From the NCBI GenBank assembly GCA_001567305.1, contig JYPD01000027.1, positions 1 through 38,108 of the forward strand: a DNA stretch of 38,108 nt, written 5' to 3'. Both the position numbers and the translations under genes were made by a program. The first letter of the stretch is position 1. Each line of letters starts with the position of its first letter. The DNA comes from a candidate division WS6 bacterium OLB21. GTDB taxonomy: Bacteria; Patescibacteriota; Dojkabacteria; B142; OLB20. This document shows positions 1-38,108 of the stretch, piece after piece. Under the pieces are notes generated by a model. That model was not told the origin of the DNA. It ran no database searches and saw only the letters and a list, made by a program, of their open reading frames with translations.

Positions 1-1083
1 GCACATGGTTTGAAAACATGCTTATAAAAAAACGACTACCAGCTGATAACATCTTCGGAATTCATAAAAGAGACGACACTTCATACTAATCGCTACCTCG
101 ACTATAATAGGTTCGCTTTCCTTCCTCAGTTTCAGGTTGGATCAGACTTATACCGCCTCAGAATAGATCCAATCAGTCAAATAGGGAACATCTTCCGTCA
201 GAAGAAAAGAAGTTATAAGGAATTACCTCTTAGAATAAGCGAATTTGCTTCTTGTTATTCGAATGTTGATGAAAAAGAGCTCCACGGACTCATCAAATGC
301 AGACACTTCACAAGAGATTCACATACCAGCTTTGTTTCAAAAGAACAGACAATACCAGAAGTCAGAAGAATAATTTCGTTAATGGTTGATGTAGTTAAAA
401 GATTTGATTTGCACGATTATCGCTTCGTAATTGGGACACCCAAATATTCTGCCACAGACAACTACCTTGGTAACGAACAAGACTGGCGAGATGCTATGTA
501 TATTATCGAAAAAAGCCTATCCGAAAGCAAAATTGTTGCCCGTCCCCAAGAGGGCGAGGCTCAATTCAATGGACCGACTCTACAAATTAGAGCGAGAGAT
601 ATTTTCAAGAGAGACTGGAAGATCGCAGAGCTAGTCGTAGACCTCACAACACAAAAGATATCAAACAATCGTTTCATTAACTCAGAAAACGAAGAAGAGA
701 TACCTGTTGCTATCCACCATAGTTTCATAGGTTCCCTAGAACGATTTATTGGAATACTTATTGAACAATATGCCGGTGCTTTTCCGGCCTGGATGGCGCC
801 AACTCAGGTATATATAATCCCCATATCAAGCAAACATTTATCATACTCCAAGCAAGTCCTTGAAAGACTAGAAACACTTGGCATAAGGGCGAAACTCGAT
901 GCAAGAGATGAAACTATGCAAGCAAAAATCAGAGAGGCTGGACTTCAAAAGATACCATACATGTTGATTATTGGTGATAAAGAAGAAAAAACACAGTCTG
1001 TATCGGTGCGACCAAGAAGTGGGCAAGATCTTGGACTTATGCGAACCGAAGAATTTGCAGATATTGTCTTCAGTGAGAGATAA
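1..1083 (+). CDS. Threonyl-tRNA synthetase-like protein, 5'-partial, active site degenerate, frameshift near window start
   Basis: The gene enters from the left; the last ~360 residues are visible. Bases 3-29 read in frame 3 (ending NMLIK) and from 31 in frame 1 (NDYQLITSS), joined at a run of seven A (26-32); dropping one A gives a continuous class II synthetase motif-1 region. The rest aligns with ThrRS: SYKELPLRISEF (211-246), ELHGL (277-291), motif 3 GSLERFIGIL, and a complete C-terminal anticodon-binding domain (IPYMLIIGDKE). Key catalytic positions have changed. By alignment to E. coli ThrRS, zinc Cys334 is Ile (172-174), motif-2 Arg363 is Ser (259-261), His385 is displaced by one residue, the Tyr462/Lys465 region reads FNGPT instead of FYGPK, and Gln484 is Val. 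The third zinc ligand His511 is kept (IHHSF). The position upstream of infC is classical for thrS. Activity as a ThrRS looks unlikely; a paralogue or regulator is possible. Family call is firm, function is not. Confidence 0.8.
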
Positions 1084-1103
1084 TACCAATTCATGCAAAT
1101 TTA

Positions 1104-1132
1104 TTGAAATAATAAGTAATTTCTGATATTAT
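1104..1132 (+). promoter_or_regulatory. Promoter for infC-rpmI-rplT-pheST
   Basis: TTGAAA (1104-1109), 17-base spacer, TATTAT (1127-1132). Near-consensus sigma-70 type spacing. It predicts transcription starting near 1139, leaving about 30 bases before the proposed infC start. Confidence 0.6.
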
Positions 1133-1169
1133 CAACTCTCGTAAGGGTTATTTCTTAGCTTATTTCGTA

Positions 1170-1919
1170 ATATACACAGGTAATTATCGCAGACAATTTG
1201 AGGCTAAGCGCGAACCGCGCTTTAATAGAAACGAGTTTATTAAAGCCCCAAAGCTGTTTGTTATTGATGAAAACGGAAATCAGCTAGGAGTGATAGATAG
1301 GCAAAAGGCTCTCGATATAGCCCGCGAAAGCGAACTTGATCTGATAGAGGTTTCACCTACAGCAGATCCACCTGTTGCAAGAATATACGATTGGTCAAAA
1401 TTCAAGTACCAACAAGAAAAGAAACGAAAAGAGAACAAAGGGAAAGCAGCAGAACAGAAAGAAATGTGGTTTAAAAGTTTTATTGACAAAGGAGACTTAA
1501 ACCATAAAATAAAAAAGGTTATCGAGTTTCTAGAAAAGAAACATCCGGTAAAACTTACAATAAGAGGTAAGGGTAGGGTCACAAGTGATCATATGTATCA
1601 AGTTATGGACAATATACTTTCCGAACTTGAAGGACATATAAAATACGAAGAAAGACCAAAAATGTACGGTAGAAACCTAAGCCTGATTGTAAGACCATTT
1701 AAACAAAAAAGCGAACAAAAAATGAAGAACAAAATAAAAACTCATAAAGCATCTGCTAAGCGGTTTAAGCTAACAGCTACAGGCAAAGTTAAGCACAACA
1801 GGCAAGGTAATAACCACCTTAAAGCAAACAAAAACAGAGCTCAAAAAAAGAGAAGCAGTGGTTCTAAAATGCTAAATAGTAAAACCCAAGCAAAAAAAAT
1901 AATTAGTTTAATAAGTTAG
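1170..1919 (+). CDS. infC: Translation initiation factor IF-3, reading in frame into ribosomal protein L35
   Basis: IF-3 binds the 30S subunit, blocks premature 50S joining and checks the start codon. The N-domain (RNEFIKAPKLFVIDENGNQL, then ARESELDLIEVSP and DPPVARIYDWSKF) and C-domain (KLTIRGKGR, KMYGRNLSLIVRPF) are complete. The first GTG in frame, at 1290, would remove the first strands of the N-domain. No ATG, GTG or TTG lies in this frame between the upstream stop (1113-1115) and that point. The only near-cognate start after the predicted transcription start and before the conserved region is ATA at 1170, in keeping with the AUU-type starts known for infC, which allow IF-3 to repress itself. 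IF-3 should end near 1721, but no stop is present: the frame runs through the L35 ATG at 1722. One extra A in the run at 1717-1722 would create a TGA overlapping that ATG. Fusion or homopolymer error are both possible. Confidence 0.85.
   Translation: MYTGNYRRQFEAKREPRFNRNEFIKAPKLFVIDENGNQLGVIDRQKALDIARESELDLIEVSPTADPPVARIYDWSKFKYQQEKKRKENKGKAAEQKEMWFKSFIDKGDLNHKIKKVIEFLEKKHPVKLTIRGKGRVTSDHMYQVMDNILSELEGHIKYEERPKMYGRNLSLIVRPFKQKSEQKMKNKIKTHKASAKRFKLTATGKVKHNRQGNNHLKANKNRAQKKRSSGSKMLNSKTQAKKIISLIS
1722..1919 (+). CDS. rpmI: 50S ribosomal protein L35
   Basis: About 65 residues starting MKNKIKTHKASAKRFKLT, with the L35 signature KTHKxxxKRFK near the N-terminus and the basic tail typical of the family. 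It follows infC and precedes rplT, the universal order. It is in the same frame as infC with no stop between, so it may be made as an IF-3/L35 fusion, from the internal ATG at 1722, or as a normal separate gene if the upstream A run is one base short in this sequence. Length and sequence are those of a complete stand-alone L35, which favours independent function. Confidence 0.85.
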   Translation: MKNKIKTHKASAKRFKLTATGKVKHNRQGNNHLKANKNRAQKKRSSGSKMLNSKTQAKKIISLIS

Positions 1920-1923
1920 TAAA

Positions 1924-2265
1924 ATGAGAGTAAAAAGAGGAGCAGAGAAAAACAGAAAGCATAAAAAGGTACTAGAACAAACAAAAGGTTTTAGACTTAG
2001 CTATAGCAAATTGTACAGACGAGCCCGAGAGGCACTTCTGCATGCTAAGCAATACTCATACGGACACAGACGAAAAAGACAAGGACAATTCAGAAGACTC
2101 TGGATACAAAGAATAAACGCAGGTCTTTCGGAACACGAAATGTCATACAGTACATTTATCAATGTATTAAAGACAAAGAATATCGAAATCAATCGTAAAA
2201 TCCTTGCTGACTTAGCTTTAAACAACAGCGAAGCTTTCGCAGAGATTGTAAAAGCTGTAAAATAA
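1924..2265 (+). CDS. rplT: 50S ribosomal protein L20
   Basis: A 113-residue protein of normal L20 length, starting MRVKRGAEKNRKHKKVLEQT and containing the hallmark FRRLWIQRINAG in the middle of the protein. L20 binds 23S rRNA early in 50S assembly. It begins 4 bases after the L35 stop, so it is translated from the infC-rpmI-rplT message. In many bacteria L20 represses this operon through a leader RNA; I see no obvious L20-binding structure in the short leader here. Confidence 0.97.
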   Translation: MRVKRGAEKNRKHKKVLEQTKGFRLSYSKLYRRAREALLHAKQYSYGHRRKRQGQFRRLWIQRINAGLSEHEMSYSTFINVLKTKNIEINRKILADLALNNSEAFAEIVKAVK

Positions 2266-2292
2266 ACCAAAGCACAAATTATTCAAGAGCCA

Positions 2293-3342
2293 ATGGCTAA
2301 TAAGTCTTCTACAGATACAGATGAGTTGTTATCAAAATTAGACGATCTTTTTACCAAAGCCAAGGCCAATATCAAGAGTATTTCCTCTAAAGAAGAGCTT
2401 GAACTGGAAAGGATCAGATATACTGGCAGAAAGTCCGAACTGACCTCAATACTTAGAGGCATCAAAGACCTTAGCCCAGAAGGAAAACAAGCAGTAGGTA
2501 GCAGAGCCAACGAAATCAGAATTCAAGTTGATCAACTTATTGACCAAAAAAGAGATCAGTTGATTCAAGAGAACATCGAAAAGCTGTCAAATGCAGAAAA
2601 AATTGATGTAACAGTCCCAAGCCAGCTTAAGAATGGACACCAGCATATTATTTCACAGATGCAGGCAAAGATAGAGGATATCTTCCAAAGAATGGGTTTT
2701 CAAGTTGTTTATCCATACGAAATCGACACAGATTATAACAACTTTCAAGCTGTAAATATTCCTGAAGGACACCCCGCTCGTGACAGTTGGGATACTTTCT
2801 GGACAGAAGACGATCACATAGCAGTGACACATACATCGTCCATGCAAAATAGAGTTCTAAAATCATCAGAACCACCAATTAGAGTTATTGTCCCAGGAAG
2901 GACTTTTAGACACGAAGCTACAGACGCAAGGCACGAGCATACCTTTACACAGGTAGAAGGCGTTTATGTAGATAAGGGAATAACCTTTGCAGACATGCTT
3001 GGCACACTAAAAGCTTTCTTTTCCGAATTCTTTGAGAAAGACATACAAATCAAGTTTTCTCCGGACTTCTTTCCATTCGTCGAACCAGGAGGAATGATAT
3101 CAATCGATGTTTCAGACTTTGGAGACACTTTTAAAGAAGTGACAAAAGGAACAGGCTGGTTGGAAATCTTGGGTTGTGGCATGATTCATCCGAAAGTTCT
3201 AGAAATGGGAGGTATTGATCCAAATGTATACAGCGGATTTGCTTGGGGCTTTGGCTTAGAAAGACTTGTGATGCCAAAATTCGGTATAGAAGATGTAAGA
3301 CATTTCTATAAAGGAGACTTAGCTTTTATTAGACAGTTTTAA
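2293..3342 (+). CDS. pheS: Phenylalanyl-tRNA synthetase alpha subunit
   Basis: 349 residues, normal PheS length. The N-terminal ~90 residues form the tRNA-binding coiled coil (GRKSELTSILRGIKDLSPE). The class II core follows with NIPEGHPARDSWDTFW, THTSSMQNR, motif 2 RVIVPGRTFRHEATDARHEHTF, EPGGMISIDVSDFG, GCGMIHP and motif 3 GFGLERLVMPKFGIEDVR. It makes phenylalanyl-tRNA as an alpha2-beta2 enzyme with PheT. Its stop TAA overlaps the pheT ATG by one base (TAATG), indicating coupled translation. It lies 27 bases after rplT, probably in the same transcript. Confidence 0.97.
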   Translation: MANKSSTDTDELLSKLDDLFTKAKANIKSISSKEELELERIRYTGRKSELTSILRGIKDLSPEGKQAVGSRANEIRIQVDQLIDQKRDQLIQENIEKLSNAEKIDVTVPSQLKNGHQHIISQMQAKIEDIFQRMGFQVVYPYEIDTDYNNFQAVNIPEGHPARDSWDTFWTEDDHIAVTHTSSMQNRVLKSSEPPIRVIVPGRTFRHEATDARHEHTFTQVEGVYVDKGITFADMLGTLKAFFSEFFEKDIQIKFSPDFFPFVEPGGMISIDVSDFGDTFKEVTKGTGWLEILGCGMIHPKVLEMGGIDPNVYSGFAWGFGLERLVMPKFGIEDVRHFYKGDLAFIRQF

Positions 3343-5783
3343 TGTATATCTCATATAAATGGCTGTTAAGTTATCTGCCTGATTTAGATAACTTTGAGCC
3401 ACAAACAATCGCAGTTGCCCTTACCGACTCATTGGCCGAGGTCGAGGGAATCACATATATCAGAAATGGACTCAAGAATATTGTCAGCGCAGAAGTTAAA
3501 TCAAAAGAACCACACCCTAGTAACGATAAACTAAGTGTATGTGTCGTTTACGATGGCAGAGAAGAAAGAACCATAATATGCGGTGCAGCTAATGTCAGAG
3601 TGGGGCAAACTGTGGCAGTCTGCTTGCCTGGTGGATCGGTGCTTAATCCATCAGAAGAACTAGGCAAGCAAAGCATTATTAAGATTGAAGAGAAAAAGAT
3701 TGGAAGCATAGCTTCGTTTGGAATGATATGTTCTGCAAAAGAGCTGGGACTTGCAGATGACCACGATAGTATTTTAGAACTTGAACCGGAAATCCAAGTC
3801 GGCAACGAAATCGTAAGCACTCTAACAGATATTGTTTTTGAAATCGAAAACAAATCAATTAGTCATAGACCTGACTGCTTCTGCCATAAGGGAATCGCCA
3901 GAGAACTATCTGCTATCTTAAAAATTGACTTCGTTGATGTAAAGCACGAGGTATCGCTTATTCCAACTGCCGACATGCCAATAGATGTTTCTGTAAAGGT
4001 AACAGAAAGTCTTTGTTCAAGGTTCTGTGCTATCACACTCAGCGATGTAAGCGTTAAAGATTCTCCTTTATGGTTAAAATCAAGACTTACAGCAGTTGGG
4101 ATTAGGAGTGTCAATAATATCGTTGATCTTACTAATTTTGTCATGCTTGATAAGGGGCAACCGATGCATGCTTTCGACTATGACAAACTATCGAATAATG
4201 AACTTACGGTGCGTACAGCCAAAAAAGATGAACAGCTAAAAGCACTTGATAACACAACCTACACCCTAGACGAATCAATGGTTGTTATAACTGATGCATC
4301 TAATAAGCCAAAGAGTATTGCCGGTCTTATAGGTGGACTTGACAGCGAAATTTCCAACGAAACAAAAAATATTGTCTTAGAAGCAGCAACTTGGGAGATG
4401 TATAATATTCGTCGAACTTCAAGGCAACTTGGTGTTCGTACAGAAGCAAGTATGCGCTTTGAAAAGGGCCTAGATCCAAATAACGCACTAGATTCACTAA
4501 AGAGTGCTTTGTTCTATGTACAAGATCTTGCCGGTGGAGAAGTTGCTTCTCCAATTATTGATGTGTATCCTAAGCCTAGAGAAGAACACAAGATATCTCT
4601 TCCAATGCCTATGATCAAGCGTTTTATCGGCATAGACATCAGTAAAGACAACGCAATCGAGATGCTTGAACTACTTGGTCTTACACACCTAGAAGAAGAA
4701 AGCTCTTCTGGTGAAACCGAATTAGATACCGAAATCTTTGAGATTCCAACATTCAGAAACGACTTAAAGATACCACAAGATTTACTAGAAGAAATCGCCA
4801 GACTCTATGGCTACGACAATATTAAACCGACTCTGCCTGAAAAAGACCTGAAACCTTCCCCAACAAACAAAATTAGTAAATTAAACTCAAAGATAAGATC
4901 TATACTCACATCAACTGGTATGGATGAAGTTATTACTTATAGCTTTGTTAATGAAAAACAATACAAAGTATTGAATTTGTCGGCTAATAGTTGTCTGAAG
5001 ATAAAGAATCCAATATCTCCTGAATTGTCTTTACTTAGAACCAGTCTAATTCCTGGGTTGATATCTAAACTAGACTATAACACTAGTCAATTCGATGAGT
5101 TTGCTTTATTCGAAATCGGTCGAATCATTCAAAAAGAACTAGACGAAGAGGGGATTCATAAGCAACCGTATAAAGTATCAGGAGTCTACTATAGTAAAGA
5201 CTCAGAAGAAGCCTTCTCTAAAATCAAATACTATGTCGAATCTCTGCTTTCTAAGCTAAACATCCCAAGTATCTCGTTCTCCAACGAAAAATTACAGGAT
5301 AATAGTGGGCTGATTAAAGCAATGCACCCCGGAAGATTCTGCATTGTTTACTCCGGAACTACCCAAATCGGTGTTTTAGGAGAACTTAATCTTGCGGCGG
5401 CTCACAGGCTCGAATTAGACGGTAGATCATCGCTATTCGAACTTGATCACCAACAACTATTAGAATTATCATCTGACTACGCACAGTACAAAAGAATCTC
5501 TGAATATCAGTTTGTTAATCGAGATTTAAGCTTCTGGTTAACTGACGATACAAATTATGATGAAATAATTAAGGTTATCAATGATCTTAAAAGATCCACT
5601 TGTACAAAAGGTTGAGCTCTTAGACCTATTTACATCTGAGAAAAAACGCAGGGAAGAAGAGCTATACTATCTCTGTAAGGCTACAGAGTTACGAAAAAAA
5701 CACTGACAGAGAACGAGATCAATAAATCAATTGAACAATTGAGCTCCGGTCTAATTAAAAGGCTGAAAGCCGAAATCCGCTAG
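3342..5783 (+). CDS. pheT: Phenylalanyl-tRNA synthetase beta subunit, with three A-run frameshifts near the 3' end
   Basis: Carries the EMAP-like tRNA-binding domain (EVKSKEPHPSNDKLSVC), the B3/4 editing region (SRFCAITL, DLTNFVMLDKGQPMHAFDYDKL), B5 (RFIGIDISKDNAIEMLELLGL), the inactive class II core and a C-terminal anticodon-binding (FDX-ACB) domain. The uninterrupted frame stops at 5613-5615, inside FDX-ACB (NRDLSFWLTDD). Removing one A from each of the runs 5589-5592, 5641-5646 and 5694-5700 restores DPLVQKVELLDLF, GKKSYTISVRLQS and TLTENEINKSIEQL, ending at the TAG 5781-5783, an ideal FDX-ACB end. As written the protein would lose most of its anticodon-recognition domain. Three like-signed changes within 110 bases suggest sequence error or recent decay. 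Converges on the penicillin-binding protein gene 10 bases away. Confidence 0.93.
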
Positions 5784-5793
5784 ATTCTCTATT

Positions 5794-8757
5794 CTAAATA
5801 ACTGTAACAGTAACTTGCCCCGAGTCGATGGTTGCTCCTTTTCTTTGGCCTCTTATTTGCAATATATAACTTCCAGGAGAGGTGGGAACAGACCATACGC
5901 AATCAGAAGAATTACATGTTGAACCCGAATTGCTGCCATTAACAAGAAGTTGTACCTGATTTAGCTGAGTTCCCGAATAACTATATGACACATTAGTAAT
6001 TCCTCCACCAGCAATGTTTGCACCGCTAGAGGGCGAAGTTATCGAAATTGTACCGAGTTTCTCAACAGAGATCGTACTGGTTCCAGTTGCTCCAGATGAA
6101 TCTGTCAATTTAACGCTAACAGAATATGTACCTGGCGACACACTACCTAAATCGTATACGGCAGAGTGGGGAAGGGAATCTACTGTTTGGAGCAAGTTCC
6201 CGTTGAAGAATATTTCTGCTTTATTAACTTTTCCATTTGTAGAGAACCCATTAAAACTGATTGTTAGACTGTTTGATTCTAGTAACTGACCATCGCTTGG
6301 AGAAGTGAAGGCCGCCCATGGTTCGTTTCCTCCACCAGGGCTCCGATTTATGTCGCAGGGCTGAGTAGGCAAGGATGAAACACCAACTTCTGGGTGAGCA
6401 CTCAACCATTCATCGAGAAAACCCTGCATTCTGCTATCAGGCATTCTATATATTCTGTAACTTAAAGTTTCTGCCATGCCAACAGCAATATCAATATCTC
6501 GTGCTAGACGGTCTTTTTGATCTTTACAAACGGTAGCACTTTGCACACTAACATAAGATGGAACTCGGATTCCTGCTATACCTAGATCAGATCCAGCTAC
6601 TCCTTGGCAAGATGCACCTTCCTCTGCACTACATGTTCCTGCTGAAATAACGCCCTCTGGTCTTGTGAAAGGAGTCTTTGGTATCGAACCACCTATTCTT
6701 CTAACAAACTCAGCTATCCAAGGACGAGCAGTTCTAAATCCAGAAGCACCTGGTCTCATGCTTGAGTTGTCATTGTTTCCAATCCAGCCAACGACCACAA
6801 TTTCAGGAGTATATGTGGCAAACAGTGTTTCTCTCTGAGATTCGGAGGTTCCTGTCTTACCAGAAATATCTCTTCCGTCCCAACTATCGCCTGGGCCACC
6901 GGTTCTACCATTAAGTATGTCGTTAATAATATATACGCCCCTTGGATCAGCAACCCTTTCTGGTTGAGGTTCGTACTCGTAAATGATATTGCCGTTTCTA
7001 TCTTCAATCTTAAGAACGACCTCATGTCTGGTAAGATCTCCACCACTAGCAAAAACTCCATAGGCTTGAGCGAGTTCAATAAGTTTGACATCTGCACCTC
7101 CGACCGAGATTGAAGGACCATATCCTGCAGGATTATTAAATGTCGTATATCCCCATTTTTGCATTTCTTTAACAAAATTTTCGACACCAAGCTGATTAAC
7201 TAAATAGATAGCTGGTATATTTCTAGATTCTACTAATTGCCATCTAACGCTATTAATTCCGGTGAAGCCACCCTCGTAGTTTTTTGGCTGGTAATTACCA
7301 ATCTTAATTGGTACATCGGCCAATAATGAACCCGCATTGATAATGCCGTTCATGACACCCTGATAGTAGACCATTGGTTTCATGGATGATCCAAAGGACT
7401 GCAAAGTATCTGTAATATTTACATTCGGTTCAAATTTACAGCTAACACCAAGAGTACAGCCTTCCGGACTTGGATCTGCAAAGTAATTTTTCGAGCCAAC
7501 CATAGCCAGAATTTCTCCGTTCTTCGGATTTAGCGCAACTATAGCAGCATTCTCTGCACCAAATTGTTTACCTTGAACATCGACACCTTTCTGCACCTGC
7601 TCTTGTGCTATCTCCTGATATTCAAGATCTAAGGTTGTATATATTCGATATCCACCGGTTTCTATGTCTGATAGAGCAAACGGTTCGCCATTGTTATAAG
7701 GCCTTTGCTGTAATAGCTTCTGCACATAGAAAACAAAATGCGGAGCATTAATCTGGAATCTAGGTTTTTCGTAAACCAACTCAAATTCTCTGGCTTCTTC
7801 AATCATTTCTTTGGTTAACAACTGTGCGTCTTCACCTTCAGCTTCCTTGATTCTTTCGTTGATCGTATCCATATACCTTTCCATTTGACCAAGCACATAC
7901 ATTTGTCTGCCTTTTACAAGCTCTTGAGCTCTTTCCGGATTTGCAGATTTTGTTGGAGAAAGTCGAGTAGGGTCTTGTGGTATTGCTGCCAGAATTGACA
8001 TTTCTGCCAAATTTAGATCTTTAAGATCTTTTCCAAAATATACCTTAGCAGCGCTAGTTACTCCATAAATATTACTTCCCTCTGGTGCAACTGTAAGATA
8101 CATTTCTAGAATTTCTTCTTTGCTTCTTTCGCGTTCTATTTGTAAGGCCAGTATCACTTCTTTTATTTTTCTCTCTAATTTTCTTTCGTTTGTGAGAGCT
8201 GTCTGCTTGATTAGCTGCTGAGTTATTGTGCTACCGCCACAAGCGGATTCGCCTTCGCGCAAGAACACGAATCCGCAACGAATAATTGCAGTTAAGTCGA
8301 CACCAGGGTGAGAGTAGAAGTCAATATCTTCTGCTGCCAGAAAGGCCCATTGCAGTAGCTGAGGTACCTCGCTGAGTGCAACCGGATCACGATTTTCATC
8401 ACCAAAAACTCTATATAGTTCTTTGCCGTTACGATCATAAATAACACTGGCAGCACTTTTGTTACCAAAAGGCTTATCTCTACTTGGTAGATCTTCGGTA
8501 ATTGATTGTACATAGGCTAATCCAAAGATCAGTCCTACAGTAATAATTATTAACATAACAGCTCCAAAGCTGTAGAGAAACTTTCTTACCTTTTCTTGTT
8601 TGAGCTTTGCTGCTATTCTGGCACGAATGCCTTTTTTGCCAGCCTTATTTCCTGAAGAACGGCTCCATTTGCGAGAAGAGAAGTTTCTAGAAGACCTAGT
8701 CTTAAACCTTTTGTTATCTTTACCTGCTGACAATTTGATTTTCGTTGAATAACCCAT
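5794..8757 (-). CDS. Class A penicillin-binding protein (bifunctional peptidoglycan synthase) with C-terminal Ig-like domains
   Basis: Polymerises and cross-links peptidoglycan at the outer face of the membrane. It has a ~65-residue very basic cytoplasmic tail and one membrane segment (FGAVMLIIITVGLIFGLAYV). The GT51 glycosyltransferase follows, with AAEDIDFYSHPGVD (catalytic Glu) and GGSTITQQLIKQ. The transpeptidase has the serine motif GSSMKP, SRN and KTGTSE. After it come a Cys-containing linker and two Ig-like modules (FTSPSDGQLLESNSLTISF and ITSPSSGANIAGGGITNVSY), making ~987 residues, longer than most PBP1A proteins. A TTG six codons upstream (8775) is possible, but the predicted transcription start near 8771 falls after it, so I use ATG 8757. 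The Ig-like tail may bind wall polymer or partner proteins. Confidence 0.94.
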   Translation of the reverse strand: MGYSTKIKLSAGKDNKRFKTRSSRNFSSRKWSRSSGNKAGKKGIRARIAAKLKQEKVRKFLYSFGAVMLIIITVGLIFGLAYVQSITEDLPSRDKPFGNKSAASVIYDRNGKELYRVFGDENRDPVALSEVPQLLQWAFLAAEDIDFYSHPGVDLTAIIRCGFVFLREGESACGGSTITQQLIKQTALTNERKLERKIKEVILALQIERERSKEEILEMYLTVAPEGSNIYGVTSAAKVYFGKDLKDLNLAEMSILAAIPQDPTRLSPTKSANPERAQELVKGRQMYVLGQMERYMDTINERIKEAEGEDAQLLTKEMIEEAREFELVYEKPRFQINAPHFVFYVQKLLQQRPYNNGEPFALSDIETGGYRIYTTLDLEYQEIAQEQVQKGVDVQGKQFGAENAAIVALNPKNGEILAMVGSKNYFADPSPEGCTLGVSCKFEPNVNITDTLQSFGSSMKPMVYYQGVMNGIINAGSLLADVPIKIGNYQPKNYEGGFTGINSVRWQLVESRNIPAIYLVNQLGVENFVKEMQKWGYTTFNNPAGYGPSISVGGADVKLIELAQAYGVFASGGDLTRHEVVLKIEDRNGNIIYEYEPQPERVADPRGVYIINDILNGRTGGPGDSWDGRDISGKTGTSESQRETLFATYTPEIVVVGWIGNNDNSSMRPGASGFRTARPWIAEFVRRIGGSIPKTPFTRPEGVISAGTCSAEEGASCQGVAGSDLGIAGIRVPSYVSVQSATVCKDQKDRLARDIDIAVGMAETLSYRIYRMPDSRMQGFLDEWLSAHPEVGVSSLPTQPCDINRSPGGGNEPWAAFTSPSDGQLLESNSLTISFNGFSTNGKVNKAEIFFNGNLLQTVDSLPHSAVYDLGSVSPGTYSVSVKLTDSSGATGTSTISVEKLGTISITSPSSGANIAGGGITNVSYSYSGTQLNQVQLLVNGSNSGSTCNSSDCVWSVPTSPGSYILQIRGQRKGATIDSGQVTVTVI

Positions 8758-8777
8758 TTTTGTTGATATCTTCAATA

Positions 8778-8786
8778 ATTATAACA
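8778..8786 (-). promoter_or_regulatory. Extended -10 promoter for the penicillin-binding protein gene
   Basis: On the minus strand TGTTATAAT, a perfect extended -10 (TGnTATAAT), about 20 bases upstream of the ATG at 8757. The same motif form occurs before tRNA-Ser and the RelA/SpoT-like gene, which supports it as a real element in this genome. Confidence 0.5.
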
Positions 8787-8860
8787 AAATCGACAATAAG
8801 TCATGAGTCTAATATATGAGTAACTCTATGTTACAGTCTTTGGCTTAATATTTGAACTAT

Positions 8861-9727
8861 CTAGAAGATATTTGTAGGACGATTAAATAATCCTTTTTGT
8901 TCAACTGCTTCAATTGCGCGGTCAACTTCATCTTTATCTGGCAATCCCTCAGGAGCAGAGTACAATATAACCCTATCACCATGTTTTCCTTCTTCAAGTG
9001 TTGCTACTAAGAAAAGCCTAGCCACTCCATTGTCTGAAAATTCATAAGTAGCTACAGCATCTGGTCTGAAACTACAGAAATCCATACTTGTTAGCATAGG
9101 GTAACCATTTGTTCCTAAACCTAACGAATCTGCAAAAAAAACACCTTTTACTTCATGTTGCGATCTATGTTCTATCGGTTCTGGAAAACTTACAGTATAA
9201 CCAGATATAACTGGCCAGGAAACTGTTAGATTATTATCTTGTCGAAATGCACCTACTAGTCCGTATATTTCGCTATGCCCCGCAAAGGCATCGATATCAT
9301 TACTGCCATTAAATAATCTATGACTCACAGGATCAAATAACGCTAAATTTACTCTAGGTTCACAATTAAATATTTGCGAAAACTCAACTCTCTCAACATT
9401 ATTAAGAGCATGCATGCGATAGCGATGCTGATTATAAAAACTCACAGCCTTAAGGTATTTGGGTGCAATATCCTCAGCTATACACCTATATGTCCCAAAA
9501 GGATCGACCAAGACTTCATCAGCGTATCTACTTATGAGGGGCCAATAATTATCTTGGTTGCCCATAATGGCCTCAAGTGTAAGTATCCTTCGAGATAAGA
9601 TTTGAATTCCTAAGTCTTGCCAATGCCTTCTAGTAGTATCTTTCCGCTTTTCAAGAAGATCTGCAAGCTTCTCAAGGTTTTGATCAAGCTCTGCTTGGTA
9701 ATGATGGATCGGACTTTGCTCAGGCAT
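8861..9727 (-). CDS. Unrecognised 288-residue protein
   Basis: I do not recognise this protein. It has no signal peptide or membrane segment and looks cytoplasmic. Residues ~10-60 are helical and charged (LEKLADLLEKRKDTTRRHW); residues ~110-270 are mixed and aromatic-rich (FFADSLGLGTNGYPMLTSMDF, ARLFLVATLEEGKHGDRVIL), resembling a globular alpha/beta domain. Its start overlaps the end of the M20 peptidase gene by 8 bases, so it is the last gene of the minus-strand operon starting at 13825. No catalytic motif is obvious. A link to peptide or amino-acid handling would rest only on its neighbours. Confidence 0.8.
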   Translation of the reverse strand: MPEQSPIHHYQAELDQNLEKLADLLEKRKDTTRRHWQDLGIQILSRRILTLEAIMGNQDNYWPLISRYADEVLVDPFGTYRCIAEDIAPKYLKAVSFYNQHRYRMHALNNVERVEFSQIFNCEPRVNLALFDPVSHRLFNGSNDIDAFAGHSEIYGLVGAFRQDNNLTVSWPVISGYTVSFPEPIEHRSQHEVKGVFFADSLGLGTNGYPMLTSMDFCSFRPDAVATYEFSDNGVARLFLVATLEEGKHGDRVILYSAPEGLPDKDEVDRAIEAVEQKGLFNRPTNIF

Positions 9728-10799
9728 TTTTCAGAACAAATTCAAAGATTAAATCAGCATATTCTTCTAAGCTATGCATATCTATCCATTCATTCTCCGA
9801 GTGATCTCCACCACAAACAGGCTTATGTAAAAGAACAGGAATATCATATTTACTGAAGAAGCGAGCATCAGAAGAGCCAGTGTCAATTACAAAACGAAAA
9901 TCAATTTTCTTAACAGTTAATAACTCAAGATAATTTTCAACGAATGTATTTTTTAAATCTAGTTCATAAGGCTCACCATAGACAAGAGCCTTTGATTCTA
10001 TACCGTCGGAACACACGCTATCTATAAGTGACTGCAATTCTTTGTAATCAGCGTGCTTTAAGAAGCGAAAGTCTAATTTCATGCTAGCTGAATCTGGTAC
10101 GGAATTGGCTGCTGTACCACCGTTAATCTGCCCTAAATTACAACTTATTGGTTCTTGTTCACGATTAAAGATTTCGTCTTGTTTTAGACACGAGTAAAAA
10201 TCTAGCAATTTGTCTATGGCATTCACTCCCTCCCATGGCCTTGAGCCATGTGCAGAAATGCCTGTCGCTTGAATATCAACATGGAGAACTCCTTTTGCAG
10301 CTTTGGTAACTGCATGGTTGTTTGATCCATCTGGAAGAATGCAGAAATTGCATCGTAAGCTTTGATCATCAAGAAGGTATCTTACGCCATCACTACTACC
10401 AATCTCTTCGTCAGAGGTTAACCAAAGAGCTATATCATGCTTACCTGCGTCAAGCTTGAGTAGGGTATAGATAAAGGCCGCTGTTGCATACTTCATATCT
10501 GAAGCACCTCTAGCTTGAAGTTTGTTGTCAATAATATCTGCCTTAAACATGCTATCAGGCCCTGGAACGACATCTATATGTGACTGCAAGACAATTTTTG
10601 GAGACTTCAAAGATTTTGAGTAAACCACTAAGGATTCTTGTCCGTTACTCAGATATCTTTGAAATTTATATTTATCTGCAAGCAGATTCTCGACATAATC
10701 ATACAAGGAGCTGACTTCAAGAGCCTTGCTTGGATAGCCCTCGTAAGTTCGAAAGGAAACTAGTTTCTTTAGAATTTCTATCGCACTATTTTGTTGCAT
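9720..10799 (-). CDS. M20-family metallopeptidase/deacylase (copy with intact metal site)
   Basis: ArgE/DapE/CPG2-type zinc hydrolase of about 359 residues, acting on peptides or N-acyl amino acids in the cytoplasm. All metal ligands can be seen: SHIDVVPG, GASDMK, the catalytic pair in TSDEEIGSSDG, LPDG and the final His in GGDHSENEW. The lid/dimerisation domain has SAHGSRPW. I place the start at ATG 10799 (MQQNSAIEILKKL), which matches the N-terminus of the upstream paralogue and overlaps it by 14 bases; a longer start at 10835 would overlap by 50. It is the second of two tandem M20 genes that are clearly related to each other. Substrate cannot be told from sequence. Confidence 0.9.
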   Translation of the reverse strand: MQQNSAIEILKKLVSFRTYEGYPSKALEVSSLYDYVENLLADKYKFQRYLSNGQESLVVYSKSLKSPKIVLQSHIDVVPGPDSMFKADIIDNKLQARGASDMKYATAAFIYTLLKLDAGKHDIALWLTSDEEIGSSDGVRYLLDDQSLRCNFCILPDGSNNHAVTKAAKGVLHVDIQATGISAHGSRPWEGVNAIDKLLDFYSCLKQDEIFNREQEPISCNLGQINGGTAANSVPDSASMKLDFRFLKHADYKELQSLIDSVCSDGIESKALVYGEPYELDLKNTFVENYLELLTVKKIDFRFVIDTGSSDARFFSKYDIPVLLHKPVCGGDHSENEWIDMHSLEEYADLIFEFVLKNA

Positions 10800-11868
10800 C
10801 GAGAAGGAAGGTTTTAATAATTTCATAATAATCATCTAGACTGGAAATACTTACCCATTCCTCATCGCTACCAATGCCTCCACCCACGGGACCAAATTCA
10901 ACCCCAGGCATACCGAGCTTTACAAAATGCCTGACATCTGAAGACCCTTGAGCTGCGTACAATTTACATTTCTTATTGGTTATCGATTTTGTAATCCTTT
11001 GCAGAGATTTTATGTGCATATTCTCTGGATCAACATCCATGGCAGGCTCATTAGTTAGTATGTTCAACTTTGCTCCTTTGGGTAAGAGCTTTTTGATCAC
11101 TTTTAAAATCCGGTCGTGATCACCAGGGACGAATCTAATGTCCATGCCAAGACAGGCTTGGTCCGGAACTTTATTGAAAGCTTTATTCACAGTATTTAGT
11201 TTAGAAAAATTGATTGTTGTGATCCAATCTTTCTTTACTGGATTTTTTATCTTACCTGATAACTTAGTTATAAAATCAGACGCTTGAAAGAGGGCATTAT
11301 TTCCTTTCCATGGGTATGCTCCATGTGCAGATTTGCCTTTAAATTCAACCTCAAGCCACATTATTCCTTTTGCCTGATTGACGATATCCAGATTTGTAGG
11401 TTCTGATGAAATAACAAATTCAGCCGTTAAACCATTCTTTAACTGATAAGCAGTTCCATCAAAGCCACCTATTTCTTCATCTGTTGTAACCTGCAAAGCA
11501 AGAGGGTAGTCAAGATTTTTTGCATACTCCTTAAATACAAGGACACAACAAGCGGCATTTGCCTTCATGTCCATAGCACCAGCTCCGTAAAGTTTATCTC
11601 CGATAATTTTCGGACTGTATTGATTATCCTTTGCCGGAATAATATCCAAATGGATATTAAGAACAAATTTAAAGTTTCTAAAACCCTTTGCCTGATTATG
11701 AATAAGTGAACTTATTTGTCCATTGGCAAAAAAATCTTCAATTGTATATTCGGCTAAAGATGACTTTACAAGGTCTAGAGCCTGTTTAAGGTGGACTTTA
11801 GAATTAGGAATCGTCGGAATCCTAATCAGTTCTTTAGCTAGTTTTAAAATGTCATGCTGCTTTTGCAT
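10786..11868 (-). CDS. M20-family metallopeptidase paralogue with the last metal-binding His replaced by Gly
   Basis: 360 residues, homologous along its whole length to the adjacent M20 gene. It keeps NIHLDIIPA, GAMDMKANAA, TTDEEIGGFDG, SEPTN and SAHGAYPW. In the last motif the neighbour reads GGDHSENEW, while this protein reads GGIGSDEEW, so the His expected to bind the second metal is Gly. The reading is clear on the minus strand and not at a homopolymer. It may bind one metal, have changed chemistry, be a non-catalytic partner forming a heterodimer with the neighbour, or use another ligand. It starts at ATG 11868, 69 bases after the previous operon gene. Confidence 0.88.
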   Translation of the reverse strand: MQKQHDILKLAKELIRIPTIPNSKVHLKQALDLVKSSLAEYTIEDFFANGQISSLIHNQAKGFRNFKFVLNIHLDIIPAKDNQYSPKIIGDKLYGAGAMDMKANAACCVLVFKEYAKNLDYPLALQVTTDEEIGGFDGTAYQLKNGLTAEFVISSEPTNLDIVNQAKGIMWLEVEFKGKSAHGAYPWKGNNALFQASDFITKLSGKIKNPVKKDWITTINFSKLNTVNKAFNKVPDQACLGMDIRFVPGDHDRILKVIKKLLPKGAKLNILTNEPAMDVDPENMHIKSLQRITKSITNKKCKLYAAQGSSDVRHFVKLGMPGVEFGPVGGGIGSDEEWVSISSLDDYYEIIKTFLLDATK

Positions 11869-11937
11869 TTCGTGAAGATCTTACAATTTTTGTGTAAACT
11901 GCGTCTTTTCTGTCCATGGATTGTATTCTTCTTTGCC

Positions 11938-13269
11938 TCAGAATTCGTCATTTTTTAAATGATTAGCAAATCCTGATGCGAATTCGTATTCTCCAGTATA
12001 TGGATTATACAAGAAAAACAGCCTGTCTATACGACCATATTCTATTGGTGAAAGTATAGGTGATTCATTTTCATCTAATTCACCTCTCAATACTGGTCCA
12101 CTATCTAGAATCCTTAAGGCAGGTACTTCATTCTGCAACACATATATTCCGCGTTCATGCAAACTGGTCAATAACTCTCGTAATACTTTTGGACTTGTTA
12201 TAGAACCTCTAATATGACCATACGCTCCATATGAAAGTACCATCGGCTTCAGACGCAGATTAAGACTATTCGGGTCATCAACATTTTGGCCCTTGCTTGC
12301 TAGGTAATTTCTTAACTTATCCGTAAAAATAGATGCCAAATCTTCTTGTTCTAGGCCTTCTATTACCTGTGCAATGCTATCGGCTATACTGATAGATTCT
12401 GTTTTTGTAACCAAATCTAAAAGATCATCAATTTGTCTAATAATAGCTAATCTTTCTGACTCATCCGTCACATCAGTACGATCCAAGAAATAATTCATGG
12501 CGTCCTTAAAAGAAGTACCTATATCTCTACGCGTAATTGCTTTGAAAACGCTTAGCAGATTTGCAGCATTAGGAAACTTTCCCTGCAATTCATCTAATGA
12601 ATAGCCCGCCTTTTCTAATGCAGGATTTGGTTTTCCGCTTTTAACTGCACCTAACAGGTTTTTTACTCTTTCAATTTTTCTATCAAGTAAGTTGGTTTCT
12701 GCAAATGCAAGAAGTTCTTCAGAGAACATATCGTCTAAGCCTCTGACAATAACAGCCATTCCTAGCTCTTCCATGTATTCCTTTGTATCATTAAGCGGTA
12801 GAGCTTCGCTTCCGGGAAGATCAACATTTGGTGTTAAGGATCTTTCTCTCAACAAACGGAGCAAATCCTCTTGTTGATAAATATCTGGAAGATCAAGTTC
12901 GGCATTCGGATTAATGAGCTTACTTACCGGAAGAGAGGAGCGCACATAAAAAATTGTATCATCAGCTTCCGCAAGCTTTCTTTTAGCTTCCTCTATTGCA
13001 CTTGTATCACCATCAAATCGAGCAAGATCTAAGGCAATTTTGCATTCCCTTATTTTTTTTAGATGCGCTTCTAAATCAGAAGGGCTCATTACCTGATCAA
13101 ATCCTATTCTTTCTCGCGTAAGCTCTTCAGAGGCAAGTTCACCTGGTTGCAACATCATTTCTTCTGCTCGAATTGCATTGTATTTCTTTTCTGTAAGGGT
13201 AGCTACGGCAATCTTTTTACCGGTGTACTCTCTAATACTTTCCAGACTGCCATCAAACGCAGCCATCAT
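11938..13269 (-). CDS. Unrecognised ~443-residue helical protein
   Basis: No family recognised and no signal peptide or membrane segment. Mostly charged alpha-helical sequence: an N-terminal stretch (LTEKKYNAIRAEEMMLQPGEL), a coiled-coil-like middle (SDLEAHLKKIRECKIALDLARF), a Leu-rich helical core, and a mixed C-terminus ending in SGFANHLKNDEF. The frame is open from ATG 13290, but ATG 13269 (MMAAFDGSLESIREY) lies one base after the stop of the upstream gene and is the likelier start; ATG 13266 is the alternative. Co-transcribed with the 218-codon frame upstream; the two may form one complex. There is no sign that they are one gene split by frameshift, since both ends read as natural termini. 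Confidence 0.75.
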   Translation of the reverse strand: MMAAFDGSLESIREYTGKKIAVATLTEKKYNAIRAEEMMLQPGELASEELTRERIGFDQVMSPSDLEAHLKKIRECKIALDLARFDGDTSAIEEAKRKLAEADDTIFYVRSSLPVSKLINPNAELDLPDIYQQEDLLRLLRERSLTPNVDLPGSEALPLNDTKEYMEELGMAVIVRGLDDMFSEELLAFAETNLLDRKIERVKNLLGAVKSGKPNPALEKAGYSLDELQGKFPNAANLLSVFKAITRRDIGTSFKDAMNYFLDRTDVTDESERLAIIRQIDDLLDLVTKTESISIADSIAQVIEGLEQEDLASIFTDKLRNYLASKGQNVDDPNSLNLRLKPMVLSYGAYGHIRGSITSPKVLRELLTSLHERGIYVLQNEVPALRILDSGPVLRGELDENESPILSPIEYGRIDRLFFLYNPYTGEYEFASGFANHLKNDEF

Positions 13270-13270
13270 C

Positions 13271-13825
13271 TCAGAATTCCCCGTTTTCATCCATAAAAAT
13301 CATGCGCATGAAATTGTACCTAGCAAGAGAGTTTTCAAACTCAAACACTCTTTCCATCAGCACTTGGTCAAGAACATCTTCTGGTAGCTGATCAGCAATA
13401 TCTAAGAATGCTTCAGGTAAAGCAGCCATATCAATCTGCAATCCCCAGTTGACAAAATTACCCTCTGGATCATTGCCTGCTGCATATGCCATATCTTGTC
13501 CACTAACTTCTCGCTCTCTTTGAACCAAACGGTTGTAAGCCCGGGCATAACGGTTAATAGACCTTGTTATCGAAGACAGCACGCTTTCTGGGTACTCGAC
13601 TACACCTTTACCTGACTCTCTGTCCTCTTGCTCATGTTTGAAAGAATCTGGAACAAGATCCCCATTTTTTAGCATTTTATATGCTGGTATTCTGTCATTA
13701 GTAACAATTGGATTTAATACAACCGCTTGAACTCTATTCGCCTCAAGGAATGCTCGAGCATGTTCAATTGTGAATTCTGCGGGCTGAAGAGGTTCATTAC
13801 CTGCTAATAGTCTTTCGTCTAACAT
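13271..13825 (-). CDS. Unrecognised ~184-residue protein, first gene of the minus-strand operon
   Basis: No family recognised. Soluble and acidic (EFTIEHARAFLEANRVQAVV, then SSITRSINRYARAYNRLVQ, then a C-terminal helix VFEFENSLARYNFMRMIFM). The frame is open up to 13927, but that extension would be translated straight through an intrinsic terminator hairpin, so I choose ATG 13825 (MLDERLLAG), just after the T tract. The attenuator-like leader upstream suggests its expression, and that of the four genes behind it, is conditional. Stop TGA at 13271-13273 lies one base from the next ATG. Confidence 0.72.
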   Translation of the reverse strand: MLDERLLAGNEPLQPAEFTIEHARAFLEANRVQAVVLNPIVTNDRIPAYKMLKNGDLVPDSFKHEQEDRESGKGVVEYPESVLSSITRSINRYARAYNRLVQREREVSGQDMAYAAGNDPEGNFVNWGLQIDMAALPEAFLDIADQLPEDVLDQVLMERVFEFENSLARYNFMRMIFMDENGEF

Positions 13826-13841
13826 TGATTCTTCATAAAAA

Positions 13842-13867
13842 ATAAAAAACCTCCCTTGCGGGAGGTT
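13842..13867 (-). terminator. Intrinsic terminator in the operon leader
   Basis: On the minus strand AACCTCCC (13867-13860), loop GCAA, GGGAGGTT (13855-13848), then a T-rich tract with six consecutive T. Eight perfect base pairs and a tetraloop make a strong Rho-independent terminator, placed between the promoter at 13988-14016 and the first gene at 13825. It therefore controls read-through rather than ending a gene. Confidence 0.8.
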
Positions 13868-13892
13868 GATTTGTAAAACATATTTCTTTGAA

Positions 13893-13918
13893 CTAATTAA
13901 CCTCCCATGCAGAATTAG
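13893..13918 (-). promoter_or_regulatory. Candidate antiterminator segment of an attenuator
   Basis: On the minus strand CTAATT (13918-13913) and AATTAG (13898-13893) can form a stem whose loop presents GGGAGGTT (13906-13899). That octamer is identical to the 3' arm of the downstream terminator and perfectly complementary to its 5' arm AACCTCCC. Pairing of the first copy with the 5' arm would prevent terminator formation. The signal that decides between the two states is unknown. Confidence 0.55.
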
Positions 13919-13937
13919 CCCATACAAAAATGAGCAT
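13893..13937 (-). CDS. Possible leader peptide (14 residues, two Trp)
   Basis: Reads MLIFVWANSAWEVN followed by TAG, inside the leader between the promoter and the terminator. Its last codons overlap the GGGAGGTT segment, so ribosome position could govern which hairpin forms, as in amino-acid attenuators. It has no Shine-Dalgarno sequence, and a 14-codon frame can arise by chance. Confidence 0.2.
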   Translation of the reverse strand: MLIFVWANSAWEVN

Positions 13938-13987
13938 AAAAATATAAAAGAGGTTTTGGTTCACAGAAAATTTTTAGACATGCGGTT

Positions 13988-14016
13988 TTTATAACACAGA
14001 TATATTTATATGGCAA
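13988..14016 (-). promoter_or_regulatory. Promoter for the 13.8-8.9 kb minus-strand operon
   Basis: On the minus strand TTGCCA (14016-14011), 17-base spacer, TATAAA (13993-13988). This predicts a transcript starting near 13981 with a leader of about 155 bases before the ATG at 13825. The stretch 13826-14177 has no convincing gene; it holds this promoter, the leader and the tRNA promoter. Confidence 0.6.
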
Positions 14017-14087
14017 GAAAAAAAGTAAAAAATCCAAAGTGGAGTAGGGTAGAACATGCCAATACTAACCGAAACATAACCGAATAA
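14010..14087 (+). CDS. Possible 25-residue basic peptide
   Basis: ATG-started frame reading MARKKVKNPKWSRVEHANTN and five further residues to a TAA. Strongly basic N-terminus and plausible composition, but it overlaps the opposite-strand promoter and has no clear promoter or ribosome-binding site of its own. It may be chance. Confidence 0.15.
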   Translation: MARKKVKNPKWSRVEHANTNRNITE

Positions 14088-14150
14088 AATCCTCCCCGTA
14101 CGACGACCTATAATTATCAATATCCTTGATGTATTTTTTATCGTGATTTT

Positions 14151-14159
14151 TGTTATAAT
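14151..14159 (+). promoter_or_regulatory. Extended -10 promoter for tRNA-Ser
   Basis: TGTTATAAT, extended -10 form, ending 18 bases before the tRNA 5' end. No good -35 at the usual distance; extended -10 promoters often lack one. Confidence 0.5.
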
Positions 14160-14177
14160 TCATAACCTACTTAAAAA

Positions 14178-14267
<90 letters not shown>

Positions 14268-14319
14268 TAACTATTTTGCAGAAGCTACTTTCTGTTCTCT
14301 GATTTTTAGATTTATATTT

Positions 14320-14983
14320 ATGAATAAGGCTACTAAAGGCATAGTAACCAGAGTTAGAAATACATTTTCACCTGAGTCACTAATATTTCTTTCGATAATC
14401 TTCGTTCTCGCACTTTTACATTATTTTTATCATGACATTTTTGTTCTTGGTCATAGCAACAGCATTTTCTACCTCGACGAAGAGTTTTCTCTAGGTACGC
14501 TTTTTTTCATGCATATTTGCATCATTCGGCGCCTTACTCGCCTTAAAACACTTTAGACACACTAAAGCAATAAGTAGCCTAGTCTGGTCAATTTTATTAT
14601 TTGGGTTGTGCCTAGATGAATATCTTTCTATTCACGAGTATCTCAACGAGCTTATAAAACGAATCAGCAATCAAGAGTCCCTGTTTGTAAACATGGCGCA
14701 TTATTCTTGGGTAATCAGTTTTGGAATAGGACTTGCTGGAATTTTGTTTATATTCTTTATACAGCAACTTCGCTCAACAAAATCCAGAGCACACAAAAAT
14801 CTGCTTATTGCAGCTGTAATTTGTTACAGTTTGGTTTTACCTCTAGAGGTTTTTGGTGGTCAAAGGTTTGGTAGAGAATCATACATTTATTTCATTCTAG
14901 TTGAAGAAGTTCTAGAAATGCTTGGTACCGTATTTCTGGTTGAGTTATTCATTCGTAAAAATGCAGAAGAAAGCATCGCTTAA
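14320..14983 (+). CDS. Multi-pass membrane protein with DE(x6)HE motif, one T-run frameshift
   Basis: Two partial frames join into one ~220-residue protein if one T is removed from the seven-T run at 14501-14507. The join reads GTLFSCIFASFGALLALKHF and restores a transmembrane helix. About six hydrophobic segments: near LIFLSIIFVLALLHYFY, the join, SSLVWSILLFGLC, WVISFGIGLAGILFIFFI, LLIAAVICYSLVL and VLEMLGTVFLVELF. An acidic/His motif LDEYLSIHEYL follows the third helix and another acidic stretch (LVEEVLEM) precedes the last; paired polar residues near the membrane suggest metal binding or catalysis, but I cannot name the family. Follows tRNA-Ser and overlaps the MazG-like gene by 23 bases. 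Confidence 0.7.
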
Positions 14984-15281
14984 CGATATTGTTGCTATTA
15001 TTCATAACTTCAATGAAAAGAGAGGTTGGGAATCAAACGATCCAAACCAACTAATTAGTTCTATCCTAATTGAACTTGCAGAGCTTGCAGAACATTTCCA
15101 ATGGAAGGACCATTATCCAGAATTATCAAAAGAAGAAAGGGTAAGCCTTGGATACGAATTTGTTGATGTAATCTTTTACCTATTTCGCTTGGCAGACAAA
15201 GCAGGTGTTGATATTGAAGCAAGTTTCTTTTCCAAATTGCCTCTACTTGAAAAAAAAGTTCCCCATTGGTCAGACAGATGA
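14961..15281 (+). CDS. MazG-like nucleotide pyrophosphohydrolase
   Basis: About 106 residues. All-alpha NTP pyrophosphohydrolases cleave (d)NTPs to monophosphate and pyrophosphate with Mg ions held by an ExxE...ExxD set, visible here as LIELAELAEHFQW and YEFVDVIFYLFRLADKAGVD. Length and motifs fit the short RS21-C6/MazG-like group, which cleans up damaged or non-canonical nucleotides. I start at ATG 14961 (MQKKASLNDIVAIIHNF), where homology begins; an upstream frame from 14922 would be read inside the previous gene. Lies upstream of a two-component pair and an alarmone-synthetase-like gene, so nucleotide signalling is a possible common theme. Confidence 0.85.
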   Translation: MQKKASLNDIVAIIHNFNEKRGWESNDPNQLISSILIELAELAEHFQWKDHYPELSKEERVSLGYEFVDVIFYLFRLADKAGVDIEASFFSKLPLLEKKVPHWSDR

Positions 15282-15373
15282 TGAGCATTTCAAGATCAAG
15301 AAAGATTACCGCCAAACCGGAAAGAACCGTCTCTACAGGTAGATTCAATAGTTACTCTCACAATATCACTTGA
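15281..15373 (+). CDS. Possible 30-residue basic peptide
   Basis: Starts MSISRSRKITAKPERTVS at an ATG overlapping the MazG-like stop by one base (TGATG), a common coupling geometry here. Basic, Ser/Thr-rich, no recognisable motif. Its end overlaps the promoter of the histidine kinase. Real or chance cannot be decided without transcript or comparative data. Confidence 0.25.
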   Translation: MSISRSRKITAKPERTVSTGRFNSYSHNIT

Positions 15374-15398
15374 TAAAATCGGATATTAAAGGTAGAGT
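15370..15398 (+). promoter_or_regulatory. Candidate promoter for the histidine kinase
   Basis: TTGATA (15370-15375), 17-base spacer, TAGAGT (15393-15398), 32 bases upstream of the TTG start. Weak -10 but correct geometry. Confidence 0.35.
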
Positions 15399-15430
15399 AG
15401 TATTACTCCCCAGTTTAAAACGCACATATC

Positions 15431-16324
15431 TTGTCTGTTCCAGATCTGCAAAAGTTTACGGCAAAGATGATCAATTCGCTGCAATTACTAACCGCGATTC
15501 TAGATTCATTGCCTCAATGTGTTCGAATTAAAATGGATGGCAAAGAAATATATAAGAATAGTCATCCACATAAAGATAAAACTACATTTATTACAAGAAC
15601 TATTCCTGATTTTCCAGAACTAACCCTAGAGATTGAGGATTTTACAAAAATTGATTCCATAATTGACAAACGAATTTTTGACATTTTGAGTCATCAACTA
15701 AGAACGCCCCTAACTTCAATTAACTGGTACAGCGAGATACTAAATGAAAAAGAGCACAACTCACAGGAGGCTCAAGAAATACAAAAATCCGCCAGAAACA
15801 TGACACGAATCGTTGCAGATCTACTCTTATCTATAGACCTTGAATTAGGGACATATAGGGTAGAGAACACGAAGAATAATTTGAGAGATTCGATATTATT
15901 GGCAATCAGGAATCTAGACTACAAAGATAAGATCGTTAATATCAGGATGAGTTCAAAAAAATCCGAGAACTACTTTGTCAACTGCGATAAAAAACTTCTT
16001 GAAGCGAGTTTATACCACATAATGCAGAATTCAATCGATCATGCTTCAAAAAATGAGGTAGAGATTTGGCTTGAACTCAAGAAAGATAGTAACAACTGCG
16101 TATCACTCATGATTAAAGATAGTGGTACGCCTCTGGTATCAATGGACTTACAGACCCTATTGAGTAGATATTCTAGAGGAGAGGAGTCTAGGTTCGCTGT
16201 TCCGAATGGTAGCGGACTAGGGCTACATATCGTTTCCAGCTTTATGCGCCTTTCACAAGGCGAGCTTCAGATTTCTGCAAACAAAGAAACCGGCTGGAGC
16301 GTTTCACTTTCCTTTACATCTTGA
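15431..16324 (+). CDS. Soluble sensor histidine kinase
   Basis: 297 residues, no membrane segment, so it senses a cytoplasmic signal or a partner protein. A short N-terminal region begins like a PAS domain (AILDSLPQCVRIKMDGKEIYKN) but is truncated to ~75 residues. The HisKA motif is FDILSHQLRTPLTSINW with the phospho-accepting His near residue 88. The ATPase domain shows the N box (HIMQNSIDHA), G1 (IKDSGTP) and G2 (GSGLGLHIV). TTG 15431 is the longest start; ATG 15467 (MINSLQLL) is a reasonable alternative. Followed after 39 bases by a receiver-only response regulator, its likely partner, though that gene has its own promoter. Confidence 0.92.
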   Translation: MSVPDLQKFTAKMINSLQLLTAILDSLPQCVRIKMDGKEIYKNSHPHKDKTTFITRTIPDFPELTLEIEDFTKIDSIIDKRIFDILSHQLRTPLTSINWYSEILNEKEHNSQEAQEIQKSARNMTRIVADLLLSIDLELGTYRVENTKNNLRDSILLAIRNLDYKDKIVNIRMSSKKSENYFVNCDKKLLEASLYHIMQNSIDHASKNEVEIWLELKKDSNNCVSLMIKDSGTPLVSMDLQTLLSRYSRGEESRFAVPNGSGLGLHIVSSFMRLSQGELQISANKETGWSVSLSFTS

Positions 16325-16326
16325 AC

Positions 16327-16355
16327 TTGTCAGAATATATCTAAGCGTGTAGTAT
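16327..16355 (+). promoter_or_regulatory. Promoter for the response regulator
   Basis: TTGTCA (16327-16332), 17-base spacer, TAGTAT (16350-16355). The ATG at 16364 is only 8 bases downstream of the -10, so the message would have almost no leader. Confidence 0.45.
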
Positions 16356-16363
16356 GAAGTTAT

Positions 16364-16774
16364 ATGAAACCTTATTCAATATTAATAGTCGAAGATGAAG
16401 CTCCATTAAACAAGGCTCTGGTTTCCAGATTCTTAAATCTTGGTTATACAGTTTATGAATCAAATAATGGAACAGACGCTCTTAAACTAGCCTTTGAACA
16501 CAAACCCACAGTTATTCTTCTTGATCTTAATATGCCTAAAATGGATGGGGTAACTTTCCTAGAATATCTTCGCGAAGACAGTTGGGGGAAAACCGCCTTG
16601 GTTCTTGTCTTAACCAATTTAGATCCAGCTCCAGAAATGATTGAAAGTCTCTCTGTAACTAAGCCAGCCTACTACTTGGTAAAAGCAGAGTGGGAACTCA
16701 CTGATATCGTCACAAAGGTCGAAGAAATAATATCTACGAACTTAGATTCACCCGAAACAGAACCCCAAGTCTAG
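16364..16774 (+). CDS. Stand-alone receiver-domain response regulator
   Basis: 136 residues consisting of one CheY-like receiver: acidic pocket LIVEDEAPL, phospho-acceptor Asp in VILLDLNMPKMDG, Thr in LVLTNL, and Lys in YYLVKAEW. No DNA-binding output domain follows, only a short acidic/Pro tail (SPETEPQV). It must act by protein contact or as a phosphate relay. Paired with the soluble kinase upstream. The next gene is a divergent RelA/SpoT-like protein, so control of alarmone level is an attractive but unproven output. Confidence 0.93.
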   Translation: MKPYSILIVEDEAPLNKALVSRFLNLGYTVYESNNGTDALKLAFEHKPTVILLDLNMPKMDGVTFLEYLREDSWGKTALVLVLTNLDPAPEMIESLSVTKPAYYLVKAEWELTDIVTKVEEIISTNLDSPETEPQV

Positions 16775-16805
16775 TAAGTGCGAGAGACCAAAAAACCCCC
16801 AATAG

Positions 16806-16814
16806 TGCTATAAT
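16806..16814 (+). promoter_or_regulatory. Extended -10 promoter for the RelA/SpoT-like gene
   Basis: TGCTATAAT, a perfect extended -10, with the ATG at 16837 following after 22 bases. Confidence 0.55.
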
Positions 16815-16836
16815 ATCACAGATATATATTGCGGTT

Positions 16837-18549
16837 ATGGCTGAACCTTTAACAGATCAAAATACTAACCATCAAGAACATTTATTTGCACCAAGAAACA
16901 TTAGGGAGCTTATCGATCATTTCCTAGAAGCAGGCAAAACCATTACATCTGCAGACTCCATTTACAGTGTGTATGACCATGCCCAAGTGATGATTAATTT
17001 CATCAAAACTAATGACGGGAAAATAATCGAGGCGGAGGAGCTGGCAATAGTCATATCTGGTATTATAAAACTTAATAGTGAACGAACCCAAAATAATGAT
17101 TCAGATTCTTGGATCCAGAATTATATCCATTCGGTAGGTTCTCTCAGAGATGAAGATTCAAAACATACTGCATATTATGCTCTGGGGATTGCACTTGCGA
17201 AAGAACAGGCCAAGTTATGTGTTGAAGGATGGAAATGCAAGTATCTTGATCCTCAAATTCCCCTAGCTGAACACAATTCTCGTCTTGGTATTACACAACA
17301 AGAGGTATCTGATCTGATATTAGGCCAAGTTCCAATCCCAAATGAGAAACTAATGGATTTCAGATTGCCAGTGTTTGCAGACATAATATTACAGGTATTA
17401 AACGAAAATGATCTTGAGGCAATTCGTCTTCTTGCTCTCGAGAATCTAGCATCGCTTACTCTTGCAGACGAAAGGAATCCTAGACTTAACTGGATGAATG
17501 CACAAGAGGCACTCGGCATGCATTCAACTATGATGGAGATGCTCGGCGAGGATGGTTTAGCCATGGAACTTAGAAACAGAGCTCTCATGCAACTCGTACC
17601 AGAGCATTTCTTGCAAAAAGCTTTAGATCATATTTCTTCTGTAGAAGAACTTTACCAAAAATCGAATAGAATTAACGCCATTTTGAAAGATTCATGGAAA
17701 AAGACTATGAACAGGTTACAACTAACAGAAGCTGGAATTCACATACAAACCAGAATCAAAACAGTTGGCTCCATTGCAGAGAAACTTAGGACAGGCAGAC
17801 ATATTTCTGATCTAATTGCATCTCGTGTTATTGTACCTGAACATAACGAACCAGCTCTTCTTGTAGCAGATTATGTTATGAGTTTAATTAGTTCAATAAA
17901 TCGAATACCAGATCTAAGAGAGCAAGTTGAGTTCGAACATCCAAAAGGCGAGGCTCCCATTACTATCAATTACGGAAGTCGGTTAGATATTGAAAGAGCA
18001 CTAGAACATATCAAGAGTTATTTTTATATTCGTAAAGAATCAATCCAACAAACTGAAACAGGCTTTAGAATTGAGTATCAAGCAAGAGGCAGAACCATTA
18101 TAATCGAGTTATCTACGGCCAGAACACCTAGAATACCAGGTTACGAAGACCAAATTGGTTACCAAGCTGCGCATATAGTTACAAAATTTGCTGATCAAAA
18201 GTGTTTCGAAATGCAAGTAGTCGATAGATTTGCACATGATAACAATACACATGGCTATCCTTCACATGCATTATATAAAGCAGCACTTTCAGCTGGAACA
18301 ACTGGTGATAAGTCAGAAACGCAAAGTTTCGTAGATGAATTTCTAGAAAGAACGAAAGATATCAATCAAAGAAAAGCAATGCTTTATACTGAGGATTCAG
18401 GTAATAGGCGTAACCCACGATGGTTAAGAGTTGTTACTTTACAACAATTACAAGGCTTATTATTGGAGCACAATTCTCTAATTCCAAACTCAGTAATTGC
18501 AAGTCTTTGTCCAGCTGATTATCAAATAATCACAGGGCAACAACTATAG
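16837..18549 (+). CDS. Divergent RelA/SpoT-like protein (alarmone synthetase fold, degenerate hydrolase half)
   Basis: 570 residues, soluble. Residues ~300-485 follow the RelA/SpoT synthetase pattern: RIKTVGSIAEKLRTG (basic RxKxxxSIxxK), DLIASRVIV (metal-binding Asp), then GYQAAH, the Glu/Gln pair in CFEMQVVDRF and a C-terminal HGYPSHALYKA, all in family order. Residues ~190-260 (DLEAIRLLALENLASL, then HSTMMEMLGEDGLAMELRNRALMQLVPEHF) resemble the helices linking the hydrolase and synthetase in long RSH enzymes. The HD pair of the hydrolase is absent: where LLHDxxED is expected it reads VISGIIKLN. TGS and ACT domains are missing; ~85 residues of unknown kind follow. I infer a synthetase or nucleotidyltransferase-fold regulator, not a hydrolase. 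ppGpp production is unproven. Confidence 0.6.
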   Translation: MAEPLTDQNTNHQEHLFAPRNIRELIDHFLEAGKTITSADSIYSVYDHAQVMINFIKTNDGKIIEAEELAIVISGIIKLNSERTQNNDSDSWIQNYIHSVGSLRDEDSKHTAYYALGIALAKEQAKLCVEGWKCKYLDPQIPLAEHNSRLGITQQEVSDLILGQVPIPNEKLMDFRLPVFADIILQVLNENDLEAIRLLALENLASLTLADERNPRLNWMNAQEALGMHSTMMEMLGEDGLAMELRNRALMQLVPEHFLQKALDHISSVEELYQKSNRINAILKDSWKKTMNRLQLTEAGIHIQTRIKTVGSIAEKLRTGRHISDLIASRVIVPEHNEPALLVADYVMSLISSINRIPDLREQVEFEHPKGEAPITINYGSRLDIERALEHIKSYFYIRKESIQQTETGFRIEYQARGRTIIIELSTARTPRIPGYEDQIGYQAAHIVTKFADQKCFEMQVVDRFAHDNNTHGYPSHALYKAALSAGTTGDKSETQSFVDEFLERTKDINQRKAMLYTEDSGNRRNPRWLRVVTLQQLQGLLLEHNSLIPNSVIASLCPADYQIITGQQL

Positions 18550-18596
18550 GTTACACAATCTCAAGCCGCATAATATCCCCTAGTAATTACGGGGCG

Positions 18597-18625
18597 TTGT
18601 AAAATCTCTTGAAAAAGGATAATCT
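18597..18625 (+). promoter_or_regulatory. Candidate promoter for the surface gene cluster
   Basis: TTGTAA (18597-18602), 17-base spacer, TAATCT (18620-18625); the ATG lies at 18649. It is preceded by an imperfect hairpin CCCC/GGGG (18577-18594) enclosing the palindrome GTAATTAC, which lacks a T tract. Confidence 0.35.
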
Positions 18626-18648
18626 TGTATAAGATCAAGTTTAATACT

Positions 18649-19884
18649 ATGCGTAAACCTAGCAAAATTATCCTGCTCCTATTACTCAGTTTTCTAATTG
18701 CATCACCAGTATTTGCGCAGAGTTTGGATTCAAGTAATTATTCTATATTGGATGCCACGGTTGATAGTGGAGGAGGTCAAATGACAAGCACAAATTATGC
18801 TGGTGTAATTTCTGTAGGCAACCCAACGGCAGACACTAGAATGACAAGTGGTAGTTATGCCTTGGGCTCTGGATTTCCAAATGGCATACAAGCAAATGTT
18901 CCAGAACTGATCTGTTTTGAAACCGACACTGATTCAAACTCAACCTTATGTCAAAGCTTTCCAAATGCAAATGGAGCACAAGGAGAATGCGGTTATCCGG
19001 GCTGTTACGATCGAGCAAAATTAGAAATCGACCCCTCAGCCAATCCTGTTGACACATTATATTTAATAAGAATCGAAGACCTTGAAACCAACACAATTTA
19101 TTATCTACAAAGTGATCACACTCTCGATACAACATACGAAATTGCCGACTTTTTTACTAAATGTTCCCTTGAAGGTTTTGATGCCAACGACCCTGACTGC
19201 GATGAAGATACTGATCCCAACTGGGACGAAACCCTGCAAAGATACAATGTTTTTGGTTTAGAACCAGACAGAGAGTATTCTGTATCTGTAAGTGCACTAA
19301 GCGGAGACTACACTGGCTCTGCATTCAGCGAACCTCTTAACTCAACAACAGAAAGCCCTTCCATACTATTTGACCTTGATGTGTCCGAAACTGATTCCAA
19401 TTCGGACAGCCCTTACGAGCTTGATCTGGGCGAGTTAATATATGTAGCAGTGACTACTGCACCGGCTAGGATCTGGGTGGATCTAAATACCAATGCAGTG
19501 AATGGTGCAAATATCTATATAAGAAGTGCCAATGGTGCACTTGTATCCAACCAAACAGGAGAAACTATTCCTTCAGAGACAGAAGACCTCGCCCTCGATA
19601 GTAATGCGAACGGAGGTTATGGAATTAAAGTCGATTCTGTCACGCAGACAGAACTCGGCCCATTGCTTGCAAATAGTTTATACGATACAACTGGTGCCCA
19701 AGAAGTGGGTGTATTATCAATCAATAATACATTACTATTCTACACAGAAAGCTTGAACAACAACTCTGGTCCCATTCTTCAAGGAAGAGGTGGAGTTGCA
19801 GTTAAAGCCAGATCGTCCATTACCGACATTGCATCTGGTGATCTTAACGATCAATTGACTTTTATTTGCATAGGAAACTATTGA
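18649..19884 (+). CDS. Secreted protein with NYxL-type motifs and a WxL-like C-terminal domain
   Basis: About 411 residues. A signal peptide (KIILLLLLSFLIASPVFAQ) predicts export. The mature N-terminus has motifs SSNYSILDATVDSGGGQM and STNYAG...SGSYALGSGF, a pattern I associate with CPR secreted proteins. A middle Asp/Cys-rich part follows (CGYPGCYDRAKLEID, NDPDCDEDTDPNWDE), possibly calcium-binding and with a fibronectin-like strand pattern. Residues ~245-411 (LGELIYVAVTTAPARIWVDL, GGYGIKVDS, GVAVKARSSITDIASGDLND) resemble the beta-sandwich of Firmicute WxL domains, without a strict WxL motif. The TTG at 18625 is an alternative start; ATG 18649 gives a better signal peptide. First gene of the surface cluster, 1 base before the next. 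Confidence 0.72.
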   Translation: MRKPSKIILLLLLSFLIASPVFAQSLDSSNYSILDATVDSGGGQMTSTNYAGVISVGNPTADTRMTSGSYALGSGFPNGIQANVPELICFETDTDSNSTLCQSFPNANGAQGECGYPGCYDRAKLEIDPSANPVDTLYLIRIEDLETNTIYYLQSDHTLDTTYEIADFFTKCSLEGFDANDPDCDEDTDPNWDETLQRYNVFGLEPDREYSVSVSALSGDYTGSAFSEPLNSTTESPSILFDLDVSETDSNSDSPYELDLGELIYVAVTTAPARIWVDLNTNAVNGANIYIRSANGALVSNQTGETIPSETEDLALDSNANGGYGIKVDSVTQTELGPLLANSLYDTTGAQEVGVLSINNTLLFYTESLNNNSGPILQGRGGVAVKARSSITDIASGDLNDQLTFICIGNY

Positions 19885-19885
19885 T

Positions 19886-20764
19886 ATGAACAAACTGACG
19901 ATTGTTTTTTCTGTTCTTGCCTTGCTTTTTTCGAGTTTCGCTACAAAAGCTACTGCTCAAGAAGTAAGCGGTCTTCTTGTTTCGCCTGCTGTAACAATTG
20001 TTCAAGAGGAGGATCTTGGAAGCACAGTCGGCATCAAACTAGTTAATAATAGCTCAAGCGAAGTAACAATCAAGCCGACAATTAAGACTGTCGAAAGAGG
20101 AGAGGACGGAAAAGTAATCAACATTGAAGACGGTAGTCAAGACTCAATACTTGATTTCTCAACTGAAATAATAACCCTTACCCCTTCTGGTGAATATACT
20201 CTTCCTGTCAGAATTAAAATCGAAGAATACTCAGGTTCTGGATATCCTGCAGTTGCATTTACCTTGCTTTCAGAAAAGGGTGACCAAACTGTAGACATAA
20301 CAAAAGAGTTGTATAGCGTTTTTCTTATCCAGAATATTAAGGGGAACCTAGGGATAGATAGTTCCATAGAAGTCAACTCAAAACCCATTTTAATCTCTCC
20401 CGAACTCACTATTTCGGGTCAAGTAATCAACTCTGGTACGAAATTCTTTAACCCTAGCGGGACCATGCGATTGTATAAAGGAAAGACATTAATCAACGAG
20501 CAGCAAATAACGACTCAAATTGAAGGTCTATTATTTGCTTCGCAACAGAAACCATTTAGTTCAGTAATACAGTTACCAGGAAACATTTTAGAAAGGCTAG
20601 GTGAGTATACACTAGAAACCAGAATCCAGCCGTCACCTTTTGATCAAACTCATGTTACAAAGGTTCATTTCTACCATGTACCGGTTGAATATTTTGCAAT
20701 TATTATCCCCATTCTGTTAATTACCATTCTTTCTGTAAGCTTACTAAAAGGTAAAAAAAGATAG
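19886..20764 (+). CDS. Membrane-anchored DUF916-like (WxL-interacting type) protein
   Basis: 292 residues: signal peptide (VFSVLALLFSSFATKATAQ), an extracytoplasmic pair of beta-sandwich domains (SGLLVSPAVTIVQEEDLGS, VGIKLVNNSSSEVTIKPTIK, GYPAVAFTLLSEKGDQT, then LTISGQVINSGTKFFNPSGT), a C-terminal membrane helix (VEYFAIIIPILLITILSVSL) and a basic tail KGKKR. This layout matches the DUF916/DUF3324 proteins that sit beside WxL genes in Firmicutes and hold WxL proteins at the surface. Its position directly after the WxL-like gene supports the same pairing here. Family assignment rests on architecture, not on a database match. Confidence 0.68.
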   Translation: MNKLTIVFSVLALLFSSFATKATAQEVSGLLVSPAVTIVQEEDLGSTVGIKLVNNSSSEVTIKPTIKTVERGEDGKVINIEDGSQDSILDFSTEIITLTPSGEYTLPVRIKIEEYSGSGYPAVAFTLLSEKGDQTVDITKELYSVFLIQNIKGNLGIDSSIEVNSKPILISPELTISGQVINSGTKFFNPSGTMRLYKGKTLINEQQITTQIEGLLFASQQKPFSSVIQLPGNILERLGEYTLETRIQPSPFDQTHVTKVHFYHVPVEYFAIIIPILLITILSVSLLKGKKR

Positions 20765-20782
20765 CCAATAACCTCTAAAAAC

Positions 20783-20811
20783 TTGACCAGTGTTCAGGTT
20801 TTCTCTACACT
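20783..20811 (+). promoter_or_regulatory. Candidate internal promoter of the surface cluster
   Basis: TTGACC (20783-20788), 17-base spacer, TACACT (20806-20811), 32 bases before the TTG start at 20844. Good -35, fair -10. Confidence 0.45.
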
Positions 20812-20843
20812 TTTAACAAGCACTACTATTATTTAGAAGCCTT

Positions 20844-22175
20844 TTGATTAACTCAAAGCTTCAAGCACAAAAAATCTTCGCTTTAAGCGTTATCTTAGCG
20901 CTTTTCTATGTTCTTAATCCAACATCTATTCAGGCTCAAGTAAATATTGACTCCAAAACAGATGATGACGACAGTCAATACTTTGAGCTAAGCGACACTG
21001 ATGACATTGTGATTAACGAAGGGGACTTTTCTTCAGGGGATATTATCGTACCAACGGTTTCTGTTCTTCCGGATACGGGAACACAACCGAACTCAAACAT
21101 TCCTGTTGTAAGAAGCACACAGGAACAAATCGTTTCAATAGAAGAAAGAATTATCAACAGCGAAACGACACCCGAAATCTTAAAAACAATTATTAGAGGT
21201 CTTGGTCTCCCAACAGCAACAGCAGTGGGCTTTTCACTGGCATTCCTACCAGCAATATTAACATTTATTCCCTTACTGCTTTCACCACAGCTATTGTTTC
21301 TTCTCCTAGGTGCAATATTTGGAGAACAAAAGAATATTTGGGGAATTGTTATGGATGCAAAAACAAAAAAGGCTATCCCGTTTGCAATCATTAGACTCTT
21401 TGAGCAAAACAGCACCGCTCAGATTACTCAAAAGGTCAGCGATCTTGAAGGCAGGTATGGATTTGTTCTCTCAGCCGGTAAATATAGAGTAGAGGTTAGT
21501 CAAAGTGGATACACAACCTTCAAGAAAGATATTTTCATCGAATCAGATGAGGATGTCTTTACTGAAGATATTCCACTAGAAAAAGAAGCGTACACATCTG
21601 TTGGCAAGTATTTCACAAATATTTTGAGCAATCTAAAAGGATTCACCTTTAAATATAGCGTCTATCTCGTAGGAATAGGGTTTATATTTTCACTGCTATC
21701 GTTAATAGTCCAATCAAGCCTTATCTCGCAATCATTGTTTATATTTTACACGGCAACACTTCTACTCTATGTGTATATTAAGTTTCGTAAAAATAGAACC
21801 TGGGGTATCATTGTTGATTCTACAACAGGCTACAGAATCGCAGGTGCAACAATAAGACTATTTGATCCCCAAAATAGCCTTGCCGACACCCAACTATCTG
21901 ATAAAAAGGGTAGGTTCGGTTTTCTTGTTGATCCTGGGAAGTATTCATTATTGATAAAAGCTTCAGGTTATAGTTTCCCTTCACAGAAACAAATTGACTT
22001 AAGAAGAAATAAAACGAATTCATACTTACTTGATTTGAACGTCAAAAAGCCAAAATGGCTTAATTTAACTATCCTCCTTGATCCAGGTGAACAAATCAGC
22101 AGCAAAGAAGCGCTCGAATCTGTTCAACCAGGTTCAGCTCAAGGATCATCTAATCTATTATCTCCATTTTCATAA
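20844..22175 (+). CDS. Membrane protein with two carboxypeptidase-regulatory-like domains
   Basis: 443 residues with a TTG start; no ATG lies near the signal peptide (LSVILALFYVLNPTSIQAQ). An acidic extracytoplasmic segment (KTDDDDSQYFELSDTDDI) is followed by a long hydrophobic block (residues ~120-158). Then comes a beta-sandwich repeat (IWGIVMDAKTKKAIPFAIIR, EGRYGFVLSAGKYRVEVSQSGY), two membrane helices (YLVGIGFIFSLLSLIVQSS, SLFIFYTATLLLYVYI) and a second copy (TWGIIVDSTTGYRIAGATIR, KGRFGFLVDPGKYSLLIKASGY). These match the CarboxypepD_reg-like fold used in adhesion and envelope proteins. Either both domains lie on one side or the chain crosses an odd number of times; topology is unclear. 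The stop abuts the ATG of the giant surface gene, suggesting a role in its assembly. Confidence 0.75.
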   Translation: MINSKLQAQKIFALSVILALFYVLNPTSIQAQVNIDSKTDDDDSQYFELSDTDDIVINEGDFSSGDIIVPTVSVLPDTGTQPNSNIPVVRSTQEQIVSIEERIINSETTPEILKTIIRGLGLPTATAVGFSLAFLPAILTFIPLLLSPQLLFLLLGAIFGEQKNIWGIVMDAKTKKAIPFAIIRLFEQNSTAQITQKVSDLEGRYGFVLSAGKYRVEVSQSGYTTFKKDIFIESDEDVFTEDIPLEKEAYTSVGKYFTNILSNLKGFTFKYSVYLVGIGFIFSLLSLIVQSSLISQSLFIFYTATLLLYVYIKFRKNRTWGIIVDSTTGYRIAGATIRLFDPQNSLADTQLSDKKGRFGFLVDPGKYSLLIKASGYSFPSQKQIDLRRNKTNSYLLDLNVKKPKWLNLTILLDPGEQISSKEALESVQPGSAQGSSNLLSPFS

Positions 22176-25100
22176 ATGAAAACTGCCCTAAACAACAAAT
22201 TATTGATAATAGTACTTGCTTTGTTTGTCCTATCGCTTGTTCCAAAACAAGCCTTAGCACAAAATTCGACCAGAGATACTGTTGAATTCAAAAACAGAAT
22301 CGTTAATCAGAATGGTCAAGCGATCAAAGACGGAACTTATAATATGAAGTTCATTCTCTTTGACAACTCTTCAGGAGGAAATGAGTTATGGAGTGAAGAG
22401 AGAAGTGTACCCACCAGAAGAGGCAATTTTAGTGTCAATCTTGGATCCATCAATCCTTTTCCAAAAGCTTCATTAGCTAATGTTTCAGACCTATTCTTGC
22501 ACATATGTTTAGATGCCAACGGTCAGGACAACGATGGAGGAGGAATTTGTGCAACTCGCTATGAAGAAAATTTTAGATCAAGGAAAAGGATAACCTCGGT
22601 TCCCTGGTCACTTAGATCCTTTGCCTTGGGCCCTGTATCAATCAATGACGGAGGTACTGGTTTTCCCATAAATGTAACAAGCGGTAACGGAACTATCGTT
22701 AATTTTCAATATCAGGATCTAACAAGATTAAGTGTTGGAACAAACGGTTTAGTAACCATGTCAGATGGTTCTACAAACTTTATCTTCAATCCTGCTGAAC
22801 AAAGAGTTACGCTTTCTAGTGGGGCAGACATCTTTTTTGGGACAAAATCGATAAAAAGTACAACAGCTGGATTATCTGGAGCCTCAATAGTAGGAGTAAA
22901 CCAGGCAAACTTCACAAATATTAGTGGAGCAGATGTACAAGCTGTATTAGATTCGATAGACGATCTTATCGGAACCGGAGGAGGTATCCAGAATGAAACG
23001 GATCCTATCTGGATAGCAGCCAGAAACTCTTCCTCTCAAACAATTACTCCAAATTGGAATTTCTCGTCTCCAGTTGGACTTAACCAAGGAGCAGTTTTTG
23101 GTAACAACGCAGGAACTACAGCCGGAACAATTCGCTATACAGGTTCCGATTTCGAAGGCTACACTGGCGGAAACTGGGTATCTCTTACTTCAGGTTCAAT
23201 TGCGGAAACAGATCCTATTTGGATAGCAGCCAGAAACTCTTCCTCTCAGACTATAACTCCTGCCTGGACATTCTCGGCACCTCTTGATCTTACACAAGGT
23301 GCAGTCTTTGGTAATAATGCAGGGACAACAGCCGGAACAATTCGCTACACAGGTTCCGATTTCGAAGGCTACACTGGCGGAAACTGGGTGTCTCTTACCA
23401 CCGCTCCCGTCTCCGAGACAGATCCTGTCTGGGTTGACAACAGAGATACTAATCCGACAACGATTACACCCGAATGGACCTTCTCTGACACAATAAATAC
23501 TGCTGATATTTTACCCACTACAGATGCTACTAGTTCGCTTGGTAGTCAGGGTAGTAGGTATAACCAAGGCCTATTTTCAGAATTTATTGGTATCGGAACA
23601 ACAACAAATTATGTAGCTGGAAAATCACTCTTGCAATTAGACTCAAGCGAAGAGATACAACCCACCAGTGGAGATTATGATTTGATTAACGGACGAACAG
23701 TCTATGATGCACAAGGAACAACCGGAAGTGAACAAATCAATTTAATTAACATTAGAACAGACATCGCTGAAGGTGATGGTTCAAACATCAACAGAGCGAG
23801 AGGAGTTAGATCTACAATTCTTAATAACAATGATGGTCAAATGAATGGAGTATTTAATTTCTCCTCTTCAGTAAGGAATGAAAAAACAGTAACCGGTTCT
23901 TTCTACTCATTTACTGGCTTTACTGAAAATGTCGGTACCGTAAATGGTTTTATCAGTAATATGGGATCTACTGTAGTTAACTCCGGAACCGCAAACAATC
24001 TTCGAGGCAATGAGATTGCTATCAATAACTCGGGTAGCGCCAATGCTGTTAATGGTGCGATCAACTTTCTCACTAATACAGGCACAGTAAGTGGTGGGTT
24101 TACCTCATATTCCAGCAATATTCTCAACAACGGCACCGTAAACACGATGCATGGATTATTTAGCTTTATCACCAATAACAACGAAGTAGCTGGAAGGCTG
24201 TCTTCAATCTACTACAACCTGCAAAATAATGGCACCTATTCCAATGTAGATAGCGGTTTCTCCAGTTACATATTTGGAAACAATACCTCTGGAACGATTC
24301 CACAATGGTACGGATATACAATTGATCAAACTAATGCTGGAACAGCTTTAGGTTCCATTAGAGGTTTAAACAATGTTGTCGTAAATGCCTCGACTGGGAC
24401 AATTGCTGACGCACTTGATACTGTAATTAATATCTTCAGAAATGATGGCAATATAGAAGGAACGAGTAGCGGTATCAAGAATATTGTTGCAGCAGGAACA
24501 ATTAATAATGGAGGAATATATGGTATTGACAATAACATCGGTAGTTTACAAATCCTTGAGACTGTCCCTACATCTGTTGAATTCGTTTATGGATTATCAA
24601 ACAGAGTAGAGGGTTCAGGAGCACAAGAGATCTATTCAAATGACTACATATCGGGCATCTACAACCAATTGAATGGAGATGTTAGCGCGGTAAATCGCAT
24701 TATTGGTATTGAGAATGAGATTACAACCACCGGAACTGCGAATGAATACTATGGAATCTGGAATGATGTTCAACCTCTTGCACCTTCATCTGACATAATT
24801 GGAATGTACTCAACCAACGGCATCTCTTATACCTACCTTAATTACGAGGGCACTAGTGGGGATAATTACTCAATTTTTGGAGAAAGAGCTTACTTCACAT
24901 CCATTGATATAGACAACAGCTTAAATCGAATATCCACTAGTCCAGGTCCTGCAGCAGTTGCTGATCTATATTACGGTGATGATCTATTGTGCGATGTAAG
25001 CTTGCCTAACTGTGGTATGGGAGGAGGAGGAGGAGGTCAATGGGACGATGATGGTTTTGATAATATATATTATCAGTCTGGAAATGTGGCAATAGGGACT

Positions 25101-26537
25101 TCCAGTTTTGATGCTACTTTTAATGTATCTGGAGAATCGGCTGTATTAGGGGGTTTCGTCATAGGTTCATTAACACCAAGTTCAAGTTATGGTCAACTTA
25201 CAATTGATAGGTCTTTTGATCAAGGAAATGGTGCCCATATTAGCTTTGTTAATTCTTTCCATACGGGTGATCCTGTGTATTACGACGAAGGAGATCTTTG
25301 GTATAACTCAAATACACAAAACCTCAGGTTTTATGATGGGAACTCAATAATTAATCTAGGTAGCGGAGGTGGAGGTGGTCAATGGGAGGAATCGGGTAGT
25401 GACATCTATTATGACGACGGATATGTCGCTATTGGAACCTCAAGCTTCACAGAGCCATTTACAGCCTTCGGCGGATCCTCTTTTGAAGGTGGAAGCTTAT
25501 ATTGGTATGGTAGCGCACCTTATGAAGGTATGGTTCTGGATTATTGGAATAACAGTATTTCATTAGGTAATTATGTAGGAGATTATGATATCTATCTTCA
25601 AGGTAATGTCTCAATCATTAGTTCAGATTATTTCGATGTTCAATCTCAACAAAGCATTAGTTTTGGAGAGATTATTTATGACAGAGCAGGGGGAACGATT
25701 CAATTTGGAGTAGATTGGACTGCGAATGGCCAACCTTTATCATATTTCCAGAACACGATAACTATTGAGAATACATACGATTACAGCTCAGCAAACTTGA
25801 TGATAGAAAACGGCTTCATCTGCGTTGATGATGGTTCGGCTAGTTGTCCTGCATCTACTCCAGGAACCGTATATGCCCAATTTGCCTACGACGAGTTCGA
25901 TGTTGCTGAAAATATTCTAGCAAGGTTAGACGTTAACCCAGCCGAAATCGTTACCTTTGACCCAAATAAATCAGAGGCGGTAATGAAGTCATCCGAAGCC
26001 TACCAAGAAGGACTACTTGGAGTGATTAGCACCGAACCTGGTGTTCTTGGAGGTATTAAGCTTCAAGCTGTAGACAACTATAAAGTTATGCCCATATCTT
26101 TAGCAGGAAGAGTGCCAGTTAAAGTGAACCTAGAAGGGGGCAAGATAAGGATTGGCGACCCTATCACATCATCAAGCATTCCGGGTGTTGGAATGAAAGC
26201 AACTAGTCCCGGCAGAATAATCGGTTATGCTCTAGATGATTTTAACCAGTCAGAAGGAACGATAGTTGTCTATATCTCAAATAGCTATTACATGCCAAAA
26301 GGATTTTCTCAAGGCAAAAGTGGCTTAGAGGGCGATTCTGCCACATTAAAATCAGGGTCAGACTCAATCACGATTTACAATGCAAATATCAACTCTAAGA
26401 GTCTTATTAATATAACACCAACAAGCTCAACCTCGGGTCAAGTCCTATATGTTGCGTCAAAAGGTGAGGGATTCTTTACAGTCAGAATTGACTCCAGAAT
26501 AAGCAAAGACATTAGCTTTGATTATTTAATAAAGTAG
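22176..26537 (+). CDS. Giant repeat-rich surface fibre protein (1453 residues)
   Basis: Signal peptide (LLIIVLALFVLSLVPKQALAQ). Residues ~30-150 form a domain like those heading CPR fibre proteins (TVEFKNRIVNQNGQAIKDGT, RITSVPWSLRSFAL). Residues ~274-413 are two near-identical 70-residue repeats plus a third partial one (ETDPIWIAARNSSSQTITP, GTIRYTGSDFEGYTGGNW). Residues ~530-800 are Asn/Gly/Thr-rich with short repeats (NNGTVN, NNSGSAN, NTGTVS) suggesting a beta-solenoid. Two Gly-rich hinges each lead into a GQW...IYY...VAIGTSSF module. The end (VAENILARLDVNPAEIVTFD, LAGRVPVKVNLEGGKIRIGD, SSIPGVGMKATSPGRIIGYA) is a domain I associate with CPR surface fibres, with no sorting signal or membrane anchor. 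Likely an adhesin or appendage subunit; last gene before a terminator. Confidence 0.8.
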   Translation: MKTALNNKLLIIVLALFVLSLVPKQALAQNSTRDTVEFKNRIVNQNGQAIKDGTYNMKFILFDNSSGGNELWSEERSVPTRRGNFSVNLGSINPFPKASLANVSDLFLHICLDANGQDNDGGGICATRYEENFRSRKRITSVPWSLRSFALGPVSINDGGTGFPINVTSGNGTIVNFQYQDLTRLSVGTNGLVTMSDGSTNFIFNPAEQRVTLSSGADIFFGTKSIKSTTAGLSGASIVGVNQANFTNISGADVQAVLDSIDDLIGTGGGIQNETDPIWIAARNSSSQTITPNWNFSSPVGLNQGAVFGNNAGTTAGTIRYTGSDFEGYTGGNWVSLTSGSIAETDPIWIAARNSSSQTITPAWTFSAPLDLTQGAVFGNNAGTTAGTIRYTGSDFEGYTGGNWVSLTTAPVSETDPVWVDNRDTNPTTITPEWTFSDTINTADILPTTDATSSLGSQGSRYNQGLFSEFIGIGTTTNYVAGKSLLQLDSSEEIQPTSGDYDLINGRTVYDAQGTTGSEQINLINIRTDIAEGDGSNINRARGVRSTILNNNDGQMNGVFNFSSSVRNEKTVTGSFYSFTGFTENVGTVNGFISNMGSTVVNSGTANNLRGNEIAINNSGSANAVNGAINFLTNTGTVSGGFTSYSSNILNNGTVNTMHGLFSFITNNNEVAGRLSSIYYNLQNNGTYSNVDSGFSSYIFGNNTSGTIPQWYGYTIDQTNAGTALGSIRGLNNVVVNASTGTIADALDTVINIFRNDGNIEGTSSGIKNIVAAGTINNGGIYGIDNNIGSLQILETVPTSVEFVYGLSNRVEGSGAQEIYSNDYISGIYNQLNGDVSAVNRIIGIENEITTTGTANEYYGIWNDVQPLAPSSDIIGMYSTNGISYTYLNYEGTSGDNYSIFGERAYFTSIDIDNSLNRISTSPGPAAVADLYYGDDLLCDVSLPNCGMGGGGGGQWDDDGFDNIYYQSGNVAIGTSSFDATFNVSGESAVLGGFVIGSLTPSSSYGQLTIDRSFDQGNGAHISFVNSFHTGDPVYYDEGDLWYNSNTQNLRFYDGNSIINLGSGGGGGQWEESGSDIYYDDGYVAIGTSSFTEPFTAFGGSSFEGGSLYWYGSAPYEGMVLDYWNNSISLGNYVGDYDIYLQGNVSIISSDYFDVQSQQSISFGEIIYDRAGGTIQFGVDWTANGQPLSYFQNTITIENTYDYSSANLMIENGFICVDDGSASCPASTPGTVYAQFAYDEFDVAENILARLDVNPAEIVTFDPNKSEAVMKSSEAYQEGLLGVISTEPGVLGGIKLQAVDNYKVMPISLAGRVPVKVNLEGGKIRIGDPITSSSIPGVGMKATSPGRIIGYALDDFNQSEGTIVVYISNSYYMPKGFSQGKSGLEGDSATLKSGSDSITIYNANINSKSLINITPTSSTSGQVLYVASKGEGFFTVRIDSRISKDISFDYLIK
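22995..23495 (+). repeat. Tandem 210-bp coding repeats
   Basis: Unit 1 is 22995-23204, unit 2 is 23205-23414, and a diverged partial third begins at 23415 (GAGACAGATCCTGTCTGG). Units 1 and 2 share long identical DNA stretches around 23121-23190 and 23331-23400, not only protein similarity, which points to recent duplication or gene conversion. Copy number could vary between strains. Confidence 0.85.
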
Positions 26538-26599
26538 ACCCAAGAAAAATGAGTAAATAATTTTGGAGTTTATGTGGATAATTATAAATGCGATTTACG

Positions 26600-26630
26600 A
26601 AAGGGATAACTTAAAAAGTTATCCCTTTTA
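26600..26630 (+). terminator. Intrinsic terminator after the surface cluster
   Basis: AAAGGGATAACT (26600-26611) and AGTTATCCCTTT (26617-26628) form a 12-base-pair stem with a small A-rich loop, followed by a short T run. It lies 63 bases after the giant surface gene. The remaining sequence up to 26719 shows no gene or RNA that I can recognise. Confidence 0.75.
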
Positions 26631-26719
26631 GTTTACGCAACAACAAAGTAACAGCTAATTAAGGCGCTCGGATCGTGAAACAGAATAAATTAAGCAATAA
26701 TCGCTATTCTCCTGGCTCT

Positions 26720-26748
26720 TTGCTTGCTAAACTGAAGAAGGGTATGAT
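26720..26748 (+). promoter_or_regulatory. Promoter for the B3/4-TyrRS gene
   Basis: TTGCTT (26720-26725), 17-base spacer, TATGAT (26743-26748), 24 bases before the ATG. Likely drives the following block of overlapping housekeeping genes as well. Confidence 0.5.
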
Positions 26749-26772
26749 TAAATCATTCAGATAGCAATAACC

Positions 26773-28764
26773 ATGAAAACAATTCAATTCTCAATTAAAC
26801 CCGAGTTATTTGAACTATTTAAAAATGCACAGTTTGGTGCAGTTCTTTTATCCGATATTGTGGTAAAAGATGTTAATCATCAAGAACTGCTGCAGAATCT
26901 TCGCAGAAATATCTATTCTAGATTAGCAAATAGCAATAAGAACATATCTGAAACAAAAGAGTATAGACTCTGGGGGCATGTCTTTTCATTACTTGGTTTA
27001 AATATCAAACAACAATTACCATCACATCTGGCTCTTTATAAAAGATTCAAAAACAACCGAGAACTACCAAAAATCAACACACTGGTAGACATCTATAACC
27101 ATATATCGCTACTTAGACAGATACCTTTAGGTGGTCATAATGTAGAAGGCATTGACTCAATAAGTATAGATTCGACAAATGGTTCAGAAGTATACATCTC
27201 TAAAGGCAAGAACGAATTAGTCGAAGCAAATCGATGGGCCTATATGGACAACCATAATCGTGTTCTAACAAAAGATCTTGTTTGGAGACAGAGCGATGTA
27301 TCATTAATTGGTGAGGAAACAAAAAGCATTTTCATACCTATTGACGATATTACTGCGTCATTCTCTAACCACCAATTAGCAAATATAGTCAACGAAATTG
27401 TCGATGTACTTTCAAACTTCTATAACTTCAAATGGAGCTATGGAATAATAAACAAGTATAATCAAAAGATACTATTAACAACGGCGAATACCGAAATTAT
27501 TAGCAAGCCCAACAATCTATTGCTACCTACACCCGAAATCAATACATCTAACTCAGCAATAAGCTCTTTTCTTGATCACAAAATTGACGAAGTATACCCA
27601 AGTAAAGAAAGTTTAATAGAAGCACTAAAATCTGGTCGCAGACTAAGTTTTTACATCGGAGCAGACGCAACTGCGCCAAGACTACATCTTGGCCACTTAA
27701 TTCCAGTGTTAAAACTTAAAGAGCTACAGGAAATGGGGCATAGACTGGTGTTTCTGATTGGGGACTTTACAGCAAGAATTGGCGACCCCACAGATAAATC
27801 TGCTGCAAGAGTTATGCTAACGGAAGAAGAAGTAAACCGTAATGCAAAAAACTTTCTGGAGCAAATCAAAAAATATATCGACTTTGACAGCTCATCAAAC
27901 CCAGCAGAAGTAGTCTTTAACTCAACATGGAACGATCAACTCTCGATGAGTGATGTCATCGATTTGAGCTCTAATTTCACAGTGCAACAAATGTTGGAAA
28001 GGGATATGTTTGCCAAAAGAATAAAAGAAAACAAACCTATTTATCTTCATGAATTCCTTTACCCACTTCTACAAGGTTATGACTCGGTATACATGGGCGT
28101 AGATGGGGAGTTTGGTGGTAGAGACCAAACATTTAATATGCTTGCAGGTAGGACTCTCGCGAAAAATATCGCTGGCATAGATAAATTTGTTGTTACAACT
28201 CACTTTCTATTGTCGGCAGATGGAGTCAATAAGATGAGTAAAAGCATAGGAAACTGTATATTTATCGACGACTCACCTCAAGACAAGTACGGAAAGGTAA
28301 TGTCCATCCCTGACGAGCTTATTATGCATTATTATCAATTAGCTACTCAGTTTGATAACGAGAGACTAATTCTTATCGAAGACGAACTGGAGAGGGGGCA
28401 ACCTATGGATATTAAGAAGAAACTCGCATTTGAAGTTGTTAGACTCAACGACGGAGAATCTTCTGCAAAAGAAGCGCAAAATTACTTCGAGCAAACTGTA
28501 CAATTAGGAAATAGACCGAACGATGCAAGAGAAGTGTCAAAATCGGAATTAAGACTGATTACCGGAAAAGACACAATTCAAGTAAAAGAATTATTAATAT
28601 TAACAAAACTATGCTCAAGCAATTCAGAAGCAAAACGGCTCTGTAAATCTGGGGCAGTCGAAGTGAACGAGATAAAAGCAACAAATCCAGAACAAGAGTA
28701 TTCTTTAGCCGAAATTGATACAATCAAGGCAGGAAAACGAAATTGGATTATTTTAGTAAATTAA
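26773..28764 (+). CDS. tyrS: Tyrosyl-tRNA synthetase with an N-terminal B3/4 editing-type domain
   Basis: 663 residues, about 240 more than usual TyrRS. Residues ~60-195 carry the B3/4 signature of stand-alone COG3382-type proteins and PheRS beta: ELPKINTLVDIYNHISL, IPLGGHNVEGIDSI and VWRQSDVSLIGEETKSIFI. Residues ~270-560 are a class Ic synthetase with YIGADATAPRLHLGHL (HIGH at 305-308), FLIGDFTARIGDPT, YMGVDGEFGGRDQ and NKMSKSIGN. Residues ~600-660 are an S4 RNA-binding domain (IQVKELLILTKLCSSNSEAK). No Met lies between residue 158 and ~321, so the TyrRS part has no ATG of its own. B3/4 domains in PheRS hydrolyse Tyr-tRNA(Phe); fused to TyrRS, the domain may edit a mischarged tRNA, but the substrate is unknown. 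The genome's PheT keeps its own B3/4. Confidence 0.93.
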   Translation: MKTIQFSIKPELFELFKNAQFGAVLLSDIVVKDVNHQELLQNLRRNIYSRLANSNKNISETKEYRLWGHVFSLLGLNIKQQLPSHLALYKRFKNNRELPKINTLVDIYNHISLLRQIPLGGHNVEGIDSISIDSTNGSEVYISKGKNELVEANRWAYMDNHNRVLTKDLVWRQSDVSLIGEETKSIFIPIDDITASFSNHQLANIVNEIVDVLSNFYNFKWSYGIINKYNQKILLTTANTEIISKPNNLLLPTPEINTSNSAISSFLDHKIDEVYPSKESLIEALKSGRRLSFYIGADATAPRLHLGHLIPVLKLKELQEMGHRLVFLIGDFTARIGDPTDKSAARVMLTEEEVNRNAKNFLEQIKKYIDFDSSSNPAEVVFNSTWNDQLSMSDVIDLSSNFTVQQMLERDMFAKRIKENKPIYLHEFLYPLLQGYDSVYMGVDGEFGGRDQTFNMLAGRTLAKNIAGIDKFVVTTHFLLSADGVNKMSKSIGNCIFIDDSPQDKYGKVMSIPDELIMHYYQLATQFDNERLILIEDELERGQPMDIKKKLAFEVVRLNDGESSAKEAQNYFEQTVQLGNRPNDAREVSKSELRLITGKDTIQVKELLILTKLCSSNSEAKRLCKSGAVEVNEIKATNPEQEYSLAEIDTIKAGKRNWIILVN

Positions 28765-28774
28765 TTAATACAAA

Positions 28775-28888
28775 ATGACAATCACAAAGTTACTTAAAAG
28801 ATTCAGTAAACCGCTCAAATGGGCAATAGTGATAGCAGCAATTGCTGCTCTTTTAATTGTTCCAATATTTTCAGCCTTGTTTATTTAG
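28775..28888 (+). CDS. Small single-pass membrane protein (37 residues)
   Basis: Starts MTITKLLKRFSKPLKWAIVI and continues as a hydrophobic helix (AAIAALLIVPIFSALFI) to TAG. A basic N-terminus followed by one ~20-residue hydrophobic stretch gives a clear membrane-insertion layout. It fits exactly between the TyrRS stop (28764) and the inner recG start (28893). Function unknown. Confidence 0.5.
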   Translation: MTITKLLKRFSKPLKWAIVIAAIAALLIVPIFSALFI

Positions 28889-28892
28889 TTCA

Positions 28893-30842
28893 TTGCTGTT
28901 AAATAGCCCAATAACAAACATTCCCTATATCGGAGAGAAGAACGCAATTAAACTCTCAAAATTGGGAATATTTACAGTAAAAGATCTTCTGAACTATCCA
29001 CCAACAAGATACTTCGACTCAACCGAAGTGATTCCTTTAAGAAATACAGGATTGTTTCAATCCTACCTAACAACAGTTGGCGTGGTTCATAAACTGCGTT
29101 CAATAAAACTAAAAGGGAAAAGAACGATTCAAAAAGGTTATTTAATCGACGATTACGGTGATAAAGCTGATATCACCTGGTTTAACCAACCCTACTTAAC
29201 TAAAATATTTGATGAGAATCTAAAGGTCTATATTTCTGGAAAAATAACTACGAGCTCAACAGGGAAAATCTCATTTCTAAACCCACAATTTGAGCCGGTT
29301 AAACCCGAGCAAGTGAGTCTTGGCAGAATATCTCCGATCTATCCACTAACCGATGGAATTAACCAGAACTGGCTAAGAAAAAGGATTAAATACATAATTG
29401 ATAATATCAACCAAATAGAAGATTTATTCGATGATTTAAGCACTAGAATTCGTAACAAATACGAATTATTAGATTTAAAGGATGCATACAAAAGCATTCA
29501 TTTCCCGACTAGTTTTGCTGAAGCAAAGAAAGGTAGAGATCGATTAGGCTTTGATGAATTATTTGCAATATACAGCAGGATCATAAGGGCTAAGAATAAG
29601 CGTAAGAAAAACCTAGGCTTCTCAAAAACAATTGATGCCTTTGCGGTGAGGAAATTGATTGAAAGTTTACCAATCAATCTTACAACAAGCCAAATCAAAA
29701 GTTACAAAGAAGTTTTACGGGATTTAAGCTCTGAGCAACAGATGCGCAGGCTAATCCAAGGAGATGTTGGCAGCGGAAAAACAATAATTGCAGTTATATC
29801 TGCCTACGCAACTCTGACGGCTGGGCAATCTGTTATAGTACTTGCACCTACAACAATTCTAGCAACCCAGCTTTACGACAATTTTCGTAAATATTTACCA
29901 ACAAATATTAAATTTGACCTCATTACTTCGGATACTGTCAAAAAGGATAAAGAATCGAAAGCAGACCTAATTATCGGAACACACGCACTTTTCTCTATTA
30001 AACGAAAGAGTAAAAGTAAACTAGGGTTGGTAATAATCGACGAACAGCATAAGTTTGGGGTTGAACAACGCACAAAACTGTTAAAACTCTGGAAAGATGA
30101 CAGCAAAATCGACATTCTTCAAATGACGGCCACTCCAATACCTAGAACAATTGCCCAGGTTCTCTTTGCAGATATTGATATCAGTAGATTAGAGAAAAGA
30201 ACAACTGTTAATAACATTGAGACTTTTGTTGTGCCAGAGTACAAGAGAGAGAGCTTCCTCGATTGGTTGCGAATCAAACTGCTAGAAGGGAACAAGGCTT
30301 TCTGGGTATTTCCCAGGGTAGAATCCGAGGATGATACAGGTCTTAAACATGCTTATAATAAACTACAAGAATCCTTAAAGGAATTTAGTCCAAGCCTTCT
30401 TTATGGAAAGATAAAAGAACAGGAAAAGAATAAAATCATCAATGAATTTCGCTTAAATAAGAGTAAAATATTGTTTAGTACAACTGTAATTGAAGTTGGG
30501 ATAGATATTCCTGATGCATCAATAATAATTATTGAAGAAGCAAACATGTTCGGACTAGCTCAGTTGCATCAGTTAAGAGGTAGGGTCGGAAGGGCTGGAC
30601 AAGCCTCGTGGTGTCTGCTATTTACAACAAAGAACGACGACGAAAGACTGAAAAGGTTCAGTATCTTAAATGATGGTAACGATATAGCCGACTATGATCT
30701 AGAATATAGAGGACCGGGAGAAGTCTATGGAACAATGCAATCGGGTCTTCCGAATCTGAAGTTTGCAAAATTTAGTAACAACAAACTTATGCAGCAAGTT
30801 AAAGAGGCGGTAGAGATTAATAATTCAGAGCTAGATCAATGA
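28893..30842 (+). CDS. recG: ATP-dependent DNA helicase RecG
   Basis: About 649 residues. RecG remodels stalled forks and branched DNA. The N-terminal wedge (ITNIPYIGEKNAIKLSKLGI, LLNYPPTRYFD, then an OB-fold) is followed by the helicase core: GDVGSGKT (Walker A), VIIDEQHKFGVEQR (motif II, DEQH), MTATPIPRT (motif III), TTVIEVGIDIPDA, and QLRGRVGRAGQASW (motif VI). The frame is open from TTG 28857, but that region overlaps the small membrane protein. TTG 28893, five bases after its stop, is the start I prefer; no ATG lies near. The stop overlaps the uppP ATG by 4 bases. Confidence 0.95.
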   Translation: MLLNSPITNIPYIGEKNAIKLSKLGIFTVKDLLNYPPTRYFDSTEVIPLRNTGLFQSYLTTVGVVHKLRSIKLKGKRTIQKGYLIDDYGDKADITWFNQPYLTKIFDENLKVYISGKITTSSTGKISFLNPQFEPVKPEQVSLGRISPIYPLTDGINQNWLRKRIKYIIDNINQIEDLFDDLSTRIRNKYELLDLKDAYKSIHFPTSFAEAKKGRDRLGFDELFAIYSRIIRAKNKRKKNLGFSKTIDAFAVRKLIESLPINLTTSQIKSYKEVLRDLSSEQQMRRLIQGDVGSGKTIIAVISAYATLTAGQSVIVLAPTTILATQLYDNFRKYLPTNIKFDLITSDTVKKDKESKADLIIGTHALFSIKRKSKSKLGLVIIDEQHKFGVEQRTKLLKLWKDDSKIDILQMTATPIPRTIAQVLFADIDISRLEKRTTVNNIETFVVPEYKRESFLDWLRIKLLEGNKAFWVFPRVESEDDTGLKHAYNKLQESLKEFSPSLLYGKIKEQEKNKIINEFRLNKSKILFSTTVIEVGIDIPDASIIIIEEANMFGLAQLHQLRGRVGRAGQASWCLLFTTKNDDERLKRFSILNDGNDIADYDLEYRGPGEVYGTMQSGLPNLKFAKFSNNKLMQQVKEAVEINNSELDQ

Positions 30843-31639
30843 CAATATTACAATCAATAGTACTTGGAATAGTCCAAGGCATAACTGAGTTTTTACCAAT
30901 ATCAAGTTCAGCGCACTTAGTTATAGTGCCAAGCATCTTTGGCTGGGAACAACAATCAATTCTTTTCGACATAATAATTCATTTAGCAACACTAACCGCC
31001 ATAATATATTTCTACCGCAAAAAATTATTAAACCTGGGCACCACTATACTTTCCATAGAGCCGAACTCTAGCACAAAAGCACGAAGAATCCTACTAAACA
31101 TTTCACTTACTACAATCCCTTTAGTCCTTTCCGCAGTCGTTTTCAAGAGTGCTATCGATAACTGGGCTGAGAGCATCTACTTGATTTCTTTTGCACTCAT
31201 TGTAATTGGTATGTTCCTAGTTAACGATAAACTCTTTTTTAAAGATACGCTAGAAATCAGCCAGCTTACCAAGAAGAGTGCTTTTCTTATTGGTTTGGCC
31301 CAGGCTTTTGCTCTTCTTAGAGGTGTATCAAGATCAGGGGCTACAATACTTGCTGGAGGACTTATGGGACTTTCAAAAAAGGAAGCCATTGATTACGCCT
31401 TTTTAGCATCAATACCTGCAATTCTAGCTAGCTTCTTTTACCTTCTGATTCAACTCACAAACTCGAACACATTTATCGAGAATCCATTAAGTCTTATAGC
31501 CGGATTTATTTCTGCACTCATAAGTAGTTATCTGGCAATAAGCTTTCTATTAAAATTTATCCAAAGACACGACTTCAAGCTTTTCGGTTACTATAGAATC
31601 GTTTTGGGAATATTCTTAATTATATCGATATCATTATGA
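30839..31639 (+). CDS. uppP: Undecaprenyl-diphosphate phosphatase
   Basis: 266 residues, an integral membrane protein of the BacA/UppP family, which recycles undecaprenyl pyrophosphate to the monophosphate carrier for peptidoglycan and glycan export. Signatures: GIVQGITEFLPISSSAHLVI near the N-terminus and LRGVSRSGATILAGGLMGLS in the middle, containing the catalytic Glu and Ser/Arg residues, plus ~7-8 hydrophobic helices. Overlaps recG and the next gene by 4 bases each. It supplies the lipid carrier used by the penicillin-binding protein pathway. Confidence 0.97.
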   Translation: MTILQSIVLGIVQGITEFLPISSSAHLVIVPSIFGWEQQSILFDIIIHLATLTAIIYFYRKKLLNLGTTILSIEPNSSTKARRILLNISLTTIPLVLSAVVFKSAIDNWAESIYLISFALIVIGMFLVNDKLFFKDTLEISQLTKKSAFLIGLAQAFALLRGVSRSGATILAGGLMGLSKKEAIDYAFLASIPAILASFFYLLIQLTNSNTFIENPLSLIAGFISALISSYLAISFLLKFIQRHDFKLFGYYRIVLGIFLIISISL

Positions 31640-32107
31640 GCAAAAAGCATAATATTATTGCAATCTTGGAGGATATTCGTTCTGCACATAATGTTGGAGC
31701 AATGTTTAGAACATCAGAAGGAGCAGGAATCTCCGAACTTATCCTTACCGGAATCACACCATATCCACCACATAACCGAATTCCCAAAACAGCACTTGGT
31801 TCAATTGAAAATGTTAACTGGAAACATAATCCCGATAAACAATCCGTTTATGAAGATCTGAAGCTAAAAAATATTCCACTGGTTGTTATCGAGATCAACA
31901 ACAAATCTAAACCCTACACAGAGTATAGTTTCACTGAGCCTATCGCTGTTGTCTTCGGTAACGAGATACAAGGAGTCTCAGAATTAGCCACAAGTTATGC
32001 AGATGCAACTCTTCATGTACCAATGTTTGGAAAAAAAAGAATCACTAAATGTGGCAACAGTTTTTGGTATAATCGTCTACGAGATCATAAGACAATATCA
32101 TGCTTAG
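31636..32107 (+). CDS. SpoU/TrmH-family RNA 2'-O-methyltransferase, A-run frameshift
   Basis: About 156 residues after correction. SPOUT-fold enzyme using S-adenosylmethionine on a ribose in tRNA or rRNA. Motif 1 is DIRSAHNVGAMFRT and motif 2 is VVFGNEIQGVS. After VPMFGKK the written frame becomes unrelated (ITKCGNSFWYNRLRD) and runs to 32172. Removing one A from the eight-A run 32031-32038 restores motif 3, ESLNVATVFGIIVYEIIRQY, ending at TAG 32105-32107. That end overlaps the rsmD start by 8 bases, a normal geometry here, which supports the correction. As written, the SAM-binding knot would be destroyed. Confidence 0.88.
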
Positions 32108-32645
32108 AATCATTTCCGGAAAAGAAAAGGGTAGAAAACTTTTGTCACCAATTCGCTCTAGTAGACCTTTAACGGATAGAATAAAAACAGTTATCTTTGA
32201 TCTAATCAAAGATTATATTCCCAAAGCAGAAGTATTAGATATTTTTGCGGGCAGCGGTTCCTTTGGTTTTGAAAGTTTGAGTAGGGGAGCTGATTCCGCA
32301 ACATTTGTAGATGCATCGTCAGAGAGTATAACGATACTTCATAAAAACAAAAAGTTTTTCGCTGACTACAATGTCAATATACACAGGTCTTTGTCCGAAT
32401 TATTCCTTAAAAAATGTCCGAATAAATATGACCTGATTTTTCTTGATCCTCCTTTTCCAATGGAACAAAGCGAGGTATTAACTAATGTTAACTTAACAAT
32501 AAGGCTTCTAAAAGAAGATGGTGTAATCATCATCCGCCTTCCTGTTGAAAAAAAGCTTCCACAGTCATTAACTCTGAATAGTCAGAAAGCGACAAAAGTA
32601 TACGAAACCATCCTTGGTAAGAGTCGAGTTTGCTTTTTTAAGTAG
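32100..32645 (+). CDS. rsmD: 16S rRNA (guanine966-N2)-methyltransferase
   Basis: 181 residues, normal RsmD length. It starts MLRIISGKEKGRKLLSP, with the SAM-binding motif VLDIFAGSGSFGFESLSRGA and the catalytic DPPF in LIFLDPPFPMEQ. Acts on 16S rRNA during 30S assembly. Uncharacterised relatives share these motifs, so the exact target is inferred. Overlaps the corrected SpoU gene and precedes the rpmF promoter. Confidence 0.93.
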   Translation: MLRIISGKEKGRKLLSPIRSSRPLTDRIKTVIFDLIKDYIPKAEVLDIFAGSGSFGFESLSRGADSATFVDASSESITILHKNKKFFADYNVNIHRSLSELFLKKCPNKYDLIFLDPPFPMEQSEVLTNVNLTIRLLKEDGVIIIRLPVEKKLPQSLTLNSQKATKVYETILGKSRVCFFK

Positions 32646-32654
32646 TTGGCATCT

Positions 32655-32682
32655 TTGATACGAGCAACATTTGTGATAGAAT
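32655..32682 (+). promoter_or_regulatory. Promoter for rpmF-nusB-rnc
   Basis: TTGATA (32655-32660), 16-base spacer, TAGAAT (32677-32682). The 31-base leader up to the ATG closely resembles the rpsP leader: after the -10 both read CARTCCGTTA and further on TTGTATTAT. Confidence 0.55.
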
Positions 32683-32713
32683 CAATCCGTTAAATATTGT
32701 ATTATTTATTGAA

Positions 32714-32890
32714 ATGGGAGCACTTCCAAAAAGAAAAATTTCGAAGCAGCGTAAGAACCAGAGAAGATCTCACGATAAGCTTGATTCCCCAACACTAGGG
32801 CAATGTCCAGAGTGTAAAGCCAAAACAAGAGCTCATCATGTTTGCATGAGCTGTGGAATGTATAAAGGGGTTCAGGTTGTAAAGGTTTAA
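32714..32890 (+). CDS. rpmF: 50S ribosomal protein L32
   Basis: 58 residues starting MGALPKRKISKQRKNQRRSH, with the basic L32 N-terminus and a four-Cys zinc ribbon (CPECKAKTRAHHVCMSC). Normal length for bacterial L32. Ends 3 bases before nusB. The zinc ribbon is intact, so this is a zinc-dependent (C+) form. Confidence 0.95.
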   Translation: MGALPKRKISKQRKNQRRSHDKLDSPTLGQCPECKAKTRAHHVCMSCGMYKGVQVVKV

Positions 32891-32893
32891 TTC

Positions 32894-33343
32894 ATGGCTT
32901 CATCTGACCCGCGCCATAATGCTCGTGTCGTAGCTTTACAAAAACTCTTCAATGAGTCTTTTTTCGATGTTAGCCTTGTTAACTCAAAGAGCACCTCTTT
33001 TGATGACTCAAGCCTAAACTCAATCAACGAGATACCAGACGAAGAAGTCGATTATAAACTTTTAGAAAGTATTTACTCTGGTGTTTCTAGAAACCTTACA
33101 GAAATTGACTCAATAATTTCAAAGCTTGCGCCACAATGGCCGATTGATCATATCGCCAAGACAGACTTACAAATTCTTCGAATTGCAATATACGAAGGAT
33201 TTATTGCTAAACTAACTCCAGAGAAAGTTGCAGTAGACGAAGCAATAGAGCTGGCTAAAGAATTTTCCAATGAAAAAAGTCGTATGTTCATTAATGGTGC
33301 CCTCGGTAACTTAATTGTTAATAAAAGTGATTTTGGGTTCTGA
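32894..33343 (+). CDS. nusB: Transcription antitermination factor NusB
   Basis: 149 residues, all-helical NusB family: RHNARVVALQKLFNESFFD at the start, DYKLLESIYSGVSRNLTEID, LAPQWPIDHIAKTDLQILRIAIYE and the C-terminal VAVDEAIELAKEFSNEKSRMF. It binds boxA RNA with S10 in rRNA antitermination. An acidic Ser-rich insert of ~20 residues (NSKSTSFDDSSLNSINEIPD) replaces the loop after helix 1. The 3' end overlaps the rnc start. Confidence 0.95.
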   Translation: MASSDPRHNARVVALQKLFNESFFDVSLVNSKSTSFDDSSLNSINEIPDEEVDYKLLESIYSGVSRNLTEIDSIISKLAPQWPIDHIAKTDLQILRIAIYEGFIAKLTPEKVAVDEAIELAKEFSNEKSRMFINGALGNLIVNKSDFGF

Positions 33344-34061
33344 TGACATTCTAGAAAAACTAAATACTTTACAAACGAAGATAAAGGTCAATTTTAGGAA
33401 TCCTGAACTTCTTAAACAAGCCCTAACCCACAGATCCTTCATAAACGAAGTCAGAGAAGCGAAGCCGCACCACAACGAGAAGTTGGAATTCCTCGGCGAT
33501 GCGGTTTTAGAACTACTTGTTACGCAAAAGTTATATGATGAGTATCCAGAAAGATCAGAAGGAGAACTAACAAGTTTTCGCGCCGCCACAGTAAAAACTG
33601 AAAGCCTGGCAGAATCTGCAGCAGAAATTTCATTAGGAGAATATATCTTCATGAGCAGAGGAGAAGAATCAACAGGAGGAAGAAGAAGACCGTACATTCT
33701 GGCCAACACATTTGAGGCACTGATCGGAGCCATATATCTTGATTTAGGATTATCCACAGCCAATAATTTCTTAGAAGAGTTTCTGTTCAAAAAAATACCT
33801 ACAATAGTAGAACAAAGATTAGATATCGATAATAAATCTAGATTACAAGAAATATCGCAAGACCAATTAAATATCACTCCTGTTTATGAATTTGTCTCAG
33901 CTGTGGGACCAGATCACAATAAGACATTTACCATGGCGGTATACATAAACGGAAAGAAATTTGGGGTAGGAAAGGGAAAGAGTAAACAAGAAGCAGAACA
34001 ACAGGCGGCGAATGATGCGGTAAATAACTGGGAATCCTTAATTAAAGACTATCAGAATTAA
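33327..34061 (+). CDS. rnc: Ribonuclease III
   Basis: About 244 residues. Cleaves double-stranded RNA in rRNA maturation and mRNA control. The catalytic domain has the signature HNEKLEFLGDAVLELLV with the metal-binding Glu and Asp, and the second acidic cluster in NTFEALIGAIYLDLG. The C-terminal dsRNA-binding domain runs from KSRLQEISQDQL to KQEAEQQAANDAVNNW. The start is GTG 33327 or TTG 33315; both lie inside nusB, so translation is coupled. Confidence 0.96.
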   Translation: MILGSDDILEKLNTLQTKIKVNFRNPELLKQALTHRSFINEVREAKPHHNEKLEFLGDAVLELLVTQKLYDEYPERSEGELTSFRAATVKTESLAESAAEISLGEYIFMSRGEESTGGRRRPYILANTFEALIGAIYLDLGLSTANNFLEEFLFKKIPTIVEQRLDIDNKSRLQEISQDQLNITPVYEFVSAVGPDHNKTFTMAVYINGKKFGVGKGKSKQEAEQQAANDAVNNWESLIKDYQN

Positions 34062-34086
34062 CTTTTTTACTGAAATCTGCTACAAT
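34058..34086 (+). promoter_or_regulatory. Promoter for rpsP-khpA
   Basis: TTAACT (34058-34063), 17-base spacer, TACAAT (34081-34086). The leader of 32 bases shares the CARTCCGTTA block and TTGTATTAT with the rpmF leader, at nearly the same distances from the ATG. Confidence 0.55.
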
Positions 34087-34118
34087 CAGTCCGTTATTTC
34101 AATTTGTATTATATTGGT

Positions 34119-34436
34119 ATGGTAAAACTAAGACTCACAAGAACTGGTAAAAAACACGCTCCTTCGTATAGAGTTGTTGCTATTCAAGCAAGAACAAAAA
34201 GAGAAGGTATGGCTCTAGAAGTCCTCGGACATTACAATCCTAGGTCTAATCCTTCTGTTATCGAGATCGATGCAGAAAGGGTAAAATTCTGGTTAAATCA
34301 AGGGGCACAGCCATCAGACACAGTAAAGAATCTGTTGGTAAAAAAGGGAATAATCGAAGCTTCAAAAGAAAAGAAGCAGTTCACAAAGCAACCTGGTACC
34401 AAAAACGCAGAGCGCAAAGCTAAAAAAAGTAAATAA
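34119..34436 (+). CDS. rpsP: 30S ribosomal protein S16
   Basis: 105 residues starting MVKLRLTRTGKKHAPSYRVV, with the diagnostic LGHYNPRSNP and VKFWLNQGAQPSDTVKNLL. A ~25-residue basic tail (KQFTKQPGTKNAERKAKKSK) follows the core. A longer start at 34104 (MYYIG) is possible, but the family begins at MVK. Followed by a KH-domain gene, the conserved rpsP-khpA order. Confidence 0.97.
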   Translation: MVKLRLTRTGKKHAPSYRVVAIQARTKREGMALEVLGHYNPRSNPSVIEIDAERVKFWLNQGAQPSDTVKNLLVKKGIIEASKEKKQFTKQPGTKNAERKAKKSK

Positions 34437-34453
34437 TATCTGTTAATCAATAC

Positions 34454-34687
34454 ATGAAAGAAGTTCTCCATTATATTCTTGCCAATATATTAGGTAATCC
34501 TGAAGCTCTCAGCATAGACCAGCAAGTTGAAGAAGATGGAACCATTGTCTTTGTTCTAAACATGGACGATGCAGATAAAGGGTTAGTTATCGGTAAAGGC
34601 GGAATGAATATTAAGTCGATTCGCAACATTATCTCAATAATTGCCAGAAGAGAGAATAAGAAAGTCTATATCAAGATTACTGATTAA
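34454..34687 (+). CDS. khpA: KH-domain RNA-binding protein KhpA
   Basis: 77 residues, a single KH domain with the binding loop VIGKGGMNIKSIRNIISII. KhpA (YlqC) binds RNA with KhpB and in Firmicutes affects cell elongation and ribosome biogenesis; it commonly follows rpsP as here. Its last 11 bases overlap the end of pilO on the opposite strand. Confidence 0.93.
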   Translation: MKEVLHYILANILGNPEALSIDQQVEEDGTIVFVLNMDDADKGLVIGKGGMNIKSIRNIISIIARRENKKVYIKITD

Positions 34688-35511
34688 TATCCGTAATTTC
34701 ATCACTACTTTCGACCTCCGAAACGCCTCCTAAAAATCTGTTTTGAAGAAAATCAACAACAACCTTACTTGGGATTACCTGCTCAGAAACGCTATTGTAT
34801 GCTTGTATAGGGTCGAATGTATCACTGGTAAAAAACTGGTATTTGACTAAATTCATTTGGGCTGACCAAGACTCAAAACCTTCTTCTGTTTCCAACCTTC
34901 TGAGATTTAGTTCGTTAACAAAAAAAATCTTCTCCTAGATAGAGGCTGGATAAGAACCTTCTAAATCCATCAATCTGACCACTTAAAGTAAACTCTGAAG
35001 GGATTCTTACTAAGAATAGCCCCGGAGCAATAGACTCTGTATTATCCGAATCTTGTTCGATTAAGACTTCTCCAAGAACTGCCGAGTCAAGTTTAACCGA
35101 CTGGTTTGCCGCCGTGTCTATGACTCTTTGTCTGAAGGTTACAACCTGAGACTGACTTGTTGGTACTATCTCGTTTATTTTAGCTAGAAGCACATCTCTT
35201 TGTGCCTGCTGTGCAGCCAAATTAGCCAATCTAGTTAACCTTTGCGACAACTTGGTATCTTTCTCTCGAAGAATATTGATTTCATCAATCTTGTAGAATA
35301 CAGCCGAAATGTTTGGAAGAACCGTACCGACAACGATCAACAAAAATAAAAGAAAGCTTATTAAGGGTAGGGCATAGAATCTAACAGATTTCCATGTCTC
35401 CGCCCAATCAATTCGTGAGGCATCTTCATCGAAGCTAATCTCGACAAATTCGGTCTGCAGTTCACTATTGCTAGAATTTATTGAATTTTGTTCAGATTCA
35501 TTTGCTGTCAT
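34677..35511 (-). CDS. pilO: Type IV pilus assembly protein PilO, T-run frameshift
   Basis: About 277 residues once two frames are joined. Acidic cytoplasmic N-terminus, one membrane helix (FYALPLISFLLFLLIVVGTVL), a coiled coil (EINILREKDTKLSQRLTRLA) and a ferredoxin-like periplasmic domain (GLFLVRIPSEFTLSGQIDGF). The written frame stops just after LGEDFF; on this strand a run of eight T (plus-strand A run 34920-34927) with one T removed continues as VNELNLRRLETEEGFESW and ends in SSDEITDINQ. PilO pairs with PilN in the inner-membrane alignment platform of the pilus or competence machine. Third gene of pilMNO, convergent with khpA. Confidence 0.82.
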
Positions 35512-35517
35512 GCGTGC

Positions 35518-36121
35518 TTATAAATCTTGACTAATATCTGTCTCTACGAAATTAAACCTGATCCTTCCAGAAATCTCTCTTGCTTGATCTAGAAGAGTTG
35601 GATTCTGATTAGCTACAACCATAGAAACACTTGAAACATAAACATCTTTTATGCTTTCGTTAGAAGTAAATCTTCGAGCGACCCTACTAAATGTAAACAG
35701 ATCAGGGGTTCTGATCGTTACATTAAAAGTTCCATCTCTCTCTCTACCATAACCATCAATGACAATTCCTTGCTCAGGAAAAGGAAATATTTCCTCTTTT
35801 AACTGAAACAATCTGTCTGGGTTAATATCAAGTTGGACGACACTTTCAAGTGCCTGTGTTTTCTTTACTAGCTCACCGTTCTGACGAAGAATTGCAGAAT
35901 ATTCAGATTCAATCCTTTTCTCCTTTTTATCGATTGCGTCTTGCCAGTTTGCTTTTACTCTGTCGACAACAAGTCCATTAAACAAAATCAATGCTAACCA
36001 CATGCACACTGCAAACAGAGGAAGGATTCCAGTATAAATGGCACTTTGATCTCTTTCTTCTTCTTTCTGAACTTCTTTCTTTAGTTTTCTTTGGAAGAAG
36101 ATTGAATGTAAATGACTTCAT
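35518..36121 (-). CDS. pilN: Type IV pilus assembly protein PilN, N-terminal frameshift
   Basis: About 200 residues after correction. ATG 36121 gives MKSFTFNLLPKK, the typical PilN N-terminus that binds PilM (INLLP-type motif). The frame then shifts; removing one base, most simply from the four-A run (minus strand of 36085-36088), continues through KKEVQKEEERDQSAIYTGIL into the membrane helix LPLFAVCMWLALILFNGLVV. A coiled coil (KKEKRIESEYSAILRQNGEL) and a periplasmic domain (GTFNVTIRTPDLFTFSRVAR) follow. Starts 2 bases after the pilM stop. As written, a GTG start at 36009 would lose the PilM-binding motif. Confidence 0.82.
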
Positions 36122-36123
36122 AT

Positions 36124-37163
36124 TTATTGATTCTTAAGTGCTAGGCCGACACTAACAGAGAAGCCCACGGTTGATAATTGTGATACTTCATTAGCGATCC
36201 TGCCTGAGATCTTTAATCCAGCAATTGGATCTGTAACCTCTGCTGTAATTCCCAGATTTGTAGTCAAGAATTCTGATAGCCCTGGTAGTTTAGCGCCATC
36301 ACCTACAATATAAATTTGTCGAGGAGAGCTTTCTTGCAGATGTGCTCGAAAGTAGTTGAGAGTCTTATTAATCTCGTTGATAATAATCTGCATTACAGGG
36401 GTAAGGGACTGCAGAATTTTACCTTCGGCAACATTCGCTTGTATACCATAGGTTCTTTTATACTGCTCTGCCTGTGAATATTCTAGATTGAAATCAGAAG
36501 CGATAGCTTTTGTTAAGGCATCAGAACCTGTTCCCAAGCTTTGAGAGAAGATTGGATACTGACCTTTGATCACGCTTAAATCAGTACCTCCAGAACCAAA
36601 ATCTATAACAAGAATACTGTCTTGTCCAGGTCTATTAAAGGTTAAGGCCCTTGCTGTGGCCATTGTTTCTGTCTCAAGGGCGATCAGTTCCAAGCCTGCC
36701 AAAGAGAGAATATCCATGTACTTGGCTACAATATTTTTGGGGGCCGCCACCAGCAAAGCTTGAATTAAATCTCTACCTTCGACATTCTTTTTGCTATGGG
36801 AATATAATCCAACTGCACTTCGTTTGGTGGAATAGGAAGGTACTGCTTGGCTTCATAAAAAAGTGATTGTTCAAGTTGATCTTCAGGTAAATCTGGGAGA
36901 AGAATCAGCCGAGTAAATATTGAAGCTTCTGGCATAGCAGCAACTACATATTTTGTCTCGATCTTGGCAGCTTCTCGGGCTTGTTTAATCTTTTCTACAA
37001 GTTGTTTTTTTGTATTATCATCTTGTACACCAGCCATTCCCAATGGGGTATCAATGCTTCCTATAGAGACTAGTTCGGCATCGCTAACGCCTTTAACTTT
37101 AGCTTGCGCAATCTTGATTGTATGATTTCCAATATCCAGTCCAAAAAATTCAGGCAGATTCAT
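36124..37163 (-). CDS. pilM: Type IV pilus assembly ATPase-fold protein PilM, frameshift
   Basis: About 346 residues after joining two frames. Actin-like fold: MNLPEFFGLDIGNHTIKIAQ (phosphate 1 loop), YVVAAMPEASIFTRLILLPD, then after the join SILVIDFGSGGTDLSVIKG (phosphate 2) and QIYIVGDGAKLPGLSEFL (adenosine motif). The break is at a short A run (minus strand of 36788-36792): one added A turns IAKRMSKVEI-stop into IAKKNVEGRDLIQALLVAAP. PilM sits in the cytoplasm and binds the N-terminus of PilN. The start ATG 37163 matches the family; an open frame up to 37217 is not conserved in type. Confidence 0.88.
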
Positions 37164-37188
37164 GAGCAGTTTATTAACTTCATAACTA

Positions 37189-37217
37189 ATAATAAGTACA
37201 GTCAGAATATTTCGCAA
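37189..37217 (-). promoter_or_regulatory. Promoter for pilMNO
   Basis: On the minus strand TTGCGA (37217-37212), 17-base spacer, TATTAT (37194-37189), 25 bases before the pilM ATG. It is back to back with the promoter of the gene at 37283. Confidence 0.5.
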
Positions 37218-37248
37218 GTTTATTCAAACTTATTATCATGGTATTAAC

Positions 37249-37277
37249 TTGCAAGCTTGCTAACAATCGACAATAAT
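37249..37277 (+). promoter_or_regulatory. Promoter for the envelope gene at 37283
   Basis: TTGCAA (37249-37254), 17-base spacer, AATAAT (37272-37277). The ATG is 5 bases after the -10, so the message should be leaderless. Its -35 and that of pilMNO form an inverted repeat GCAAGTT/AACTTGC (37214-37220, 37246-37252). Confidence 0.5.
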
Positions 37278-37282
37278 GTGTT

Positions 37283-37867
37283 ATGCGAAATCAATCTGCT
37301 CCAATAATTGCATTTGTCCTAAGCCTAATACTTGCGATTTACGCAGTTACGAGCTACATAATTGCTCTCGAAAACCAGAACCTGGCCGACAGAATAGCAG
37401 GAGATAATAACAACTCTAGTGAAAAGCTGATTAATTCGAATGCGGAAGAATCTGTCTTTTATCATTCTCTCTCAGGTAAAGTCATCTCGATTTCCAGCAA
37501 CTCAGATTTGCTTTCCAAGAGTTCCGACCCGGATAAAATAGACCAAGCAGAAGCCATCTTCACTGATCTTACAATTGAATCAGAAGATGGTTTAGAGACA
37601 ATAAAAGTTGAAAAGAATAATCCAGATAGTTTAGGGAACCTGTACATAATCGATTGTGCTCAAGTCGAAAAAGAGAATTGTGAATTTTCAGAGCAAATTA
37701 TTAATGCCAGTGAACAAACTCTTGTCGAAATGCGTCTTGGTGTTTTCCCTGGTATCAGGTTAGCATCCGTAGACGAACTCAAAATCGGAGAACATCTATT
37801 AGTTATTGTTTCAAGAAAAGAAACCCTAAATATGAACGATTACAAATTCATAATTAAAAGATCATGA
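37283..37867 (+). CDS. Membrane-anchored envelope protein, unknown function
   Basis: 194 residues. An uncleaved signal-anchor type N-terminus (APIIAFVLSLILAIYAVTSYII) is followed by an Asn/Ser-rich stretch and a globular domain (FYHSLSGKVISISSNSDLLS, KIDQAEAIFTDLTIESEDG, GNLYIIDCAQVEKENCEF, KIGEHLLVIVSRKETLNM). The strand pattern and a Cys pair (CAQVEKENC) suggest an extracytoplasmic beta-barrel-like domain with a disulphide. The family is not recognised. Divergent from pilMNO and overlapping the next gene by 4 bases (ATGA), so a pilus or envelope role is possible from context only. Confidence 0.75.
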   Translation: MRNQSAPIIAFVLSLILAIYAVTSYIIALENQNLADRIAGDNNNSSEKLINSNAEESVFYHSLSGKVISISSNSDLLSKSSDPDKIDQAEAIFTDLTIESEDGLETIKVEKNNPDSLGNLYIIDCAQVEKENCEFSEQIINASEQTLVEMRLGVFPGIRLASVDELKIGEHLLVIVSRKETLNMNDYKFIIKRS

Positions 37868-38108
37868 ACAAACTATTTCTGTTGATAACACTAATTCTAA
37901 CGGTTTTTTCCGTAGCAGTATTAGTCTATACGAGACAATTAGTTTTTAACACCGACTCAGAACCAAAAGTTAATGCAGACTTTTGCTTAAGTAGTATTCC
38001 AGAAAGCTGTATCGCGAAATATTCCAGCAAGGGAATTATTAGAAACGACAAGTTAGTTATTAATAATCAAGAACTCACAATCAGCTCAACAGAAAACCCT
38101 TTTCTTGG
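37864..38108 (+). CDS. Exported or membrane-anchored protein, 3'-partial
   Basis: Starts MNKLFLLITLILTVFSVAVL, a hydrophobic export/anchor segment, followed by a polar region with two Cys (ADFCLSSIPESCIAKYSSKG). The open frame runs off the window after 81 codons. It is translationally coupled to the preceding envelope gene by an ATGA overlap. Function unknown. Confidence 0.6.
   Translation, partial: MNKLFLLITLILTVFSVAVLVYTRQLVFNTDSEPKVNADFCLSSIPESCIAKYSSKGIIRNDKLVINNQELTISSTENPFL

Follow-up and report, generated by a model that had tools for sequence, protein, structure and literature searches.

A CtdA-like B3/4 domain fused to tyrosyl-tRNA synthetase in a WS6 bacterium and its relatives: a candidate tRNA(Tyr) proofreading module

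A CtdA-like B3/4 domain is joined to the N-terminus of tyrosyl-tRNA synthetase (TyrRS) in candidate division WS6 bacterium OLB21, within the 38,108-nucleotide stretch of DNA analysed here (the window). The fusion is real and continuous, and some relatives share it. To our knowledge, TyrRS and ArgRS are usually counted as synthetases without an editing domain. We suggest, at a probability of roughly 65%, that the N-terminal domain is a CtdA-type deacylase that would proofread the tRNA(Tyr) charged by its own TyrRS, sparing Tyr-tRNA(Tyr) and removing an analogue without a para-hydroxyl (Phe, m-Tyr). After charging of tRNA(Tyr) by TyrRS, a CCA end bearing the wrong amino acid would be expected to shift to the B3/4 pocket of the fused domain, where the ester would be hydrolysed (post-transfer editing in cis). 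The residues predicted to take part are a family core of Ser84, Asn109, Gly120 and Arg172 and a TyrRS-specific lining of His122, Thr166, Val170 and Pro189.

The fusion gene is a single ORF with an ATG start and no internal stop (Table 1), in agreement with the continuous fusion described in a first-pass annotation of this DNA. That annotation assigned the N-terminal ~240 residues to the B3/4 fold, and the match is far above chance: Pfam B3_4 (PF03483) covers residues 67-191 with 48.7 bits against a cut-off of 29.3 (E = 8.5e-13), and E is 1.4e-13 when the N-terminal part is searched alone. Pfam tRNA-synt_1b is matched at residues 287-575 (244.7 bits), and the NCBIfam tyrS equivalog TIGR00234 at residues 266-661 (348.9 bits against a cut-off of 113.8; E = 4e-104). 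The TyrRS body is complete and is the same catalytic body as in ordinary bacterial TyrRS (TIGR00234), with both signature motifs and the tail; the fusion differs in its additional editing-type domain of 240 residues. The earlier claim that no internal Met could start TyrRS alone is correct for ATG, which is absent from residue 195 to the HLGH motif, but a TTG at residue 250 is the single possible internal start in that stretch and could in principle start TyrRS alone. No obvious ribosome-binding site was seen at this TTG.

Table 1 Positions of the fusion gene, its parts and pocket residues, and the PheT editing domain in the window
Feature	Position	Strand	Basis
B3/4-TyrRS fusion gene, 663 aa, sole TyrRS found in assembly	26773..28764	+	ORF, Pfam, NCBIfam
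CtdA-like B3/4 domain, residues 1-240 (Pfam core 67-191 = 26971-27345)	26773..27492	+	PF03483, CtdA 9f7e match, alignment
Linker, about residues 241-262, without ATG; in-frame TTG at 27520	27493..27558	+	
Bacterial TyrRS body, HLGH at residue 305, KMSKS at 487, S4-like C-terminus	27559..28764	+	Pfam, NCBIfam
Ser84, invariant in TyrRS-type, near-universal in family	27022..27024	+	Alignment
Asn109, at PheRS Asn250 (editing site); invariant in TyrRS-type, 25/27 in Arg-type/stand-alone	27097..27099	+	Alignment
His122, TyrRS-type signature (10/10); Glu in ArgRS-type, stand-alone and CtdA; Phe/Tyr in most LysRS-type	27136..27138	+	Alignment
Thr166, TyrRS-type signature (10/10); Cys in Arg-type (23/27)	27268..27270	+	Alignment
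Val170, TyrRS-type signature (9/10); Asn in Arg-type (25/27); at PheRS Gly315	27280..27282	+	Alignment, PMC3275996
Pro189, at PheRS Glu334	27337..27339	+	Alignment, PMC3275996
Canonical B3/4 editing domain within PheT (3342-5615)	4014..4535	+	Pfam, 205.9 bits; alignment

The genome (G000) is a draft assembly of 1.05 Mb in 32 contigs, and the fusion and PheT hold the only two B3/4 domains found in it. A second TyrRS was not found in the assembly, in which the other W/Y-type synthetase is TrpRS; since the assembly is ~87% complete, this lack is not absolute. Immediately upstream of the fusion (22176-26537) lies an ORF of 1453 aa to which Pfam has no match; its N-terminus is hydrophobic and signal-like, and it contains repeated segments. 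A homologous ORF is found at the corresponding site in G001 (62% identity across 374 aa).

The domain had at first been likened to that of PheRS. Both belong to the same Pfam family, but when a ten-domain profile was compared with solved structures, the nearest was CtdA (9f7e; E = 4.9e-21), with 9mkl at E = 2.1e-18 and PheRS beta chains at ~1e-3 (1.2e-3), indicating that the fused domain is a CtdA-like B3/4 and not a PheRS copy. CtdA, a protein that stands alone, has been proven to deacylate canavanyl-tRNA(Arg) (Hauth 2023, PMC10018355; PDB 9f7e). As the closest characterised sequence relative, it shares the core Trp67, Ser84, Arg91, Asn109, Pro118, Gly120, Asp159 and Arg172, but it is not joined to a synthetase, and the positions held in the TyrRS-type domain by His122, Thr166 and Val170 are occupied in CtdA by Glu, Cys and Asn. 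The B3/4 domain of PheRS hydrolyses Tyr-tRNA(Phe) and, in bacteria, also m-Tyr-tRNA(Phe) (PMC3275996). Its Asn250 aligns with Asn109 of the fused domain, whereas the other Tyr-editing residues are not kept: His261, Gly315 and Glu334 align with Gly120, Val170 and Pro189. Gly in place of His261 also occurs in active archaeal and eukaryotic PheRS (PMC3275996). A single-sequence AlphaFold model of residues 1-245 (pLDDT 37) was worthless.

PheT in the window keeps a full B3/4 region, as the first-pass annotation noted, with Asn265, His276, Phe278, Gly328 and Glu347 aligned to the PheRS editing-site positions. Because this Tyr-editing site is intact, the fusion is not needed for editing Tyr-tRNA(Phe). 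A Tyr-hydrolysing pocket on TyrRS would also destroy the enzyme's own product, so clearance of mischarged Tyr, one of the functions initially considered, is unlikely as it was put.

Within the TyrRS-type set, 17 columns are invariant among ten domains, which are 25-41% identical to that of the window. When these 10 sequences were compared with 27 Arg-type, stand-alone and CtdA sequences, 38 columns were conserved in both sets and about five separated TyrRS-type from Arg-type, namely 170 (Val/Asn), 122 (His/Glu), 150 (Val/Pro), 166 (Thr/Cys) and 191 (Asp/Glu). These columns map to the PheRS side-chain pocket in an alignment of very low identity. The Arg-type combination Glu122/Cys166/Asn170 is absent from the fused domain, which has His122/Thr166/Val170. 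In PheRS, Glu334 and the amide of Gly315 hold the tyrosine para-OH (PMC3275996); since Pro and Val stand at these positions here, tyrosine would be expected to be excluded and an aromatic amino acid lacking the para-hydroxyl to be admitted. The alignments thus suggest that the catalytic core has been kept, that the tyrosine-recognising groups are gone and that the pocket may be tuned to another substrate. For a TyrRS, such a change would be required if Tyr-tRNA(Tyr) is to escape hydrolysis. The choice of substrate is guesswork, with Phe and m-Tyr as first candidates and other analogues after them. Bacterial TyrRS is generally thought to be good at discriminating against Phe. Recognition of Phe by TyrRS at some rate has been described (PMC11415595).

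A search across relatives recovered the B3/4-TyrRS fusion in nine of 86 genomes of the class, spread over several families (G000, G001, G008, G009, G018, G052, G065, G067 and G068). The frame is intact in eight of them, and the G001 assembly has a one-base frameshift. One further TyrRS fusion (G122, outside the class) was identified in a phylum sample of 380 genomes, where some weaker matches were judged by frame length alone, which does not fit a TyrRS fusion; the G122 fusion may or may not be an independent event (AU p = 0.478). Separate genes in relatives, which the first-pass annotation had set against the fusion, are found in part. Two members of the family to which the window's genome belongs, G002 and G005, keep the tyrS-recG-uppP order and lack the domain, so B3/4 on TyrRS is dispensable, a point against the proposed proofreading role. 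A tenth genome (G024) encodes a TyrRS-type B3/4 apart from TyrRS, in a protein that also holds a tRNA_bind OB domain. One scan of genome contigs returned an unfused TyrRS only. No relative was found in viral contigs, phage records gave three weak, partial and unannotated matches, and the annotated ones among the best plasmid matches were stand-alone B3/4 proteins only.

Other arrangements were also seen in the class. In G018, a TyrRS of 846 aa (L116, G018:C61:14000-17573) consists of B3/4, then a YbaK/ProX-like tRNA_edit domain (PF04073), then the TyrRS body. TyrRSs of G003 (L089), G048 (L133) and G051 (L134) have an N-terminal tRNA_bind OB in place of B3/4, as PMC5370408 describes for WS6 bacteria. 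The separate B3/4-tRNA_bind protein of G024, with a TyrRS-type pocket, is clustered (G024:C62, L108:229-4810) with a SAM methyltransferase, a MetE-like protein and the genome's second TyrRS, which is highly divergent; the group resembles a small gene cluster for an antimetabolite or for self-protection.

The OB domains at the same N-terminal site raise the question of whether B3/4 is likewise an add-on that increases the affinity of TyrRS for tRNA without hydrolysis, and B2-TyrRS fusions of that sort are described by Mukai 2017 (PMC5370408). Pure binding, however, predicts conservation of the surface, and what is found instead is an invariant set of core residues aligned to the PheRS editing site and a pocket lining that is specific to the synthetase partner. 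The G024 protein holds B3/4 and tRNA_bind together, so the two are not substitutes, and the G018 enzyme bears a second editing-type domain. We therefore consider a binding role unlikely, and recruitment solely as a tRNA-binding module, which had been offered at first, is disfavoured by pocket residues that are invariant and follow tRNA identity.

A role in defence or self-protection, with the domain clearing a tyrosine analogue that competitors or hosts make as a toxin and mattering under exposure only, differs from proofreading of the enzyme's own errors in substrate only. CtdA (canavanine) and guanidine-riboswitch relatives act in this way (PMC10018355), the domain is patchy within one family, and the trans version of G024 has the neighbours described above. 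Beside the fusion in the window, however, no antimetabolite gene was recognised, and tyrS-recG-uppP is a conserved housekeeping arrangement, which makes such a role improbable for this gene.

It is more doubtful still that the domain clears D-Tyr-tRNA(Tyr) in place of D-aminoacyl-tRNA deacylase (DTD). Charging of D-Tyr is classically associated with TyrRS, and DTD is uncommon among genomes of the class (11 of 86). Three of the genomes with the fusion (G000, G001 and G018) nevertheless have their own DTD, which rules out replacement in these three, and the partner-specific side-chain pocket points to selection by side chain and not by chirality. Finally, two adjacent genes misread as one is conceivable in a draft of this fragmentation, but the recurrence of the same architecture in other genomes refutes such an artefact.

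The B3/4 tree places the class's TyrRS-type domains and the trans version of G024 in one clade (100/98 and 100/99), whereas a clade of the fused TyrRS bodies is rejected (p-AU = 1e-4, seven changes). The domains of the window and G001 are sister to those of G008 and G009, and tyrS lies beside recG in all four genomes; as one clade, the four TyrRS bodies are rejected (p = 5.6e-70). Between the window and G001, identity is ~41% for the domain and 63-66% for the TyrRS body; the domain evolves faster than the body, which also weighs against the proposed function. The simplest reading of these trees would be that the domain was retained while TyrRS bodies were swapped beneath it, with loss in some lineages. 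This would resemble the body replacement under a B2 domain reported by Mukai 2017 (PMC5370408), where a PheRS-beta-like B2 (OB) domain stands N-terminally on the TyrRS of WS6 CPR bacteria.

In the wider phylum, CtdA-like B3/4 domains are attached N-terminally to ArgRS and C-terminally to class I LysRS, class II LysRS and MetRS (partners assigned by Pfam on examples), and they also occur as stand-alone proteins. In the window's genome, ArgRS lies at a contig edge and is not preceded by a B3/4 domain. The two LysRS classes, I and II, are unrelated enzymes, yet their B3/4 domains form one interleaved clade; monophyly is rejected for the LysRS-II domains taken alone (AU p = 0.004), and p is 0.048 for the LysRS-I domains taken alone. 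The exception is the LysRS-II domain of G270, which falls among stand-alone proteins. In kind, this evidence is stronger than that from TyrRS. Because the TyrRS-type clade spans bodies that are not a clade, and because both LysRS classes share one clade, module inheritance follows the tRNA or amino acid rather than the enzyme. We regard it as an even bet that the CtdA-like B3/4 of this phylum is a portable proofreading cassette with tRNA-specific types, carried by TyrRS, ArgRS, MetRS and both LysRSs and staying with a tRNA identity while bodies change, and that it would provide a natural built-in editing site for TyrRS and probably ArgRS.

Earlier work has described the domain family, CtdA and B2-TyrRS fusions. 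A natural B3/4 fused to TyrRS, LysRS or ArgRS, or the five-partner pattern, was not found in the literature searched, which lay outside subscription journals and in which no naturally occurring editing domain of TyrRS is described; the natural B3/4-TyrRS and the five-partner pattern thus seem new, and prior art is possible. The B2 domain of Mukai 2017 (PMC5370408) is a tRNA-binding OB fold and not the B3/4 editing fold; the available part of that paper also describes a C-terminal B2-like domain on LysRS and makes no mention of B3/4 fusions. As summarised in PMC3275996, B3/B4 of archaeal PheRS has been engineered into TyrRS to destroy Tyr-tRNA(Tyr) (Oki 2008). Both that chimera and the present fusion place a B3/B4 module in TyrRS, but the chimera is man-made, and its natural counterpart must spare Tyr-tRNA(Tyr). 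If the proposed function is true, it would reveal which TyrRS error is bad enough to require proofreading. One module type per tRNA over distinct, in part unrelated, bodies would make a clean and testable case of editing specificity carried by the module and its tRNA, and would supply off-the-shelf candidate editing domains that are naturally matched to tRNA(Tyr), tRNA(Lys), tRNA(Arg) and tRNA(Met).

Among the stand-alone proteins, four overlap the start of argS (L073, L080, L081 and L084). Several of their core residues are changed, including Asn109 to Lys or Arg in some, and these proteins are possibly decaying or altered in activity. The MetRSs with a C-terminal B3/4 (L055, L056 and L057, in G084, G077 and G080) form their own clade. 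In G008, a class II LysRS of 1119 aa (L135:91-3447, G008:C23) carries an HD domain, B3/4 and a C-terminal DUF2000.
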